Positions 1-64,000 of a stretch of 64,000 nucleotides of DNA are shown in pieces. Numbering within the stretch: position 1 is the first letter of the stretch; every line of letters begins with the position of its first letter. Under the pieces are notes generated by a model. That model did not search any database, had not been told where the DNA came from, and worked only from the letters and a program-made list of their open reading frames with translations. This DNA is from Comamonadaceae bacterium. GTDB taxonomy: Bacteria; Pseudomonadota; Gammaproteobacteria; Burkholderiales; Burkholderiaceae_C. The position numbers and the translations under genes were made by a program. The stretch covers positions 62,001-126,000 of the forward strand of contig CANGIQ010000006.1 of the NCBI GenBank assembly GCA_947453965.1, given 5' to 3'.

Positions 1-943
1 CGCCGACATCGCAGCGGTTGGCACCTTGCTGATTCCGATGATGCGCAAGGCCGGCTACAACGTGGCCCGCTCCTCCGGCTTGATTGCCGCCGCAGGCGTG
101 CTTGGCCCCGTGATTCCACCGTCCATCGGCATGATCGTGTTTGCCGTCATGGCCAATGTGTCGATCGGCAAACTGCTCTTGGCTGGGGTGTTCCCTGGTT
201 TGATGCTCGCAGTGGCGTTGGTGATTGCTTGGTTGTGGGTGGTGCGCAATGACAAGATCGAAGCGCTGCCACGTCAACCCATGGTGGAACGCATGCATGC
301 GGGCATCGACGGCATCTGGGCGCTGTTGATGCCATTGGGCATCATCGGCGGTCTCAAGTTTGGCGTCTTCACGCCCACCGAAGCCGGTGTGGCGGCTTGT
401 GTCTATGCCTTTGTGATCGGCGTGTTTGTGTACCGCGAGCTGGCCTGGCGCGATCTCTACCGCTTGTTTGTGCAAGCCGCCAAAACCACGGCGGTGGTGG
501 TGTTCATGATTGCTGCTGCGCTGGTGTCGGCCTTTTTAATCACCACCAGCGAAGTGCCCCAGCAAGTGGCCGCCATGTTGGAGCCATTCATTGGCCAACC
601 CAAGCTGCTGATGTTTGTGATCATGGTGCTGATTGTGGTTATTGGCACCGCGCTGGACTTTGCGCCCACGCTGATGATCTTGACTCCTGTGCTGATGCCC
701 GTGATCAAGCAGGCGGGCATCGACCCCATCTATTTCGGCGTGTTGTTCATCATCAACAACTCGATTGGCTTGATCACACCACCGGTGGGCATTGTGCTCA
801 ATGTGGTGTGTGGCATTTCCAAAATTTCAATGAACGAGCTGATGAAAGGGCTGTGGCCTTTCCTGATCGCTGAATTGATCGTGCTGTTTTTGCTGGTGCT
901 GTTCCCCTCGTTGGTGCTGGTGCCGCTCAAGTGGCTGATGTAG
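1..943 (+). CDS. dctM: TRAP transporter large permease (DctM), 5'-truncated
   Basis: C-terminal 313 residues of the large inner-membrane subunit of a tripartite ATP-independent periplasmic (TRAP) transporter, which moves organic acids with a sodium or proton gradient. The frame is open from base 2 through the window edge, and the first visible residues (ADIAAVGTLLIPMM) match the conserved DctM region before the GPVIPPSI motif at nt 109-132, so the true start lies upstream. Repeated hydrophobic helices run to the stop at 941-943. The matching receptor gene follows 66 bases later. The small subunit DctQ is presumably just outside the window. Confidence 0.93.
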   Translation, partial: ADIAAVGTLLIPMMRKAGYNVARSSGLIAAAGVLGPVIPPSIGMIVFAVMANVSIGKLLLAGVFPGLMLAVALVIAWLWVVRNDKIEALPRQPMVERMHAGIDGIWALLMPLGIIGGLKFGVFTPTEAGVAACVYAFVIGVFVYRELAWRDLYRLFVQAAKTTAVVVFMIAAALVSAFLITTSEVPQQVAAMLEPFIGQPKLLMFVIMVLIVVIGTALDFAPTLMILTPVLMPVIKQAGIDPIYFGVLFIINNSIGLITPPVGIVLNVVCGISKISMNELMKGLWPFLIAELIVLFLLVLFPSLVLVPLKWLM

Positions 944-1009
944 TGGCGCATTTTTGATTTTCCGTTTTTGATTTTTCATTCCCTCACGACAAACCCAGGA
1001 GACACTGAC

Positions 1010-2029
1010 ATGACCTCATTCAAACCTTCCTTCAAACGGTTGGCCACCGCTGTGGCGATCGGCCTGCTGGCCGCTGGCGCTGCCAACGCCCAGTTCCAGG
1101 ACCGCACCTTCCGCATGTCCAACGGTGTGGGCAAAGACCATCCCATGGGCCATGGCACGGCCAAGATGAACGCCTGCACGCTGGAGAAAAGCGGCGGCAA
1201 GATGAAGGTTCAGGGCTACTGGGATTTCCAGCTGGGCAATGACTTGCAGGGCCTGCAGGCCACACGCAGCGGCACGGTGGACATGGTCAACACCTCCACA
1301 GCGCCGGTGGCGGGTGTGGTGCCCGAGTTGGGTGTGTTCGATCTGCCCTTCTTGTTCAACAGTGAAAAAGAAGCCGACCAACTGCTCGATGGCAAAGTGG
1401 GGGACTGGTTCAACGCCAAGATGCCAGCGGCAGGCTTGATCAATCTGGCTTGGTGGGAAAACGGTTTCCGCCACATGACCAACTCCAAGCGCCCGGTCAA
1501 CCGCCTCGAAGATTTCAGCGGCATCAAGATGCGCGTGATGCAAAACAAGATCTACATCGACACCTTCAACACCCTGGGCACCAACGCCGTGCCACTGGCG
1601 TTCTCAGAGGTGTATTCGGCACTTGAAACCAAAACTGTCGATGCCCAGGAAAACCCCTTCCTGAATATCCAGAACATGAAGTTCTACGAAGTGCAGAAGT
1701 ACCTCACCTTGACCAAGCACAGCTACAGCCCCAACATGCTGCTGTTCTCCAAAAAAGTGTGGGATGGTTTGTCCACCCAAGAGCAAGCCGTGCTCAAGGA
1801 ATGTGCTGCCCAAGGGCGTGATGTGCAACGCAAAATCAACCGCGAACAGTCGGACGCGAGCGTGGCTTTCTTCAAGAGCCAAGGCATGCAGGTCAACGAA
1901 ATTCCTGCGGCAGAAATGACCCGCATCCGCGAACGCACCAAGGTGATTTACGAGCAAGCTGCCAAGACCATTGGCACCGAGCCAACCAACCTGGTGTTCA
2001 ACGAACTCAAGCGCATCCGTGGCAACTGA
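1010..2029 (+). CDS. dctP: TRAP transporter substrate-binding protein (DctP family)
   Basis: Periplasmic receptor of the TRAP system whose permease lies just upstream, 339 aa. ATG 1010 was chosen because an AGGAGA ribosome site sits 7-12 bases upstream and it starts a clear signal peptide: positive residues, a hydrophobic stretch and AANA before QFQD, cleavage near residue 27. The body has the DctP features, including the LGTNAVPLAFSEVYSAL stretch and the conserved arginine segment around GIKMRVMQ that contacts the carboxylate of the ligand. The last bases overlap the next gene if that gene starts at GTG 2019. The ligand is probably an organic or sugar acid; the sequence does not fix which. 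Confidence 0.93.
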   Translation: MTSFKPSFKRLATAVAIGLLAAGAANAQFQDRTFRMSNGVGKDHPMGHGTAKMNACTLEKSGGKMKVQGYWDFQLGNDLQGLQATRSGTVDMVNTSTAPVAGVVPELGVFDLPFLFNSEKEADQLLDGKVGDWFNAKMPAAGLINLAWWENGFRHMTNSKRPVNRLEDFSGIKMRVMQNKIYIDTFNTLGTNAVPLAFSEVYSALETKTVDAQENPFLNIQNMKFYEVQKYLTLTKHSYSPNMLLFSKKVWDGLSTQEQAVLKECAAQGRDVQRKINREQSDASVAFFKSQGMQVNEIPAAEMTRIRERTKVIYEQAAKTIGTEPTNLVFNELKRIRGN

Positions 2030-2813
2030 TCACGCTTTGCAGGGCCAGGTCGCCTGGGTCACCGGCGGTGGCAGTGGCATTGGCCTGGCCGGCGCGATCG
2101 ATCTGGCGCTGGCGGGCGCTCAGGTGGTCATCTCGGGCCGTGACGCGGACAAGCTCAACGCGGCGGTGGCTTCGGCCATTCAGCGTGGTGTGCCCGCAGA
2201 TCGCTTGCAGGCCATGCCCCTGGATGTGGCCGATGCCGCCAGCGTGACCCGCGTGGCGCAGGCCATCGAGGCCCAGCACGGTGCCATCGACATTCTGGTC
2301 AACAGCGCGGGCACCAACTTTCCCAAGCGTTACTGGTGCGACACCGACGCCGAGACTTTTGCGCAGGTGGTGGCCATCAACCTCAACGGTGCCACCTACT
2401 GCACCCTGGCTGCGGCCAAAGGTATGCGCGCGCGGCGCCGGGGCACGGTGATCAACGTGGCCTCGTTTGCCGGTTGGCACTTCGAGTACATGACTGGCCC
2501 GGCCTACACCTCCAGCAAGGCCGCGATGATGGCGCTCACCCATTCCTTCAACATTGAAGAATGCGTCAACGGTTTGCGTGCTACCGCGCTGTGTCCGGGC
2601 GAGGTGGCGACGCCCATCTTGCTCAAACGCCCGGTGCAGCCCAGCGAAGCCGACAAGGCCCGCATGCTGCAAGAGGCCGACATGGGCCGCACCATCCGCT
2701 TCATTGCCGAAATGCCCGCCCATGTGTGCGTGAATGAAATGGTGATCTCACCCGTCTGGAACCGCACCTACGTGGCCAGCGAACCCCTGCAACGCAAGGT
2801 GGTGTCTGCATGA
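2019..2813 (+). CDS. SDR family NAD(P)-dependent oxidoreductase
   Basis: Classical short-chain dehydrogenase of about 264 aa. It has the nucleotide-binding TGGGSGIG motif near the N-terminus, NSAG in the central strand, and the catalytic YTSSK (YxxxK). The start is not certain: GTG 2019 overlaps the receptor gene by 11 bases, and TTG 2037 would begin right before the first beta strand (QGQVAWVTGG). Neither has a strong ribosome site, so translational coupling to dctP is likely. It overlaps the next SDR by 4 bases (ATGA). In this operon it probably oxidises or reduces a hydroxyl of the imported acid; a keto-deoxy-sugar-acid dehydrogenase is possible but unproved. Confidence 0.88.
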   Translation: MATDHALQGQVAWVTGGGSGIGLAGAIDLALAGAQVVISGRDADKLNAAVASAIQRGVPADRLQAMPLDVADAASVTRVAQAIEAQHGAIDILVNSAGTNFPKRYWCDTDAETFAQVVAINLNGATYCTLAAAKGMRARRRGTVINVASFAGWHFEYMTGPAYTSSKAAMMALTHSFNIEECVNGLRATALCPGEVATPILLKRPVQPSEADKARMLQEADMGRTIRFIAEMPAHVCVNEMVISPVWNRTYVASEPLQRKVVSA

Positions 2814-3610
2814 GCGCCGGTGCACACCAGGGCCGTGTGGTGGCCATCACCGGGTCGGGGCAGGGCATTGGCCGGGTACTGGCCCAGCGCTTTGCGCGTG
2901 AAGGTGCGCACGTCATCGTGTCCGACATAAACCCCGATGCCTGTGCACAAACGGCAGCCGAGCTCGACACCCTGGGCGTGAGCGCCGATGTGACCAAGGC
3001 TGAAGACTGCGCCGCCCTGGTGGCGCAAGCCGTCACCCGCTTTGGCCGACTTGATGTGATGGTCTGCAACGCCGGCATCATGCAGCTCAAGCCCTTGCTT
3101 GAGCTCGACGGTGCTGACTGGGACCGCATGCTGTCGGTCAACGTCAAAGGCTGTTTTTTGAGTTTGCAGGCGGCTGCGCGACAGATGCTGCAACAAGAGC
3201 CACTCGCCACAGGGCGCCCACGCGGCAAGATCATCACCATGGCCTCGATTGCGGGGCGACCCGGCGCGGGTCCGATCGCCAGTGTGATTCCCCACTACCG
3301 CGCCAGCAAGGCCGCGGTGATCAGCCTCACCCAGTCGGCGGCCATGACATTTGCACCGCACCTCACGGTCAACGCCATATGTCCAGGACTGGTGGAGAGT
3401 GACATGTGGCGCCGCATGGATGCCGACTGGGCGGCCTTGCAAGGCATGGCCCAAGGCGAAATCTGGTCCCAACGGATTGCGGGCATCCCCATGGGGCGGC
3501 CCCAATCGCCCGAAGACATTGCCGACCTGGCGGGCTATCTGGCCTCGCCAGCCTCTGACTACATGACCGGCCAGTCGATCAACATCGACGGCGGTTTGAT
3601 GATGAATTGA
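2810..3610 (+). CDS. SDR family oxidoreductase (second copy)
   Basis: A 266-aa classical SDR. TGSGQGIG lies near residues 14-21, CNAGIM marks the central strand, YRASK is the catalytic tyrosine/lysine pair, and the C-terminal GQSINIDGGLMMN is typical of FabG-like members. It starts at ATG 2810 inside the stop of the preceding SDR (ATGA), so the two are translationally coupled. It is not a recent tandem duplicate, since the two proteins differ through most of their length. The pair may catalyse successive or reciprocal redox steps on the same carbon skeleton. Confidence 0.92.
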   Translation: MSAGAHQGRVVAITGSGQGIGRVLAQRFAREGAHVIVSDINPDACAQTAAELDTLGVSADVTKAEDCAALVAQAVTRFGRLDVMVCNAGIMQLKPLLELDGADWDRMLSVNVKGCFLSLQAAARQMLQQEPLATGRPRGKIITMASIAGRPGAGPIASVIPHYRASKAAVISLTQSAAMTFAPHLTVNAICPGLVESDMWRRMDADWAALQGMAQGEIWSQRIAGIPMGRPQSPEDIADLAGYLASPASDYMTGQSINIDGGLMMN

Positions 3611-3612
3611 CG

Positions 3613-4506
3613 ATGACACAGCATCCCGCTCTTCACACTGCACAACATCCAGCATTGGCGCTCCAAGCCCTGATCGACAGCGGTCGCCTGGTGCGCGCCC
3701 CTGGCGCCTACGACGCCTTGACGGCGCGGCTCGTTCAACGTGCCGGTTTTGAGGCGGTCTACATGACGGGCTTTGGTGCCACGGCCTCGCGTCTGGGTCA
3801 GCCCGACATTGGCCTGCTCACACAGACCGAGATGTGTACCCACGCCCGCGACATGGCGCGGGCGGTGAACATTCCCATCATTGCCGATGCCGACACGGGC
3901 TATGGCGGCCCATCCAACATTGCACGCACTGTGGACGAATACATCCAAGCGGGCGTGGCCGCCATTCATCTAGAAGACCAAGTCGCACCCAAGCGTTGTG
4001 GCCAGATGGCAGGCATCCGCTTGGTCGATGCGCTGGACAACGAACGCCGCCTGCGCTGCGCCGTGGCCGCCCGTGGCGATCGCCCTCTGGTCATCATCGG
4101 CCGCACCGACGCCCTGCCTGCGGTGGGCATCGATGAAGCGGTTGACCGTGCCGCGCGTTGGCGTGACGCGGGCGTGGACCTGGTGTTTGTGGATGGTGTG
4201 AAAACCCGCAACGAGGTCGAAGCCATTGCGCGCCGTGTGAACGGCCCCAAGGTGGTGAGCCTGGTCGATGGCACCGATGCAGCCAGCCTGACCACGCGCG
4301 AATTGAGCGACATGGGTTTCTCGGTGGTGCTCTATGCAGTCACGACCCTGTTCGCCGCCGCGCAAGCGGTTCAGCACGCGCTGGAGAGCTTGCATCAACT
4401 CGGTGCGCCTCAGCTGCCTGCTGAGTTGCGCATGAGCTATGCGCAATTCGCGGAGGTGGTGGACCTGCCCTCGCACCAACAGCGCGACGAGCTGTTTGGT
4501 TCCTGA
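3613..4506 (+). CDS. Isocitrate lyase/PEP mutase family protein
   Basis: A 297-aa TIM-barrel enzyme of the PEP mutase/isocitrate lyase superfamily, whose members cleave or form C-C or C-P bonds next to a carboxylate (methylisocitrate lyase, dimethylmalate lyase, oxaloacetate decarboxylase). Visible motifs are the GAYDALTARL start, YMTGFG, the metal-binding DADTGYGG, LEDQ and the active-site loop KRCGQ. In most relatives the loop reads K[KR]CGH, so a histidine is replaced by glutamine while the cysteine stays. ATG 3613 follows the SDR stop by 2 bases; an in-frame TTG at 3607 is less likely. The substrate is unknown; breakdown of a 2-hydroxy- or 2-oxo-diacid would fit the operon. Confidence 0.85.
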   Translation: MTQHPALHTAQHPALALQALIDSGRLVRAPGAYDALTARLVQRAGFEAVYMTGFGATASRLGQPDIGLLTQTEMCTHARDMARAVNIPIIADADTGYGGPSNIARTVDEYIQAGVAAIHLEDQVAPKRCGQMAGIRLVDALDNERRLRCAVAARGDRPLVIIGRTDALPAVGIDEAVDRAARWRDAGVDLVFVDGVKTRNEVEAIARRVNGPKVVSLVDGTDAASLTTRELSDMGFSVVLYAVTTLFAAAQAVQHALESLHQLGAPQLPAELRMSYAQFAEVVDLPSHQQRDELFGS

Positions 4507-4530
4507 TCGTCACTTTTCCCAGTTGTTGCC

Positions 4531-5700
4531 ATGACGGATGTGTTCGCCACTCTGAACTACCACGAGCTGCGCGCGATGGCCCAGCGTTTTTTGCCGCGTG
4601 GCGTGTTCGAGTACATCGACCGAGGCTCGGAAGACGAGCATGCCTTGCGTGAGTTGGCGCAGGCCTGGCGTCACTGGCAGCTCAGGCCGCAAGTCATGGT
4701 TGATGTGGCGCAGCGTGATTGTTCGACCACGATTTTTGGACGCCAGCAAGCGTCTCCCGTGGTGATTGCTCCCACGGCCATGGCCGGGTTGGTGCGCCAC
4801 AACGGCGAAGTGTTGATGGCTCAGGCGGCGGCCCAGGCGGGCGTGCCATTTTGTGTGGCCACGCAGTCCATCACACCGATTGAGCGCATTGCAGCCATGG
4901 CGCCCGAGGCGGACCTCTGGTTCCAGCTCTACCACTGGGAAGACCGCGCGCTGGCGCATGACCTGGTGCGACGCGCGCACGACGCCGGTGCACGGGTGTT
5001 GGTGCTGACCGCAGACACCGTCATTGCGGCCAATCGCGAGTACAACACGCGCAATGGGTTTGGCATTCCTCTGCAGCCCAGTGTGCGCGGGGCTTGGGAT
5101 GTGTTGAGCCACCCGCGTTGGTTGGTGTCAACTTTGTTGCGATCGAGTCTGTGCGACGGTGTGCCCACATTTGCGCATTACCCGCCAGAGTTTCGAAGCG
5201 CCGTGACGCGCCCTTCGATTTCCAAACGCATTCAGGTCGCGCAGTCCCTGAGTTGGGATGACATCGCTGCGTTACGCAAACTTTGGCCTGGCCCCCTCGT
5301 GCTCAAGGGCGTGTTGCGGGTAGAAGATGCCCGACGTGCCATGGACTGCGGCTTGGACGGGGTGGTGGTCTCGTCACACGGCGCTCGTAATGTCGACTCA
5401 GCCCCAGCGCCGATCGATGTGTTGCCCGATATCGCCGATGCCGTGGGCAAACACCTGACGGTGCTGATGGACAGCGGCGTGCGGCGTGGCAGCGATGTGG
5501 CCAAAGCCCTGGCACTGGGTGCGCGTGGGGTCATGGTGGGGCGCTTGCCCTTGTGGGGCATGGCGGCAGGGGGCGCACGTGGCGCAGCGCATGCGCTGGC
5601 TCTGCTGCGCCAAGAGCTGCTGAGCACGATGGCGTTGACGGGATGCCCATCCTTGTCAGCGCTCGATGCCACGTTGATTCAAAAGTCGCTCACTCAGTAG
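4531..5700 (+). CDS. FMN-dependent alpha-hydroxy-acid dehydrogenase (LldD/mandelate dehydrogenase family)
   Basis: A 389-aa (beta/alpha)8 flavoprotein that oxidises an L-2-hydroxy acid to the 2-oxo acid. Family marks in order are FEYIDRGSEDE, the FMN loop PTAMAG, QLY, the catalytic-base segment SSHGARNVD (family consensus SNHGGRQLD, histidine kept) and the phosphate site DSGVRRGSDVAKALALGA. It begins 24 bases after the lyase-type gene and is last in the plus-strand set. L-lactate dehydrogenase activity would fit a 6-deoxyhexose pathway that yields L-lactate. The altered residues around the histidine leave mandelate or another 2-hydroxy acid open. Confidence 0.88.
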   Translation: MTDVFATLNYHELRAMAQRFLPRGVFEYIDRGSEDEHALRELAQAWRHWQLRPQVMVDVAQRDCSTTIFGRQQASPVVIAPTAMAGLVRHNGEVLMAQAAAQAGVPFCVATQSITPIERIAAMAPEADLWFQLYHWEDRALAHDLVRRAHDAGARVLVLTADTVIAANREYNTRNGFGIPLQPSVRGAWDVLSHPRWLVSTLLRSSLCDGVPTFAHYPPEFRSAVTRPSISKRIQVAQSLSWDDIAALRKLWPGPLVLKGVLRVEDARRAMDCGLDGVVVSSHGARNVDSAPAPIDVLPDIADAVGKHLTVLMDSGVRRGSDVAKALALGARGVMVGRLPLWGMAAGGARGAAHALALLRQELLSTMALTGCPSLSALDATLIQKSLTQ

Positions 5701-5726
5701 TAGTTGATTCCGTAGTGGTGGACCGT

Positions 5727-6638
5727 TCACTGTGACTGACTGCCAAGCCAATTCACAACGTCTTGGTGAGAGGGCATGGCAGCCACTGCACCATGCGCTT
5801 GGGTTGACAAGGCAGCAGCTGCATTGGCAGTCCGCAGGGCGGTGTCCCACGCTTCGCCACGGGCCAGAGCCGCCGCCAACGCACCGGTGAAGGTGTCTCC
5901 TGCGCCAATCGTGTCGGCCACTTGCATGGCGTGCCCGGGAACCATCAGGGGCGCTTCATCAGGGCGATACAACGCACAACCGTTGGCACCTCGTGTGACC
6001 ACCACAGCGCCCACACCGCGTGCCAACAATTGGCGGGCGGCATGTTCGGTGTTTGTCTCGTTTGCCAACGCGTGCAGTTCACCTTCGTTGGGCGTGAGCA
6101 CATCCACCAAGGGCCAGATGTCGTCGGGCAAGGGCATGGCAGGGGCCGGGTTGAGCAGGGTGGTCACGCCCTGCGCGCGGGCCAGACGAAACGCCTGCAT
6201 GCTTGCCGCCAATGGCACTTCACACGAGGCCATGACCACGTGCGCGCCTTGAATCATGGCCTGTGCATCCTGCACATGGCTGGCCAGCAGGCCGCTGCCA
6301 GCACCGGGGTACACCGCGATCGAGTTGTCACCATCGGCATAGACCAGAATCAGCGCCGTGCCGTTGCTCTCAGTTTGCGCACGCACCACATGGCGCGTGT
6401 CGATGCCTTCGCACGCCCACAAGTCCAGGCCCATTTGCCCGAAATCTTCTGCACCAATGCGTGCCACCAAACCCACCTGTGCGCCTTGGCGCGCAGCGGC
6501 AATGGCAGCATTGCTGCCCTTGCCGCCGGGTTGGCGCTCGAAATGCTGGGCCAGCAAAGTCTGACCCCGCGCGAGCGGTGCCGGGATGTGGGCGATCAAG
6601 TCCACGTTCCAGCTGGCAATGCAGACAACATCGGTCAT
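5727..6638 (-). CDS. PfkB-family carbohydrate kinase (ribokinase-like)
   Basis: A 303-aa sugar kinase. It has an N-terminal WNVDLI strand, the GGKGSNAAIAAARQG substrate motif, and the C-terminal DTIGAGDTFTGA anion-hole signature with the catalytic Asp. ATG 6638 is preferred because AGGA lies 8 bases upstream. ATG 6647, which would overlap the dctM stop as ATGA, is the alternative. It is the last gene of the minus-strand fucU-gntR-dapA-dctPQM operon, so it may phosphorylate a sugar or a 2-keto-3-deoxy sugar acid brought in by that transporter. Ribose as substrate is only a default guess. Confidence 0.88.
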   Translation of the reverse strand: MTDVVCIASWNVDLIAHIPAPLARGQTLLAQHFERQPGGKGSNAAIAAARQGAQVGLVARIGAEDFGQMGLDLWACEGIDTRHVVRAQTESNGTALILVYADGDNSIAVYPGAGSGLLASHVQDAQAMIQGAHVVMASCEVPLAASMQAFRLARAQGVTTLLNPAPAMPLPDDIWPLVDVLTPNEGELHALANETNTEHAARQLLARGVGAVVVTRGANGCALYRPDEAPLMVPGHAMQVADTIGAGDTFTGALAAALARGEAWDTALRTANAAAALSTQAHGAVAAMPSHQDVVNWLGSQSQ

Positions 6639-6643
6639 GGGCA

Positions 6644-7951
6644 TCATCCTGCAGCGGGTGCGCCGTAGCCCATGGTGCGCGGCAGCCACAGCACGATTTC
6701 GGGGAAGAAGGTCATGGCCAGCAACAAGCCCACCAGCATCACCAAGAACAACCAGCCTTCCTTCATCATGTCGCCGATCGGGATGCCGGTCAGCGCCTTG
6801 GTGACGAACAGCAGCATGCCAAACGGTGGGTGGATCAGGCCAATCATCATGTTGAGCACGACCAGCACGCCGAAGTGCACCAGATCAATGCCGAGCAACT
6901 TGGTCGCTGGCAGCAGCATGGGCACAAAGACCAGCAGCAACACCGACACGTCTAAAAAGCAGCCCAGCACCAAAAAAAGCACATTGACCAACAAAAGAAA
7001 CTGAATGCGGCTCAGGTGCATGCCATCCACCCATGCGGCCATCAGCTGGGGAATGCCCTCTGCTGTGAACGCATAGTTGAGCATGAACGAGCCAGCCAAG
7101 ATGATGGTGATGACTGCGCTGGCCCGTGTGGATTCCAGCACCACAGCCCAAAAAGCACGCCAACTCAAGGCGCGAAAGACCCAGGCTGCGAGGATGAGCG
7201 AGTGAAATGCGGCCACGGCGGCAGCCTCTGTGGCCGTGAAGGCGCCGGAGTAAATGCCACCCAACAGCACAATCGGCATAGACAGCGGCAGGGCACCGCG
7301 GAAGATGATCTGTGGCCACTCTTTCAGCGGCACCGGTGCTTCGCGGGGCATATTGCGTTTGACGGCGATGTAGTGCACCACGGCCATCATCAGCAGCGCC
7401 ATGAAAACACCAGGAATCACACCACCCAAAAACAAGGCGCCGACGGATGCACCAGACACCAGGGCGTAGATCACCATCGGAATCGACGGCGGAATGATGG
7501 GCCCCAACGTAGCGCTGGCCACCACCACGGCGCCAGCAAAGCCCGGTGTGTATTCAGGTTTCTTGAGCATCTGGCGAATCGTCACCAGACCAGGGCCAGC
7601 CGCGTCGGCGATGGCACTGCCGCTCATGCCCGAGAAGATCACGCTGACCAAAATGTCCACCTGCGCCAAGCCGCCGCGCATGCGCCCGACCAGGATGCGA
7701 CAGAAATCAAAAATGCGCTCACTGACCGTGCCCGCGTTCATGATGTTGGCGGCAAACACAAACAGCGGCACCGCCAGCAGCACGTAGCTGTTGTACAGGC
7801 CGTTGCTGACTTGTTCAGCGACCAAGCCGATGTCTTGCCCCTTGACCAGCAGATAGGCCACGCCCGACATCAGCATCGAAAAACCGATCGGCATGCGCAG
7901 CAGCATGCCTGCCACCACCACACCGATCAAAGACCACATGGCCAAACTCAT
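6644..7951 (-). CDS. dctM: TRAP transporter large permease (DctM)
   Basis: Complete 435-aa TRAP-M subunit made almost entirely of hydrophobic helices, with the family segments FSGMSGSAIADAAG and ATLGPIIPPSIPMVIYAL. It overlaps dctQ by 4 bases upstream, and its stop touches the kinase start region downstream. It is a second, separate TRAP system from the one at the window start: the GPVIPPSI regions are alike but the surrounding sequences differ. Confidence 0.96.
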   Translation of the reverse strand: MSLAMWSLIGVVVAGMLLRMPIGFSMLMSGVAYLLVKGQDIGLVAEQVSNGLYNSYVLLAVPLFVFAANIMNAGTVSERIFDFCRILVGRMRGGLAQVDILVSVIFSGMSGSAIADAAGPGLVTIRQMLKKPEYTPGFAGAVVVASATLGPIIPPSIPMVIYALVSGASVGALFLGGVIPGVFMALLMMAVVHYIAVKRNMPREAPVPLKEWPQIIFRGALPLSMPIVLLGGIYSGAFTATEAAAVAAFHSLILAAWVFRALSWRAFWAVVLESTRASAVITIILAGSFMLNYAFTAEGIPQLMAAWVDGMHLSRIQFLLLVNVLFLVLGCFLDVSVLLLVFVPMLLPATKLLGIDLVHFGVLVVLNMMIGLIHPPFGMLLFVTKALTGIPIGDMMKEGWLFLVMLVGLLLAMTFFPEIVLWLPRTMGYGAPAAG

Positions 7952-8430
7952 AGCAAAACGCCTTCCTGTATCTCAAGGCCTTCGCCTTTGAGTGCGCACC
8001 AAATGTTCCAGACGCTGCGAACCACCAAGGAGATCAGCAGCAACACGAAGGGCAGAAATACCCACATGAAGGGAATGTCGAGCACCGGGGTTTTCTCACG
8101 GTTCATGAAGTGGACATAGTCCCAGCTGGCGGGAATGGCCACCAGCGCCAGGCCACCGATCATCAGGTTGCCCACGATTTTCATGAAACGACGCACGGGC
8201 TTGGAGACACTGTTCCACACCAGGTCGAACACCACATGCTCGCGCGCGGGCACCATGAACGCCGATGCCCAGAGAATGACCCACAGGTACAACACCACAG
8301 CCAATTCGTCCGTCCAAGGCAGTGGGCGGTCAAAGCCAAAGCGCGCTGTGATTTGAACCAAAAAGGTCAAAAACAAGGCAAAGAAAATAAGACCGCCCAC
8401 AGTCTGGGCGGCGTTGTGCAAAAAGCGCAT
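7948..8430 (-). CDS. dctQ: TRAP transporter small permease (DctQ)
   Basis: A 160-aa integral membrane protein with four predicted helices and the RPLPWTDELAVVLYLWVILWASAF stretch typical of DctQ. It lies 8 bases after dctP and overlaps dctM by 4, giving the usual P-Q-M order. Confidence 0.94.
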   Translation of the reverse strand: MRFLHNAAQTVGGLIFFALFLTFLVQITARFGFDRPLPWTDELAVVLYLWVILWASAFMVPAREHVVFDLVWNSVSKPVRRFMKIVGNLMIGGLALVAIPASWDYVHFMNREKTPVLDIPFMWVFLPFVLLLISLVVRSVWNIWCALKGEGLEIQEGVLL

Positions 8431-8438
8431 GTGGGGAC

Positions 8439-9449
8439 TCAGCGGGTGTTGTTGATGCGCTCAAGCAGGCCTGTCGGCCAAACTTTGGCGTATTCCGACT
8501 TGGCGTAGGTGTCTTGCACTGACTTGCGGAAGGCGTCCACATCGGGTGTGGTCACCTGCAGGCCTTGTTGCTTGAAGAAGTCCACGATTTGACCTTCTTC
8601 TTTGATTCGGTTTTCGTTGTTGTACTGCGCAGCAGCCAGGGCGGCGGCTTTGAGGTTTTGCTTTTGTGTCGCGTTCAGTGCGTTCCAGGTCTTGTTGGAA
8701 ATTGCAATGAAGATGCCGTCCACCAGGTGATTGGTCAGCACCAATTGCTTGGTCACTTCGTAGAACTTGGCAGCGCGCACCGTGGGCAGTGGGTTGTCTT
8801 GGCCGTCGATGGTGCCGGTCTTCAGGCCCATATAAACCTCGCCAAATGCCAGCGGCGTGGCGGTGGCGCCGATCGCTTCACCCAGGAACAGCCACTCTTT
8901 GGTGCCGGGCATGCGCAGCTTGACGCCCTTGAGGTCAGCCGGGGTCTTGACGTTCCGCGCCTCGCGCAAGTTCACCTGGCGTGTGCCCAAATAGGCGGTG
9001 GACAAAATCGTCACATCCATCTTCTCGGAGACGGTTTTGAACAGCTCGTTGCCGATCGGTCCGTTGAACACCTTTTGCTGGTGCTGCGGATCGCGCACCA
9101 CATAGCCCGCAGTGAAGATCGAGAACTCGGGCACCATCTTGGCGATGTCAAACGCCGAAATGGCCGACAGCTCCAAGTTGCCACGCGCCATGGCGGCTGG
9201 TTCGGTGCCTTGCTTGAACAGCGCGGCGTTCAGGTTGATCTGGGTATCGAACTGGTTGGGCGAGGATTTGTCCAGCGAATCTTTGAACACGGTCCACATC
9301 TTGGCGTGCCAGTCGTCGGGCACGGCCGGGGTGGAAATGCGCAGCGGGATTTTGGTGTCGGCAGCGGCGGTGCCGGCCAGGCCACCCAAGGCCAGCAAGG
9401 AGGCACCGGCGATCAGCAGGTGGCGACGAAGTTGGGTCAGTTTTTTCAT
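8439..9449 (-). CDS. dctP: TRAP transporter substrate-binding protein (DctP family)
   Basis: A 336-aa periplasmic receptor for the adjacent DctQM pair. Start at ATG 9449 is supported by a strong GAGGAG 5-10 bases upstream and a signal peptide (KKLTQLRRH, a hydrophobic core, then TAAADT). It has the DctP features LKGVKLRMPGTKEWLF (carboxylate-binding Arg region) and FGEVYMGLKTGTIDGQDNP. Genes around it (aldolase, mutarotase, lactonase, kinase) point to a sugar acid or sugar ligand rather than a C4-dicarboxylate. Confidence 0.94.
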   Translation of the reverse strand: MKKLTQLRRHLLIAGASLLALGGLAGTAAADTKIPLRISTPAVPDDWHAKMWTVFKDSLDKSSPNQFDTQINLNAALFKQGTEPAAMARGNLELSAISAFDIAKMVPEFSIFTAGYVVRDPQHQQKVFNGPIGNELFKTVSEKMDVTILSTAYLGTRQVNLREARNVKTPADLKGVKLRMPGTKEWLFLGEAIGATATPLAFGEVYMGLKTGTIDGQDNPLPTVRAAKFYEVTKQLVLTNHLVDGIFIAISNKTWNALNATQKQNLKAAALAAAQYNNENRIKEEGQIVDFFKQQGLQVTTPDVDAFRKSVQDTYAKSEYAKVWPTGLLERINNTR

Positions 9450-9483
9450 GCGAGTCTCCTCAGTGTGAAAGTGAAATCGGACA

Positions 9484-10416
9484 TCATGCCTGGGTGGCGT
9501 CAATCTTCAAGGCGCGCCAAGCATTTTGCAGCTCGGCCTGGGCTTGGGGTGTCAGGGCCACCAGCGGCGCGCGTACGCGCAGCCAAGCGTCATCTCCGCT
9601 GATGGTGGCCATGATGCCTTTGAGTGCGGGCATCAGGGAATAGGGGCGAACCGTGTCGAGCACGCGGGCAATGGTCTGAATGTCTTGTGCGATGTGGGGG
9701 CCGTTGTGCTCTTTGACCATGCGTCGCACGGTGCGTGGCAAAAAGTTGGCCAAGCCGCTGATGGCGCCTGTGCTGCCCAGTGCGCCCATGGTGGGTAAGT
9801 CGGGCTCATTGCCCACATACACCGTGATGCCTGGCATATAGGCTTGGCCCAGACCAGAAGAATGCGCGCGGTCACCCGCGCTGTCCTTGATGCCGACGAT
9901 CACCTGGGGATAGCGTTGGAGCAAGGTGCTGATCACGTGATGCGACAGGCCCACACCCGTTACCTGAGGGATGTGATACAGGTACATGCGCCAGCCCGAA
10001 GCGGGCAAGGCGTCCATCACCTGGGTGTAGCAAGCAATCACGCCTTCATCGCTCACGCCTTTGAAAAAGAAGGGCGGCAACATCAGGCAGCCGTGCACGC
10101 CGTGCTCGATGGCGTGACGTGTCAGTGCCAGGGTTTCGGGCAGCGCCGCACAGCTGGTGGAGACGATGATGCGCTCAGCGGGAACACCACGTGCGATCAG
10201 TTGGTCGATGGCCTCGCGTCGCTCTTGCATGGAAAACGAGGGGCCTTCGCCGGTGGTGCCAAAGGCGGTCACACCGCCGCAACCTTGTGCGATCAGGGCT
10301 TGCGCATGCGCAGCCATCTTGGCGTGGTCGATGTTGAGCTGTGCGTCCAGCGGCGTCATCAAGGCGGGCCAAATGCCGTCAAAACCGTTGTGTGCGTTGA
10401 TCCAGGAAGTCGTCAT
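9484..10416 (-). CDS. DapA/NAL-family aldolase (dihydrodipicolinate-synthase-like)
   Basis: A 310-aa class I aldolase barrel. GTTGEGPS carries the carboxylate-binding threonines, YHIP holds the catalytic tyrosine and VGIKDSAGD the Schiff-base lysine. Known functions of the family include dihydrodipicolinate synthase, N-acetylneuraminate lyase and 2-keto-3-deoxy-sugar-acid aldolases. The operon (mutarotase, TRAP transporter, dehydrogenase, lactonase) favours the last: cleavage of a 2-keto-3-deoxy acid to pyruvate plus an aldehyde. It lies 34 bases upstream of dctP and 20 bases after gntR. Confidence 0.88.
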   Translation of the reverse strand: MTTSWINAHNGFDGIWPALMTPLDAQLNIDHAKMAAHAQALIAQGCGGVTAFGTTGEGPSFSMQERREAIDQLIARGVPAERIIVSTSCAALPETLALTRHAIEHGVHGCLMLPPFFFKGVSDEGVIACYTQVMDALPASGWRMYLYHIPQVTGVGLSHHVISTLLQRYPQVIVGIKDSAGDRAHSSGLGQAYMPGITVYVGNEPDLPTMGALGSTGAISGLANFLPRTVRRMVKEHNGPHIAQDIQTIARVLDTVRPYSLMPALKGIMATISGDDAWLRVRAPLVALTPQAQAELQNAWRALKIDATQA

Positions 10417-10436
10417 GAAAAAACCTTTGTGTGAAT

Positions 10437-11156
10437 TCAGGTGGAAAAAGTGGAGGTGGTGGCAGTTGTGCTGGCCACGCGTCGGTCGCGCCCCAACACG
10501 CGCTCGTGGGCGCTGTGGATGTGGTGCCCCAGCGCATCGGCCACGGCACTGGGGTCGCGTGTTTTGAGGGCGGCAATCAGCGTCAGGTGTTCTTGCATGG
10601 CAGGCAACAGAATGTCGGCCGACAGCGTCGCGCGCTCCAAGTGAATCAGCCGCACGCGCAGGCTGTTGATGCGGTAGGCCTGTGAAATCAGCTCGTTGCC
10701 CAGGGTGTCGACCATCAGATCGTGTAAGCCCCAGTCGACCGAGGTCGCGTCGGTGAGCAGCTCGTCGCTGATGCCCTCGCGCTGCGCCCGCTCCACAATG
10801 GCCAGGTGCGCCTGTTCGATGGCCTGCAGTTCTTCATCGCTGACCACGCGGGCAAAGTGCAGGGCCGCTTCGCGCTCGAGCAGGCTGCGCAACTGAAACG
10901 CGTTGTGAATCAGCTTGAGGTCCACATGGGCAATCTGCAGGCCACGTTGCGGCACAGTGCGCAGCAAGCCTTCGGCTTCCAGCCGTGGAATCACTTCGCG
11001 CACAGCGCCCAGCGGCATGTTCAGCAGTTGCATCAGCTCGCGCTGGGAAACAAACTGCCCGGGGCGCACATTGGCTTGCAAAATTTGCTGACGAAAATTT
11101 TCGTAAGCGCGTGCGCGCAGGCTTTGCGCGCCAGCGTCGGGTGTGCGCTCAGCCAT
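10437..11156 (-). CDS. GntR family transcriptional regulator (FCD/FadR subfamily)
   Basis: A 239-aa regulator. The N-terminal winged helix (RAYENFRQQILQANVRPGQFVSQRELMQ, then AVREVIPRLEAEGLL) is followed by a helical FCD ligand domain with spaced histidines (HDLMV and later HLTLIAAL, HIHSAHE). ATG 11156 overlaps the end of fucU by 8 bases. It is probably the local repressor of the fucU operon and the divergent reductase-lactonase genes, with a sugar acid as inducer; a candidate operator is the palindrome at 11597-11606. Confidence 0.9.
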   Translation of the reverse strand: MAERTPDAGAQSLRARAYENFRQQILQANVRPGQFVSQRELMQLLNMPLGAVREVIPRLEAEGLLRTVPQRGLQIAHVDLKLIHNAFQLRSLLEREAALHFARVVSDEELQAIEQAHLAIVERAQREGISDELLTDATSVDWGLHDLMVDTLGNELISQAYRINSLRVRLIHLERATLSADILLPAMQEHLTLIAALKTRDPSAVADALGHHIHSAHERVLGRDRRVASTTATTSTFST

Positions 11157-11589
11157 GCCCCAGCACCCCTTTGCGCAGCAGCAGGTTGGCATAGGTGCGC
11201 AGATCGCCGGTCTGCACAATCACATAGGCTTGGCGCGCCTGCTCGTAAAAAGCGTAGCGTTCCAGCGTGGCCACATCTTGGCGGCCCTGTGCCGCCAGTT
11301 GTTGTCGGAACTCGTGCACAGCGGGAGGCACTGCCTGCGCATCGCCCACCACTTCCATGGTCCAGCCGCAGGCAGGGCCAAAGGTGTCCAGGGGCAGCAC
11401 TTGCAACACGGCGTCGAGCACCTGGCTGACGGTCAGCCCCGGCATGCGCACCAAGCGGGCGTGGCCTTGCTGCGCCACCCGGCTGGCCGGGAAGTGTGCA
11501 TCCACCAACACCAGGTCGTCGCCATGGCCCATACTGGCGAGGGCGTGCAGCAGTTCAGGCGTTAGGATGGGGGGAAGGTGCTTCAACAT
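11149..11589 (-). CDS. fucU: RbsD/FucU family mutarotase (L-fucose mutarotase-like)
   Basis: A 146-aa protein that interconverts alpha and beta anomers of a sugar. It is recognised by its N-terminus, MLKHLPPILTPELL then MGHGDDLVLVDAHFPAS, where the catalytic His and Asp of the RbsD/FucU fold lie, and by the C-terminal VIVQTGDLRTYANLLLRKG. ATG 11589 is the natural start; the frame stays open far upstream only because the opposite strand codes for the reductase. It is the first gene of the seven-gene minus-strand operon and overlaps gntR by 8 bases. FucU rather than RbsD is supported by sequence and by the neighbouring fuconolactonase-like gene. Confidence 0.9.
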   Translation of the reverse strand: MLKHLPPILTPELLHALASMGHGDDLVLVDAHFPASRVAQQGHARLVRMPGLTVSQVLDAVLQVLPLDTFGPACGWTMEVVGDAQAVPPAVHEFRQQLAAQGRQDVATLERYAFYEQARQAYVIVQTGDLRTYANLLLRKGVLGHG

Positions 11590-11596
11590 AACTAGG

Positions 11597-11606
11597 TAAC
11601 ATGTTA
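11597..11606. promoter_or_regulatory. Palindrome TAACATGTTA, candidate operator
   Basis: Perfect 10-bp palindrome 8 bases upstream of the fucU start, in the 96-bp divergent gap between fucU and the aldo/keto reductase gene. The place suits a GntR-type repressor site; AACAT also occurs 13 bp away at 11585-11589 in the same orientation. The short length makes chance occurrence quite possible. Confidence 0.35.
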
Positions 11607-11685
11607 GTCGTTTCATCGCCTCGCACAGAACGGGTAAACCCTGGATGGCCTTGACCCGACGCATCAAATTTCTTGGGGAGACAGC

Positions 11686-12702
11686 GTGAGCACATCGCCA
11701 AAACCGGTTTTCATGTCCTGCCTGGATGGCGCGCGCCTGGGGTTGGGCGGTGCTGCGCTGGGCAATTTGTTTGAGCCGGTGTCGGATGCCCAAGTGCGTG
11801 CCTTGCTGGACCGTGCATGGGATGACGGCTGCCGCAGCTTTGACACGGCGCCGCACTATGGCCATGGCCTGTCCGAACGGCGCATGGGGGACGCCTTGCG
11901 AGGCCATCCGCGCGAGGCCTTCAGCTTCTCCAGCAAGGTCGGGCGTTTGCTCACACCCGACCGACATGCGCCTGCCAACCAGCATGGCTATGTGCAAACC
12001 CTGCCCTTTGTGCAGCACTGGGATTTTTCGGGCTCGGGCATCCGGCGCAGCATCGAAGACAGCTTGCAGCGTCTGGGCCTGTCTTGTCTGGATACGGTGT
12101 TCATTCACGACATGGATGAACACACCCAAGGTGAACAGGCCCACGCGGTGTTCAAGCAAGTGCTGGATGAAGCGCTGCCCATGCTCGCGCAACTCAAGAC
12201 CGAAGGTGTGTTGCGCGCTGTGGGGTTGGGTGTCAACGACCATGCCATCGTGAGCCAGGTGCTGGCCCATGCCGATCTTGATGCGTTGCTGTTGGCCGGT
12301 CGTTACACCTTACTGGACACTTCGGCTTTGCCTGTGTTGATGCCGCAGCTGCAACAGCGCGGTGTCGCATTGGCCTTGGGCGGTGTGTTCAATTCGGGCA
12401 TCTTGGCGACCCGCATTGATGCGGCCCGAACGCTGACGTTCAACTATGCGCCCGCGCAGCAAGTCTGGATCGACAAGGCCTTGCGTTTGCAAGTTGTGTG
12501 TGACCGACACAGTGTGCCGATTGAAGCCGCCGCCTTGCAGTTTGCGCTGCACCATCCAGCGACAGCGCTGGTGTTGCTGGGTGCGCGTTCGGTACCGGAG
12601 TGGGACCATGCCCGTCAGGCGGCGAAAGTGCAGATTGCGGCTGACTTTTGGGCTGAGTTGCGGCATGAGGCCTTGTTACCCCAAGAGGCACCCACGCCAT
12701 GA
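11686..12702 (+). CDS. Aldo/keto reductase (L-fucose / D-threo-aldose 1-dehydrogenase-like)
   Basis: A 338-aa AKR barrel. It starts at GTG 11686 with GGGGAG 5-10 bases upstream. Family marks are LGLGGAALGN, FDTAPHYGHGLSE (catalytic Asp and Tyr), SSKVGR (catalytic Lys) and HDMDE at the histidine position. The form of these motifs and the length fit the galactose/L-fucose dehydrogenase group that oxidises the sugar to its lactone with NAD(P). The next gene, overlapping by 4 bases, is a lactonase-like amidohydrolase, and a mutarotase is divergent, so oxidation of a free aldose is the most economical role. Confidence 0.88.
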   Translation: MSTSPKPVFMSCLDGARLGLGGAALGNLFEPVSDAQVRALLDRAWDDGCRSFDTAPHYGHGLSERRMGDALRGHPREAFSFSSKVGRLLTPDRHAPANQHGYVQTLPFVQHWDFSGSGIRRSIEDSLQRLGLSCLDTVFIHDMDEHTQGEQAHAVFKQVLDEALPMLAQLKTEGVLRAVGLGVNDHAIVSQVLAHADLDALLLAGRYTLLDTSALPVLMPQLQQRGVALALGGVFNSGILATRIDAARTLTFNYAPAQQVWIDKALRLQVVCDRHSVPIEAAALQFALHHPATALVLLGARSVPEWDHARQAAKVQIAADFWAELRHEALLPQEAPTP

Positions 12703-13538
12703 TTGACGCGCATTTTCATTGCTGGCAGCTGGACCGCGGTGACTACGGCTGGCTCACGCCAGCCTTGGCACCCATCTACCGCGATGTGGCGGTGCATGAG
12801 TGGGCGCAGCACGCGCAAGCGCACGGCATCACCGGCGGTGTGCTGGTGCAAGCAGCCCCCACCGAAGCTGAAACCCATTTCTTGTTGGCCCAGGCCGATG
12901 CGCATCTGCAGGTTCTGGGCGTGGTGGGCTGGGTGGACATGCTGGCGTCTGATGCGGCCGCGCGCATCGCACAACTCGCGCGCCACCCCAAGCTCAAAGG
13001 CTTGCGCCCCATGCTGCAAGACATTGCCGACCCCGATTGGATTGTGCAGCCCGCGCTCACGCCCGCACTCCAGGCCATGGTTCATCACGGGTTGGTGTTC
13101 GATGCCTTGGTGAAACCGGTGCACCTCTCGCGCATACAGGCGCTGACGCAGCAACACCCACAACTGCGGGTGGTGATTGACCATGGGGCCAAACCTTCGC
13201 TCGATGCACCACTGTCGGCGTGGGCCGACGGCTTGCGCGAGATTGCGTGCTCAACCTCCGCACAACAAGTGGCCTGCAAATTGTCAGGCTTGTTGACAGA
13301 GCTGCCAGCGGGTGCAGACAGCGATGCCTTGACGCCTTGGTGTGAGGTGCTGCTGTCGGTTTGGGGCCCGCATCGCTTAATTTGGGGCAGCGATTGGCCG
13401 GTCTTGAACCTAGCGGTTGACTATGCGCGTTGGCGAACCTGGTCGGTCGACTTCTTGCGGCAACACTGTGCGCCTGACGACGTGCTTCGGGTGCTGGATC
13501 GCAACGCGCGACAGATGTACCAACTTACCCCTGTTTGA
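12699..13538 (+). CDS. Amidohydrolase, L-fuconolactonase-like (COG3618)
   Basis: A 279-aa metal-dependent hydrolase. It begins with the metal motif DAHFHCW, has VDHGAKP in the middle and WGSDWPVLNL near the C-terminus, all typical of sugar-lactone hydrolases such as L-fuconolactonase and L-rhamnono-lactonase. ATG 12699 overlaps the reductase stop (ATGA). It would open the lactone made by the reductase. No sugar-acid dehydratase, the next expected enzyme, is present in the window. Confidence 0.87.
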   Translation: MIDAHFHCWQLDRGDYGWLTPALAPIYRDVAVHEWAQHAQAHGITGGVLVQAAPTEAETHFLLAQADAHLQVLGVVGWVDMLASDAAARIAQLARHPKLKGLRPMLQDIADPDWIVQPALTPALQAMVHHGLVFDALVKPVHLSRIQALTQQHPQLRVVIDHGAKPSLDAPLSAWADGLREIACSTSAQQVACKLSGLLTELPAGADSDALTPWCEVLLSVWGPHRLIWGSDWPVLNLAVDYARWRTWSVDFLRQHCAPDDVLRVLDRNARQMYQLTPV

Positions 13539-13668
13539 CAAGCGGTGTCCTGCGCTGCCCCCGCGTGGAAGATTCAGTAACATGCCTTATCCACCCCAAG
13601 GCGTAGACATGGGTCAGAGAAAGACTGTTGACGGGATGTGGAAGAACAAATTTTTAAAGGAGACAAAG

Positions 13669-14805
13669 ATGAAACGCATGAAGCAACTGGTGTTAGCCAC
13701 TGTCATGGGTGTGGCAACGATGGCAAGCGCACAAAACGTGAAAATTGTGGGTTTGGTGGAGCTCACCGGAACGGGCACCACGTCGGGTACCAACTTTGAC
13801 AACGGCATCAAACTCGCGGTGAAAGAGATCAATGCCGCTGGCGGTATCTTGGGTAAAAAAATTGACTATGTGTCGTACGACACGCAGTCCAACCCCGGTG
13901 TGGCCAAGGGCTTGACGGACAAGGCCGTGGATGAAGGCGCGTATGTGGTGATGGGCCCTGTGTTCTCGGGCTCCATCATGGTGAGCATGGCGTCGACCAA
14001 GCGCGCGGAAATTCCAAACTTCACCGGCGGTGAAGCGGCTGCCATCACGCAGCAAGGCAACCCTTATGTGTTCCGCACATCGTTCACGCAGTCCACCGCG
14101 ATGCCCAAGATTGCCAATTACATCCAAGACAAAGTCAAAGCGAAAACCGTCGATGTGGTCTATGTGAACAACGACTTTGGCAAAGGCGGTCGTGACTTGA
14201 TCATCAAGGCCTTAGAAGCACGCGGCATCAAAATTGGCGCCGACATTTCTTCTGAACCTGGCCAGGTGGATTTCAGCAGCGTGGTCATCAAAGCCAAGCA
14301 ATCCAATGGCGATGCCCTGTTTGCCTATACCAACGAGGAAGAGTCCGCACGTTTGTTGCGCGAGTTGAAAAAGCAAGGCTACAAAAAACCGGTGCTGGGT
14401 GAAACTGTCTTGACCAGCCAAAAAGTGATTGAGCTCGCAGGCGATGCCGCCAACGGCGCCATTGCACACGTGGGTTTAACCGCTGATGCACCGCAAGCGG
14501 GTGTGAAGAAGTTTGATGCCGCCTTCCAGAAAGAATACGGATCGCGCTCTGACCACAACGGTTTGAAGGGCTACATCGGCATGTACACCGTGAAAGCCGT
14601 GACTGAAAAAATGGGCAAATTCGATTCCAAAGCCTTTGCAGCGGCGATGAAGAACATCAGCTTGTCGGCCAAAACCAATCCAGGTCTTTTGTTGGATGTG
14701 TCTTACGACGAGAACGGTGATTTGGACCGCGAGAGCTACTTGACCACGGTGGTCAATGGCAAGCAAGTGGTGAGCGCTGTGTTGCCACCCGTGAATAAAA
14801 AATAA
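13669..14805 (+). CDS. ABC transporter substrate-binding protein (LivK-type, branched-chain amino acid/aromatic acid family)
   Basis: A 378-aa type I periplasmic binding protein with a signal peptide (KRMKQLVLATVMGVATMASA, then QNVKIVG) and the family start LVELTGTGTTSGTNFDNGIKLAVKEINAAGG. ATG 13669 has AAAGGAGA 6-13 bases upstream. No liv permease or ATPase gene is nearby, so the receptor is orphaned here. In Burkholderiales such receptors often serve aromatic acids rather than amino acids; the following shikimate dehydrogenase and dioxygenase genes would fit that. Confidence 0.93.
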   Translation: MKRMKQLVLATVMGVATMASAQNVKIVGLVELTGTGTTSGTNFDNGIKLAVKEINAAGGILGKKIDYVSYDTQSNPGVAKGLTDKAVDEGAYVVMGPVFSGSIMVSMASTKRAEIPNFTGGEAAAITQQGNPYVFRTSFTQSTAMPKIANYIQDKVKAKTVDVVYVNNDFGKGGRDLIIKALEARGIKIGADISSEPGQVDFSSVVIKAKQSNGDALFAYTNEEESARLLRELKKQGYKKPVLGETVLTSQKVIELAGDAANGAIAHVGLTADAPQAGVKKFDAAFQKEYGSRSDHNGLKGYIGMYTVKAVTEKMGKFDSKAFAAAMKNISLSAKTNPGLLLDVSYDENGDLDRESYLTTVVNGKQVVSAVLPPVNKK

Positions 14806-14819
14806 GGAAAACTTGAAGC

Positions 14820-15662
14820 ATGTCAGACAGCAATCAATTCAAGTTGGCGGGCGTCATGGGCATGCCGGTGTTTCAATCGCGCTCGCCCATTCTCCACAAC
14901 TACTGGATTAAAAAGTACAACCTGAAAGGTGCCTACGGGCACTTCCCGGTGCAGATTGAAAACGTGGAAGCCGCGGTCAGAGGGTTGTCTGCGCTGGGGA
15001 TTGCGGGTTGCAACATCACCCAGCCTCACAAGCTGATGGCCATGAAGCTGATGGACAAGTTGAGTCCGATGGCAGAGCGCATCGGCGCCATCAACTGCAT
15101 TGTGGTGCAGCCCGATGGCAGTCTTCATGGGTTCAACAACGATGGCTTTGGCTACATTCAAAGTTTGAAAGATGCCAAGCCCACTTGGCGTGCCGATGAA
15201 GGGCCTGTGGTTGTCTTGGGTTCAGGCGGCGCAGCGCGTGCCGTGGTGATCAGCTTGCTGGACGAAGGCGCGAAAGAAATTCGTTTGATCAACCGCACGC
15301 GTGCCAAGGCCGACGAGTTGGCCTCGGTGGATCCGGCGGTGGTGAAAACCTACGAATGGCAAGAGCGCCATGCAGCGCTGGAAGGTGCGGCCATGTTGGT
15401 CAACACCACCAACCAGGGCATGTATGGTCAGCCACCTCTGGAGATCAATTTGGATGCCTTGCCCAAGTCCGCCATGGTGTCTGACTTGATCTATATCCCA
15501 CTCGAAACGCCTTTGCTGGCAGCCGCGCGTGAGCGCGGGCATTTGACCGTGAATGGTCTGGGCATGTTGCTGAATCAAGCCATCCCAGCGTTTGAGGCCT
15601 GGTTTGGGGTGAAGCCAGAAATTACCGACGAGTTGCGCCAAGCAATTCTTGCCACCTTTTAA
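14820..15662 (+). CDS. aroE: Shikimate (or quinate/shikimate) dehydrogenase
   Basis: A 280-aa enzyme that interconverts 3-dehydroshikimate and shikimate with NAD(P). Marks are QSRSPILHN, the NITQPHK segment with the catalytic Lys, FNNDG with the catalytic Asp, the Rossmann loop GSGGAARAV, NRTRAK in the cofactor-selecting strand, and GLGMLLNQA. The arginine-type NRTR sequence suggests NADP, though this is not decisive. It sits 14 bases after the LivK gene and 3 bases before an amidohydrolase. That operon context suggests a catabolic role rather than the housekeeping AroE. Confidence 0.93.
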   Translation: MSDSNQFKLAGVMGMPVFQSRSPILHNYWIKKYNLKGAYGHFPVQIENVEAAVRGLSALGIAGCNITQPHKLMAMKLMDKLSPMAERIGAINCIVVQPDGSLHGFNNDGFGYIQSLKDAKPTWRADEGPVVVLGSGGAARAVVISLLDEGAKEIRLINRTRAKADELASVDPAVVKTYEWQERHAALEGAAMLVNTTNQGMYGQPPLEINLDALPKSAMVSDLIYIPLETPLLAAARERGHLTVNGLGMLLNQAIPAFEAWFGVKPEITDELRQAILATF

Positions 15663-15665
15663 GCA

Positions 15666-16487
15666 ATGAGCGTTCTCACAGAAGCAAAAATTGATGCACA
15701 TTGCCATGTGCTGGAGCCCAGCCGCTTTCCTTACCGCGAGGACACCTCGTACCGACCTGCGGGGCAGGAGATGGGCAGTGCCAAGTATTTCCAGGAGGTG
15801 ATGGCGTGTTACCAGGTCCAGCATGCCTTGTTGGTGGGACCGAACTCAGGCTATGGATTAGACAACCGTTGTTTGCTTGACGCCATTGCCAGTGCACCGC
15901 ATGTTTTCAAAGGCATTGCAGTGGTGCCCAACGACATCAGTTTGGAGGCGTTGCAGCAGCTCAAAGCACAAGGCGTGATTGGTGTGGCTTTCAACCCCTC
16001 ATTGATGGGGTTTGATTTTTATGCCGACATTGAGCCCTTGTTGCAGCGACTCCGACAGCTCGACATGTGGGCTCAGTTTCAAGTTGAAAACGATTTGTTG
16101 CTGGACTTTTTGCCCATGCTCTCGCGCGTCGATGTGAAGATGATGGTGGACCACTGCGGACGCCCCAATTTGAACGCAGGTGTGTCGCAACCGGGTTTTG
16201 AGGCCTTGCTGGCATTGGGGCGTGAAGGTCGTGCGGTGGTGAAGATTTCTGGGTTTGCCAAGTTCTCGCAGGCAGGGTATCCGTTCACAGACACGCGTGT
16301 TTTCATCGATGCGCTGGTGCGTGCGTTTGGTTTGAAACAATGTGTCTGGGCTTCGGACTGGCCGTATCTGAAGGCGCCGTACCGCTTGGATTACGGCCCG
16401 ATGTTGCGTGCCTACGAGCCCATGTTCAATGCCGAGGAAAGGCATCAGCTGATGTGGCTGTCGGCCAAACACCATTTTGGTTTTTAA
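15666..16487 (+). CDS. Amidohydrolase family protein (COG3618, PDC-lactonase-like)
   Basis: A 273-aa metal-dependent hydrolase with IDAHCHVLEP at the N-terminus, MMVDHCGRPN in the centre and WASDWPYLKAP near the end. This is the group that contains 2-pyrone-4,6-dicarboxylate lactonase (LigI) and sugar lactonases. With shikimate dehydrogenase and an extradiol dioxygenase on either side, hydrolysis of an aromatic-ring-cleavage lactone is a reasonable hypothesis. It is distinct from the 12699 amidohydrolase. Confidence 0.85.
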   Translation: MSVLTEAKIDAHCHVLEPSRFPYREDTSYRPAGQEMGSAKYFQEVMACYQVQHALLVGPNSGYGLDNRCLLDAIASAPHVFKGIAVVPNDISLEALQQLKAQGVIGVAFNPSLMGFDFYADIEPLLQRLRQLDMWAQFQVENDLLLDFLPMLSRVDVKMMVDHCGRPNLNAGVSQPGFEALLALGREGRAVVKISGFAKFSQAGYPFTDTRVFIDALVRAFGLKQCVWASDWPYLKAPYRLDYGPMLRAYEPMFNAEERHQLMWLSAKHHFGF

Positions 16488-16503
16488 GACGAGGGCATTA
16501 CGC

Positions 16504-17292
16504 ATGACGCGCATGCCTTCCTTGTACATACCGCACGGCGGTGGGCCTTCTTTTTTCATGCAGGGTGAGCGCAAGCAGCGTTACCAAGCCACTGAAGATT
16601 TTTTACGTGGCATCCAGAATTTTTTGCCATCTAAACCGAGTGCCATCCTGATCATCACCGCGCATTGGGAAACACACATTCCCTCGTTCACAGGTGGCGC
16701 GCATCCAGGTTTGATTTACGACTACTACGGCTTCCCACCCGAAACCTATGCCTTGCAATATCCGGCTCCAGGCTTGCCGGCGCTGGCGCAACGGGCCGCT
16801 GATTTGATTGTGCAATCAGGCGTGCCTGCTGTTGTCGATCCGGATTACGGCTGGGATCATGGTGTCTTCATCCCTTTGAAGGTCATGTATCCGCAAGCGG
16901 ATATTCCTGTGGTGGCCATGTCTTTGCACGAAAGTTTGGATCCCAAGTTGCACGCGCACTTGGGGCAGACGCTGCGTCCATTGAGAGACGACAACGTGCT
17001 CATTGTGGGCGCGGGCATGAGCTATCACAACCTCCGTCAGTTTGTCGAACACGCACCGGCCTCGTATGCGTTTCATGACTGGTTGGACAAGACGCTTGCT
17101 GGAACGTGGGCAGAACGTTCGCACGGCCTAGCAAATTGGCAACAGGCGCCCGGTGGTATTGACTCTCATCCGCGAGAAGAGCATTTGCTGCCCTTGATGG
17201 TGGCCAGCGGTGCGGGGTCCGACTTGCCGGGGCGAGCGATATGGCGCGGTGAGATTGGCCCTACGTGTATTGGCGCGTGGGCATTTGATTGA
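16504..17292 (+). CDS. Class III extradiol dioxygenase (LigB/4,5-DOPA dioxygenase family)
   Basis: A 262-aa single-domain non-haem Fe(II) or Zn enzyme. IPHGGGPSFF, ITAHWE, YGWDHGVFIPL and GAGMSYHNL carry the conserved histidines of the DODA/YgiD group. ATG 16504 follows GAGGGC at a suitable distance; ATG 16513 is an alternative. It is the last gene of the 13669-17292 plus-strand set. Ring cleavage of a catechol-type compound is expected from the family; the real substrate cannot be read from sequence. Confidence 0.87.
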   Translation: MTRMPSLYIPHGGGPSFFMQGERKQRYQATEDFLRGIQNFLPSKPSAILIITAHWETHIPSFTGGAHPGLIYDYYGFPPETYALQYPAPGLPALAQRAADLIVQSGVPAVVDPDYGWDHGVFIPLKVMYPQADIPVVAMSLHESLDPKLHAHLGQTLRPLRDDNVLIVGAGMSYHNLRQFVEHAPASYAFHDWLDKTLAGTWAERSHGLANWQQAPGGIDSHPREEHLLPLMVASGAGSDLPGRAIWRGEIGPTCIGAWAFD

Positions 17293-17332
17293 CGTCTGGC
17301 TGGCAACACGCCGCCAGTCATCCAGTCGGTTT

Positions 17333-18355
17333 TCAGGCCTGTGCGAACAGCTGCTCGCACCCGGTTCCTTCCAATACACCATCTAATGCCTGACGCACAT
17401 CGGGGGCGAGAGCCAGCCTTTCTTGGCGCAAGATTTCTAAGCATTTCACCTGGTAAGGAAACACGGCTTGTTGCCAGCGCTGGCCATCCAGCGTTGTTTC
17501 AAACGTTGGTTGACCGCGCACAGCGGCTTGGGCATTGGCGATTAAAAAGGGTGCATAGACCTGCCCAATTTCGCCCAGCAATTCGCCCACATGGGCTGTG
17601 ATGGCGCTGTGGCTCAACCACGGCGCATCGGTGTGTCCGGAGAGGTCCTCCACTCGGTCTAGCCATGCGCGCAGGCGAGGCGAGCGGCGTTCGAGTAGTC
17701 GCGCCGGTGTGGGGTCTATCACGCCGAGTTGGGTCAGTTGGCCGTAGATGGCGAAGTCTGCCGCTGCGGGACGCGAACCCAACACAAAACCGTGGCGTTC
17801 AATGATGCGGTCCATGATGCCGACCAGACGCTGAAAACTGGACTCAATGACAGGTGCAGTGAGATCGCTGGAGCCCACCACATGCAGGCGCGAAATTTGA
17901 CGCTGTGCAAAAGCGTCCGCCATTTGCTGCGCTTTGGCATTGCTGAGCTGCGGGTTCTGCCCAAACATGAGCAGCGGTGCGGCATGTGCGGCATCTTCGG
18001 CATAGTGCCAGCGGTAGTGGAACATGGCCTTGGTCAGCCACTCGTCGGCAAAGTCTTCGATCAAGAGGTTCAGAAACCCGAGCAAAGGATCGTCCGGGAT
18101 GACAGAGCGGTCTGGGTACTCGGTTTCCAGTCGCCCAATGATGGGCGTGGAGTCGACCGCCGCTTCTAGACCTTCTTCAGAGGGAAAGTAAAAGGTAGGC
18201 AGCAGTTTCACTTTAGGTGGCGGGTAGCCCACCAGTGGGTCGAAATGGGTGCCCCACACCATGCGGTGCGGGATACGCCGATAGCGCAACAACGCCAACA
18301 TCTTGCGTGTGTATGGTGAGCCAGGCACCCCCAGCAGTGCGAGGTCTTGCGTCAT
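17333..18355 (-). CDS. Glutathione S-transferase family protein (long form)
   Basis: A 340-aa protein with an N-terminal thioredoxin-like GST domain (GVPGSPYTRKMLALL, then VKLLPTFYFPSEEG and DSTPIIGRLE) followed by a longer than usual helical C-terminal domain (ordinary GSTs are about 200-230 aa). Start ATG 18355 lies 5 bases after the stop of the Bug receptor gene, so the two are probably cotranscribed. The substrate is unknown. Confidence 0.85.
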   Translation of the reverse strand: MTQDLALLGVPGSPYTRKMLALLRYRRIPHRMVWGTHFDPLVGYPPPKVKLLPTFYFPSEEGLEAAVDSTPIIGRLETEYPDRSVIPDDPLLGFLNLLIEDFADEWLTKAMFHYRWHYAEDAAHAAPLLMFGQNPQLSNAKAQQMADAFAQRQISRLHVVGSSDLTAPVIESSFQRLVGIMDRIIERHGFVLGSRPAAADFAIYGQLTQLGVIDPTPARLLERRSPRLRAWLDRVEDLSGHTDAPWLSHSAITAHVGELLGEIGQVYAPFLIANAQAAVRGQPTFETTLDGQRWQQAVFPYQVKCLEILRQERLALAPDVRQALDGVLEGTGCEQLFAQA

Positions 18356-18360
18356 GTGCC

Positions 18361-19353
18361 TCAGGCGTCGGCGGTGAATCCAATCGACTTGATCAAGGGG
18401 GCCCACAAGTCGGTGTCTGATTTGAGTCGTGCAGCCAACTCAGCAGGCGTGGACGACTGTGCCACCAAGCCCATCAAGGCCAGGCCATTGACTGTTTCAG
18501 GTGCAGCCAAAGCGGTGCGCATGGCTGCATTTAGACGGGCAATGACGTCGGTCGGTGTTTTGGCGGGCACGTAAAAACCAAACCACTCGTCGTACACAAA
18601 GCCTTTGAGGCCTTGCTCCACCAAGGTAGGCGTGTTGGGCGCAAACTGGCTGCGCTTGGCGCCAGACGCGGCCAGCAAGCGGCATTTGCCAGCTTGCACA
18701 TGCTGTGTGAATTCCCCAATCGGGCCAGACACGGCGGCAATTTGGCCACCGATCATGTCGAGGATCGCCGGTTGTGTGCCTCTGAATGCAACGTGTTTGA
18801 GGTCGATGTTGGCGTGCTTGCCGAGCAAGGCACCAATGAAATGCGGGGTGGAGCCCGCCGCGGGCGAGCCAAAGTTGGCGAGCATGGGATTGGCTTTGCA
18901 CCAGTTCAAAAAATCTGGGATGTTTTTCACGCTCTCGGGCACCATGGGGCCGACGGCAAAGCCAAAGTCAAACACAGCCCCTAGCGACACGGGGGCCAAG
19001 TCGCCCACCGGGTCGTAAGGGAGCTTTTTGTAAATGTGTGGGTAAATGCCGAGCATGGACATCGGCGTTTGCAACACGGTGGCGCCATCAGCAGGTGCGT
19101 TGCGGACAAACTGAATGGCAATTTGTCCACCCGCGCCGGTTTTGTTTTCCACGAAAGCCGCTTTGGCGTAGGAGGAGGGCGCAATCTTTTCAGAGACGCG
19201 TCGGCAAATCGCATCGGACGTACCACCGGGTGGAAAGCCGGTGATGATTTTGAGTGTCTCTATCTGGGCTTGTGCCCAAGCTTGTTGGCTTGCAACATTC
19301 AACAAGCTGCTGACAGCCGCCATTTGCAACACATCACGACGCGAAATCGACAT
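18361..19353 (-). CDS. Tripartite tricarboxylate receptor (Bug/TctC family)
   Basis: A 330-aa periplasmic solute receptor. ATG 19353 has AGGAG upstream and starts a signal peptide with a twin-arginine-like SRRDVLQM. Mature features are IITGFPPGGTSDAICRRV, VENKTGAGGQIA, PYDPVGDLAPVS and VPAKTPTDVIARLNAA, all standard for Bug proteins, which bind carboxylates. No TctA/TctB permease is near. Confidence 0.94.
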   Translation of the reverse strand: MSISRRDVLQMAAVSSLLNVASQQAWAQAQIETLKIITGFPPGGTSDAICRRVSEKIAPSSYAKAAFVENKTGAGGQIAIQFVRNAPADGATVLQTPMSMLGIYPHIYKKLPYDPVGDLAPVSLGAVFDFGFAVGPMVPESVKNIPDFLNWCKANPMLANFGSPAAGSTPHFIGALLGKHANIDLKHVAFRGTQPAILDMIGGQIAAVSGPIGEFTQHVQAGKCRLLAASGAKRSQFAPNTPTLVEQGLKGFVYDEWFGFYVPAKTPTDVIARLNAAMRTALAAPETVNGLALMGLVAQSSTPAELAARLKSDTDLWAPLIKSIGFTADA

Positions 19354-19462
19354 GGACACACTCCTATGGAAATAATGGATGGATCGATTCATTGTGAAGG
19401 GACGCCAAGCGCTGCCCCGTTCAGGTTTTCCCTGAAAAAGCAATGCAGCACAATCGCAGACC

Positions 19463-20236
19463 ATGACCCTTGAACTCTCCATCACGGACGGCTTGATGCT
19501 GTTGTCCGCCGGATGCCTGGCCGGTGTTGCGAATGCGATTGCGGGTGGCGGGACATTCATTTCATTCCCGGTGTTTCTATGGCTGGGGTTGCCACCTGTT
19601 GTGGCAAATGCCTCGAATGCGGTGGCCGTCTGGCCAGGACATGCCTTGGCCACATGGGGCTACCGGCATGATTTGCGTTTGAACCGGGGGCCGTTGAAGT
19701 TGGCGGGCGTTGCGGCGGGGGTGGGCGGTGCGCTGGGGGCTTATTTGCTGTCGACGATAGGGAATGCAGCTTTTGTCAAACTCATCCCGTTTTTACTGTT
19801 GGCTGCCACCCTCGTGTTTGCCATGGGCCCCAAGTTGAACAGGCACATCGCCACTCGTGAAGACCCGTCCGTCGGGGCTGGCGTTTTGGTCGGAATTTTT
19901 GTGTTTTCGGTGTACGGTGGATTTTTTGGGGCAGGGTTGGGCATCATGTTGATGGCGGGCTTGCTCATCCTGGGGGTTCGGGACGCTCACCAAAATAATG
20001 CTCTTAAGAATTTGCTGGCCACGGTCGTGACATCGGTGGGGGTGTTGGTGCTGGCTCTGTCAGGCCTGGTCGATTGGCCTGCCACGCTGTGTGCATTTGC
20101 AGGCGCCGTGTTGGGTGGCCTGATTGGCGCACGGGTGGCCAAATTTTTATCCCCACAATGGCTCAGAGCCTGCGTGATGGTGCTGGGCTTTACCCTGACG
20201 GCCCACTATGGCTACAAATATAATTTTTCTGCTTGA
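19463..20236 (+). CDS. Sulfite exporter TauE/SafE family membrane protein
   Basis: A 257-aa protein of about eight hydrophobic segments. The TauE/SafE repeat signature appears at the N-terminus (GCLAGVANAIAGGGTFISFPV) and again in the second half (VYGGFFGAGLGIMLMAGLLILG). It is divergent from the Bug-GST pair across a 109-bp gap. The family exports sulfite, sulfoacetate or other organosulfonates or anions; no sulfonate genes lie near. Confidence 0.92.
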   Translation: MTLELSITDGLMLLSAGCLAGVANAIAGGGTFISFPVFLWLGLPPVVANASNAVAVWPGHALATWGYRHDLRLNRGPLKLAGVAAGVGGALGAYLLSTIGNAAFVKLIPFLLLAATLVFAMGPKLNRHIATREDPSVGAGVLVGIFVFSVYGGFFGAGLGIMLMAGLLILGVRDAHQNNALKNLLATVVTSVGVLVLALSGLVDWPATLCAFAGAVLGGLIGARVAKFLSPQWLRACVMVLGFTLTAHYGYKYNFSA

Positions 20237-20319
20237 TTGTCCTTGGATACGTTTTAAAACTTAAGTGTTTGTATGGAATTTGACTATCATCGCTAACTCT
20301 ATAAACATTGGAGACTTCC

Positions 20320-21351
20320 ATGGGCAATAGCATGAGTGCGACACACAGCAGCGACAGTGTGATCAAACGTATCTTCACCGAACCCACCACAGCGGCCTTT
20401 CAGCGTTGGGTAGCGGTTATCAATTTCTGGATTCTGATTTCTTGTCTTTCGCTCGCAGGCGAAACGGTAGAACCCTATGCCACCATGTATGACCATGCCT
20501 TCACCTTGGTGGAGTACGCGGCGGTGTTGTTCTTCACGATCGACTATCTGGGTAATTTGTATTTCGCCAAAGACCGTGTGAAATACTTTTTCAGTTTCTG
20601 GGGTTTGGTGGATCTGATTTCTATCTTGCCCACGTACTTGATGGTCATGAACTTGACGGCCTTGCAAGGCTCTAAAGTGTTCCGGGTCTTGCGTGTGGTG
20701 CGTGTGCTTCGAGTCTTGAAAATGGCACGCATCGCCTTGCAACAGTTGGAAAACAAGATGGAAAAATCCAACCCCATCTTGACCAACCTGAAGATTTACT
20801 TCATTGCCTTGTTCTCAGTGGTCATGATTTCAAGCACCTTGATGTACTACGTTGAAGGTAACTTGTACTCGCCTGAAGCCCTTGCGCACGGCCAAGAATT
20901 GCTAGATGCACAAATCAAAGCAGCACCTCTGCCTGCGGACGCACCACCCGAAGCGTCGAAGTTCATGCCCGTCGACCCTGTCAGCGGCAACCCGATTCCT
21001 GAAGACAAGCGTTTCTTCACGTCGATCCCTGCCGCCATGTGGTGGTGCATGGTGACTTTGACCACCACGGGTTACGGCGATATGTTCCCGCTCACTTTTG
21101 GGGGGCGCGTGATCGCCGCAATCACCATGTTGCTGGGCTTGGTACTGTTCGGTATTTTGTTGAACATCGTGGGTAAAACCATCATGGTCTTGCTGTTTGG
21201 CGAAACCTTGAATGACGATAACCAAGAACCAGTCACCCGCGAGGCCGTCTTGAAATCGCTGGTGGCGCGTGGTTGGGTATCACAAGAACGTGCCACCGAA
21301 ATTGGACTCATGTCTGAAGACGACATCAAATCCAGAATGAAAAACATCTAA
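20320..21351 (+). CDS. Voltage-gated-type potassium channel (six-helix)
   Basis: A 343-aa ion channel. Hydrophobic segments S1-S3 are followed by an S4-like helix at residues 121-137 with arginines every third position (FRVLRVVRVLRVLKMAR), S5, a pore helix, the K+ filter TTTGYGD at 248-254 and S6. A polar, proline-rich insert of about 50 residues (roughly 181-232) separates S5 from the pore helix. ATG 20320 has GGAG 7-10 bases upstream. The cytoplasmic tail is short and shows no RCK or cyclic-nucleotide domain. A terminator follows at 21368-21402, so the gene appears to be transcribed alone. Confidence 0.93.
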   Translation: MGNSMSATHSSDSVIKRIFTEPTTAAFQRWVAVINFWILISCLSLAGETVEPYATMYDHAFTLVEYAAVLFFTIDYLGNLYFAKDRVKYFFSFWGLVDLISILPTYLMVMNLTALQGSKVFRVLRVVRVLRVLKMARIALQQLENKMEKSNPILTNLKIYFIALFSVVMISSTLMYYVEGNLYSPEALAHGQELLDAQIKAAPLPADAPPEASKFMPVDPVSGNPIPEDKRFFTSIPAAMWWCMVTLTTTGYGDMFPLTFGGRVIAAITMLLGLVLFGILLNIVGKTIMVLLFGETLNDDNQEPVTREAVLKSLVARGWVSQERATEIGLMSEDDIKSRMKNI

Positions 21352-21367
21352 TCATTTTTCAGCCTTC

Positions 21368-21402
21368 AAAGCCGTTGTTGAGATTTCAACAACGGCTTTT
21401 TT
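21368..21402 (+). terminator. Rho-independent terminator after the K+ channel gene
   Basis: A 14-bp inverted repeat (AAAGCCGTTGTTGA and its complement) around a GATT loop is followed by TTTTTT, 16 bases after the channel stop codon. Confidence 0.92.
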
Positions 21403-21435
21403 CTTGCCTGTCCAACTTCGATGAGAGCAAACTAA

Positions 21436-21453
21436 ATTATCATTATTGATAAT
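21436..21453. promoter_or_regulatory. AT-rich inverted repeat ATTATCA-N4-TGATAAT
   Basis: Perfect 7-bp arms with a 4-base centre in the very AT-rich leader (about 21420-21570) of the two-partner secretion operon. It looks loosely like a Fur site, but the low complexity of the leader makes this weak. It could be a regulator site for the adhesin operon. Confidence 0.3.
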
Positions 21454-21574
21454 ATTTATTGAATAAATTGTCAAAAAATGTAGTTTTTACAATAAAAGTA
21501 ACAATAAAGTGATTAATTTAAAATTAAAATTACTATTTATAGACAGTAAAAATAATTTGATCGAAGGTGATGGC

Positions 21575-23263
21575 ATGGCGCGAAAAACGAGTGGATGGGT
21601 ATTGGCATCAGCAATGGCGGCCAGCTGCGCTTATGCGCAAACCACGCCCCCAGATGCCGGTGTTTTGATCCAACAAGTACCGCGCCCCGGACTGTTGCCG
21701 TCTCCACGCCCTGCGCAGCCAACTGAGGTGGCACCCCAACCCGCTGTGCGAGCGCCAGGTCCCAAAGTACGGGTCCTCAGCTTTCAGGTGCAAGGCAACA
21801 GCTTGCTCAGTCAGGAGCAGTTGGCTCCCACGCTTGCCCCGTATCTCCATCAGTCGCTGGATCTGGGGCAGCTTGAACAAGTGGCACAGGCCTTGGCACA
21901 CCGCTACCGCGAAGACGGCTGGGTGGTGTCGGCATATTTACCAGCGCAAGACGTGACGCAGGGCAACGTACTGATCCAGATTGAAGAAGCCAAGCTCGGC
22001 AACTTGCGCTTGAGCGCGCCTGAGGGATTGCGCGGTTCACAGGAAAGGGCGCAGCGCTATTTCGATGCGCTGTTGAGCACAGACCAAGCTCTCAACGTCG
22101 ATGCATTGGACCGTGCCCAGCTGCTAGCCAATGAATTGCTTGGTTTGGATGTGGTCACTAACTTCAAGAAAGGCCAGCGCGTAGGCACCACCGATGTGGA
22201 TGTGAGTCTGCGCGACAAACCTGCACTGGCCACAGACCTGTTGACCGACAACGCCGGCGCACGTGCCACGGGGCGCGCCCGCTTCAATGCCATGATGGAG
22301 TGGCGCAACCCGCTGCAAGGGAGCGATACCTGGAGTTTGGCTCTCATGCACGCCGAGGGCAGTGACAACGTGCGTTTGGGTCTGGGTTTGCCGGTGGGCG
22401 CACAAGGCTGGCGCGTTGGTGCCTCGCTTGCCCATTACCAATTTCGTGTCATCACGCCTGAGTTTGCCGCTCTCAATCTCAAGGGCGAGGTCCAAAGTTT
22501 GGGTCTGGAGGCCTCCTATCCCTGGTTGCGCCAGCGCGATCGCAGCGTGAGCCTGTTGATCACTGCAGATCACAAAATCATGGACAACCGCGCCAACGGC
22601 AATATCACCTCGCACTACAACACACAGTCGGGCACGCTGGCGCTGCAAGGACGGCAAAGCGATGGTCTGGGTGGCGGTGGCAGCACCTATGGGCAGCTGG
22701 GTCTGACGGCGGGCCAACTCAACCTCAACGGTTCACCCACTCAGGCGACCGATGCGCTGGGTGCGCGCACCGAGGGCTCCTACACCAAGTGGCGCGCAAC
22801 CATCAGTCGATTGCAAAACCTGAGTACAAATTGGGCGCTGCAACTCAGCCACAGCGCGCAATGGGCGAACCGAAACTTGGACTCTTCCGAGAAGTTGTTC
22901 ATCGGTGGTGCCGACAGTGTGCGTGCTTTTCCGGTCAGCGAGGCAGGAGGTGCGCGAGGCAGCGTGAGTTCGTTGGAGTTGAGTTGGCGACTCGATAGCG
23001 CCACCACCTTGTTCGGTTTTTATGACTATGGCCAAGTGCGCGTGAATGTGGACAACGCCTATGCCCAAGCGCCAGACCCCAATCGCATCAGCTTGCAAGG
23101 CGCTGGTTTGGGTGCGCAATGGCGCGCAGCCAACGGTTTGCAACTCAAGCTCAGTTGGGCGCGCCGTCTCAAAGACAACCCACACCCCAATAGCAATGGC
23201 TATGACCAAGACGGCAGCCTGCTGCGCGACCGTGTGTGGGTCTCGGCACTCTACAGTTTTTAA
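21575..23263 (+). CDS. Two-partner secretion outer-membrane transporter (TpsB; FhaC/ShlB/HecB family)
   Basis: A 562-aa outer-membrane pore that exports the adjacent exoprotein. ATG 21575 has GAAGGTGA upstream and begins a signal peptide ending near SCAYA, before QTTPP. A proline-rich linker follows, then a POTRA-type domain at about residues 65-140 (KVRVLSFQVQGNSLLSQEQL ... QIEEAKLGNLRLS), then a 16-strand-type barrel with the conserved GADSVRAF motif in the late barrel and a terminal phenylalanine (VWVSALYSF). It ends 11 bases before the exoprotein gene. The leader before it is strikingly AT-rich compared with the flanks. Confidence 0.95.
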   Translation: MARKTSGWVLASAMAASCAYAQTTPPDAGVLIQQVPRPGLLPSPRPAQPTEVAPQPAVRAPGPKVRVLSFQVQGNSLLSQEQLAPTLAPYLHQSLDLGQLEQVAQALAHRYREDGWVVSAYLPAQDVTQGNVLIQIEEAKLGNLRLSAPEGLRGSQERAQRYFDALLSTDQALNVDALDRAQLLANELLGLDVVTNFKKGQRVGTTDVDVSLRDKPALATDLLTDNAGARATGRARFNAMMEWRNPLQGSDTWSLALMHAEGSDNVRLGLGLPVGAQGWRVGASLAHYQFRVITPEFAALNLKGEVQSLGLEASYPWLRQRDRSVSLLITADHKIMDNRANGNITSHYNTQSGTLALQGRQSDGLGGGGSTYGQLGLTAGQLNLNGSPTQATDALGARTEGSYTKWRATISRLQNLSTNWALQLSHSAQWANRNLDSSEKLFIGGADSVRAFPVSEAGGARGSVSSLELSWRLDSATTLFGFYDYGQVRVNVDNAYAQAPDPNRISLQGAGLGAQWRAANGLQLKLSWARRLKDNPHPNSNGYDQDGSLLRDRVWVSALYSF

Positions 23264-23274
23264 GGAGGCGGGCC

Positions 23275-26200
23275 ATGAACAATCAGTACCGCGTTGTTTG
23301 GAACGACAGCACACACACCTGGATGGCGGTGGCCGAGACGGCCCGTTCGCACGGCAAGAGCCGAAGCTCACGCACGGGGACCGTCGCACACAACCTTGCG
23401 TTGGTGTTGCGCCCCCTCGCCATGGCCTTGGCTGTCTGGTGTGGGCTGGTGCATGCAGCGCCGCCTGCGGCCACGCAATTGCCCACAGGCGGGCAGGTGG
23501 TGGCTGGCCAGGCCACGATAGGCCAAGTGGGTCAGAGCGCAGTGCTCAATGTGAACCAAACCAGCGCCTCAGCGGTCATCAACTGGAACACTTTCAACCT
23601 CGGTAGCGCGGCCAGCGTGAACTTTGCACAACCTGACCGCAATGCGGCAGTGCTCAACCGGGTGCTCGACGCCAACCCCAGCCAAATTTATGGCCGTATT
23701 AGCGCGCCGGGGCAGGTGTTTTTCAGCAACCCCAGCGGCATGTATTTCGCGCCCAGCGCCAGCGTGGACGTGGGCGGCTTGGTGGCCACCACGCACAGCA
23801 TCAGCACGGCTGATTTCATGGCGGGTAAATACAACTTCACGCGCAATGGTGCCAGCGGCGCGATCGTCAACGAGGGGCAATTGCAAGCCGCGCTGGGCGG
23901 CTATGTCGCCCTATTGGCGCCTGAGGTGCGTAACCACGGTGTGGTGCTCGCGCAAATGGGCGCGGTGGCATTGGCTGCCGGTGAAAGTTACCAGTTGCAA
24001 ATCCAGGGCAGCCGTCTGAGCCAAATCGACGTCACGCCCGCCACCATCCGCACGCTGGTCGAAAACGGCCAGGCGGTGTTGGCACCTGAGGGCTGGATCG
24101 TGTTGTCGGCCAAAGCGGCGCAGCAACTCGAAGCCAGTGTGGTCAACACGGGTCAGCTTGCGGCCAACAGCCTGACCGAACGTGGTGGGCGCATCGTGCT
24201 CGAATCCACCGGCTCGGTCACCGCAGGCGGCAGCATTCAAGCGAACAGCGCACAAGGGCAGGGCGGACGCGTCACCCTTACGGGTGAGCACATCAGCCTG
24301 ACTGCCGACAGCGACATTCAAGCCACGGGCGCCAGCGGTGGCGGCACGGTTTTGGTGGGCGGTGATTGGCAAGGCAGCAATGGGGTGCCGCAGGCCAGCA
24401 GCGTGGTCATGGCCGAGAGCGCTCGCATTGACGCCAGCGCGACCGACAATGGCAACGGTGGCAAGGTGGTGTTGTGGAGTGATGTGCACAAGGCTGAGGG
24501 GCAAACCACGGTCCACGGCAGCATCCGTGCGCGCGCAGGTGTGCAAGGCGGTGATGGTGGGCAGATTGAAACCTCGGGCCACCAGGTTGACATCGTGGGT
24601 GCGCGTATCGACGCTGGGGCTGACCAGGGTCAAGGCGGTTTGTGGTTGCTTGACCCTTATAACTACACCGTTGGTGCTGGTGAGGCCGCCACCATCGTGA
24701 CTGCTTTGAACTCGGGCACCAGCTTCACCGTGGACACTGCGAACGCGAATGGCTCAGGGCTCACAGGTAGCGCGGGCACCGGGGTGATCACGGTGAACAG
24801 CGCTATTGCCAAATCAGCTGGAGGTGCGGCAACGCTTACGCTCAATGCAGCAGACAGCATTGTGCTCAACGCAGGTATTTCGGCCACATCCGGCTCTTTG
24901 GATGTGACCATGAACGCCACCAGCGGGAGCATCAGCGGCTCAGGCAACTTGGCGCTGCGCAGTGGTATGGCCACGTTCAATCAAGCCACTGATGGCATTT
25001 ATTCAGGTGCGATAGGCGATGTTATGCCCCTTCAAGTTACCAAATCAGGGACTGGTACGCTAATAGTCACGGGTGCCAACGGTAGTAGAAGCAGCGCCAA
25101 CATCGTCAGGGTCACTGGCGGCACGCTGCAAATTGGTAATAACGGCACTTTGGGTAGCTTTGGTTCAACCAGTGTGGACGTGGCCTCTGGCGCCACGCTG
25201 GCTTTCAAGCGCAGCGATGACCAAACGCTCAGCACCGTGATTAGCGGCGCGGGTAGCGTTAGCCAGTTGGCCAACAGCAACCTGACTTTGACAGGCAATT
25301 TTGGCGCAGGGTTCACGGGCGATCTCATCATCAATGCTGGCCAGCTGACTCTTTCGTCGCCGAATGACAACACGTTCACGGGCAGTGCCATCCGCATCAA
25401 CAACGGCAGCTCGTTGGGGTTGAACTCAATCCGTCTCAACCGTACATACAGGCTTGGCACCAACATTATTTTTGACGCCAATGGCGGCGGGTCGGTCAAG
25501 CTGATGCAAAACACGACCAATCTGATGGTCACTGGCAGCCTGACCTTCACCACCAATGGCGGTGCGCAAAACCGTTTCTATAGCACTGTAGGCACATCTT
25601 GGGGGTTGAACACTAACTCCGGTAACGTGATCTTCAACACAGCGGCGGGAAGCAACACCGCGAACGGTGATCTGACGATTGAGGTGCCCATGGTCAACGG
25701 TGGCGTGGTCACCAAAAACGGGGCTGGTTCGGTCGTCATCACCCAAAATCCCACCAGCGGTTTGACGACCCTGCCTTACAGCACGGTGGCAGTGAACGCC
25801 GGCACATTCAAGGTAGGCAACGGCGGCACGGGCGGCCTGCTGGGCTCGGGTACCGCCACTGTGGCGGCGGGTGCCACACTGGAATTCAACCGCAGCGACA
25901 ACGTCACGGTGGCCAATAGCATCACGGGGGCAGGGGCACTGACCCAGCAAGGGAGTGGCAGCCTGACGCTGTCTAACAATCCCAACTACAGCGGTGGTAC
26001 CCATATCAACAACGGCAGCCTGGTATGGCAAAACGACGCCCCCAGCACCAGTTCCAGCGGCTTTGATGGCACGGGCAGCTTGACGATCCAGCCCGCAAGC
26101 AGCAGCTTCACGTCGGCTTTCAGCACCACGGATTGGAACCTTGCGAATACCCTCAGTGGCCTGACTGTCGGCAAAGTTGGCAACAGTGCGGGCATCACGA

Positions 26201-28785
26201 TCCCGAACGCCATCAGCATCGCGGGTCCGATCAACCTGATCGGTGGTGATTTGGCCATCAACGCAGCGCTCACTGCCACGGGTGGCAACACCATCAGCTT
26301 GAGCAGTTCTGGGACGGTCAGTGACGGTGTTGGCGGCGCGTTGTCGGCCAGCAAATTGCTACTCTCCGGCGGCAACGTCACGCTCGACAGCAGCAGCAAC
26401 GCGATTGGCACCTTGGCCGCCACCGGCGTGAGTGGGCTGACGTTTGTCAACGGTGCGGCCCTCACACTGGGCACGGTGGGCGCCACCAATGGCGTGTCGG
26501 CCAGCGGCGTGGTGGATATGTCCACCACCAGTGGCGATTTGACTGTTTCGCAGTCAGTGAGCACCACCAACGCGACAGCCAGTGCGCTCACGCTGAACGC
26601 AGGCAGCGCCAGCGCGGCGCTCACCAGCACAGGCGGTAACTTGTTGTTCAGTGGCAGCGGCGCGGTGTCGGTAGGCACGGGCGGAACCGCCAAGCTCTAC
26701 AGCGGCAGCATCAGTGACAGCACGGGTTTAACTACTCTTGTGGGCGGCAGTGGCTCGGGGCGTTTTCGTTATGGCAGTGATGAAAGTACCACCAACTACT
26801 CGTTGTCTTTGAACACAGGGTTGAATGCGATTTACCGTGAGCAGCCTACGGTCACACGTGTGGTCAATGACCAAACCATCAACTACGGCAGCAATTGGAC
26901 GAATACCTTCTCGATCAGCGGTGGCACCAATGGCGACAACTACAGCCAGGCCTTTGGCAGCGCCACAGCCCCGACGGTAACGGTGGGTGGCAGTAATTCG
27001 ACCTCCGGCACACCGATTGTGGGCACCCACACCTTATCGGCCACAGGCGGTGCCACCAGCAGCCAGCTCGGGTATGCCGTCAGTAACACCACCACTGCAG
27101 GCACCTTGACAGTGAACCCCAGGGCGCTGACGGTCACCTACAACGGTGTCAATAAGACTTACGATGGTAGTTTGGCTGCTGAGGTGACGTACAGCAGTGA
27201 TAACCGACTGGTCGGTGATCTGCTATCAGTGACCCAGAGTGCAGCGTTTGTTGACAAAAACGTGGGTGCCGCCAAGGTGGTGAATGTGAGTGGTATCAAT
27301 CTCAGCGGTGTCGATGCAGCCAATTACAGCTTGACGTCAACCACAGCCAGCACCAGCGCTGACATTGCGAAAGCAGTGCTGAAAGTGGTGGCCAACAACG
27401 ACGCCAAGTTTGTGACCACCAGTGACGCTGCTGGTTATGCGGGCGTGAGTTACAGCGGGTTTGTGAATGGCGAGACCTCTGCCGTGCTGAGCGGCGCGCC
27501 CACCGTGAGCCGCAGCAACAGCGGTGTCAACACCGCAGGCACCTACACCGGCGTGTTGGTGCCCGCTGGCGGTACGGCGTCGAACTACAGTTTCACCTAC
27601 GTGCCCGGCGACTACACCGTGGTGCCTGCCAACCAGCTGTTGGTGAGGATGAATCCTCTGACCACCACCTATGGCACAGCCCCCAGCTACAGCCTCCTAA
27701 GTGCCAGCTATTACGACCTCCTGGCTCAACGCGTGGTGACGCTGACGGACACCAATGTGGGGTCGTCTAATGTGGTCACCATCAACGACGGCGCAGGTGG
27801 TCGCGCGAGCTTCACGGTGGTCGCGCGCAACGGCAGCTGGTCTTCGACTCAGCAGCTGCGTGTGGGGGCGTATGCCCTTGGTGTGTCTGGCGCGGTGACT
27901 GAAAACAGCCAAAACTTTAGCGACACCATCACCCTGATTGGCTCACACACTGTAAATGCCAAGCCACTGGCTGTGGTGTCGGCAGATGGGGTGAGCAAAA
28001 CTTACGATGGCAACACCGCCATCAATGGGGTGAACTTTGTGCTCGCCGGAGTGGGGGGCGGTACAGGTGTCGTCAATGGCGACTCGGTCAACGCGATCGG
28101 CAATGGGGACTACGCCACCCGTAACGCTGGCACCCAACTGAGTTATGTGTTCAACAGCCTGAATCTGACCGGTTCCGATGCTGATAACTATTACATTGCC
28201 GCGGGCCGTAGTTTTTCGGGGAACAACGGCACCATCATTCCCCGTGCCTTGATTTTGAAGGCCATGCCCGACAGCAAAGTCTATGACGGCACCAACAACT
28301 CTAGCCTGACGCCTGTGTCAGACACCTTGGTGCCTGGCGATAGCTTCAGTGGTTTGGCACAAACCTTTGACAGCAGCGCGGTGGGTTTGCGTCGCTTGAA
28401 TGTGTCGTCGGCGTTCACCCTCAATGACGGCAACGGTGGGAGCAACTACGTGGTCACGCAGGTGCCAGCCGCGGGGAGCATTTGGTCGCAAGAAATGCCG
28501 CAACCAGCCGGCGCAGTCAACATACTGCCTATGGCGGCAACTGTCAGTCGCGAAAGCGCAGACGCCAACACAGGTACGACGGCAGCCTTCTCTTTGGCTT
28601 CAGTCGACGAGGTTTTCGCTGTGAGGTCTAGCGAGCAGCAGCGTGCGGTCATTTGTATGAACGGCTTTGTATTGCAGCATCCTGATGACCATGCCGTAGC
28701 AAATGTACAAAGCATCCAACCGAGAGACGGACAAGATGTTGCCTGCTTACGCGTCCAGAGAATGCGTGATGTGGCCGACGAATAA
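23275..28785 (+). CDS. Filamentous haemagglutinin-like two-partner secretion exoprotein (TpsA)
   Basis: A 1836-aa surface or secreted beta-helix protein. ATG 23275 has AAGGAGGC upstream. It has an extended signal peptide region at residues 1-32 (MNNQYRVVWNDSTHTW, AVAE, RGKS-like end), a hydrophobic core ending LVHA, and the TPS secretion domain at about 65-320 with NWNTFNLG, NRVLDANPSQIYGRI and FFSNPSGMYF. Autotransporter-type beta repeats follow at about 575-930. From about 1250, YDG/MBG domains carry KTYDGS, KTYDGN and KVYDGT near 1296, 1576 and 1670. The mature part contains only two cysteines, C1794 and C1824, at the C-terminus. It is probably an adhesin exported by the preceding TpsB; a terminator follows. 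Confidence 0.94.
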   Translation: MNNQYRVVWNDSTHTWMAVAETARSHGKSRSSRTGTVAHNLALVLRPLAMALAVWCGLVHAAPPAATQLPTGGQVVAGQATIGQVGQSAVLNVNQTSASAVINWNTFNLGSAASVNFAQPDRNAAVLNRVLDANPSQIYGRISAPGQVFFSNPSGMYFAPSASVDVGGLVATTHSISTADFMAGKYNFTRNGASGAIVNEGQLQAALGGYVALLAPEVRNHGVVLAQMGAVALAAGESYQLQIQGSRLSQIDVTPATIRTLVENGQAVLAPEGWIVLSAKAAQQLEASVVNTGQLAANSLTERGGRIVLESTGSVTAGGSIQANSAQGQGGRVTLTGEHISLTADSDIQATGASGGGTVLVGGDWQGSNGVPQASSVVMAESARIDASATDNGNGGKVVLWSDVHKAEGQTTVHGSIRARAGVQGGDGGQIETSGHQVDIVGARIDAGADQGQGGLWLLDPYNYTVGAGEAATIVTALNSGTSFTVDTANANGSGLTGSAGTGVITVNSAIAKSAGGAATLTLNAADSIVLNAGISATSGSLDVTMNATSGSISGSGNLALRSGMATFNQATDGIYSGAIGDVMPLQVTKSGTGTLIVTGANGSRSSANIVRVTGGTLQIGNNGTLGSFGSTSVDVASGATLAFKRSDDQTLSTVISGAGSVSQLANSNLTLTGNFGAGFTGDLIINAGQLTLSSPNDNTFTGSAIRINNGSSLGLNSIRLNRTYRLGTNIIFDANGGGSVKLMQNTTNLMVTGSLTFTTNGGAQNRFYSTVGTSWGLNTNSGNVIFNTAAGSNTANGDLTIEVPMVNGGVVTKNGAGSVVITQNPTSGLTTLPYSTVAVNAGTFKVGNGGTGGLLGSGTATVAAGATLEFNRSDNVTVANSITGAGALTQQGSGSLTLSNNPNYSGGTHINNGSLVWQNDAPSTSSSGFDGTGSLTIQPASSSFTSAFSTTDWNLANTLSGLTVGKVGNSAGITIPNAISIAGPINLIGGDLAINAALTATGGNTISLSSSGTVSDGVGGALSASKLLLSGGNVTLDSSSNAIGTLAATGVSGLTFVNGAALTLGTVGATNGVSASGVVDMSTTSGDLTVSQSVSTTNATASALTLNAGSASAALTSTGGNLLFSGSGAVSVGTGGTAKLYSGSISDSTGLTTLVGGSGSGRFRYGSDESTTNYSLSLNTGLNAIYREQPTVTRVVNDQTINYGSNWTNTFSISGGTNGDNYSQAFGSATAPTVTVGGSNSTSGTPIVGTHTLSATGGATSSQLGYAVSNTTTAGTLTVNPRALTVTYNGVNKTYDGSLAAEVTYSSDNRLVGDLLSVTQSAAFVDKNVGAAKVVNVSGINLSGVDAANYSLTSTTASTSADIAKAVLKVVANNDAKFVTTSDAAGYAGVSYSGFVNGETSAVLSGAPTVSRSNSGVNTAGTYTGVLVPAGGTASNYSFTYVPGDYTVVPANQLLVRMNPLTTTYGTAPSYSLLSASYYDLLAQRVVTLTDTNVGSSNVVTINDGAGGRASFTVVARNGSWSSTQQLRVGAYALGVSGAVTENSQNFSDTITLIGSHTVNAKPLAVVSADGVSKTYDGNTAINGVNFVLAGVGGGTGVVNGDSVNAIGNGDYATRNAGTQLSYVFNSLNLTGSDADNYYIAAGRSFSGNNGTIIPRALILKAMPDSKVYDGTNNSSLTPVSDTLVPGDSFSGLAQTFDSSAVGLRRLNVSSAFTLNDGNGGSNYVVTQVPAAGSIWSQEMPQPAGAVNILPMAATVSRESADANTGTTAAFSLASVDEVFAVRSSEQQRAVICMNGFVLQHPDDHAVANVQSIQPRDGQDVACLRVQRMRDVADE

Positions 28786-28819
28786 CGGGTCGTCCAGCTC
28801 AACCCAGACATGAATACAC

Positions 28820-28855
28820 CAACCCTCGCTTAGGCGAGGGTTGCGTCGTTTTGTC
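28820..28855 (+). terminator. Hairpin terminator after the exoprotein gene
   Basis: AACCCTCGC and its exact complement form a 9-bp GC-rich stem around a 4-base loop at 28821-28842, 35 bases past the stop. The T tract is short and interrupted (GTCGTTTTG). Confidence 0.75.
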
Positions 28856-29113
28856 ACCCTAAATATTTGATTTTTATTCGCATGGCAGCTTTGCTGCGTG
28901 CGATGGCTTGCCTTGCGTGAGGCTTTGATTGCTTTAGTTTCTACCGTTCCAGACTTGTTGCCATAGTTTTCTGTGGCCTTTTGTTGACATTATTTTCATA
29001 AAGTATTCAAAATATTAAAACTTTCAAATACAATATGTTCAATGTTTTTAACAAAAGTAATTGACATGACTTACAAACTCTTTTCCAAGTTGCGTCAAAC
29101 AACAGGAGTGATT
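28856..29113 (+). promoter_or_regulatory. AT-rich leader of the type I secretion genes, with a candidate promoter
   Basis: No gene is seen between the exoprotein terminator and the TolC-like start. The stretch is AT-rich, above all 28980-29070. TTGACA at 28984-28989 followed after 18 bases by CAAAAT is a possible sigma-70 promoter with a poor -10. The same compositional shift occurs upstream of the TpsB gene. Confidence 0.35.
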
Positions 29114-30472
29114 ATGGGGCTAAAACTTAAAAAGTTAAAACTTTTAAATTCATATGAGTCGATGTCATTGCTCCAGCGTGTCGCACCAAAGGTTGTGGCA
29201 CAAAACAGAACCGATTGGGTGTCAAACTGTCGAACTGCGTTACTGGCATTGCTGTGTACTTTGGGGTCTCATGCGCAAGCTACGGCAACGCTCAGCTTGA
29301 GCGATTTGCTTGATGCAGCCGCCGCAACCTATCCTTCCATGTTGGCTGCGCGCTTGGAAGCCAAAGCATCTTCTGAGGACGTCTCAGCCACCGAGCGCCT
29401 CAAGTGGCCCACCGTCAGTGCGACGGTGGAGTCGTACACGGGGAATTTACGTTCTTACCCCTCTCGTGCGATGCAGGTGGATCAGACCGTGTGGGATGCG
29501 GGGCGCAATGATGCACGCATCTCAGAGTCAAAAGCATTGGCCGATATCAGCGTGCTCAAGGTGTATTTGCAGCAGCAAGAACTGTTTTTACAAATCGTTG
29601 CGGCTTGGCAAAACATGGTTGCCGCGAACGAACGCGTCAAAGTGGCTCAGCTCACACGTCAACGTCTTGAGGCTTACCAAGCGCAAATGCGCCGTCGTGT
29701 GGATGCACAAGCTTCTCCAAAGATTGATCTTGAACTGGCTGATTCGCGTTTGTTGCAAACCGAGGTCGAACTCGCCACCGCTCAAACCAGTTTGCAGGTG
29801 GCTGTTTTGCGACTTGAGCAACTTTCGGGCGAAACCGCATTGTCTTTGCGTATTCCTCATGCGATTTATTCCACCAAGTTGGTCGATACGCAAACATTTC
29901 AGCGCCAATTGAGCGAGGTGGATTTGTTGTCGGTGGCACGCGAGCATCCATTGGCCGCACGCGCGCGCGTTGAAGTGCAGCAACTGCGCAGCCGCTTGGA
30001 TGCCAAGCAGGCGGAGGCTTATCCGCAACTCTTTGTGCGTGTGTACAAGCCTGTGGGTACGACACCGACCAGCATCGACACATCGACCACCGCCTTTGTA
30101 GGGTTGCGCTATTCACCCGGTGCAGGTTTTTCTAATTTTGTGGAAGCCCAAGCGATTGGGACGCGCATTGCCGGGTCCGAACAATCTGTCGAAGCGGTCA
30201 TTCGTGAAACGCAGCAAACGCTGCAAAACGACAGAGAGGATTTTGCCAACGCGCGTTTGCGCATTGCCGCGCTTGAAAAATCAGTCACCAGCTCAGCCGT
30301 GGTGCTGGAGTCTTACCAACGCCAATTTCAAGCGGGCCGCAAGCAGTGGCAAGACCTGCTCAATCAGGTGCGTGAGTTGGCACAAAACCAATATGCCTTG
30401 GCCGATGCGCAAGCCTTAATGGTGGGTGCGATGCATCGGCTTCAAGTGCGCATGGGGCAAGAGTTCAAATAA
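29114..30472 (+). CDS. TolC-family outer-membrane efflux protein of a type I secretion system
   Basis: A 452-aa outer-membrane channel. ATG 29114 is chosen because AGGAG lies 8-12 bases upstream; ATG 29042 and 29066 are possible earlier starts. An unusually long charged N-terminus precedes the hydrophobic CRTALLALLCTLGSHAQA export signal. The rest is long amphipathic helices typical of TolC/LapE (LSLSDLLDAAAATYPSMLAARLEAKA, QQELFLQIVAAWQNMVAANERVKVAQ, RQWQDLLNQVRELAQ-like end). It is the first gene of a three-gene set with the ABC and HlyD components, the order seen in adhesin-exporting type I systems. Confidence 0.9.
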   Translation: MGLKLKKLKLLNSYESMSLLQRVAPKVVAQNRTDWVSNCRTALLALLCTLGSHAQATATLSLSDLLDAAAATYPSMLAARLEAKASSEDVSATERLKWPTVSATVESYTGNLRSYPSRAMQVDQTVWDAGRNDARISESKALADISVLKVYLQQQELFLQIVAAWQNMVAANERVKVAQLTRQRLEAYQAQMRRRVDAQASPKIDLELADSRLLQTEVELATAQTSLQVAVLRLEQLSGETALSLRIPHAIYSTKLVDTQTFQRQLSEVDLLSVAREHPLAARARVEVQQLRSRLDAKQAEAYPQLFVRVYKPVGTTPTSIDTSTTAFVGLRYSPGAGFSNFVEAQAIGTRIAGSEQSVEAVIRETQQTLQNDREDFANARLRIAALEKSVTSSAVVLESYQRQFQAGRKQWQDLLNQVRELAQNQYALADAQALMVGAMHRLQVRMGQEFK

Positions 30473-30487
30473 CTGCATGGCCTATTT

Positions 30488-32626
30488 ATGAACTTATCTA
30501 CTTCGCAACAACAGTTTGTCTGGGCGATGCGACGCCTGGCGCAAATGCAAGGTCACAGCCTGGATGTCTTGGGCCTTTACGCCAACGTCGCTGTGGTGGA
30601 TCAACCGATTTCACCTTTTCAGGCGTTGATGGTGATTTGCCATCGCATGGGTTTGGCGCAGCCCAAAAATGTCAAGCGTCCTGATCGTGTGCACCTGCCA
30701 ATGTTGTGTCACACCACCGAATTAGGTTGGGGCGTGGTGGTGGACCGCAACCCGTTGGGACTCTGGGTGATCGATACACCACAAGGCTCACACGCGGTGA
30801 AGGAGGGGGCACTTGAAAGCAATCTGGCGATTCTTCATTTAGGCCCGACGGTGAATGCAGATCAAAAAACCTCCTTTTTTTCGCATGTGCGAGAGACCTT
30901 GAAGTTGTATCGACGCGAACTCTTCGAGGCTTGCGTGGCGTCTGCATTCATTGGCTTTCTTGCGCTAGCAACCTCGCTGTTTTCCATGCAGGTGTATGAC
31001 CGGGTCATCCCAACGCGCAGTGAGTACACCTTGGTTATTTTGAGTGTGGGCGTGCTTTTGAGTGTGTTGATTGAGCTGGCCATGAAATATGCCCGCTCGC
31101 ATCTGATGGACTATGTGGTGGTCGGTCTAGACAATAAGTTGTCGCGCGAGATGTTTCATCGTTTGTTGCAACTGCGTGTGGACCAAATTCCCGCCTCGGT
31201 GGGCAGTTTGGCTGGGCAAATGCGTGGGTATGAGCAGGTGAGGAGCTTTTACACCGCGTCGACCTTGTTCACCCTGATCGACTTGCCGTTGGCGTTTATC
31301 TTTGTGGTGATTGTGATGCTGATTGCCAGCCCCTGGGTGGCCATGGTGCCGTTTGTGTTTGCGGGTGTGGCTTTGTTCATCGGTCTGTCAATTCGTCAAA
31401 GAATCATGGAACAAGCCAAGCAAGGTGCCGCACTCAGCAATATGAAAACGGGCTTGTTGGTTGAGGCGGTGGAGGGGATTGAGACCATCAAATCGGGCTC
31501 GGGTGGCTGGAAGTTTTTATCGCGCTGGATGGATGTCAATGGCCAAACCATCGAAAGCGATTTGAAGATGCGTGGCGCCACCGAGAGCGTGGGCTACCTG
31601 TCTGCCACTGTGCAACAAATCAGCTACGCCGCCTTGGTGGTGGTCGGTGCCTTGGTGGTCATGCAGGGCCACATGACCATGGGGGCTTTGATTGCCAGTT
31701 CTATTTTGAGTGGCCGTATCCTGGCGCCCATCATGGCGATCCCGAGTCTGTTGGTGCAGCATGCCCATGCAGACGCTGCATTGGAAGGTTTGGAGCGGCT
31801 TTACAGCTTGAAAACAGATCACCATGGGATTGATCGTCCGTTGGTGCCCTCACAACTCAGTGGCCACTATGTGTTGAGCGATGTGAAGTTCGCCTATAGG
31901 GACAACCCACCCGCCTTGGTGGTTCCCAAGCTGGAAATCAAGCCCCAAGAGCGCATTGCCATCTTGGGGCCAATTGGTGCGGGTAAATCCACACTGCTGC
32001 GCTTGCTCAGTGGTTTGTATCACCCACAAGAGGGGCAGGTGTTGCTCGATCACCTCGACTTGGGGCACATCCACCGTCAAGTGGTCAGTCAACACGTGGG
32101 CTACTTGCAGCAAGACCACCGTTTGTTTCAAGGTACTTTGCGTGAGAACCTGCTGATTGGGCTGCCCGATCCTGGGGATGATGTGTTGCTGGCCGTCATG
32201 CGCCGCACCGGCATGGACCAATTTGTGGCAAGTCACCCCAAAGGCTTAGGTCGCCTCATCATGGAGGGTGGTAAGGGCTTGAGTGGTGGGCAAAAACAGC
32301 TCGTTGCTTTCACCCGGTTGATCTTGTGCAACCCCAGTGTCATGTTGTTGGATGAGCCCACGGCCACCATGGATGAAGAGCAAGAGCGTCGCTGTCTGCG
32401 TGTGTTGGCCCAGGAGGCACACGCTGGCAAGACCATGGTGATCGTGACGCACAAGACCAGCGTGTTGCCCTTGGTGACACGTCTCATCGTGGTGGCAGGA
32501 CACGGCATCGTGTTAGATGGTCCGCGCGATGTGGTGTTGCAACAGCTTCAAACAAACCATGTGCAACAGGCGACTTCCAACACACACCTGGCACCTGTTT
32601 CTGAACCGGAGGTTGCATTCTCATGA
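30488..32626 (+). CDS. Type I secretion ABC transporter (HlyB/LapB-like)
   Basis: A 712-aa inner-membrane exporter. Residues 1-125 form a C39-like N-terminal domain that lacks the catalytic cysteine motif, as in transporters for RTX-type substrates with a C-terminal signal. A membrane domain with six helices follows (about 145-430), then an ATPase with Walker A GPIGAGKST, signature LSGGQKQ, Walker B VMLLDEPTATMD and the H-loop VTHKTS. The start is 15 bases after the TolC-like stop, and it overlaps the HlyD gene by 4 bases. No RTX or other obvious C-terminal-signal substrate lies in the window. Confidence 0.95.
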   Translation: MNLSTSQQQFVWAMRRLAQMQGHSLDVLGLYANVAVVDQPISPFQALMVICHRMGLAQPKNVKRPDRVHLPMLCHTTELGWGVVVDRNPLGLWVIDTPQGSHAVKEGALESNLAILHLGPTVNADQKTSFFSHVRETLKLYRRELFEACVASAFIGFLALATSLFSMQVYDRVIPTRSEYTLVILSVGVLLSVLIELAMKYARSHLMDYVVVGLDNKLSREMFHRLLQLRVDQIPASVGSLAGQMRGYEQVRSFYTASTLFTLIDLPLAFIFVVIVMLIASPWVAMVPFVFAGVALFIGLSIRQRIMEQAKQGAALSNMKTGLLVEAVEGIETIKSGSGGWKFLSRWMDVNGQTIESDLKMRGATESVGYLSATVQQISYAALVVVGALVVMQGHMTMGALIASSILSGRILAPIMAIPSLLVQHAHADAALEGLERLYSLKTDHHGIDRPLVPSQLSGHYVLSDVKFAYRDNPPALVVPKLEIKPQERIAILGPIGAGKSTLLRLLSGLYHPQEGQVLLDHLDLGHIHRQVVSQHVGYLQQDHRLFQGTLRENLLIGLPDPGDDVLLAVMRRTGMDQFVASHPKGLGRLIMEGGKGLSGGQKQLVAFTRLILCNPSVMLLDEPTATMDEEQERRCLRVLAQEAHAGKTMVIVTHKTSVLPLVTRLIVVAGHGIVLDGPRDVVLQQLQTNHVQQATSNTHLAPVSEPEVAFS

Positions 32627-33804
32627 CACGCCAAATCAAAACCGACGATATGCACAATTTACCCACACCGTCGCGCGCCCGTTGGAGCTTGCGGGTCATG
32701 ATCGCCGGGTTGCTGTTGTTGTTGCTTTGGTCTTCTGTGGGCGAAATTGATCAAGTCACACGCGCACAGGCACAAATCATTGCTGAAGAACGCACGCAGC
32801 TCGTTCAATCGTCGGATGGCGGCGTGCTGACTGAGTTGCATGTGAAAGAAGGCGACATCGTCAAGGCCGGACAGCTGCTCGCCACCTTGCAAAAAGAGCG
32901 TGCGGCGGCGGCGGTATCAGACAGCCGGGCCAAAGTGGCAGCACTCAACATCACGCTGGCGCGCCTGCATGCCGAGGTCTATGGCAAACCGTTGGTGTTT
33001 GACAAAGACTTGCTCAGCTACAGCGAATACATCCGCAACCAAACCGATCTGTACAACAAACGCCAAACCGCGTTCAACGATGACCTGCGTGCCTTGCAAA
33101 ACATTTTGGCCTTGGGTGAAGATGAGTTGCGCATCAATCGCCAGCTCGAAGCTTCGGGCGATGTCAGCCGTGCCGAAATTTTGCGCTTGCAGCGCAACGT
33201 GGCCGACATACGTGCCCAACTGGTCAATAAACGCAACAAGTATTTTCAAGATGCGCAGACTGAGATGACCAAGGCGCAAGAAGAACTTAGCACCCAGACG
33301 GAGCAGCTGCGCGACCGCAGCCAAGTGCTTGAGCATACGGAGCTGGTGGCGCCGGTGGACGCGGTGGTCAACAACATCAAAGTCAACACGCTCGGTGGCG
33401 TGGTGCGTGCTGGCGATACGGTCATGGAGTTGTTGCCAACGGGGGATGACTTGATTGCCGAAGCCAAAATTCCACCCGCCGATATCGCGTTTGTTGCCAT
33501 TGGTCAAAGCGCAAGTGTGAAGCTTGATGCCTATGACTCGTCGATCTTCGGCGCACTGCACGGGGTGGTGAGCTACATCAGCTCTGACGTGTTGACCGAA
33601 GAAACACGGCAAGGCCCTTTCTTGTACTACCGCGTGCGCATACGCATCACAGGGTCTGAATTCAAAGGCGATAAAGCCAAAGAAATCCATTTGCGCCCAG
33701 GTCTGACGGCCAGTGCCGAAATCAAAGCGATGGAGCGCACGGTGCTGAGTTATCTCATCAAGCCGATTGCAAAAACGTTCAGCCAATCGATGGGGGAGCG
33801 TTGA
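32623..33804 (+). CDS. HlyD family membrane fusion protein of the type I system
   Basis: A 393-aa periplasmic adaptor with a cytoplasmic N-terminus, one transmembrane helix at about residues 24-40 (LRVMIAGLLLLLLWSSVG), a biotinyl-like domain (QSSDGGVLTELHVKEGDIVKAGQLLATL), a long coiled coil, the second lipoyl half (LVAPVDAVVNNIKVNTLGGVVRAGDTVMELLP) and a beta-barrel region ending in a hydrophobic segment. It overlaps the ABC gene by 4 bases (ATGA). It ends 18 bases from the convergent carbonic-anhydrase-like gene. Confidence 0.95.
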   Translation: MTRQIKTDDMHNLPTPSRARWSLRVMIAGLLLLLLWSSVGEIDQVTRAQAQIIAEERTQLVQSSDGGVLTELHVKEGDIVKAGQLLATLQKERAAAAVSDSRAKVAALNITLARLHAEVYGKPLVFDKDLLSYSEYIRNQTDLYNKRQTAFNDDLRALQNILALGEDELRINRQLEASGDVSRAEILRLQRNVADIRAQLVNKRNKYFQDAQTEMTKAQEELSTQTEQLRDRSQVLEHTELVAPVDAVVNNIKVNTLGGVVRAGDTVMELLPTGDDLIAEAKIPPADIAFVAIGQSASVKLDAYDSSIFGALHGVVSYISSDVLTEETRQGPFLYYRVRIRITGSEFKGDKAKEIHLRPGLTASAEIKAMERTVLSYLIKPIAKTFSQSMGER

Positions 33805-33822
33805 TGCCCCCTCCGTGGCTGA

Positions 33823-34428
33823 TCAACCGATCAAATCCACTTTGCCGTTCAAGTCCATGATGCCGGTGATCACGCTCAGCTTGGGCTGGCGCTTGCTCAC
33901 TGCCGCACGAAAAGCCATCAACGCTTCGGCGTGGGCATGGGTTTCGTCTTCTTTGGTAGCGACTTTGGCTTCTCCAAACGCCAACTTCGCAGCGCCGCAA
34001 TCGCGGTGCGTCAGAGCGACCACACGTGGGATGTGGTGCAAGGACACGCTGATGTCCAGGTTTTCCCAGAAGGTGTTGTGCCAGGCCGCGAACTTGGGAT
34101 GAACAGCGCCGATTGGGCCACCCGCAATCACAAATTGGCTGTAGTTGTCATTCAGCTTGTCGCGTGCAATGCCGTGCAACAAACCCATGTACTGCCAGCT
34201 CAAGGTTGTAAAGCGTGGGTCAATGCAGTTGAGCAACATGGCTTCGTAGTTGCCGCTGGCCGCTTGGGATTGGCCAGGCGACATGGCCAGCAAACCACCC
34301 GTCAAGGCCGCCGCCCCCAAGCCCAAAAAACCTCGACGTGATGGGCCTGTGGACAGGTTGTTGGGGTTGCAGCACGCGCAGCTGTACGCGGATGAATGGG
34401 GGGTGTCCAATGCTTGGATGGGGGTCAC
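33823..34428 (-). CDS. Tat-exported beta-carbonic-anhydrase-like protein
   Basis: A 201-aa protein starting at GTG 34428 with AAGGAG upstream. A twin-arginine signal (SRRGFLGLG at 30-38) sits behind a cysteine-rich N-terminus (CACCNP at 17-22). The mature part has the beta-class zinc site: C68-x-D70-x-R72 and H141-x-x-C144. At about 145 residues after cleavage it is short for the class, and the usual N-terminal helices are missing. CO2 hydration in the periplasm is possible, but relatives with this site can have other functions. It is divergent from a Bug receptor gene and shares its regulatory gap. Confidence 0.85.
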   Translation of the reverse strand: MTPIQALDTPHSSAYSCACCNPNNLSTGPSRRGFLGLGAAALTGGLLAMSPGQSQAASGNYEAMLLNCIDPRFTTLSWQYMGLLHGIARDKLNDNYSQFVIAGGPIGAVHPKFAAWHNTFWENLDISVSLHHIPRVVALTHRDCGAAKLAFGEAKVATKEDETHAHAEALMAFRAAVSKRQPKLSVITGIMDLNGKVDLIG

Positions 34429-34539
34429 GGTGCGCTCCTTGTTAGGCCTGAAAAATAAAAATCCAAATTGACAATCGACAGTAACTTGCTTTTATTGAGC
34501 AATCTGATCATTCGATTCAGGGTTTTTACTGGATTTCGA

Positions 34540-34570
34540 TTCAAAATAATTGTCCGACAATTATTTTGAA
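34540..34570. promoter_or_regulatory. Perfect 15-bp inverted repeat, candidate GntR/FadR-type operator
   Basis: Two exact 15-base arms flank a single central base; the core TTGTCCGACAA (34550-34560) fits the FCD/FadR-type pattern TNGT-N3-ACNA. It lies in the 266-bp gap between the carbonic-anhydrase-like gene and the Bug-gntR-gfo operon. No T tract follows, which argues against a terminator. Confidence 0.65.
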
Positions 34571-34694
34571 TGACTCGTCCATCTGCCAAAGAGATGATGG
34601 TCTTGGCTGAGCCCGTCATACGTTGAGGGTGGGCGATGGCTCAAGGCCAGCCTGTCCCCACTTGGTAACTTTCACAACCCTTGAGGAGACTCCC

Positions 34695-35675
34695 ATGAAA
34701 TTTCTGAACCGTCGATTCGCTCTCAACGCCGTGTTGGCCAGTCTGCTGGGGGCTGTGGCTGCCGCACCTGCCAGCGCGCAAGAGGGCGCACCGGCCAAGA
34801 TTTTGGTGGGGTTTCCAGCGGGTGGTTCATTCGATGCGATTGCCCGCCTGGTGGCTGACAAAGCCAAGACCGAACTCAACCGCCCCGTGGTGGTCGACAA
34901 CAAAACCGGTGCCGGTGGTCGCATTGCGGTGGACGCCCTCAAGGCCTCGCCTGCCGATGGCAGTGTGGTCATGTTGGGCCCCGATGCGTTGACCGCGCTC
35001 TATCCCTTCACCTTCAAGAAGCTCAACTACGATCCCAAGAAAGACCTGGTGCCCATTGGTACGGTGGCGGAGTTTGCATTTGGCTTTGCCGTGGGCACCA
35101 ATCCCAAAGCCAACACCTGGGCCGAGTATGTGGCCTGGGCCAAGAGCAATCCCAAAGAAGCCAACTACGGCATTCCCGCGCTGGGCGCGCCGCACCACTT
35201 TTACGGCATGGTTCTGGGCGACGCGATTGGTGTGCCCATGCAAAACGTGCCTTTCCAGGGCAGTGCACCGATCAACCTCGCGCTGATGGGCGGGCAGATC
35301 AGCTCCTCAATCGATGTGGCCAGCAGTCAGGTGGAAAACCACAAGGCCGGCAAGATCAAAATTTTGGCCGTCACCACCGAGCAGCGTATTCCACAAGCGC
35401 CCGATGTCCCGACCTTCACCGAGCTGGGTTTTCCATCGGTCAGTGGCTCGGGCTTCAATGCGCTGTATGCGCCTGCGGGCACGCCTGCGGCAGCGGTGGC
35501 GAACTGGAACCGTATCTTGGTCAAGATCATGGCCATGCCTGATGTGAAAGAAAAAATCACGGCCATGGGCTTTATGCCGGTGGGCAAGCCGACGCAAGAG
35601 TTGATCGACCGTCAAAACGCAGCCATCAAAAAGTGGGAGCCCGTCATCAAAGCGTCGGGTTTCACCGCCGACTGA
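34695..35675 (+). CDS. Tripartite tricarboxylate receptor (Bug/TctC family)
   Basis: A 326-aa periplasmic receptor. ATG 34695 has GAGGAG upstream and starts a signal peptide ending at PASA, before QEGAP. It has the Bug marks ILVGFPAGGSFDAIARLVADK, VVDNKTGAGGRIA, NYDPKKDLVPIG and APAGTPAAAVANWN. It is the first gene of an operon with a GntR regulator and a Gfo/Idh/MocA dehydrogenase, so the ligand may be a sugar acid or polyol. No TctAB genes are near. Confidence 0.94.
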   Translation: MKFLNRRFALNAVLASLLGAVAAAPASAQEGAPAKILVGFPAGGSFDAIARLVADKAKTELNRPVVVDNKTGAGGRIAVDALKASPADGSVVMLGPDALTALYPFTFKKLNYDPKKDLVPIGTVAEFAFGFAVGTNPKANTWAEYVAWAKSNPKEANYGIPALGAPHHFYGMVLGDAIGVPMQNVPFQGSAPINLALMGGQISSSIDVASSQVENHKAGKIKILAVTTEQRIPQAPDVPTFTELGFPSVSGSGFNALYAPAGTPAAAVANWNRILVKIMAMPDVKEKITAMGFMPVGKPTQELIDRQNAAIKKWEPVIKASGFTAD

Positions 35676-35693
35676 GGCCACATAAGTCGCAGC

Positions 35694-35713
35694 GAGCCCA
35701 CCGTGGTGGGCTC
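35694..35713 (+). other. Strong hairpin between Bug receptor and gntR
   Basis: GAGCCCACC and its exact complement are separated by GT: a 9-bp stem, 18 bases past the receptor stop and 13 bases before the gntR start. No T tract follows, so it may stabilise or attenuate the upstream transcript rather than end it. Confidence 0.55.
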
Positions 35714-35726
35714 CTAGAATGGCGGC

Positions 35727-36455
35727 ATGATGGACACGCCCAAACCGCCAGCCACGCCTGCTTACCGTGTGATTTCGGAAAGTTTGCGCCAGCGCATCGT
35801 CCGAGGACAGGTGCAAACCGGGCAGGCGTTTCCCACTGAAACTGAGCTTGCCACCCAATACGGCGTGCACCGATCGACTGTGCGTGAAGGCTTGCGCCAG
35901 CTGGAGCAAGACGGTTTGCTGCAACGCATGGGCAAACGCTTGATCGTGAGCATTCCGCGCCACAAAGATTTAGCCCAAGCTGCGGAGCGCGCCTTGCGCA
36001 TGCACCAAGTGACTTACCGCGATGTGTGGGAAGTGGCCTCGACCTTGGAACCCATGTGTGCCAGCTTAGCGGCTGAGCGCATCACGGCAGATGAACTGGC
36101 AGAGCTTGAACGCAACTTGGATGTCACGGCAATCTTGGTGGCGCGTGATGAATCCCCCATTTCAGCCACCATCGAGTTTCACTCCTTGGTGGCTGAAGCG
36201 ACGCACAACCAAGCCTTGCTGCTGGCGCGTGCGCCGGTCAGTTTGTTGATGCGATCGGGCTATGCCGCGATTGCACCGGCGCTGCCCCAGTCCGGCCCAC
36301 GCTTGTTGGAGGCGCATCGGCAAGTCTTTCACGCACTCAAGCAAGGCGACGCCGAATCTGCTGTCGTGTGGACGCGCAAACATTTGACGGACCACAAACG
36401 AGGGTTTGAATTTGCGGGCTTGAACATGGACTCGCCCATCCCTGACGCGGTCTGA
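35727..36455 (+). CDS. GntR family transcriptional regulator (FCD subfamily)
   Basis: A 242-aa regulator. The winged helix is at residues 12-75 (ISESLRQRIVRGQVQTGQAFPTETELA, then HRSTVREGLRQLEQDGLLQ). The FCD domain follows with EFHSLVAEATHN and HRQVFHALKQGD, which hold its metal-binding histidines. The palindrome at 34540-34570 upstream of the operon is its most likely binding site. It ends in a TGATG junction with the next gene. Confidence 0.92.
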   Translation: MMDTPKPPATPAYRVISESLRQRIVRGQVQTGQAFPTETELATQYGVHRSTVREGLRQLEQDGLLQRMGKRLIVSIPRHKDLAQAAERALRMHQVTYRDVWEVASTLEPMCASLAAERITADELAELERNLDVTAILVARDESPISATIEFHSLVAEATHNQALLLARAPVSLLMRSGYAAIAPALPQSGPRLLEAHRQVFHALKQGDAESAVVWTRKHLTDHKRGFEFAGLNMDSPIPDAV

Positions 36456-37540
36456 TGCCGATTTCATCCATGAACGCTTCTTCTATGTCCTACCCCTTGC
36501 GCATTGCCGTGGCCGGCGCCGGTGTCATTGGTAAAGCCCATATCGCCGTGATCCAACACAGCGCGCACTGTGTGCTCAGTGCCATTGTGGACCCCTCGGC
36601 TGGTGCAGCAGCTGTCGCTGCGGCGCACCATGTGCCGCTTTACGACACCTTGGATGCATTGCTGGCACAAGACAAACCCGACGGCATCATCTTGGCCACG
36701 CCAAATGCCCTGCATGTCACGCAGGCCTTGCAGTGCATGGCTGCGAGCGTTCCGATCTTGCTCGAAAAACCAATTGCAACCACGGTGCACGAAGCGCAAA
36801 TTTTGGTGGACCAAGTTGAGTCCAGCGCCGCCAAGGTGTTGATTGGCCACCACCGCGCGCACAGTGCCATCATGGCCCAAGCCAAACAGGTGGTCGATTC
36901 GGGGCGATTGGGATCGCTGGTGGCTGTGATGGGCAGCGCTTTGTTTTTCAAGCCCGACAGCTACTTCACCGACGCCCCTTGGCGTCGCGAGATCGGTGCC
37001 GGGCCCATCCTCATCAACATGATCCATGAGGTGCACAACCTGCGCATGTTGTGTGGCGACATCGTGGCGGTACAAGCTTTCAAGTCGCACGCCACACGTG
37101 GCTTTGCAGTAGAAGACACCGTGGCGATGAACTTGCGTTTTGCCAGCGGTGCCCTGGGCAGCTTCATGCTGTCCGATACCGCGGCCAGTCCTCGCAGTTG
37201 GGAGCAAACCAGCCAAGAGAACAAGGCCTACACCAGCTACGACGACGAAGACTGCTATGTGATCAGCGGCACCCAAGGCAGCTTGTCTGTGCCTACCATG
37301 CGTTTGAAAACCTATGCCCGCGCAGAAGACCGCTCTTGGTGGAAACCGTTTGAGATTGATCGGCTCGCGTTGGTGCGTGATGATCCCTTGGCCCGCCAAA
37401 TCACACACTTTTGTGAGCTCATCCAAGGCAAAGTGCAGCCCTTGGTCAGTGCGCGCGATGGCTTGAACAATTTACGTGTCACAGAAGCTATTTCGCAGGC
37501 CGCACAAACGGGTGGGGTGATTGAATTAGCGACAAACTAG
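36455..37540 (+). CDS. Gfo/Idh/MocA family oxidoreductase
   Basis: A 361-aa NAD(P)-dependent dehydrogenase. Rossmann start RIAVAGAGVIGKAHI, the catalytic EKPIA motif near residue 105, then the C-terminal beta-sheet domain with GPILINMIHEVHNLRML. Its ATG shares one base with the gntR stop. Family substrates are sugars, inositols or sugar acids; which one is used here is unknown. The operon suggests the compound bound by the Bug receptor. Confidence 0.9.
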   Translation: MPISSMNASSMSYPLRIAVAGAGVIGKAHIAVIQHSAHCVLSAIVDPSAGAAAVAAAHHVPLYDTLDALLAQDKPDGIILATPNALHVTQALQCMAASVPILLEKPIATTVHEAQILVDQVESSAAKVLIGHHRAHSAIMAQAKQVVDSGRLGSLVAVMGSALFFKPDSYFTDAPWRREIGAGPILINMIHEVHNLRMLCGDIVAVQAFKSHATRGFAVEDTVAMNLRFASGALGSFMLSDTAASPRSWEQTSQENKAYTSYDDEDCYVISGTQGSLSVPTMRLKTYARAEDRSWWKPFEIDRLALVRDDPLARQITHFCELIQGKVQPLVSARDGLNNLRVTEAISQAAQTGGVIELATN

Positions 37541-37592
37541 GCCCAAAGACGCCATAGAAGATCGGATGACTCAATTTTGCCGATTTCTCAAA

Positions 37593-37607
37593 TGAGAACG
37601 ATTTGCA
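37593..37607. promoter_or_regulatory. Fur-box-like site
   Basis: TGAGAACGATTTGCA matches the 7-1-7 Fur consensus TGATAAT-N-ATTATCA at 10 of 14 arm positions. It lies 48 bases before the first gene of the peroxidase/porin/FMN operon, a suitable place for an iron-responsive operator. Confidence 0.55.
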
Positions 37608-37654
37608 TTTAGAATTGAGCTTCGTTCTACTTTTGGGCTGTTGCCTTGTTGTCT

Positions 37655-38830
37655 ATGTTCGGACTCCGAACTTATTTCATTGCCTTGTTTTGTGCTGTGC
37701 TGTTGAGCGCATGTGGCGGCGGTGCATCTGGCGTCCCATCTGCAGGCTTGAGCCCTGCCGCTGCCTTGGGGCAGCTGATTTTTCATGATCCAGGACTGTC
37801 GGCATCTGGGCGCATGTCATGCGCCACATGCCATGACCCATCGATAGGCCACGCCTCGCCGTTCACCACGCCCGTGGCGTTGGGGGGCGTCAACCTTGAT
37901 CAGCCTGGACTGCGCAACCCACCCGCGATTCGGTATTTGAAATTCAATGGGGCATTCAAATTCGAGACGGATGGCACCCCCATGGGGGGCTTCTTCTGGG
38001 ATGGTCGCGTCAATTCGCTGGCCGCACAAGCCAAAGGCCCCTTGCTGAACACGGCTGAAATGGCCAATGCCAGTGTGGCCGATGTGATAGCCAAGCTGCA
38101 ATCGGCGAGCTACGCGAACCAATTCAAAAGCGTCTTTGGTGTGGATATTTTCAACAATCCCTCTGACGCATTTGACCGCATGGCCTATGCCTTGGAGCGC
38201 TATCAAATCGAAGACGCAGACTTCGCACCATTCAGCAGCAAGTTCGATGCGGTCAATGCAGGCAAAGCTTCTTTCACAGAAGAAGAAATCAAAGGACTGG
38301 CGTGGTTCAACCGAGCAGACAAAGGCAATTGCGCCGCATGCCATCCCAGCACCAAGCCAAGCAATGCCCCTGCTGCGCTGTTCACCGATTTCACCTATGA
38401 CAACTTAGGCCTGCCGCGCAATTCGAACATTGCAGCCAATGCCAACGTCAATTTTTTTGACAAAGGCTTGTGCGGTCCTGTGCGTCTTGATATGTCAGCA
38501 CGCACCGATTTGTGTGGTGCCTTCAAAGTGCCCAGCCTGCGCAATGTGGCCCTGCGCAAAAGGTTTTTTCACAACGGTCAATTTGGCTCTTTGCAAGACG
38601 TGGTGATGTTCTACGTCACGCGCGACACCAGCCCAAGCGTTTGGTACCCCTTGGATTTGCTGGGCAATCCACTGATTTACAACGATCTACCTGTGGCTCA
38701 ACAAGTCAACGTCAACGTGACTGAAGGGCCTTACAACCGCCTGTTCGGACAAACCCCCGCATTAACCAGCCAAGAAATCAGCGAGCTCATTGCATTTTTG
38801 CGAACGCTCAGTGATGGCTATATGAATTGA
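37655..38830 (+). CDS. Di-haem cytochrome c peroxidase/MauG-family lipoprotein
   Basis: A 391-aa lipoprotein: signal peptide with lipobox LLSAC near residue 20 at ATG 37655. It carries two haem c motifs, CATCH (first domain) and CAACH (second domain), and the FKVPSLRNVALRKRFFHNG segment conserved in MauG/CcpA proteins, where the distal haem ligand region lies. It probably reduces H2O2 or performs another two-haem oxidation in the periplasm. It is the first gene after the Fur-like site; a porin gene follows after 19 bases. Confidence 0.93.
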   Translation: MFGLRTYFIALFCAVLLSACGGGASGVPSAGLSPAAALGQLIFHDPGLSASGRMSCATCHDPSIGHASPFTTPVALGGVNLDQPGLRNPPAIRYLKFNGAFKFETDGTPMGGFFWDGRVNSLAAQAKGPLLNTAEMANASVADVIAKLQSASYANQFKSVFGVDIFNNPSDAFDRMAYALERYQIEDADFAPFSSKFDAVNAGKASFTEEEIKGLAWFNRADKGNCAACHPSTKPSNAPAALFTDFTYDNLGLPRNSNIAANANVNFFDKGLCGPVRLDMSARTDLCGAFKVPSLRNVALRKRFFHNGQFGSLQDVVMFYVTRDTSPSVWYPLDLLGNPLIYNDLPVAQQVNVNVTEGPYNRLFGQTPALTSQEISELIAFLRTLSDGYMN

Positions 38831-38849
38831 AACAAAGACGAGGTCAAAC

Positions 38850-40157
38850 ATGATCAAACACACGTGTATCGCCGCTGCTGTGCTGCTGGTGGCGCAGGCC
38901 AGTTATGGCCAAACCAACAGCGATGTCGCCGCCGAGATGAAACAGCTGCGCGACGAGTTGCGCCAACTTCGCTTGGAAATGCAAGCCCTCAAGTCGCAGC
39001 AAAGCGCAAAAGCAGAACCTGTGCCCGCTGCAGTTGTCCCGGCTTCTGTGAGTCCAGCGATGGTTTCTGCTGTTGCGCCTCCTGCAGCAACACAAGAAGC
39101 TGCGCCGAATGCTGTCAGTTTGTTTGGCTACGGTGAACTCAACATGACGCGTCCACGCCACAACGCAGCAGACGCGGTGGCAACCGCACGGCGCGGTGTA
39201 CTGGGCTTTGGTTATCGCTTCAATGACCGCACCCGTTTTGCGGCTGAGTTAGAAATTGAAAATGCGGTAGTGTCTGCGGGCGACCAAGGCGAAGTGGCTT
39301 TTGAGCAGTTGTATGTCGAGCACGACATCCATGAGCACTTGTCAGCCAAGATGGGTTTGTTCTTGTTGCCCATTGGCTATATGAACGAAACCCATGAACC
39401 CACCCGCTACATGGGCGTGCACAGAAATTTGGTGGAGACCGCCATCATCCCCTCCACTTGGCGAGAAATGGGGCTGGGGTTGCGTGGCACCAACGACAAC
39501 GGCCTGCGTTGGGACGCAGGTGTGGTGACCAGTTTTGACCTCACCAAGTGGCCCACAGAGAGCGCGCAAACCAAAGAGTCACCCCTGGGGGCTATTCACC
39601 AAGAAGGCCAATTGGCCAAAGCGGCGTCATTGGCTTACTACGGTGTGTTGAATTACGACGGGATTCCAGGCTTCAACATCGGTGGCAGCTTGTTTCAAGG
39701 GGGGATTGCGCAAAAACAAACCATCCCTTCGCCCAATGCCAGTGTCACATTGGCAGAAGTGCATACCAAATGGCAAGTTGGCGCTTGGGATTTGGCCGCC
39801 TTGGCGGCGCAAGGGCGCTTTCGTGATGTCGGTGCATTCAACGCTTCGGCCAACGGCCTGAACAACCCAGTGCCCGATCAGTTCCGCGGTTGGTATGCCC
39901 AAGCCGCTTACCGTCTGTGGCGTCAGGGCGATTACAGCCTGGTTCCTTTTGCACGTTACGAACGTGTGAACACAGCCTTGAGCTTCTCAGGCTTGCCTGT
40001 CGGTTTGGCGCCTGCGGTAGACCCCGATACCCGCGTGTGGACGATGGGTGCCAACTTTTACCTTCATCCCCAAGTGGTGTTGAAGTTCGATACGCAAAGG
40101 TACCTCAACAACAGCGCCTTTGACCGTCTCAACCTGGGCCTGGGCTTTCACTATTGA
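38850..40157 (+). CDS. Outer-membrane porin-like protein with N-terminal coiled coil
   Basis: A 435-aa protein: signal peptide (KHTCIAAAVLLVAQASYG), a coiled coil (EMKQLRDELRQLRLEMQALKSQ), an Ala/Pro/Val-rich linker, and a beta barrel beginning VSLFGYGELNM and ending with aromatic strands and a terminal tyrosine (LGLGFHY). The coiled coil plus barrel resembles DcaP/OprP-type porins that form trimers. The next gene begins one base after its stop, so it is part of the peroxidase-FMN operon. Confidence 0.82.
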   Translation: MIKHTCIAAAVLLVAQASYGQTNSDVAAEMKQLRDELRQLRLEMQALKSQQSAKAEPVPAAVVPASVSPAMVSAVAPPAATQEAAPNAVSLFGYGELNMTRPRHNAADAVATARRGVLGFGYRFNDRTRFAAELEIENAVVSAGDQGEVAFEQLYVEHDIHEHLSAKMGLFLLPIGYMNETHEPTRYMGVHRNLVETAIIPSTWREMGLGLRGTNDNGLRWDAGVVTSFDLTKWPTESAQTKESPLGAIHQEGQLAKAASLAYYGVLNYDGIPGFNIGGSLFQGGIAQKQTIPSPNASVTLAEVHTKWQVGAWDLAALAAQGRFRDVGAFNASANGLNNPVPDQFRGWYAQAAYRLWRQGDYSLVPFARYERVNTALSFSGLPVGLAPAVDPDTRVWTMGANFYLHPQVVLKFDTQRYLNNSAFDRLNLGLGFHY

Positions 40158-40158
40158 G

Positions 40159-40761
40159 ATGTCTATGAAATTTGCAAAGCCTTTCTCCAGTCCACCGTCA
40201 CGCCAACGGCGTCAATCGCTCCAAGCCTTGGGGGCGTTGGCGATGGGCATGACGTCCCTCATGGCCGAGTCGGTGTTTGCGGCCGTGTTCATGGACATCG
40301 AGCAAGCGCAAAAAGTTTTGTGTCCATCGGCCGATGGATTTGAGCTCATGCCTTTGTCATGGGACGACAACCAACTCGCTACCTTGGCCAAACTCAGCGA
40401 TACCCGTGTGCCGCGTCACTTCAACCCCAAATGTTGGCGCGCCATGGCCGGGGGCAGGGCGGTGGGATGGGTGCTCTCGGATCGGGTGGTGGGTAAATAC
40501 GATTTGATCGACTACGCGGCGGGTTTCGATGCCCAAGGCGTGGCGGTGGGCATCGAAATTTTGGCTTACCGTGAATCGCATGGCGCTGAGATTCGCCAGA
40601 CCGGGTGGCGCAAACAGTTTGTCGGTAAAAAGGGACCTGCCGCCATGCGTTTTCCCGATGACATTCGCAACATCTCAGGGGCGACCTTGTCTTGCCAGCA
40701 TGTGACCGAGGGCATGCAGCGCTTGAGCGCCATGGTGAGTCTGTTGACGGCGGGCAAGTGA
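40159..40761 (+). CDS. FMN-binding domain protein, exported
   Basis: A 200-aa protein. The N-terminus SRQRRQSLQALGALAMGM is a Tat-like or Sec signal ending near VFA. The C-terminal part has the flavinylation motif SGATLS (in DDIRNISGATLS), where ApbE attaches FMN to the threonine. The ApbE gene overlaps its stop by one base, which supports covalent flavinylation of this protein. ATG 40159 or 40165 are both possible starts. It is likely a periplasmic electron carrier. Confidence 0.85.
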   Translation: MSMKFAKPFSSPPSRQRRQSLQALGALAMGMTSLMAESVFAAVFMDIEQAQKVLCPSADGFELMPLSWDDNQLATLAKLSDTRVPRHFNPKCWRAMAGGRAVGWVLSDRVVGKYDLIDYAAGFDAQGVAVGIEILAYRESHGAEIRQTGWRKQFVGKKGPAAMRFPDDIRNISGATLSCQHVTEGMQRLSAMVSLLTAGK

Positions 40762-41597
40762 TGGTCGATCAAACGGTTCGTCGCGCGCGTCCCTTGCTTG
40801 GCACGGTGGTGTCGATTCATCTCAACGATGCGGCATTGACCCCTGCTCAGCGTGAAGCTGCATTCTCAGCGGCCTTTGATGGGGTGGCACACATCGGTCG
40901 CGTGATGAGCGCACATGCATCGGACTCCGACTTGGCGCGTTTGTCACAGGCCACCGCTGGTGCAGTGCTCACGCTGGACCCCCATACCGTGCATGTCTTG
41001 CAGGCGGCACAGTACTGGCAGCGTGTTTCCCACGGCGCGTTCAATCCGGGGTGGGCGGCCACGCGTTTGTCTGCGGCAGGGCAACGTCCGGGCTTGACGC
41101 GTCTGCACCCTGCAAGCGCGGGCTTGCACGCTTTGGAGGTGTTGTCTGACACCACGGTCAAACTCCAGCATGCGATCCAACTCGACCTCGGAGGCATCGC
41201 CAAGGGCTATGCGGTGGACTGCGCGATCACCAAGCTGCAACAGCACGGCGTGGTCCATGCGTTGGTCAACGCAGGGGGCGATATGCGCGCTATAGGCAGC
41301 ACCGTGTGGCCCGTGGATGTCAGGCATGCGCAACACCATGCGATGGATGTTCGCCTGCGAGGCTGCCCAAGCCTTCAACACCAAGCATTGGCCACCTCTG
41401 TCGCTGCCCCCATCAATCCAGAGTTTGTCCATGTGCGACGCTTTCCAAAGCAGCTTTGGCGCAGTGCCACCGTTCAAGCCCCCGATTGCATGACCGCCGA
41501 TGTCTTGACCAAATGGGCTTTGCAATCCACGGATTTGTGCCCTCAACTGCGCAGCGTATTGCGCGCCCACCAGGCGCGCATGTGGAGAAGTTCATGA
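40761..41597 (+). CDS. apbE: FAD:protein FMN transferase (ApbE)
   Basis: A 278-aa flavin transferase that attaches FMN to a threonine of its target. Family marks are RRARPLLGTVVSIHL, the QLDLGGIAKGYAVD segment, VNAGGDMRAIG and the late MTADVLTKWAL helix. Start ATG 40761 shares one base with the FMN-binding gene stop. No clear signal peptide is seen, whereas many ApbE proteins are lipoproteins, so its location needs care. It overlaps the next gene by 4 bases. Confidence 0.9.
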   Translation: MVDQTVRRARPLLGTVVSIHLNDAALTPAQREAAFSAAFDGVAHIGRVMSAHASDSDLARLSQATAGAVLTLDPHTVHVLQAAQYWQRVSHGAFNPGWAATRLSAAGQRPGLTRLHPASAGLHALEVLSDTTVKLQHAIQLDLGGIAKGYAVDCAITKLQQHGVVHALVNAGGDMRAIGSTVWPVDVRHAQHHAMDVRLRGCPSLQHQALATSVAAPINPEFVHVRRFPKQLWRSATVQAPDCMTADVLTKWALQSTDLCPQLRSVLRAHQARMWRSS

Positions 41598-42040
41598 GCA
41601 AACCAAAACACCTGGCCGGATGGGGCCGAGCCACGTTTGCCTGGATGGCATCGGTCATCGTGTTGCTATGGCTGACAGGGTTGCTGATGTATGCATGGCC
41701 AACTGCAGAGCTGATGGACATGAGCGAACTGCAAGCCCTGTTGCGCCGTGGCAGCGGTGTCATGCATGGTGTGCTGAGTTGGGCGTTTTGCGTGATGTGT
41801 GGTCGCGGTGTGTGGCCCCATGTCCGGATGATGTGGCACAAACACAGCGAGCGCGCCACCTGGTGGTGGGGCATGACCAATTTGGCTTGGTTGCTTCTTC
41901 TGGCTCTGGGAGGCTTGGTATTGCTCTACGGCAGCCCTGATTGGCATGAGGCCATGTCGCCCGTGCATTTTTGGTTGGGCGCCGTGTTGCCGGTGATTGT
42001 GTTGGCACACACTTGGCGACGCTGGTTGGGTAGATCCTAG
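41594..42040 (+). CDS. Small histidine-containing membrane protein (putative cytochrome b-like/PepSY-TM-like)
   Basis: A 148-aa inner-membrane protein with four hydrophobic segments. Histidines lie in or next to helices (VMHGVLSW, WPHVRMMWHKH, PVHFWLGAVL, VLAHTW), as in small b-type cytochromes and the membrane parts of ferric or flavin reductases. ATG 41594 overlaps the apbE stop (ATGA). It would pass electrons from the quinone pool or an inner-membrane donor to the FMN protein. I do not recognise the exact family. Confidence 0.7.
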   Translation: MSKPKHLAGWGRATFAWMASVIVLLWLTGLLMYAWPTAELMDMSELQALLRRGSGVMHGVLSWAFCVMCGRGVWPHVRMMWHKHSERATWWWGMTNLAWLLLLALGGLVLLYGSPDWHEAMSPVHFWLGAVLPVIVLAHTWRRWLGRS

Positions 42041-42064
42041 GCACTCAGATGTGGTGGCTGTCAG

Positions 42065-42082
42065 AATGACAAAGATGTCATT
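42065..42082. promoter_or_regulatory. Inverted repeat AATGACA-N4-TGTCATT, candidate response-regulator site
   Basis: Perfect 7-bp arms with centre AAGA, 98 bases before the response regulator start. The same 6-bp arms with a 4-base centre recur upstream of the 44350 gene, which points to a shared regulator, most simply the response regulator itself. Confidence 0.65.
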
Positions 42083-42180
42083 TAAGGCAACTTGCAAAAC
42101 TGGGTAATCCCTCGACAATGAAACGAACAGGAATCACCCCATGACTCGCACGGTGCGGGTTGTCCGATGCGTCATACGCT

Positions 42181-42867
42181 ATGAAAATTCTATTGATTGA
42201 GGACGAGGCCAAGATTGCCGAATTTGTGATTAAAGGCTTGCAGCAAGCGGGCTATGAGGTCGATCACGTGGGCGATGGTGCGAGTGGCTTGGCCTTGATT
42301 TTGGAGGGGCAACACGATTTGGTCATTCTGGATGTGATGCTGCCCAAATTGAATGGTTTTGATCTGTTGCGCCAATTGCGCCAAGACGGCAACACCATGC
42401 CCGTGATCATTCTGAGTGCCAAGGTCGACTTGCCCGATCGTTTGCTCGGATTTGAAATTGGGGCAGACGACTATTTGCCCAAACCATTCTTTGTCGAAGA
42501 GTTGATTGCCCGCATTCGTGCCGTGATGAACCGCAAAGTGCCCGAGCAGGTCCAGCACATGAGCAGCCACCACCTGACACTGGATGTGGTGAACCGCAAG
42601 GCCCAATGGCATGAGGTGTCGGCCATTTTGAGCCAACGCGAATTCAGCTTGCTGGCTTATTTGATGCGCTCGCCCGGCCATATTTATTCGCGCCAGCAAA
42701 TTCTCAAACATGTGTGGGAAATCAACTTCGATCCCGAGACCAATGTGGTGGATGTGTGTGTGCGCCGCATCAAAAGAAAGCTTAGCCGTAACAGCAACGA
42801 ACATTCATCACCGATTGAATCCGTGCGAGGCGTAGGTTATCGCTTGAAAGTAGAAGACGCAGCATGA
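42181..42867 (+). CDS. OmpR/PhoB-family response regulator
   Basis: A 228-aa two-component regulator. Receiver domain at residues 1-115 with acidic pocket E7/D8, phosphorylation site D51 (VILDVMLPK) and the conserved KP pair (YLPKPFF). Winged-helix effector at about 130-225 (LSQREFSLLAYLMRSPGHIYSRQQIL, then NVVDVCVRRIKRKL and VRGVGYRL). ATG 42181 is preferred over an in-frame TTG at 42160. It overlaps the sensor gene by 4 bases. Confidence 0.96.
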   Translation: MKILLIEDEAKIAEFVIKGLQQAGYEVDHVGDGASGLALILEGQHDLVILDVMLPKLNGFDLLRQLRQDGNTMPVIILSAKVDLPDRLLGFEIGADDYLPKPFFVEELIARIRAVMNRKVPEQVQHMSSHHLTLDVVNRKAQWHEVSAILSQREFSLLAYLMRSPGHIYSRQQILKHVWEINFDPETNVVDVCVRRIKRKLSRNSNEHSSPIESVRGVGYRLKVEDAA

Positions 42868-44261
42868 AAAAGTCTTTCAAATTTCACGTTTTCATTCGCA
42901 TTTGTTTGGTCGCTTTCGGCATTATTTTTGCCAACCGTATGTTCGCGCAGTATTTTTTGGTCGACCAGCTACGCGACCGAACACACCAGGAGATGGGCAT
43001 TGGCTTGATCAACTGTCACACCCACGTGGGCCATCAGGTTGATTTTTTAAGTTGCTTCAATGCCCGTGAGAAAGGCAACATCACCAACAATGTCTCAGAT
43101 TTTTATGTGCTGTGCGACAAGCCTTCGTCCGTGGGGTTGCCGGACGCAGATCAAACCTGTTCAAATTTTCAAACCCAAACAGCTTTATGGGGCAAAGAAA
43201 AGAAGGAAGTCGCCGATCCCCGCATTGATTACGCCAACGGTGTCATCGATGGCGTGCGCTGGCAAGGCGTGCGGTTCAAAGCCAATCCACAGGGGCCACA
43301 AATTTGGCTGAAGGACGATCACATCGGCGATTTGACGTTGCAAATGTGGGCGCTGCGTGACCGTAACTTGATTTATGTCTTGCCTACCATCATCACCTTG
43401 CTGGCGGCCTTGATGTTCTACATCATCTACATCGCTTTGCGTCCTATTGCCATGCTGGAGCGCACGTTGGCGCAGTTGACTGCGCGTAATTTGGATCAAT
43501 CCACCCAGCTGGTGGCGCCTTTCAAAGAGTTTGAAAACGTCACGCAGGTGTTTGAAGACTTGCGTGTGCGGTTGAGCCAAAGCTTTACCAAAGCACGTCG
43601 CTTTGCTTCCGACGCCTCGCACGAACTGCGCACGCCGTTGACGATTTTGAGAGGCAATGCAGAGCAACTCATGGCTGATCTGCCAGTTGGTTCAGACGCC
43701 CAAGTGCGAATGCGTTCGATGAGTGATGAAATTGAACGTTTGATCGAAATCACTGAAAAATTATTGTTGCTCTCGCGTGCAGACGCCAACAGCATCGTCG
43801 AAGAGCTCAGCGATGTCCATGTCAGCCGTTTGCTAGAAGAGCTCATCAAAGACGCCTTGTCATTTCATTCCAAACTCAAAATTACCGGGGATATTCAACC
43901 GGGCATTGTGTGGCGCTGCGACAAAACCTTGGTGAATCAAATGATTCACAACCTCTATGTCAATGCCGTCAACTACAACTTGCCCAATGGCTGGATTCAC
44001 ATGGTGCTCAAACGCGTTGAAGGTGGGTTTGAATTGACGATAGAAAACCCCACGCCTGAAGCCCCCAGCGACTTGGCGGAACGCGCGTTTGATCGCTTCT
44101 ACCGGGGCGATGCATCCCATACCCGCCGGGTCGATGGCTTGGGCTTGGGGTTGAGCATTTGCCTAGAAATTGCCAAACTACATCACAGCACACTGAGCCT
44201 GGTGGTGACACCGCAACACACGGTGTTGGCCAAGCTTAAGGCCCCCTTTGAGCGCTTGTAA
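42864..44261 (+). CDS. Two-component sensor histidine kinase
   Basis: A 465-aa membrane sensor: helix 1 at about 10-28, a periplasmic domain of about 135 residues, helix 2 at about 171-193, a HAMP-like region, the dimerisation/phosphoacceptor motif SDASHELRTPLTIL with H253, and an ATPase domain with the N-box (NLYVNAVNYN) and GLGLGLSIC. The periplasmic domain has spaced Cys and His residues (INCHTHVGHQ, LSCF, VLCDKP, TCSNF) that might bind a metal or sense redox state. The ligand is unknown. Confidence 0.95.
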   Translation: MKKSFKFHVFIRICLVAFGIIFANRMFAQYFLVDQLRDRTHQEMGIGLINCHTHVGHQVDFLSCFNAREKGNITNNVSDFYVLCDKPSSVGLPDADQTCSNFQTQTALWGKEKKEVADPRIDYANGVIDGVRWQGVRFKANPQGPQIWLKDDHIGDLTLQMWALRDRNLIYVLPTIITLLAALMFYIIYIALRPIAMLERTLAQLTARNLDQSTQLVAPFKEFENVTQVFEDLRVRLSQSFTKARRFASDASHELRTPLTILRGNAEQLMADLPVGSDAQVRMRSMSDEIERLIEITEKLLLLSRADANSIVEELSDVHVSRLLEELIKDALSFHSKLKITGDIQPGIVWRCDKTLVNQMIHNLYVNAVNYNLPNGWIHMVLKRVEGGFELTIENPTPEAPSDLAERAFDRFYRGDASHTRRVDGLGLGLSICLEIAKLHHSTLSLVVTPQHTVLAKLKAPFERL

Positions 44262-44273
44262 GCCCTTCAAAAA

Positions 44274-44316
44274 ATGACATCTCTGTCATAGATGATGTCC
44301 ATGACGGAGATGTCAC
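44274..44316. promoter_or_regulatory. Repeated ATGACA-N4-TGTCAT sites upstream of the 728-aa gene
   Basis: A perfect repeat (arms ATGACA/TGTCAT, centre TCTC) lies at 44274-44289, and a degenerate copy (ATGACG-GAGA-TGTCAC) lies 27 bases later at 44301-44316, just before the 44350 start. The arms match those of the 42065-42082 repeat. Confidence 0.62.
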
Positions 44317-44349
44317 CCACGTCATAAAGGGCCTTGGTTACTGTGGCGT

Positions 44350-46536
44350 ATGCCCGCAGTCAGCCCGAAATTAGACCTGCTTGAAAACCTCAAAAGCGAC
44401 ATTGGAATCGCTGAAGAGGTGATTGATCAGGTCATTGAACTCACACCGCACCTGGCGTTGGCGGTGGCGCTGCTGTACATGATCGCCTCCGATGGTGAGA
44501 TTGAAGACCAAGAAAGCAGCCAGCTTCAATCGGTCTTGGGCGGTGACAAAGAGGTGCTGCGCTACGGCTTGGCTTATGTGCAATCGACCTCGATTGAACA
44601 ATTTTTGCAAGATGCCCCCGAGGTGCTGAGTCACAAGGACTGCTTGTGCATTTTGACGAATGTCTGTGACTCTTTGCTCTCGGATGGCCATGCCGATGAC
44701 GCTGAGCTGGCATTGTTCCAACGCATGGTCACCGCTTTGGGTTGGGCCGATCAGGCGTTTGATCCGTATTTCAAAACCATAGCGCTCAAAAACGACAAGA
44801 CGGTGTTGGGAGCCTACCCAGGGACCGCCGACGAAATTACAGCGCTCAGTCCGCACCATGCTTTAGCGATCGCCTTGTTGTACATGATGACGGCCGATGG
44901 CGCCATCGGTTCAGAAGAAATTGGCCAACTCGAGGCCGTGATTGGTGAATTCGAGGGACTGCAAAAGGCGGCGCTCAAATATGTGCGCAAAACCAAGGTC
45001 AAGCAGTTTTTAGATCAAGTGACCCCCTCACTGACGCCAGAGCAGCGGCTCTATATCTTGACCAATGTGTGTGATTCCATGCTGTCAGACGGCAATGTGG
45101 CCTTGTTAGAAAACAAGTTGTTCCAAACCATTTTGACGTCATTTGGTTACAACGAAACATCGTTTGAAACGTACTACCAAACGATTGAAATTAAAAACGT
45201 CAAACCATTTGATACCCGAGAGTTCAAGCCGAAGATCACTCACCATCGGCGCCGTGAAACCGATACAGAAGAGGGCATTCAGTTTGAAAAGAAACTGACG
45301 TCGACAGACAAGGGACATCAAGCGCCCGCCGATGCTTACAATGCGGCGATGGGGGTGCAAATTCAACGCACCATGCAAGACAACATTGAGCATGTGGCAG
45401 AAGACTTTGGAAGCAACGACAACATCATCCAGGTCGGGCACAACGCCACGGATGAATTGAACCTTCAAAAGCTCGCGCAAAGCTTGAGTGCGGACAACGT
45501 TCAGCAAATTGACGATGGCATCAGCGCTGCTGAAAACCGCCAAACCTTGCCGACCGATTCGGTGGACATCAACATCCAAACGTTGGCATTGACGCAGGTG
45601 ACGGTCAATCTTCAAACGATTGATGCGGATCGACCCGAAGACCAGAGCGAGGAGCTGTCTGTTGAAGTCAGGATGCAAACGCTGTATGAAGGCATTGACA
45701 GCTTGAACCAACGGTTGAATCGCTTTGAGCGCGAAAACAAAGATTTTCTAGATGCCATACGTGCGGAAATGTTGATTGATGTGCCAGGCGTTGTGGTTGA
45801 TGTTTCTCCCGAGGAGCAAGAGCTGCTCAGCATGGTGGATGACATGTTGCGTACCGATCATGTGGAACAGATCGCGCTGCCCGGTAGCAGCGATAACGTG
45901 CAACAAATACCGGTTCTTGCCGATACGGAGAATGTGCAACACATCCCAATCGCAGATGCCGGCGACAATATTCAAGACATTCCATTGACGCGCGACGTCG
46001 AGAACATTCAAACGATTGCACTGACATCGACAGAGCCCAATTACCAACGCATTCATTCAGATCGACATCTGAACGAGATCAGCTTCAAGGCCCCAATGGA
46101 GGCCGCGTTGCTGCAAACCGATCTGGCGGGTGCATCACCTATCGACTCTGTGCGTGGCGGTGATGGCGCGTATGCCGCTGCGAGGCTCTTAGAACCGGGA
46201 CAAACACAAGACAGCGCATCTGTGGTGACGCACGCTGCCATGCCACAAGCACGTCGTTTTTTGACTATGGGCCGTTATGCCCCCACGGGTTTGAATTGGT
46301 TCTATGCCCATGCCAAAGTGACGGTGGTTTTTATGTTGTGTGTGTTCGCGATGCCCATGGGCATGACCTTGCCCAGCAGTCGGATCACCTCGGGCTTTTT
46401 GATCACATTGGCTGCGCATTCGGAACATGCCAATTCTGCAAAGCAGGATGTGCCATTGGACGAGCATGTGGTGCAACAAAATATGGCAGAAGAGGTTGAG
46501 CAGACCTTTGATCAGGTCAGGCTCAAGCGCAACTAA
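44350..46536 (+). CDS. Uncharacterised protein: two TerB-like domains, 12-residue N-[IV]-Q repeats, C-terminal membrane segment
   Basis: A 728-aa protein I cannot assign to a known gene. Residues about 31-135 and 167-270 are similar to each other (LTPHLALAVALLYMIASDGEI and LSPHHALAIALLYMMTADGAI; both with ILTNVCDS.LSDG) and look like TerB-type helical domains with acidic patches. Residues 337-445 and 504-577 hold about 15 degenerate units with core N-[IV]-Q-x-[IL], mostly 12 residues apart (N516, N528, N540, N552, N564). A short coiled-coil-like stretch (445-475) separates the blocks. One hydrophobic segment is at about 656-674. No signal peptide is present. It follows the two-component genes, shares their operator motif, and overlaps hslR by 4 bases convergently. 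Confidence 0.85.
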   Translation: MPAVSPKLDLLENLKSDIGIAEEVIDQVIELTPHLALAVALLYMIASDGEIEDQESSQLQSVLGGDKEVLRYGLAYVQSTSIEQFLQDAPEVLSHKDCLCILTNVCDSLLSDGHADDAELALFQRMVTALGWADQAFDPYFKTIALKNDKTVLGAYPGTADEITALSPHHALAIALLYMMTADGAIGSEEIGQLEAVIGEFEGLQKAALKYVRKTKVKQFLDQVTPSLTPEQRLYILTNVCDSMLSDGNVALLENKLFQTILTSFGYNETSFETYYQTIEIKNVKPFDTREFKPKITHHRRRETDTEEGIQFEKKLTSTDKGHQAPADAYNAAMGVQIQRTMQDNIEHVAEDFGSNDNIIQVGHNATDELNLQKLAQSLSADNVQQIDDGISAAENRQTLPTDSVDINIQTLALTQVTVNLQTIDADRPEDQSEELSVEVRMQTLYEGIDSLNQRLNRFERENKDFLDAIRAEMLIDVPGVVVDVSPEEQELLSMVDDMLRTDHVEQIALPGSSDNVQQIPVLADTENVQHIPIADAGDNIQDIPLTRDVENIQTIALTSTEPNYQRIHSDRHLNEISFKAPMEAALLQTDLAGASPIDSVRGGDGAYAAARLLEPGQTQDSASVVTHAAMPQARRFLTMGRYAPTGLNWFYAHAKVTVVFMLCVFAMPMGMTLPSSRITSGFLITLAAHSEHANSAKQDVPLDEHVVQQNMAEEVEQTFDQVRLKRN

Positions 46537-46934
46537 TCTAGGCTGGCGCTCCAGCGGTCGTTCCAAGCACGTTCAATTAGACGGCGATCGCGTTTGGTCG
46601 GCCGACCGTCTTCAATGCTGTGAGCAGGCTCGCGTGCCAAACGGTTGTGTTCGGCCGCTTGCTGGCGGGTTTGGATGCTTTCAGAGGTTTCTTCGTACAG
46701 CAACTGCGCCACAGGGGCCGGACCGCGTGTGCCGCTCAAGCCCTTGACCACCACGGTGCGCTCGACATGGCCTTGGCGCAAACGCACCACGCTTCCAACC
46801 TTGACTTCGCGTGAAGGCTTGGCGTCTTGGCCATTGATCTGCACCCGGTTTTTGCTGACCTCGTCGCTGGCCAAACTGCGTGTTTTGTAAAAACGCGCAG
46901 CCCACAGCCATTTGTCGATTCTTAAACTGTCCAT
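46533..46934 (-). CDS. hslR: S4-domain RNA-binding protein (Hsp15 family)
   Basis: A 133-aa protein with an N-terminal S4 domain (LRIDKWLWAARFYKTRSLASDEV, then GSVVRLRQGHVERTVVVKGL) and a basic C-terminal tail (RPTKRDRRLIERA). This matches Hsp15, which recycles stalled 50S subunits carrying peptidyl-tRNA after heat stress. Its stop overlaps the convergent 728-aa gene by 4 bases. Confidence 0.92.
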   Translation of the reverse strand: MDSLRIDKWLWAARFYKTRSLASDEVSKNRVQINGQDAKPSREVKVGSVVRLRQGHVERTVVVKGLSGTRGPAPVAQLLYEETSESIQTRQQAAEHNRLAREPAHSIEDGRPTKRDRRLIERAWNDRWSASLD

Positions 46935-46991
46935 GTTGAAATTTTGTCAGACTATGCTTGAGGTGTCACCGAAACCCACACCCATACGATC

Positions 46992-47957
46992 ATGACATAC
47001 CGCCTATACCTTCTTGCATTGTTTTGCGCTGTCTGGATGTGCGCCGCCTTGGCGCAACCGTTCCCATCCAAACCCGTGCGCATCGTCATTGGCTTTCCTG
47101 CCGGGGGGCCGCTGGACCAACACGCGCGCTTGTTGTCGGACCGATTGCAGCAAGTGCTTGGCCAACCGGTGCTCATCGACTACAAATCGGGTGCGGGCGG
47201 CACCGTCGGCGCGCAAGACGTGATGAAAGCCGCCCCTGACGGTTACACCCTGATGCTCGCCAACACCGGGGTCATGGTCATCAACCCAGCCGTCTACAGC
47301 AAGCTGCCCTACGGCACCTTGAAAGATTTCGTGCCCATTGCGCGTACCGCCATGCAGCCCTTGGCCTTGCTGGTCAATCCCCAAGTGCCGGCCAACACCT
47401 TGAAAGAATTCATCGACTATGCGCGCGTCCGTCCCGGTCAAGTCAACTACGGCTCGGCAGGCAATGGCGGCATCAGCCATTTGGTGCCGGAGATGTTCAA
47501 AACATCCACGGGTTTGTTCATGGTGCACATTCCTTACCGCGGTAGTGCACCGGCTTTCACCGACTTGATGGCGGGCCAAGTGCAGTTCATGGCCGAGTCC
47601 ATTCCGCAAGCGGCGAACTATCACAAGCAAGGCAAAGTCAGGGCGTTGGCCGTGACCAGCCGCGAACGCAACCCCGCTTTGCCCGAGGTGCCCACTGTCA
47701 TCGAATCGGGCATTCGTGGCTTTGATGTGGTGGGGTTTTATGGCTTCTTGGCCCCTGCGGGCACCCCCAAAGACGTGGTGCAAAAACTCAGCGAAGCTTT
47801 CCGCCAGGTACTCAGCGCCCCCGATGTGCGTGTCCGTATGGTGAGTCAAGGCGCAGATCCTGCGTTTTTAGGCAGCGATGCGTTTGCCACGTTCTTGGCC
47901 ACTGAGATGCCGAAGTGGGCGGCTGCAGCCAAAGCCTCAGGCGCTAAGCTCGACTGA
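46992..47957 (+). CDS. Tripartite tricarboxylate receptor (Bug/TctC family)
   Basis: A 321-aa periplasmic receptor: signal peptide TYRLYLLALFCAVWMCAALA, then QPFPSKPVRIVIGFPAGGPLDQHARLL, DYKSGAGGTVGAQDV, PYGTLKDFVPIART and APAGTPKDVVQKL. It stands alone between hslR and queD with no permease genes, a third orphan Bug protein of the window. Confidence 0.95.
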   Translation: MTYRLYLLALFCAVWMCAALAQPFPSKPVRIVIGFPAGGPLDQHARLLSDRLQQVLGQPVLIDYKSGAGGTVGAQDVMKAAPDGYTLMLANTGVMVINPAVYSKLPYGTLKDFVPIARTAMQPLALLVNPQVPANTLKEFIDYARVRPGQVNYGSAGNGGISHLVPEMFKTSTGLFMVHIPYRGSAPAFTDLMAGQVQFMAESIPQAANYHKQGKVRALAVTSRERNPALPEVPTVIESGIRGFDVVGFYGFLAPAGTPKDVVQKLSEAFRQVLSAPDVRVRMVSQGADPAFLGSDAFATFLATEMPKWAAAAKASGAKLD

Positions 47958-47971
47958 CATGGCGAGGTGAA

Positions 47972-48340
47972 TCAGTTGTCCAGCTTCAAGCAGCATTTGT
48001 CGCCGCTGGCCGGACGCTCCACCGTCACACGCGAGATATGAGGCAAGCTTACTTTTAATTGTGTGTGCAAAAACAGGCACAGGTTCTCTAGCGTGGCGGG
48101 TCCAATGCCGGGCACTTCGTCCAAGAAGCGGTGGTCGAGTTGGGTGCGCACCTTCTCAATCTCTTGGCGTAAAAACGCCAAGTCCATCATCATGCCGGAC
48201 GCAGGATCGGGTGTGCCTGCGATGGTGATTTCGGCGTGGTAGGTGTGGCCGTGGATGCGCAAGCTGCCTTCGGCGTCGATTTGGCGACGCAAGGTATGGG
48301 CCGCTTCAAAGTAGAAACGCTGGCTGAGTTCAAAAGTCAT
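47972..48340 (-). CDS. queD: 6-carboxy-tetrahydropterin synthase (QueD)
   Basis: A 122-aa T-fold enzyme of queuosine synthesis that turns dihydroneopterin triphosphate into 6-carboxy-tetrahydropterin. The zinc histidines are FEAAHTL and IHGHTYHAEI, with LDHRFLDE in the middle. At the place of the catalytic cysteine (C-x-x-x-HGH in the E. coli enzyme) this protein has serine (SLRIHGH). It overlaps queE by 4 bases, which supports the assignment in spite of that change. Confidence 0.88.
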   Translation of the reverse strand: MTFELSQRFYFEAAHTLRRQIDAEGSLRIHGHTYHAEITIAGTPDPASGMMMDLAFLRQEIEKVRTQLDHRFLDEVPGIGPATLENLCLFLHTQLKVSLPHISRVTVERPASGDKCCLKLDN

Positions 48341-48972
48341 CGGATGCCAATCAACTTATGGGTCTGCAGGCTCAAGCGCCACTGGGGGTGCTGTTGGCAG
48401 TAAGCCACAGCGGCTGCGGTGTTGGCTACAGCGGCAGGGCCGTCCATGGGTTGCAGATAGAAGTTGTCAAAGTTCAAAGCACTGAATTGTCCTGGATCTG
48501 CGCCGCGCTGCGGAAACACCAGTTTGAGCTCTTGCCCGCCTGTCACCAGTTGCTTGCTGCCTGCTTTGGGGCTCACGCACAACCAATCAATGCCTGCGGG
48601 CGGTAGCACGGTGCCATTGGTTTCCACGGCAATTTTGAAATTGAAGGCGTGCAATGCGTCCACCAAGGCAGCGTCGACCTGCAGCAAAGGCTCGCCGCCG
48701 GTCAACACCACAAAGCGGTGTTGGGTGTCGTCGGCTGGCCAAAAGCGCGCAATGGCCTGGGCCAGGGCTTGGGCTGAATCGAACTTGCCGCCGCCATCAC
48801 CATCGGTACCGACAAAGTCGGTGTCGCAAAACTGGCAAATGGCCGAGCTGCGGTCTTCCTCGCGGCCGGTCCACAAATTGCAACCCGCAAAGCGGCAAAA
48901 CACCGCAGGCTGGCCCGCATTGGCACCTTCACCTTGCAAGGTGTAGAACATTTCTTTCACGCTGTACGTCAT
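48337..48972 (-). CDS. queE: 7-carboxy-7-deazaguanine synthase (QueE)
   Basis: A 211-aa radical-SAM enzyme that contracts 6-carboxy-tetrahydropterin to 7-carboxy-7-deazaguanine in queuosine synthesis. The substrate-binding start is YTLQGEGANAGQPAVF. The cluster motif is the long QueE form, C-x14-C-x2-C (from AGCNLWTG to ICQFCDTDF), followed by LTGGEPLLQ and VETNGT. First gene of the queE-queD pair. Confidence 0.95.
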   Translation of the reverse strand: MTYSVKEMFYTLQGEGANAGQPAVFCRFAGCNLWTGREEDRSSAICQFCDTDFVGTDGDGGGKFDSAQALAQAIARFWPADDTQHRFVVLTGGEPLLQVDAALVDALHAFNFKIAVETNGTVLPPAGIDWLCVSPKAGSKQLVTGGQELKLVFPQRGADPGQFSALNFDNFYLQPMDGPAAVANTAAAVAYCQQHPQWRLSLQTHKLIGIR

Positions 48973-49066
48973 GCCCTGAACTGTACCGGAGTGTCAGAGG
49001 CCATGGCTTGAACAGGGCAGGGCCAACTCCCTGGAGGGAGCGGCCGTTGACGGCGTGGTGTGGTTT

Positions 49067-50164
49067 TTACAGCGTGGGGTAGTCGGTGTAGCCGTGTTCA
49101 CCGCCGCCGTACAGCGTGGCGCGCTCCACCGTGTTGAAGGGGCCGCCCACGCGCAAGCGATCTACCAAATCGGGGTTGGCAATGAAAGGGCGGCCAAAGG
49201 CTACCAAGTCTGCGCTTTCGGCCAGCGCTTGCTGGGCCAGTTCTAAGGTGTAGCCGTTGTTGACCATCCAGGCGCCGTGGCCCCCGGCTTGTTGGTAAGC
49301 CGCCTTGAGGGCCGTGTAGTCAAACGGGCGATCAGCCAGCACGCGTTCACCGCCGGTCGACCCTTCAATCACGTGGATGTAGGCCAAGTTCATCGGGCCG
49401 AGGTGGCTCACCACGTGTTCAAACAAGGCTTGCGGATGGTCATCGTGCACATCGTTGGCCGGTGTAACGGGAGAGAGGCGAATGCCGGTGCGGTCGGCGC
49501 CAATGGCGTCGACCACCGCGCGTGTAACTTCCAGCAGAAAGCGTGCGCGGTTGGTGATGCTGCCGCCATAGTCGTCGGTGCGCTGGTTGCTGCCGGTTTT
49601 CAAGAACTGGTCAATCAAGTAACCGTTGGCCGCGTGAATTTCAACCCCGTCAAAACCGGCGTCGATGGCGTTGCGTGCGGCGTGGGCGTAGTCGCGCACG
49701 ATGCCTGGAATTTCTTCTAAGGTCAGCGCCCGTGGGGTGGAGGTTTCGACAAACCCCGCCGCGCCATCTTTGATCAACACAGTTTTGGTGTTCGCGCGAA
49801 CGGCCGATGGCGCCACTGGGGCTTCAAAGTTGGCTTGCAAGCTGGTGTGCGAGACGCGGCCCACGTGCCACAGCTGCACCACGATCTTGCCGCCCGCTTG
49901 ATGCACGGCTTGGGTGACTTTTTTCCAGCCGTCGAGTTGTTCGGTGCCGTAGAGCCCTGGCACATCGGCATAGCCTTGGCCTTGTTGGGTGATGGCGGTG
50001 GCCTCTGAAATGATCAACCCCGCGGTGGCGCGTTGTGCGTAGTAGGTTGCCATCAGCGGCGTGGGAATGGCGTTAGGCGCGCGGTTGCGCGTGAGTGGGG
50101 CCATCACCACACGGTTGTTGAGCGAGAGAGCGCCGCAGGTCACGGGGTCAAACAAAGTTGTCAT
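49067..50164 (-). CDS. Alkene reductase, Old Yellow Enzyme family (NemA-like)
   Basis: A 365-aa FMN barrel that reduces activated C=C bonds with NAD(P)H and often nitrate esters. It begins LFDPVTCGALSLNNRVVMAPLTRNR, has the QLWHVGR substrate motif, GFDGVEIHAANGYLIDQFL with the catalytic His/Asn pair region, and DYGGSITNRARFLLEV. The closest recognised relatives are NemA/OYE-like reductases. It appears to be a single-gene unit. Confidence 0.93.
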   Translation of the reverse strand: MTTLFDPVTCGALSLNNRVVMAPLTRNRAPNAIPTPLMATYYAQRATAGLIISEATAITQQGQGYADVPGLYGTEQLDGWKKVTQAVHQAGGKIVVQLWHVGRVSHTSLQANFEAPVAPSAVRANTKTVLIKDGAAGFVETSTPRALTLEEIPGIVRDYAHAARNAIDAGFDGVEIHAANGYLIDQFLKTGSNQRTDDYGGSITNRARFLLEVTRAVVDAIGADRTGIRLSPVTPANDVHDDHPQALFEHVVSHLGPMNLAYIHVIEGSTGGERVLADRPFDYTALKAAYQQAGGHGAWMVNNGYTLELAQQALAESADLVAFGRPFIANPDLVDRLRVGGPFNTVERATLYGGGEHGYTDYPTL

Positions 50165-50242
50165 GGGGGTGTCTTTCTTGTGAGCAGGTGTGATGCCTTA
50201 GAGCGTACTGCGAAATGCGACCAAGTACTGTGCCGTAGCACT

Positions 50243-51016
50243 TTAACGACTGGCCAAAATAGCCTGTGCCACTTCGTGAAAGCCGGTGCCGCGCTCTGAT
50301 GGCGTGATGTAGCGCGGCAGGTGTTGCAAGGTGGGCACAAAACGCTGGATGTTGGCAACGCCCACGCTGTTGGCGAAATGGGCAAACATCAGTTGGTCGT
50401 TGGTGGAGTCACCGACGTAGGCCCAGGCATCCCGTTCGGCGTCCAGATCACGCTCAAACAGCTCACGAACAATCCAGCGAGCCCCTTCGAGTTTGTTGTG
50501 GGTGCCAAACCAACCGTTGATGTGGATGCTGCTGACGGTGGCGTTCATCCCCGCGTTTTGCATCAGTTCGACCACCTGCGCGATGCGAGCTTCGTCGAGA
50601 TGGTGAAACTCACTGTGATCGATCGCGATGTCTGTTTCGCGGCCGTCAGAGTCATGCGAGGCCTGGGCGCCCGGCACAGTGCGCAACACCTGTTGCATCA
50701 CCGCTTGCATGCGACTGCGGTTGTGTTTCCGTGTGCTGGCGTCTTGCAGATAGAGTTTGCGCTGGCCTAACAATGCCACCGCACCGTTTTCAGCCACGAT
50801 GGCATCAACAGGCCAACTTTGCGCAAAAGGTTCACTCCAACCCACCGGGCGGCCCGTGATGGCAATCACCGCATAGCCGGACGATTTGAGGTCCTGTAGC
50901 GCCTGCAAGGCGTCGGATGAAATCTGGCCATCGCAGGTCAAGGTGTCGTCAATGTCGGTCAATACCCCTCGAATGCGCTGGCGTTGAGCGATCGGCCAAT
51001 GAGAAAGTGTGAGCAT
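50243..51016 (-). CDS. HAD-IIB family hydrolase (sugar-phosphatase-like)
   Basis: A 257-aa phosphatase. It has the nucleophile motif DIDDT at 21-25, motif II ITGRPVGW, the cap domain, and the metal motif YVGDSTNDQLMF near residue 205. This Cof/SPP-type layout acts on sugar or polyol phosphates. It is divergent from the ugp operon across 110 bp, so a role with glycerol phosphate or a derived osmolyte is possible but not shown. Confidence 0.87.
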   Translation of the reverse strand: MLTLSHWPIAQRQRIRGVLTDIDDTLTCDGQISSDALQALQDLKSSGYAVIAITGRPVGWSEPFAQSWPVDAIVAENGAVALLGQRKLYLQDASTRKHNRSRMQAVMQQVLRTVPGAQASHDSDGRETDIAIDHSEFHHLDEARIAQVVELMQNAGMNATVSSIHINGWFGTHNKLEGARWIVRELFERDLDAERDAWAYVGDSTNDQLMFAHFANSVGVANIQRFVPTLQHLPRYITPSERGTGFHEVAQAILASR

Positions 51017-51126
51017 GGTGAGATTGTCGACTAAGGTATTTACTCAGCTTGGCCAGTGGTGATGCAGGTCAAAATAATGACATATGGCTTTGCCACAATT
51101 TTGGTTTTTGATTCAAGGAGTTTTGA

Positions 51127-52458
51127 ATGACTTTCTTCCCACGTTCCAAGGTCGTTGTCTCGTGCTTGGCAGCTTTAAGCGGTTTGACTCATTTGGGCGC
51201 CCAAGCGCAAACTGAAATTCAATGGTGGCATTCCATGCTGGCAGTGAACGGCGAATGGGTCAATGACTTGGCGAAGAACTTCAATGCCAGCCAAAAAGAA
51301 TACAAAGTGGTGCCGGTTTTCAAAGGCAGTTACGACGAATCGATGACGGCGGCTGTGGCGGCCTTCCGAGCCGGCAATGCGCCGCATATTTTGCAAGTGT
51401 TTGAAGTGGGTACCGCCACCATGATGGCCAGCAAAGGTGTCATCGTGCCAGTGGGCAAGGTCATGCAAGACGCAGGCTTCAAGTTTGACCCTGCAGCCTA
51501 TGTGCCTGCGGTGGCGGGTTACTACACCTCGCCCAAAGGCGAGATGTTGTCGTACCCCTTCAACAGCTCCACCACGGTGTTTTATTTCAACAAAGATGCG
51601 TTCAAAGCCGCAGGCATTTCCACCGACAAACCGCCTGCCACTTGGCCTGAAGTGGCTTTGGCTGCCGCCAAGCTGAAAGCGAATGGTCACAAGTGTCCCT
51701 TGACCGTGGCTTGGCAAGGATGGACCCAGTTGGAGAGTTTTTCCACCTGGCACAACACCGAACTCGCCACACAAGGCAACGGCATGCGCGGCATGAATGC
51801 ACGCCTGGTGGTGAATTCGCCCTTGCACGTGCGTCACATCGAGAACCTGGGCAATATGGCCAAGCAAGGCCTGTTTGTGTACAAAGGACGCGGCAACGTG
51901 CCCGAAGCCACGTTTGTGTCGGGCGAGTGCGCCATGATCACCACCTCCTCTGGTTTTTACGGCAACGTGGCGAAGAACGCCAAATTTGGCTACGGCTTAT
52001 CGACCTTGCCTTATTACCCCGATGTGCCCGGCGCACCGCAAAACACCGTCATTGGCGGTGCGAGCTTGTGGGTGATGTCAGGTAAAAAAGCAGACGAGTA
52101 CAAAGGCGTTGCGACGTTCTTCAATTACCTCTCGAACGCCGAGGTGCAATCGGCCAGCCACAAACGCACCGGCTATTTGCCTATCACCTTGGCGGCGTTC
52201 AAGTTGACAGAAACTTCGGGCTTTTACAAACAAAATCCCGGCACCGACACCGCCGTGAATCAAATGATTCGCAAGACGACCGACAAATCGCGCGGCATCC
52301 GCCTGGGCAACTATGTGCAGATTCGTGCCATTGAGGACGAAGAGTTGGAGCAGGTGTGGGCGGGTAAAAAATCAGCCAAAGAGGCGCTGGATAGCATCGT
52401 CACACGTGGCAATGAGCAACTGGAACGGTTTGAAAAAGCCAACACGTCTAAAAACTAA
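51127..52458 (+). CDS. ugpB: sn-Glycerol-3-phosphate ABC transporter, periplasmic binding protein (UgpB)
   Basis: A 443-aa receptor. ATG 51127 has AAGGAG upstream and starts a signal peptide ending AQAQ, before TEIQWWHSM. EIQWWHSML, the FKGSYDESMTAAVAAFRAG stretch and the QVFEVGTATMM segment are characteristic of UgpB, which binds glycerol-3-phosphate and glycerophosphodiesters. It is followed by ugpA, ugpE, ugpC and ugpQ in the standard order. Confidence 0.94.
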   Translation: MTFFPRSKVVVSCLAALSGLTHLGAQAQTEIQWWHSMLAVNGEWVNDLAKNFNASQKEYKVVPVFKGSYDESMTAAVAAFRAGNAPHILQVFEVGTATMMASKGVIVPVGKVMQDAGFKFDPAAYVPAVAGYYTSPKGEMLSYPFNSSTTVFYFNKDAFKAAGISTDKPPATWPEVALAAAKLKANGHKCPLTVAWQGWTQLESFSTWHNTELATQGNGMRGMNARLVVNSPLHVRHIENLGNMAKQGLFVYKGRGNVPEATFVSGECAMITTSSGFYGNVAKNAKFGYGLSTLPYYPDVPGAPQNTVIGGASLWVMSGKKADEYKGVATFFNYLSNAEVQSASHKRTGYLPITLAAFKLTETSGFYKQNPGTDTAVNQMIRKTTDKSRGIRLGNYVQIRAIEDEELEQVWAGKKSAKEALDSIVTRGNEQLERFEKANTSKN

Positions 52459-52473
52459 TGGCTTGAGCTGATT

Positions 52474-53355
52474 TTGGAAAAACGCACACCCTTTCGTTCG
52501 ACGTGGTTGCCCTGGGTGCTGATTGCACCCCAGGTGTCGGTCATTGGCATCTTCTTTTTTTGGCCAGCCTTGCAAGCGTTGCTGCAATCTTTGCAGCAGT
52601 CCGATGCGTTTGGCACGTCGGTGGAGTGGGTGGGGTTTGCCAACTTTCAGCGGCTGTGGCAAGACGCGAGTTATCTGGAGTCGTTTCAAACCACGGCCGT
52701 GTTTTCGAGCTTGGTCGCTGTGTTGGGGATCGGCATTTCCCTGTGCTTGGCTTACTTTGCCGATCGTGTGGTGCGAGGCACTGTCGTCTACCGCACCTTG
52801 TTGATTTGGCCCTATGCCGTGGCGCCTGCGGTGGCGGGTGTGGTGTGGTTGTTTTTGTTCTCACCCAGCATTGGGGTGGTGTCTTATGCCCTGAATCAAT
52901 GGGGCTTTGAGTGGAATGCCTTGCTCAACAGCCGCCATGCCATGGCCTTGATCGTCATGGCTGCGGTGTGGAAGCAAATTTCCTACAACTTTTTGTTCTT
53001 CTTAGCGGGCTTGCAAAGCATTCCCAAATCCTTGATTGAAGCGGCTGCCATCGATGGTGCAGGGCCGTGGCGCAGGTTTTGGACGATTCAGTTCCCATTG
53101 CTCTCGCCCACCAGTTTCTTTTTGCTGGTCATCAATGTGGTCTACGCTTTCTTTGACACCTTTGGCATCGTCGATGCTGCTACCAAAGGAGGCCCCGGCA
53201 AAGACACCGCCATCTTGGTTTACAAGGTGTACTTTGACGGCTTCAAGGCCCTCGACTTGGGGGGCTCTGCCGCCCAATCGGTGGTCTTGATGGTCATCGT
53301 GGTGGCGCTGACGGTGGTGCAGTTTCGCTTTGTTGAGAAGAAAGTGAATTACTGA
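52474..53355 (+). CDS. ugpA: Glycerol-3-phosphate ABC transporter permease (UgpA)
   Basis: A 293-aa permease with six helices, beginning [17 protein letters not shown] as in known UgpA, and the inner-membrane EAA loop [21 protein letters not shown] that contacts the ATPase. The start is TTG 52474, with GAG 8-10 bases upstream. Its stop is two bases before ugpE. Confidence 0.94.
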
Positions 53356-53357
53356 AC

Positions 53358-54209
53358 ATGATCGAACGCAATCGTTGGTTGGATGTGTTGTCGCATGCCG
53401 TGTTGATCGTCGGTGTGGTGGTGGTGGCTTTCCCGGTTTACGTGACCTTTGTGGCCTCGACCCACACCATGCAAGAGGTGGTGCAAGCGCCTATGCCCTT
53501 GTGGCCTGGGTCGCACGCTTGGGAGAACTACACCACCGCTTTGCTCGGCGATCGTTCGGGGTCAGGCACCACGGCTGCAGTGGGGCGGATGATGATGGTG
53601 AGTTTGATCACCGCCCTGGTGATCGCCTTGGCCAAGATCAGCATGTCTTTGCTGTCGGCCTTTGCCATTGTGTATTTCAAGTTTCCTTGTCGGATGGCTA
53701 TTTTTTGGGCCATCTTCATGACCTTGATGTTGCCGGTCGAGGTGCGCATTGGGCCGACGTATCAAGTGGTGGCGGATTTGGGGCTGCTCAACAGTTATGC
53801 GGGGTTGACGGTGCCGCTGGTCGCGTCAGCCACGGCCACCTTTTTGTTCCGGCAGTTTTTCTTGACCATTCCCGATGAATTGGTGGAGGCGGCCCGCATG
53901 GACGGCGCGGGCCCGATGCGCTTTTTCAAAGATGTGTTGGTGCCTTTGTCGACGTCGAGCATGGCGGCGCTGTTTGTCATTCAATTCATTTACGGCTGGA
54001 ACCAATACCTGTGGCCGCTGTTGGTCACCACAGAAGAAAGCATGTACCCCGTGGTGATTGGCATCAAACGCATGATTTCAGGGGGCGATGCGCAAACCGA
54101 ATGGAACATCGTCATGGCCACGGCCATGCTGGCCATGCTGCCGCCCGCCTTGGTGGTGATCTTGATGCAGAAGTGGTTTGTCAAAGGTTTGGTGGATACA
54201 GAGAAATAA
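53358..54209 (+). CDS. ugpE: Glycerol-3-phosphate ABC transporter permease (UgpE)
   Basis: A 283-aa permease partner of UgpA with six helices. The EAA loop is [21 protein letters not shown], and the C-terminal end ([18 protein letters not shown]) is the typical end of this subfamily. Confidence 0.94.
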
Positions 54210-54211
54210 AT

Positions 54212-55246
54212 ATGGCAGCGATACAACTCAAACAGCTGGTCAAACGCTATGGCGCAGGCAACAAGACCGTGAACGTGCTGCATGGCATTGACGCACAGAT
54301 TAATGACGGTGAATTCATCGTGATCGTGGGCCCGTCGGGCTGCGGCAAGTCCACCTTGTTGCGCATGATTGCCGGGCTGGAAGAGGTCAGTGCAGGCGAT
54401 ATTTGGATTGGCGATCGTCTTGTCAATGAGCTAGAACCCGCCCAGCGTGATATCGCCATGGTGTTTCAAAACTACGCTTTGTACCCACACATGACGGTGT
54501 TTGACAACATGGCTTATGGCCTCAAGATTGCCAATGTCGCGACCGCAGAAATACAAGCCCGTGTGGCCAAAGCGGCGGGTATTTTGGAGCTCGGTCACTT
54601 GTTGCAACGCAAGCCCCGAGAGCTCTCAGGGGGGCAACGACAACGCGTGGCCATGGGCCGCGCCATCGTGCGTCAGCCGCAAGTCTTTTTGTTCGATGAA
54701 CCGCTTTCCAATTTGGATGCCAAGCTGCGCGCTCAAACCCGGCTTGAAATTCAAAAGCTGCACCGCGAGCTGGGCATCACCTCGTTGTTTGTCACGCACG
54801 ACCAGGTCGAGGCCATGACCTTGGCCCAACGCATGATGGTCATGAATGGCGGCGTGGTGGAGCAATTTGGCACACCCGCAGAGGTCTACAACCGACCCGC
54901 CAGCACCTTTGTGGCGAGCTTCATGGGAGCGCCGCCGATGAACTTGTTGGCCAAGGTGCCCGATGTGCTTGCAGGGCGGGTGTTGGGCGTTCGGCCTGAA
55001 CACATGCACATCTTGCCCGCGTCTGATGGCACAGGCTGGCTCGGCCAAGTCGAGGCGCTGGAGATGCTGGGTGCCGAACGCTTGGTCTATGTGCGTGTGG
55101 GGGATGAACCATTGATTGTGCGCATCGACGAGGGGACGCCACCACCTGCTGTGGGCGCCACGGTCAGGGTCAGTGCGCGTGCCGACCGTTTGCATTGGTT
55201 CAACGCCCAGACTGGCTTGCGTGTGGCAGACGGCACTGGCGCATGA
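54212..55246 (+). CDS. ugpC: Glycerol-3-phosphate ABC transporter ATPase (UgpC)
   Basis: A 344-aa ATPase: Walker [11 protein letters not shown]-loop QNYALYPHM, signature LSGGQRQR, Walker [13 protein letters not shown], switch VTHDQVEA, and the C-terminal MalK-type regulatory OB domain. ATG 54212 lies 2 bases after ugpE. It overlaps ugpQ by 4 bases (ATGA). Confidence 0.95.
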
Positions 55247-56007
55247 GCAGCGCATCGTTGACGGATTGGCCTTATCCAAGGTGGATTGCCCACCGTGGCG
55301 CAGGCTTGCTCGCACCTGAAAACACCCTGGCTGCGTTTCGTCTGGGCGCACAGCATGGCTACCGGATGTTCGAATGCGATGCCAAACTCAGTGCCGACGA
55401 GGTGGTGTTCTTGCTGCACGACGACCGTTTGGATCGCACCTCATCAGGAACCGGTGTTGCAGGCGATGTGCTTTGGCTCGACTTGTCGCTGCTGGACGCG
55501 GGGGCTTGGCATTCGCCTGCGTATGCCGGTGAGTCCTTGTGCACGCTGGAGGCCTTGGCTCATTTTTGTATTGCCAACCAATATGCCCTGAACATCGAAA
55601 TCAAGCCCACACCTGGGCTGGAACATCGCACAGGTGTTTGTGTGGCGACGCTGGTTGAGAAGCTCTGGCAAGGTCAGGCCTTGCAACCGCTGTTGACCTC
55701 TTTCAAACAAGACGCTTTGCAAGGTGCCCAAGAAGCGGCGCCTGCGTTGCGACGTGGCTTGTTGCTCAGTGACTGGAAGGACGACAGCTTGACTGTCGCT
55801 CAGCGTTTGTCATGCGTGGCCTTGGTGTGCAATCACACCTTGTGGGATGCATCGCGTGTGCAAGCCGCCAAGGCCTTAGGACTGACCACCCTGAGCTACA
55901 CCGTCAACGACCCGCACATCGCCGAGCATCTCCAAGCCTTGGGGACAGACGGCATCATTACCGACCGGGTCGATCTTTTTTCGCCGGAGTCACCATGGCT
56001 GGCTTGA
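55243..56007 (+). CDS. ugpQ: Glycerophosphodiester phosphodiesterase (UgpQ)
   Basis: A 254-aa GDPD barrel that releases glycerol-3-phosphate from phospholipid head-group diesters. Catalytic and metal residues are visible: [38 protein letters not shown] and NIEIKPT. There is no signal peptide, so it acts in the cytoplasm on diesters imported by UgpBAEC. It overlaps the next gene by 13 bases if that gene begins at 55995. Confidence 0.93.
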
Positions 56008-56648
56008 TGTTGCCGACCTTGTCGGGTGTGCACACCAGCATTGAAATTGCGGGCACCTTGGCCTTTGCACTGTCTGGGCTGGTAGAAGCTGCGCGCAAAA
56101 AGCTCGATGCTGTGGGTGTGTGCGTGGTGGCCGGTGTGGCGGCATTTGGGGGCGGCACCTTGCGCGATGTGCTGCTGGACCGCCGTCCCTTGTTTTGGAT
56201 TGAGCAATCTTGGTATGTGTGGTGCCTGTTGATGGTGTGCATCACGGCCATGCTGCTCATGCGTGCCAAACACTTTCGACCCACCCAAACCTCCATGCAA
56301 TGGCCCGATGCTCTGGGGCTTGGTCTGTTTGCAGCCAGTGGCACCCAAATCGCCTTGGGCATGCAGATGCCGGCCTTGATCGCGGTGCTGATGGGCGTGA
56401 TCACCGCGACCTTCGGCGGCGTGTTGCGCGACATTGTGTGCAACGAAATTCCCACCGCCTTCCATGATCACCACCCGTATGCCGTGTGTGCGTTTGTCGG
56501 TGGCTGGGTCGTGGTGTTGCTGCAATGGCTGGGCTTTGACCCCGACTGGGTGATTACCTTGGGCGCGGCCACCACCACGCTGTTGCGTGTGGCCGCCTTG
56601 TATTGGGGCTGGCGCTTGCCAAGCTGGAAGTTGGAGGGGGACGACTGA
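55995..56648 (+). CDS. TRIC-family cation channel / UPF0126 membrane protein (YicG-like)
   Basis: A 217-aa membrane protein of about seven helices in two similar halves, each with a glycine-rich kinked motif: AAFGGGTLRDVLLDR and ATFGGVLRDIVCNE. These are the marks of bacterial trimeric intracellular cation channel homologues. ATG 55995 has GGAG upstream; ATG 56007 (TGATG with the ugpQ stop) is possible. It is translationally coupled to the ugp operon, which is not a standard part of that operon. Confidence 0.9.
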   Translation: MAGLMLPTLSGVHTSIEIAGTLAFALSGLVEAARKKLDAVGVCVVAGVAAFGGGTLRDVLLDRRPLFWIEQSWYVWCLLMVCITAMLLMRAKHFRPTQTSMQWPDALGLGLFAASGTQIALGMQMPALIAVLMGVITATFGGVLRDIVCNEIPTAFHDHHPYAVCAFVGGWVVVLLQWLGFDPDWVITLGAATTTLLRVAALYWGWRLPSWKLEGDD

Positions 56649-56658
56649 GAATCGTCCC
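56638..56658. terminator. Weak hairpin between convergent genes
   Basis: GGGACGA and its exact complement form a 7-bp stem with a 7-base loop that includes the TRIC stop codon. There is no T tract on either side, so a terminator role is only possible. Confidence 0.35.
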
Positions 56659-57629
56659 TAATCCGCCACGATGCCTTTGAGCTGAATCACGCGGCCCCAG
56701 CGTGGGTAGTCTTTGGTCACGATGGCGCCCAGTTCTTCGGGTGTGGACGCGCTGGCGTCCAGCCCGGCTTTGCCCAAAATGTCTTTCACCTGGGGTTGCT
56801 GCAAGATGCTGACGAACTCGGCGTTGAGTTTGTTCACCGTGCCGGCGGGTGTTTTGGCAGGCACAAAGAAGGCGTACCAAAGGTCCACATCAATTTCTTT
56901 GTAGCCCAGCTCTTGAAAAGTGGGCACATCGGCCGCGACGGGATGACGCTTGGTGCTGCCCACAGCCAGTGCGTTGAGCTTGCCTGACTTCACAAAACCT
57001 TGTGCCACATGCACGGGCAAGAAACCCACCATCAACTCGCCCGCCAGCAAGTCTTGGGTGTAGCCCGCCGTGCCACGGTAGGGCACATGCAACATGAACG
57101 ACTTGGTTTCCAGCTTGAACAACTCCATCGCCATGTGATGCGGTGTGCCCACGCCGGGTGAACCAAAGGATACAAAGCCAGGCTTGGCCTGCGAGAGCGC
57201 AACCAAGTCTTTCACCGACTTGATGCCCGTCTTCGGATTGGCCACCAGCATCAAAGTGCCGTAGGCTGACATGGACACGGGCGCAAAGTCCTTGGTGGGG
57301 TTGAACGAGGCGTTTTTGTAGAGCTGCGAGGCAATCAACATGGTGTTGGCGCCCATCAGAATCGTGTTGCCATCGGGGGCGGCTTTGGCCACAAAGTCAG
57401 CTCCGATATTGCCGCTGGCGCCGGGCATGTTTTGCACCACCACGCTTTGCCCCATTTTTTCGGCCAGCTGGGCTTGCACCGTGCGGGCAATGGTGTCCAT
57501 GCCCGTGCCCGGAGTGAAGGGCACGATGATTTTGATGGGGGCGTTGCTGGTCTGTGCGAATGCGCTGACAGCCAACACGAGGCTGGCGCAGCATAGGGCG
57601 AAGCGTTGGCGTAATGTGTGGCGTGTCAT
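56658..57629 (-). CDS. Tripartite tricarboxylate receptor (Bug/TctC family)
   Basis: A 323-aa periplasmic receptor starting at ATG 57629: signal peptide (TRHTLRQRFALCCASLVLAVSAFA), then IKIIVPFTPGTGMDTIARTVQAQL, VVQNMPGASGNIGADFVAKA and VPAKTPAGTVNKLNAEF. It lies 11 bases after the decarboxylase-like gene as the last gene of the aromatic-type operon, so an aromatic carboxylate ligand is the best guess. Confidence 0.94.
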   Translation of the reverse strand: MTRHTLRQRFALCCASLVLAVSAFAQTSNAPIKIIVPFTPGTGMDTIARTVQAQLAEKMGQSVVVQNMPGASGNIGADFVAKAAPDGNTILMGANTMLIASQLYKNASFNPTKDFAPVSMSAYGTLMLVANPKTGIKSVKDLVALSQAKPGFVSFGSPGVGTPHHMAMELFKLETKSFMLHVPYRGTAGYTQDLLAGELMVGFLPVHVAQGFVKSGKLNALAVGSTKRHPVAADVPTFQELGYKEIDVDLWYAFFVPAKTPAGTVNKLNAEFVSILQQPQVKDILGKAGLDASASTPEELGAIVTKDYPRWGRVIQLKGIVAD

Positions 57630-57640
57630 CAGGCAGTCCT

Positions 57641-58711
57641 TCAGGGCGTGCGGGGTGCAAGCTTGAACAAAGCTTCGGCGTTGCTTTGGTAAAACTTTTT
57701 CTTGGCCACCGGGTTCATGTCCATGCCGTCCAGTGCATGCACTTCGTCGATGGCGTATTGGTAAGGGTAGTCCATGGCGTACAGCACGCGGTCTTCGCCC
57801 ACCACGTCCTGGGTGAAGGCAATCGCTTTGTGCCAGGCCATGCCGCTGCAGGTGATGTGAAAGTTGTCGCGCAGGTAGTCGCTGGGCTTGCGTTTCAAGG
57901 GCTTGACGCTGTCGTAACGGTTCGAGCGCACGGTGGCGGCATGCATGTAGTCCAAGCGATAAGCCCAAAATGGCAGCGCCTCACCCATGTGACCCAAGAT
58001 GATTTGCAATTTCGGAAAACGGTCAAACACGCCCGAGGTGATGAGCTTCAAGGCGTGCAAACCCGTCTCCACACCAAAACCGTAAATCGCGCCGTCCAAG
58101 CCGGACTCCAAGAACGGCTGAATCATGTTGGCAGGCGGTGTGTTGGGATGCAGGTAGATCGGTGTGTCGTGGGCCTGCGCGGCTTCAAAGATTTCCCAAA
58201 ACTTGGGATCGGACAAGTACTCGCCATGGGTGTGCGAGTTGATGACCACCGAATGCATATTGAGCTTGTTCACACCGCGCTCAATTTCTAATGCCGCCGC
58301 CGCAGGGTCTTGCGGTGCGACAGCGATCATGCCGGCAAAGCGTGTGGGATGACGGCGCACGCCTTCAGCCAATTCGTCATTCGCAAACTTGGCGAATGAC
58401 ACAGCGGTGGCCGTGTCCATGCATTGCACGCCGGGCGAGGTCAGCGCAATGATTTGCATGTCGATGCCCGCATCGTCCATGTGACCCAGACGCACTTGGT
58501 CGAGGTCGGTCAAACAACGCATGATGTGCTGGGCACGCTCGCTGGGGCTGCTCATGTAAAAGCCCATCAGGCTTTGAAAGCCAGGGTCTACATGGGGTTG
58601 GGCCAAGATGGTGCGGTAGATGTCCAGCATCTCGCTGGGGCAAAACGCTTCTTCGGTGGCAATGCGCAAATACGGCGCTTGGCCTGGACGTTGGGTGTGG
58701 GGCTGTGTCAT
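57641..58711 (-). CDS. Amidohydrolase, gamma-resorcylate/ACMSD-type decarboxylase-like
   Basis: A 356-aa metal-dependent enzyme of the ACMSD branch. In place of the HxH start it has RIATEEAFCPSE, as in gamma-resorcylate (2,6-dihydroxybenzoate) decarboxylases. It then has the family stretches YLHPNTPP, GLHALKLITSGVFDRFPKLQIILGHMGE split by the metal histidine, NFHITCSGM and YAMDYPYQY. Non-oxidative decarboxylation of a hydroxylated aromatic acid is the expected chemistry. ATG 58711 lies 4 bases after the FAH gene stop. Confidence 0.87.
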   Translation of the reverse strand: MTQPHTQRPGQAPYLRIATEEAFCPSEMLDIYRTILAQPHVDPGFQSLMGFYMSSPSERAQHIMRCLTDLDQVRLGHMDDAGIDMQIIALTSPGVQCMDTATAVSFAKFANDELAEGVRRHPTRFAGMIAVAPQDPAAAALEIERGVNKLNMHSVVINSHTHGEYLSDPKFWEIFEAAQAHDTPIYLHPNTPPANMIQPFLESGLDGAIYGFGVETGLHALKLITSGVFDRFPKLQIILGHMGEALPFWAYRLDYMHAATVRSNRYDSVKPLKRKPSDYLRDNFHITCSGMAWHKAIAFTQDVVGEDRVLYAMDYPYQYAIDEVHALDGMDMNPVAKKKFYQSNAEALFKLAPRTP

Positions 58712-58715
58712 GGGT

Positions 58716-59501
58716 TTAAACAATCTTGACGCTGAGGTTAGGTAGGCCATCGATGTGCATTTCAATCACATCGCCGCGCACCACAGGGCCCACGTTCTCA
58801 GGCGTGCCCGCATAAATGATGTCGCCGGGGAAGAGCTCAAACGCTTCGGAGAGCTTGGCAATTTGCTCGGCCACTGACCAAATCATTTGGTTCAAATCGG
58901 CTTTTTGTTTGATCTGACCATTGACCTTGAGCCAGATGTCGCCTTTGGCAAAGTGGCCGGTTTGCGCCACCTTGTGCACCGCGCCAATGGGCGCTGATTT
59001 GTCAAAGCTCTTGCCAATCTCCCAAGGCTTTTTCTGGTCACCCATGCCGCGCTGCAAATCGCGGCGTGTCATGTCCAGGCCTAATGTGTAGCCGTAGACC
59101 AAGTCCAGCGCCTTGTCGACGGAGATGTTGCGTCCGCCCTTGCCCAGCACCGCCACCAACTCGGCTTCGTAGTGGTAATTCTTGGTGAGCGTGGGGTAGG
59201 GGTGATCGGCCACGGTGCCGGCTGCCACGTATTGAATGGCATCGGTGGGTTTTTGGAAGAAGAACGGTGGTTCACGTGTGGGGTCGGAGCCCATCTCGCG
59301 TGCGTGGGCCGCGTAGTTGCGCCCAATGCAGTAAATGCGACGCACTGGAAACATTTCGTCCGAGCCTACGATGGGTAGGTAGACCGCTGGCACAGTGAAC
59401 GGTGTTTTGGGCTGGCCACTGGCAAAGCCCGGTGTGGCACAACCTGCCAGCGCACCCGTGGTGACGAGGGCCGAGTTTTGGAAAAAATGACGACGGTCCA
59501 T
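58716..59501 (-). CDS. Fumarylacetoacetate hydrolase family protein with export signal
   Basis: A 261-aa protein. Residues 1-25 form a twin-arginine-like signal with lipobox (MDRRHFFQ, then ALVTTGALAGC). The rest is a standard FAH fold: YCIGRNYAAHAREM, PFFFQKPTDAI, YHYEAELVAVLGKGG with the metal-binding EAE, YGYTLGLDMTRRDLQ and GDIIYAGTPENVGPV. FAH enzymes cleave or hydrate dicarbonyl ring-cleavage products and are nearly always cytoplasmic, so the signal is odd. It sits between the monooxygenase and decarboxylase genes. Confidence 0.88.
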   Translation of the reverse strand: MDRRHFFQNSALVTTGALAGCATPGFASGQPKTPFTVPAVYLPIVGSDEMFPVRRIYCIGRNYAAHAREMGSDPTREPPFFFQKPTDAIQYVAAGTVADHPYPTLTKNYHYEAELVAVLGKGGRNISVDKALDLVYGYTLGLDMTRRDLQRGMGDQKKPWEIGKSFDKSAPIGAVHKVAQTGHFAKGDIWLKVNGQIKQKADLNQMIWSVAEQIAKLSEAFELFPGDIIYAGTPENVGPVVRGDVIEMHIDGLPNLSVKIV

Positions 59502-59519
59502 GACGGCCTCCTGAAAAAG

Positions 59520-60737
59520 TTAGGACTTGGCGGCAAAGCCCGCCACTTGTTTGTAGTTGTCTGAGATTTGACGCAACTCGGCTTGGCTGATCAAGTCGTC
59601 GATGTGACCAAAGGGTTGGCCACCGCTGAGGGCATCGGCCTTCATGATGATGGCATCCGGTGGCACGGTGCGGTTGGTTTGCACAATCTTGGCGGTGGTG
59701 GGCAAGCGCAGATCTTGGTACTGCTGCAGTGCGGCCACCACGTCGGTGGTTTTACTCAACAAGTCAGCCAATGTGCGCGCATCGATCAAGCCCTGGGCCG
59801 AGCCGTTGGAGCCGCGTGGGTACATGGGGTGAGCGGCATCGCCCATCAGCGTGATGCGACCAAAACTCCATTGCGGCAGGGCGTCTTTGTCGACCATGGG
59901 GTACTCAAACACGCGCTCGGCCGAGAGGATCAGATTGGGCACATCCAACCACGGAAACTTCCAGTCTTTGAAAATGTCGATGCAGTCGTTGGGGTTGCCC
60001 GGCTTGTTCCAGTCGTTCATCTTGGTGTCGGCGCGCTGGATTTCTGCCATCCAGTTGATGAGCTGGTTGCCTTGGCCGTCCACGTTGTCGACGATGGGGT
60101 AGATCACCATCTTGCCGGTCTCGATCGAGCCCACACGCATGTAACTCTTACCCGTCAAGATGGGTTTGTGCACGGTGACACCGCGCCAGGTGTTGATGCC
60201 GGCGAAGCAAACTTTGTCGTCTGGGAAGAATTGCTTGCGCACGGTGGAGTTCACGCCGTCGCAAGCCACGGCCACATCGGCGTGGACTTGGCGGGTTTCG
60301 CCATTGGTCAGTTCAAACGTGGCGGTTGCTTGCTGCGCGGTTTGATCGACCCGGATGCAGCGGTGGCCGGTGTGCACGCGATCGGAGCCGAGGCGCTTGA
60401 GCACTTCTTCAAACAAAATGCGGTGCAATTTGCCACGGTGAATGCCCAGCTCTGGCGTGGCGTAGCCGTCGTGGCGGCCGCGCAGTTCTTTGTAGATGTA
60501 CTGGCCGTAGCGGTTGTAGAACACGCTTTCCAGGTTTTCAATGGCGACGGCTTCGAGTTGGGGCAGCAGGCCCAGGGCCGCCAATTCTTTGGTGGCATGG
60601 GGCAGCAGGGTGATGCCCACGCCCATTTCCTTGACCTCGGGTACGCTCTCGTAGACCTCGCAGTCGATACCGCGCTCGTGCAGCCCCAAGGCCAAACCCA
60701 GCCCGGCAATGCCTCCGCCTAAGATGGCTACTTTCAT
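59520..60737 (-). CDS. FAD-dependent aromatic monooxygenase (salicylate/hydroxybenzoate hydroxylase-like)
   Basis: A 405-aa group A flavoprotein hydroxylase. The FAD motif is VAILGGGIAGLGLALGLHERG, the DG motif VACDGVNSTVR, and the GD motif LMGDAAHPMYPRGSNGSAQGLIDA. Start ATG 60737. First gene of the minus-strand set with FAH, decarboxylase and Bug receptor, divergent from a MarR regulator. It probably hydroxylates an aromatic acid with NAD(P)H and O2; no ring-cleaving dioxygenase is present in this cluster. Confidence 0.9.
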   Translation of the reverse strand: MKVAILGGGIAGLGLALGLHERGIDCEVYESVPEVKEMGVGITLLPHATKELAALGLLPQLEAVAIENLESVFYNRYGQYIYKELRGRHDGYATPELGIHRGKLHRILFEEVLKRLGSDRVHTGHRCIRVDQTAQQATATFELTNGETRQVHADVAVACDGVNSTVRKQFFPDDKVCFAGINTWRGVTVHKPILTGKSYMRVGSIETGKMVIYPIVDNVDGQGNQLINWMAEIQRADTKMNDWNKPGNPNDCIDIFKDWKFPWLDVPNLILSAERVFEYPMVDKDALPQWSFGRITLMGDAAHPMYPRGSNGSAQGLIDARTLADLLSKTTDVVAALQQYQDLRLPTTAKIVQTNRTVPPDAIIMKADALSGGQPFGHIDDLISQAELRQISDNYKQVAGFAAKS

Positions 60738-60769
60738 CGTTTGTCCCAATTCATGTGGATGTGCTATTT

Positions 60770-60783
60770 GTTAGCATGCAAAC
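60770..60783. promoter_or_regulatory. Imperfect palindrome GTTAGCATGCAAAC, candidate MarR operator
   Basis: A 14-bp inverted repeat with one mismatched pair around a GCATGC centre, in the 94-bp gap between the monooxygenase and marR starts. Length and place suit a MarR-family dimer. Confidence 0.45.
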
Positions 60784-60831
60784 GATTATTGTTTTTGCCC
60801 GCCATCTGCGTATCCATACAAACCCCAAGCC

Positions 60832-61311
60832 ATGCATTTAAGCGACATGTACCAACGCCCCGGTTTTTTGCTGCGACGCACGCATCAAATCTCGGCCGCC
60901 ATTTTTGAAAATGCTTGTGCGTCGATCGGTTTGACCCAGGCCCAATACGGCGCGTTGACGGTGCTGGCCAGCGAGCCCCACATCGACCAAAGCCGCTTGG
61001 CACGTGCCTTGGCGTTTGACAAAGTGACGGTGCTGCGGGTGCTGCGTGGGCTGGAAGAGCGTGGCTTGGTGGCGCGCGAAGTCTCCACCACCAGCCGCCG
61101 CCACATGGCGGTGCAACTCACCCCTGCCGGGCGACGCTTGTTGAAAAAGGCAGAAGCGCCGGTGCACCAGGCGTATGAGGAGCTCATGGCGCCTTTGAGC
61201 GACAAACAACGTGCGCAATTCATTGGCTTGCTGCAAACGCTGACCGACGGTTTGAGCGCGCAAGCCCGGGCTGCTTTTGTGCCCTTGCAGGCGCCGGATC
61301 AGGACGCATGA
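60832..61311 (+). CDS. MarR family transcriptional regulator
   Basis: A 159-aa winged-helix repressor: FLLRRTHQISAAIFE dimer helix, GLTQAQYGALTVLASEP, recognition helix region FDKVTVLRVLRGLEERGLVARE, and the wing STTSRRHMAVQLTPAGRRLLKKAE. It is probably the regulator of the divergent monooxygenase operon, responding to an aromatic acid. It overlaps the next gene by 4 bases. Confidence 0.92.
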   Translation: MHLSDMYQRPGFLLRRTHQISAAIFENACASIGLTQAQYGALTVLASEPHIDQSRLARALAFDKVTVLRVLRGLEERGLVAREVSTTSRRHMAVQLTPAGRRLLKKAEAPVHQAYEELMAPLSDKQRAQFIGLLQTLTDGLSAQARAAFVPLQAPDQDA

Positions 61312-61976
61312 GCGTGTGGCTTGACGACACATCCGCGCACACGCCGGTGCTGTATTCCTTTCGGCGTTGTCCCTATGCCATGCGGGCACGCTTGGCCCTG
61401 CGTGCCGGCGGTGTGGTGTATGAGCACCGTGAAATTCTTTTGAAAAACAAGCCCGCCCATATGCTGGCGCTCTCGCCCCAAGGCACGGTGCCCGTGTTGT
61501 GGCTGCGCGGTCAAGTCAACAGCCCCGTGCTGGCGCAAAGCCTGGACATCATGCTGTGGGCTTTGCGCCAACACGACCCGCAGGCCTGGTTGCCCACCAC
61601 GCAGGCCGCGTGGACGCACACCTTGGCGCGCATTGCGTGCAACGATGGACCGTTCAAACAACATTTGGACCGCTACAAATACCCGCAACGGTCTGGCCTG
61701 TCTGACGGCCTGGTCGACCGTGACCAAGCGGCTGAGCTGTTGCGCGCGCTAGACGCCGATTTGCAAGCCAACCCGTATTTGTCAGGCCCGCATTGGGGTT
61801 TGCAAGACGCGGCCTTGGCACCGTTTGTGCGCCAATTTGCCCACGTGGATGCCGCTTGGTTTGCGGCCCAACCTTGGACCGCATTGGCGGCTTGGTTGGC
61901 GCGCTTCGAAGCCTCCGATGACTTCGCGGCGGTGATGCAAAAAATACCGTTGTGGGTGCCCGACACAAGCGCCTAA
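61308..61976 (+). CDS. Glutathione S-transferase family protein
   Basis: A 222-aa protein with a thioredoxin-like N-terminal domain (VLYSFRRCPYAMRARLALRAGG, then LLKNKPAHMLALSPQGTVPVL) and a helical C-terminal domain. The CPYAMRAR motif is glutaredoxin-like, so thiol-transfer (omega-type) activity is more likely than simple conjugation. It is coupled to marR (ATGA), perhaps serving maleyl-type isomerisation or detoxification for the adjacent aromatic pathway. Confidence 0.87.
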   Translation: MSVWLDDTSAHTPVLYSFRRCPYAMRARLALRAGGVVYEHREILLKNKPAHMLALSPQGTVPVLWLRGQVNSPVLAQSLDIMLWALRQHDPQAWLPTTQAAWTHTLARIACNDGPFKQHLDRYKYPQRSGLSDGLVDRDQAAELLRALDADLQANPYLSGPHWGLQDAALAPFVRQFAHVDAAWFAAQPWTALAAWLARFEASDDFAAVMQKIPLWVPDTSA

Positions 61977-61985
61977 AATCAGTTC

Positions 61986-62339
61986 ATGCGCAAGTTGTGC
62001 CTCATTCTTTGTCTCGGTGTCTTGACCAGCTTGTTCCATGCTGCCGTCATGTCGGTCGAGACTTTGCCTGCGCAAACACAGGCGGTGCAGGCCAGCATGC
62101 CAAACGTGCATGGCGAACACCATTGCGATGAGCCAGCGGCGAGTACCGCCTTGCCTGCATTCAAATGTGCACTGGGCGCACATCTGTGCTGCTTGGGGCT
62201 CACAGCAGCCTTCGTTGATTCGCCTGTGTTCGTGTTCACAGGACACAACGCGCTGATCAACCCTGTGGTTCTCTCGCTCACGCTGCAAACGCGGGCCAAC
62301 AAATTGTTCAAGCCACCCAAGCGCGCTCTCCTAGCTTAA
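61986..62339 (+). CDS. Small exported His/Cys-containing protein, unknown function
   Basis: A 117-aa protein I do not recognise. A signal-like N-terminus (RKLCLILCLGVLTSLFHAA) is followed by a metal-type cluster (NVHGEHHCDEP), then FKCALGAHLCCLGL, a second hydrophobic stretch and a basic tail (RANKLFKPPKRALLA). The His/Cys pattern suggests metal binding or sensing at the membrane. It lies 51 bases before a small membrane protein gene with a Met/His-rich tail. Confidence 0.65.
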   Translation: MRKLCLILCLGVLTSLFHAAVMSVETLPAQTQAVQASMPNVHGEHHCDEPAASTALPAFKCALGAHLCCLGLTAAFVDSPVFVFTGHNALINPVVLSLTLQTRANKLFKPPKRALLA

Positions 62340-62348
62340 GACTTCTTG

Positions 62349-62365
62349 CCGACCTGCATGGTCGG
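62349..62365 (+). terminator. Hairpin between the two small genes
   Basis: CCGACC and its complement with a 5-base loop, followed by TCTTATCTT, 9 bases after the 117-aa gene stop. It could be a weak terminator or a leader hairpin of the next gene. Confidence 0.4.
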
Positions 62366-62390
62366 TCTTATCTTGAATTTGGAGAGAAAA

Positions 62391-62900
62391 ATGAACATGA
62401 CGCATTACATGGAGTTGTTGGCCACCAACCAACCTTGGAACTTGTTGCTCTTTATGGGCATTCCCGTGGTCTTGGCGGAGACCTTGGCGATCACCGAGTT
62501 GTATTTGCTATTCACCCGTAACCTGAACGGTTGGGTGCATGGCGTGAACCGCGCGGCGGGCATCACGGTCGGCTTGTATTTCATCGGCGTGATTGCTTAC
62601 CTGATGACAACTGCGGTGTTGCCTATCACCCAAGCGGGGGAATGGCGGACGGCGATTGATGTGATTGCTGTGGCAAGCTATTTGATCGGTGGCTTGCCCT
62701 TGATCTACATCGCCTTGCAAGAACTCGGCATCGTCAACCAAGGTGCCAGCACCGAAAAGAAGATGAAGACCCACGCCATTTGCGTGGCCTTGTTCTTGGT
62801 CTTTGGTCACATCGCGATGATCGCTGGCATGTTGGACCCCGCCTTGCTGGGTTTTGGCGCCGGTGCAGAAGACGCGATGCCGATGATGCACAACCATTAA
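62391..62900 (+). CDS. Uncharacterised four-helix membrane protein
   Basis: A 169-aa membrane protein. ATG 62391 has GGAGAG upstream. Four hydrophobic segments (about 17-40, 52-74, 85-108, 124-146) and a C-terminal MPMMHNH tail. A polar acidic residue lies in helix 1 (VVLAETLAITELYLL). I cannot name the family with confidence. Its stop overlaps the convergent hydrolase gene by 3-4 bases. Confidence 0.8.
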   Translation: MNMTHYMELLATNQPWNLLLFMGIPVVLAETLAITELYLLFTRNLNGWVHGVNRAAGITVGLYFIGVIAYLMTTAVLPITQAGEWRTAIDVIAVASYLIGGLPLIYIALQELGIVNQGASTEKKMKTHAICVALFLVFGHIAMIAGMLDPALLGFGAGAEDAMPMMHNH

Positions 62901-63763
62901 GCGGCCGACTTCAAAAAGTCTGCAATCAATTGCCACTGCGCCGGCACATTCAGTGCTGGCGCGTGGCCGCAACCAGGAATTTCTTCTGTGCGCAACAAGC
63001 CTTGGGCACCAGGGCCGCGTGTGCGCATGGCTTGGATGGTGTCGGGCGAAATCAAATCCGAGTTGACACCACGCATCACCAAGACGGGAATGTTCAAGGT
63101 GTCGTAAGCGTCCCACATGGGGTACTCGGGCACGGCGCGAAAAAACTGCTGTGTGATGTTGGGGTCGTAGTGCGGTGTCACGCGGCCGTCGGGCAAACGG
63201 CGGGTCGAGGTTTCGGCCAAATGCCGCCACTGGGCATCGGTTTGTTCACCAAATGGTGCATAGGCTTGGCGAAAGAACGCCTCCAGTTCGGGCACGGTGT
63301 CAAACGCCGGTGGTTGGCCGGCATAGGCCTTGATGCGGTCGACAGCCACTGCTGAAATTTCGGGCGCAATGTCGTTCAAGGCCAAGCTGCGAATGCGGCC
63401 TTTGAAGGCGGGCAACTCTAAGGCTGCGGCACAGACCAAGCCCAAGGCGCCGCCCATGGAGGTGCCGACCCAGTGGGCTTGGTGGATGTTGAGCCCATCC
63501 ATCAAGTCCAGCGCGATGCGTGCGTAGGTGGCAAAGCTGTAGTCGTCCTGAGGCGCGTGGCTCCATTGGCTCAAGCCACGGCCAATGGTGTCGGGGCAAA
63601 TCACGCGGTAATGGGGTGCGAGTTGCTCGGCCAAGGCATCAAAATCGCGGCCGGTGCGGGCCAAGCCGTGCCACGCGATCACCACGGGCCGCGACGCGTC
63701 GCCCCAAGCGGTGTAGTGGATGTTGAAGCCGTGACAGGGCAGGTAGTGTGAGCTGGGTTTCAT
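62897..63763 (-). CDS. Alpha/beta hydrolase
   Basis: A 288-aa serine hydrolase of the alpha/beta fold: oxyanion segment AWHGLARTG, nucleophile elbow VGTSMGG, acid residue region VLVMRGVNSDLIS and catalytic histidine in IPGCGHAPAL. No signal peptide. Related enzymes cleave esters or C-C bonds of ring-cleavage products; the substrate is unknown. Confidence 0.9.
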   Translation of the reverse strand: MKPSSHYLPCHGFNIHYTAWGDASRPVVIAWHGLARTGRDFDALAEQLAPHYRVICPDTIGRGLSQWSHAPQDDYSFATYARIALDLMDGLNIHQAHWVGTSMGGALGLVCAAALELPAFKGRIRSLALNDIAPEISAVAVDRIKAYAGQPPAFDTVPELEAFFRQAYAPFGEQTDAQWRHLAETSTRRLPDGRVTPHYDPNITQQFFRAVPEYPMWDAYDTLNIPVLVMRGVNSDLISPDTIQAMRTRGPGAQGLLRTEEIPGCGHAPALNVPAQWQLIADFLKSAA

Positions 63764-63788
63764 GGTGGGTTCAGTTTACGATTGACCT

Positions 63789-64000
63789 ATGCAATTACAA
63801 GATATTTTGTATTCCCAAGGCTTTGGCACACGCCGTATTTGTGCCGGTTTGATACAACAGGGCTATGTGCAGGTCGATGTCGGCGAGGGCTTGGTCACCT
63901 GTGACGAGGCATCGCAAGACGTTGCTGTGCACGAAGGCCTTCAGTATTCGGTGCAAGGCGTGCTGTGGCCGTATCACGCCAAAGCCTATGTGCTGCTGCA
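63789..64000 (+). CDS. RsuA-type rRNA pseudouridine synthase, 3'-truncated
   Basis: The first 70 codons of a gene that runs off the window. MQLQDILYSQGFGTRRICAGLIQQG is the N-terminal S4 domain typical of RsuA/RluE-type small-subunit or large-subunit pseudouridine synthases, followed by VLWPYHAKAYVLL, where the catalytic domain begins. Which uridine it modifies cannot be told from this part. Confidence 0.82.
   Translation, partial: MQLQDILYSQGFGTRRICAGLIQQGYVQVDVGEGLVTCDEASQDVAVHEGLQYSVQGVLWPYHAKAYVLL

Follow-up and report, generated by a model that had tools for sequence, protein, structure and literature searches.

What would a freshwater bacterium do with a protein that joins two TerB domains to a regular asparagine-glutamine repeat and a membrane segment, and whose gene lies directly behind a two-component system? 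The protein in question, F1 (728 aa), is encoded on the forward strand at 44350-46536 of the window, the 64,000-nucleotide stretch of Comamonadaceae DNA that we analyzed. The window belongs to a genus that includes Limnohabitans sp. Jir61, and 84 genomes of this genus formed the comparison set. Cultivated strains exist for Limnohabitans, a genus prominent in fresh waters (PMC3591437). We propose that F1 is a stress-induced, membrane-anchored tandem-TerB scaffold whose N-x-Q motifs recur in a putative soluble partner, F2, from a flagellar gene family, and we give this proposal an even chance of being correct. The layout of F1, the common repeat and the flagellar-family link were not found described in the literature searched, which was mostly open-access. 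Searches on TerB and Limnohabitans found nothing related, and those on the TerB domain and repeats found nothing. Among the matches listed for TerB, flagella and tellurite, none was relevant by title, and "12-residue repeat" did not occur among the literature matches listed.

The F1 reading frame was confirmed as real, with the layout given in a first-pass annotation of the window. TerB domain 1 (residues about 26-150; 44425-44799) and TerB domain 2 (residues about 165-287; 44842-45210) are followed by N-x-Q block 1 (45460-45642), with units at residues 371, 383, 396, 408 and 420, and by an inter-block segment that AlphaFold2 predicts as a helix (residues about 438-476; 45661-45777; VRMQTLYEGIDSLNQRLNRF at 440-459). 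N-x-Q block 2 (45895-46074) has units at residues 516, 528, 540, 552 and 564, spaced by exactly 12, and precedes a C-terminal transmembrane segment (residues 657-675; 46318-46374); all of these features lie on the forward strand. The ten units form two blocks of five, and their nine spacings comprise 12 seven times, 13 once and 96 once. The membrane anchor claimed earlier agrees with hydropathy and with an AlphaFold2 helix at residues 649-667. The tandem TerB assignment likewise held, as the two halves scored 29.1 and 24.9 bits against PF05099 (Pfam gathering cut-off 24.4), the whole protein scored 49.8 bits, and structure comparison placed the TerB helical fold in the N-terminal domains (TerB structures 2h5n and 2ou3). 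The best Foldseek match of F1 was the TerB-like 2h5n (E 0.11, probability 1.00); Foldseek alone gave nothing at E 0.001 or better for the F1 model, and the structure comparisons as a whole barely tested the repeat region. The acidic positions of the DGxxxxxE motif, putatively ligand-binding, are invariant or nearly so in both domains across 35 F1 proteins. F1 thus belongs with the TerB family by the score and fold of its N-terminal domains, but differs in its fusion of two such domains with the N-x-Q array, the inter-block helix and an anchor in the membrane. No described family with this layout emerged, as had been expected, from NCBIfam (no full-length match at E up to 1), PADLOC (none at 0.01) or a comparison of the F1 family profile with PDB sequences (none at 0.01). 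Pfam recognized no ter family among the 11 distinct neighboring window proteins scanned, although ter operon neighbors are not required of every TerB protein.

Both TerB domains and the array were read together in 41 of the 84 genomes, and diverged or partial relatives occur in at least four more (G020, G049, G058 and G068). A segment with a mean Kyte-Doolittle value of at least 1.27 after residue 300 is present in 31 of 36 F1 proteins; it is missing from those of L020, L021, L024, L027 and L032, the last two of which may be truncated where their contigs stop. A profile search of contigs with a single F1 protein returned zero relatives, and one with the F1 alignment returned 76 loci, which supplied only the locus names and the nine-locus operator count given below. 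Ten genomes of the genus also carry single-TerB proteins of 138-155 aa as separate frames (e.g. G032:C36, G041:C248 and G081:C55), which share 42-45% identity with the window's F1 over its first TerB part. A mobile or defence origin of F1 was considered and found to be unsupported, with no phage match and no PADLOC match. Five plasmid records match the TerB part only (within residues 5-285), and two weak PHROG matches also fall in the TerB part.

The repeat is held in common with a second protein family. F2 matches only the repeat part of F1, and genome searches placed its gene apart from that of F1. It has a conserved N-terminal part, an array that varies from 9 to 30 N-x-Q units among the 33 proteins listed, and a helix at its C-terminus; the copy in the window's own genome is G000:C31 (L104:7536-8999). 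A repeat HMM built from 169 three-unit F2 blocks matched 34 of 36 F1 proteins, 33 of which exceeded the best of 1,800 shuffles (9.3 bits), and it scored 37.2 bits on the whole of the window's F1. The F1 profile gave 48.9 bits on the own-genome F2, and the F2 profile gave 32.9 and 30.7 bits on the window's F1 gene. When 200 genomes of the family were sampled from 141 genera, the F2 profile matched three, all from the window's genus, and the F2 array appears to be confined to this genus as far as sampled. In six of eight loci with an unlinked F2 (L104, L034, L035, L041, L113 and L114), a tRNA-Leu(caa) gene lies just upstream, as if F2 had been inserted there.

The 12-residue period, noted earlier as a strict repeat in the window's protein, is retained in its homologues. 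The 36 F1 proteins contain 351 N-x-Q units, and among their 315 spacings 12 occurs 151 times, 13 eight times, 11 twice and 14 once, the commonest longer gaps being 24-26 (45) and 36-38 (15). In F2, 325 of 563 spacings are 12 and 135 are 13. Adjacent units are 20% identical over the ten positions other than N and Q, and their Asn codons differ with a frequency of 0.50 in F1 (expected 0.50) and 0.45 in F2 (expected 0.46), in a test whose units were chosen for having N-x-Q. The units are old, judging by their randomized Asn codons and divergent other positions; the randomized codons also argue against recent tandem duplication as the source of the regularity. A scan of the own genome for the N-[IV]-Q codon pattern was uninformative (279 and 276 matches vs 200 and 253 for the control).

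Two structures had been suggested for the array, a regular beta-solenoid and a set of binding motifs displayed at the membrane. AlphaFold2 models of F1 (35 sequences) had mean pLDDT values of 41-58 over block 1, the first unit of which falls within the end of a predicted helix, and 31-40 over block 2, and the F2 array (24 sequences) lay mostly at 32-54. The solenoid was supported by neither prediction, both arrays being modeled without strands, and binding motifs at the membrane are the better fit to these unstructured arrays. Confident helices were predicted in the F1 linker (82-89 over 441-470) and at the F2 C-terminus (85-95 over 451-487). The modeling therefore favors disordered multivalent motifs rather than a monomeric solenoid. 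A related alternative, which we consider unlikely, is that the arrays become ordered only in oligomers, as a small beta-solenoid or as a ladder of Asn/Gln residues resembling amyloid, with F1 and F2 co-polymerizing as their 12-residue rungs stack like upon like. Asn/Gln positions at a fixed period also occur in CsgA-type and other Gln/Asn-ladder solenoids, from which the F1 array differs in its period of 12, its presumed cytoplasmic location and its lack of predicted strands. The ladder would explain why spacing is kept at 12-13 though the other positions have diverged, why the longer gaps cluster as they do, and why N, Q and the position-5 aliphatic residue are spaced as in a short strand, but the low-confidence, strandless models of both arrays and the frequent 13-residue steps of F2 count against it.

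The genes directly upstream suggest how F1 could be controlled. They encode an OmpR-family, CopR/CusR-like response regulator (42160-42867, forward strand; assigned by Pfam and NCBIfam) and a sensor histidine kinase (42864-44261, forward strand; Pfam HisKA and HATPase_c). Heavy-metal regulator and kinase models of NCBIfam fit the pair best, although both proteins fall below the subfamily cut-offs (regulator 215.7 bits, cut-off 279.2; kinase 166.9 bits, cut-off 292.55 for TIGR01386). The sequence reportedly bound by CopR and CusR is TGACA-N4-TGTCA (PMC12428095). A putative operator box upstream of the regulator gene (TGACAAAGATGTCA, 42067-42080) and box 1 upstream of F1 (TGACATCTCTGTCA, 44275-44288) fit this consensus exactly, and box 2, 27 bp after box 1 (TGACGGAGATGTCA, 44302-44315), reads TGACG-N4-TGTCA. 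The window contains five TGAC-N6-GTCA matches (1.25 expected; five were reached in one of 100 shuffles), one preceding the regulator gene and two preceding F1. Another, at 41147, falls within the ApbE gene. A scan for promoter and terminator consensus sequences gave matches no commoner than in shuffles. As RNA, the operator region (44274-44315) could also form a long hairpin (-33.2 kcal/mol, z -4.0), for which the palindromes alone may account.

These boxes track the kinase. Among the 34 F1 loci with at least 600 bases upstream, a TGAC-N6-GTCA box occurs no more than 200 bases upstream of F1 in 16 of 16 loci with this kinase and in 0 of 18 without it, a count that is uncorrected for phylogeny and leaves out L011 and L015, two loci that have less upstream sequence and that each carry boxes and the kinase end. 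ATGAC-N6-GTCAT stands ahead of the regulator gene and of F1 alike in all nine loci that show the two genes (L054-L061 and L065); in the aligned gap between kinase and F1 it is found in 9/9 loci, with a second TGAC-N6-GTCA in 8/9. Because the boxes precede both genes, track the kinase and fit the CopR/CusR consensus, the regulator most likely controls its own gene and F1 through these putative sites. The window-type regulator and kinase lie directly upstream of F1 in L054-L061 and L065, and at L062 the kinase alone is seen at a contig edge. A different regulator adjoins F1 in a distant clade (L066-L069 and L071-L073), together with a kinase in six of these seven loci; Pfam finds 7TMR-DISMED2 in the two kinases scanned, one of which groups with the remaining four. 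Two-component genes consequently adjoin F1 in two unlike forms, and neither type is seen at L063, L064 or L070. The upstream two-component genes that the first-pass annotation proposed to look for in homologues are kept, with common operators, in only part of them: the link is clade-specific, since 18 of the 34 loci lack this kinase and the boxes. The window's system resembles CopRS/CusRS in the TGACA-N4-TGTCA operator before the regulator gene and F1 and in its best NCBIfam models, and differs in falling under the subfamily cut-offs, in having a TerB protein as its putative target and in the lack of copper genes among the 11 neighboring window proteins scanned by Pfam.

It is also conceivable, though again doubtful, that F1 acts chiefly as an effector in metal or redox stress, with the TerB domains as its active part and the repeats as no more than a flexible spacer to the membrane. 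The CopR/CusR-type operators and kinase and the near-invariant acidic TerB positions would suit such a role, as would the genes for a di-haem (MauG-like) peroxidase, an FMN-binding protein and ApbE that lie upstream of the two-component genes in the window (37646-41597). The proteins encoded by these three genes have no match in 20 flanked F1 loci, however, and a fixed-period N-x-Q motif held in common with the unlinked F2 is unexpected for a mere spacer.

The scaffold that we prefer draws on the position of F2 relatives. The flagellar export operon itself contains the F2 gene in two loci (L122 and L123), where it is flanked on one side by a SPOR gene located after flhB and on the other by the gene for c37, a membrane coiled-coil protein; the L122 contig also encodes FliF, FliG, FliH, a T3SS-type ATPase and flagellin. 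These operon copies match unlinked F2 with 64.8 bits (L122) and 25.4 bits (L123). An open reading frame, X, fills the slot between SPOR and c37 in 26/26 loci with the slot in view, of which L246 stops inside the SPOR gene and L230 and L049 have flhB past the contig end. X is a full N-x-Q F2 in seven of the 26 (675-769 aa) and a shorter form in four (209-367 aa), in which an N-terminal motif and degenerate 12-mers are visible by eye and the motif HMM reached only E 0.007 to 0.13. In the other 15, including the window's own genome, X has 128-167 aa and no repeats; F2 of the own genome lies outside the flagellar operon. The C-terminus of X is the same kind of helix in 26/26 loci, by an expression that permitted small changes. 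An HMM of this helix finds the F1 linker (18.9 bits, E 3e-4 among 5,655 ORFs), and five of 36 F1 proteins score above the best shuffle (9.8 bits). This makes the helix moderately well supported as common to the F1 linker and the flagellar-locus X, although the likeness could be coiled-coil convergence. The second repeat family and its flagellar-operon connection had been overlooked by the first-pass annotation, the anatomical part of which stands and the solenoid part of which is unsupported.

The F1 gene does not itself belong to a flagellar locus, since none of ten flagellar reference proteins had an ORF match in the window or in 20 flanked F1 loci, each of 10-17 kb. A FliP match accompanies F1 in all 41 F1 genomes (partial in G082), and F1 is found in none of the seven FliP-less genomes (Fisher 0.012); in the near-complete genomes, all 24 with F1 have FliP and none of the three without FliP has F1 (Fisher 0.057). 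Four of the seven FliP-less genomes keep c37 (G014, G021, G048 and G071), two of them (G014 and G021) with a flagellin match, and FliP is therefore probably just absent from these assemblies. The indication that F1 depends on flagella is thus weak. One genome that is 96% complete (G069) has F2, with no match to FliP, flagellin or c37.

F1 occurs together with F2. Among 40 near-complete genomes of the genus, 24 have both, none has F1 alone, 11 have F2 alone (calls that rest on weak matches in G011 and G033) and five have neither, an association (Fisher 0.007) that is uncorrected for descent. Across all 84 genomes the corresponding numbers are 36, 5, 25 and 18 (Fisher 0.003, kinship ignored), and the five genomes with F1 alone (G013, G017, G070, G076 and G082) are 57-88% complete. 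That the two families acquired their repeat by exchange or convergence and have unrelated jobs, the flagellar link of F2 then being uninformative on F1, would fit the 11 near-complete genomes with F2 alone and the want of flagellar matches near F1, but it is very unlikely given that F1 is always accompanied by F2 in near-complete genomes (24/24) and that sampling across the family found the F2 array in this genus alone.

Taken as a scaffold, F1 would be a cytoplasmic protein of the Limnohabitans genus, anchored to the membrane at its C-terminus and, in the window's clade, switched on by the adjacent CopRS/CusRS-like system through the TGAC-N6-GTCA operators. Its mostly disordered N-x-Q blocks and inter-block helix may act as multivalent association modules. 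F2, a soluble protein with the same array and with family members encoded in the flagellar export operon of some genomes of the genus, would be gathered by F1 at the inner face of the membrane, along with partners of F2 and of the TerB domains. The gathering site is possibly near the flagellar pole, and the trigger may be an envelope signal or a metal/redox signal. A bolder version, which we consider decidedly unlikely, is that the N-x-Q dodecapeptide is a new, genus-specific association code and that a scaffold of F1 and operon-recruited F2 couples an envelope signal to the flagellar pole.

A working likeness is offered by the polar landmark protein HubP, which one publication describes as anchored in the membrane (PMC12918733). 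Its cytoplasmic part is long and unstructured and holds a variable number of imperfect repeats, and its clients include flagellar regulators. The membrane anchor and unstructured repeat part of F1 recall HubP/FimV polar landmarks in outline and in possible mode of action only; F1 differs in its N-x-Q repeat and in the C-terminal position of its anchor. Pfam at E up to 1 found TerB and three sub-threshold families in F1, with neither a LysM-like domain nor the C-terminal TPR domain of FimV, and F1 is therefore not a member of HubP/FimV.

A published description terms four Limnohabitans type strains non-motile (PMC3031073), which counts against the flagellar side of the proposal. If the bolder version above is true, an N-x-Q scaffold could help to hold flagella in check in a genus whose type strains are so termed. 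The two families offer a testable case in which a short repeat found in unlinked proteins may serve as an assembly code, and F1 is a TerB protein tied to one specific two-component switch.

The comparison also brought to light a module downstream of flhB, comprising the SPOR protein, the highly variable X and the membrane coiled-coil protein c37 (own-genome C2, L212:7769-11017; 25 homologous loci), a description of which was not found in the literature searched. A c37 match occurs in 78/84 genomes of the genus and in six of the 197 genomes sampled elsewhere in the family, where one match is weak. Of those six, four have an ORF in the X slot; the contig of G243 is too short, and G170, with the weak match, was left out. 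The X of G174 has, by eye, the N-terminal motif and repeats of about 13 residues. We do not claim homology of X across genera, because the motif HMM was not significant in G174 (6.2 bits, E 3) or G120 (5.0 bits, E 6.7). Flagellar genes are near universal in this genus, whose type strains are termed non-motile, with FliP in 77/84 and flagellin in 62/84 genomes. Frames with a flagellin N-terminus are sometimes very long, reaching 1432 aa in the own genome (L251:8739-13037).
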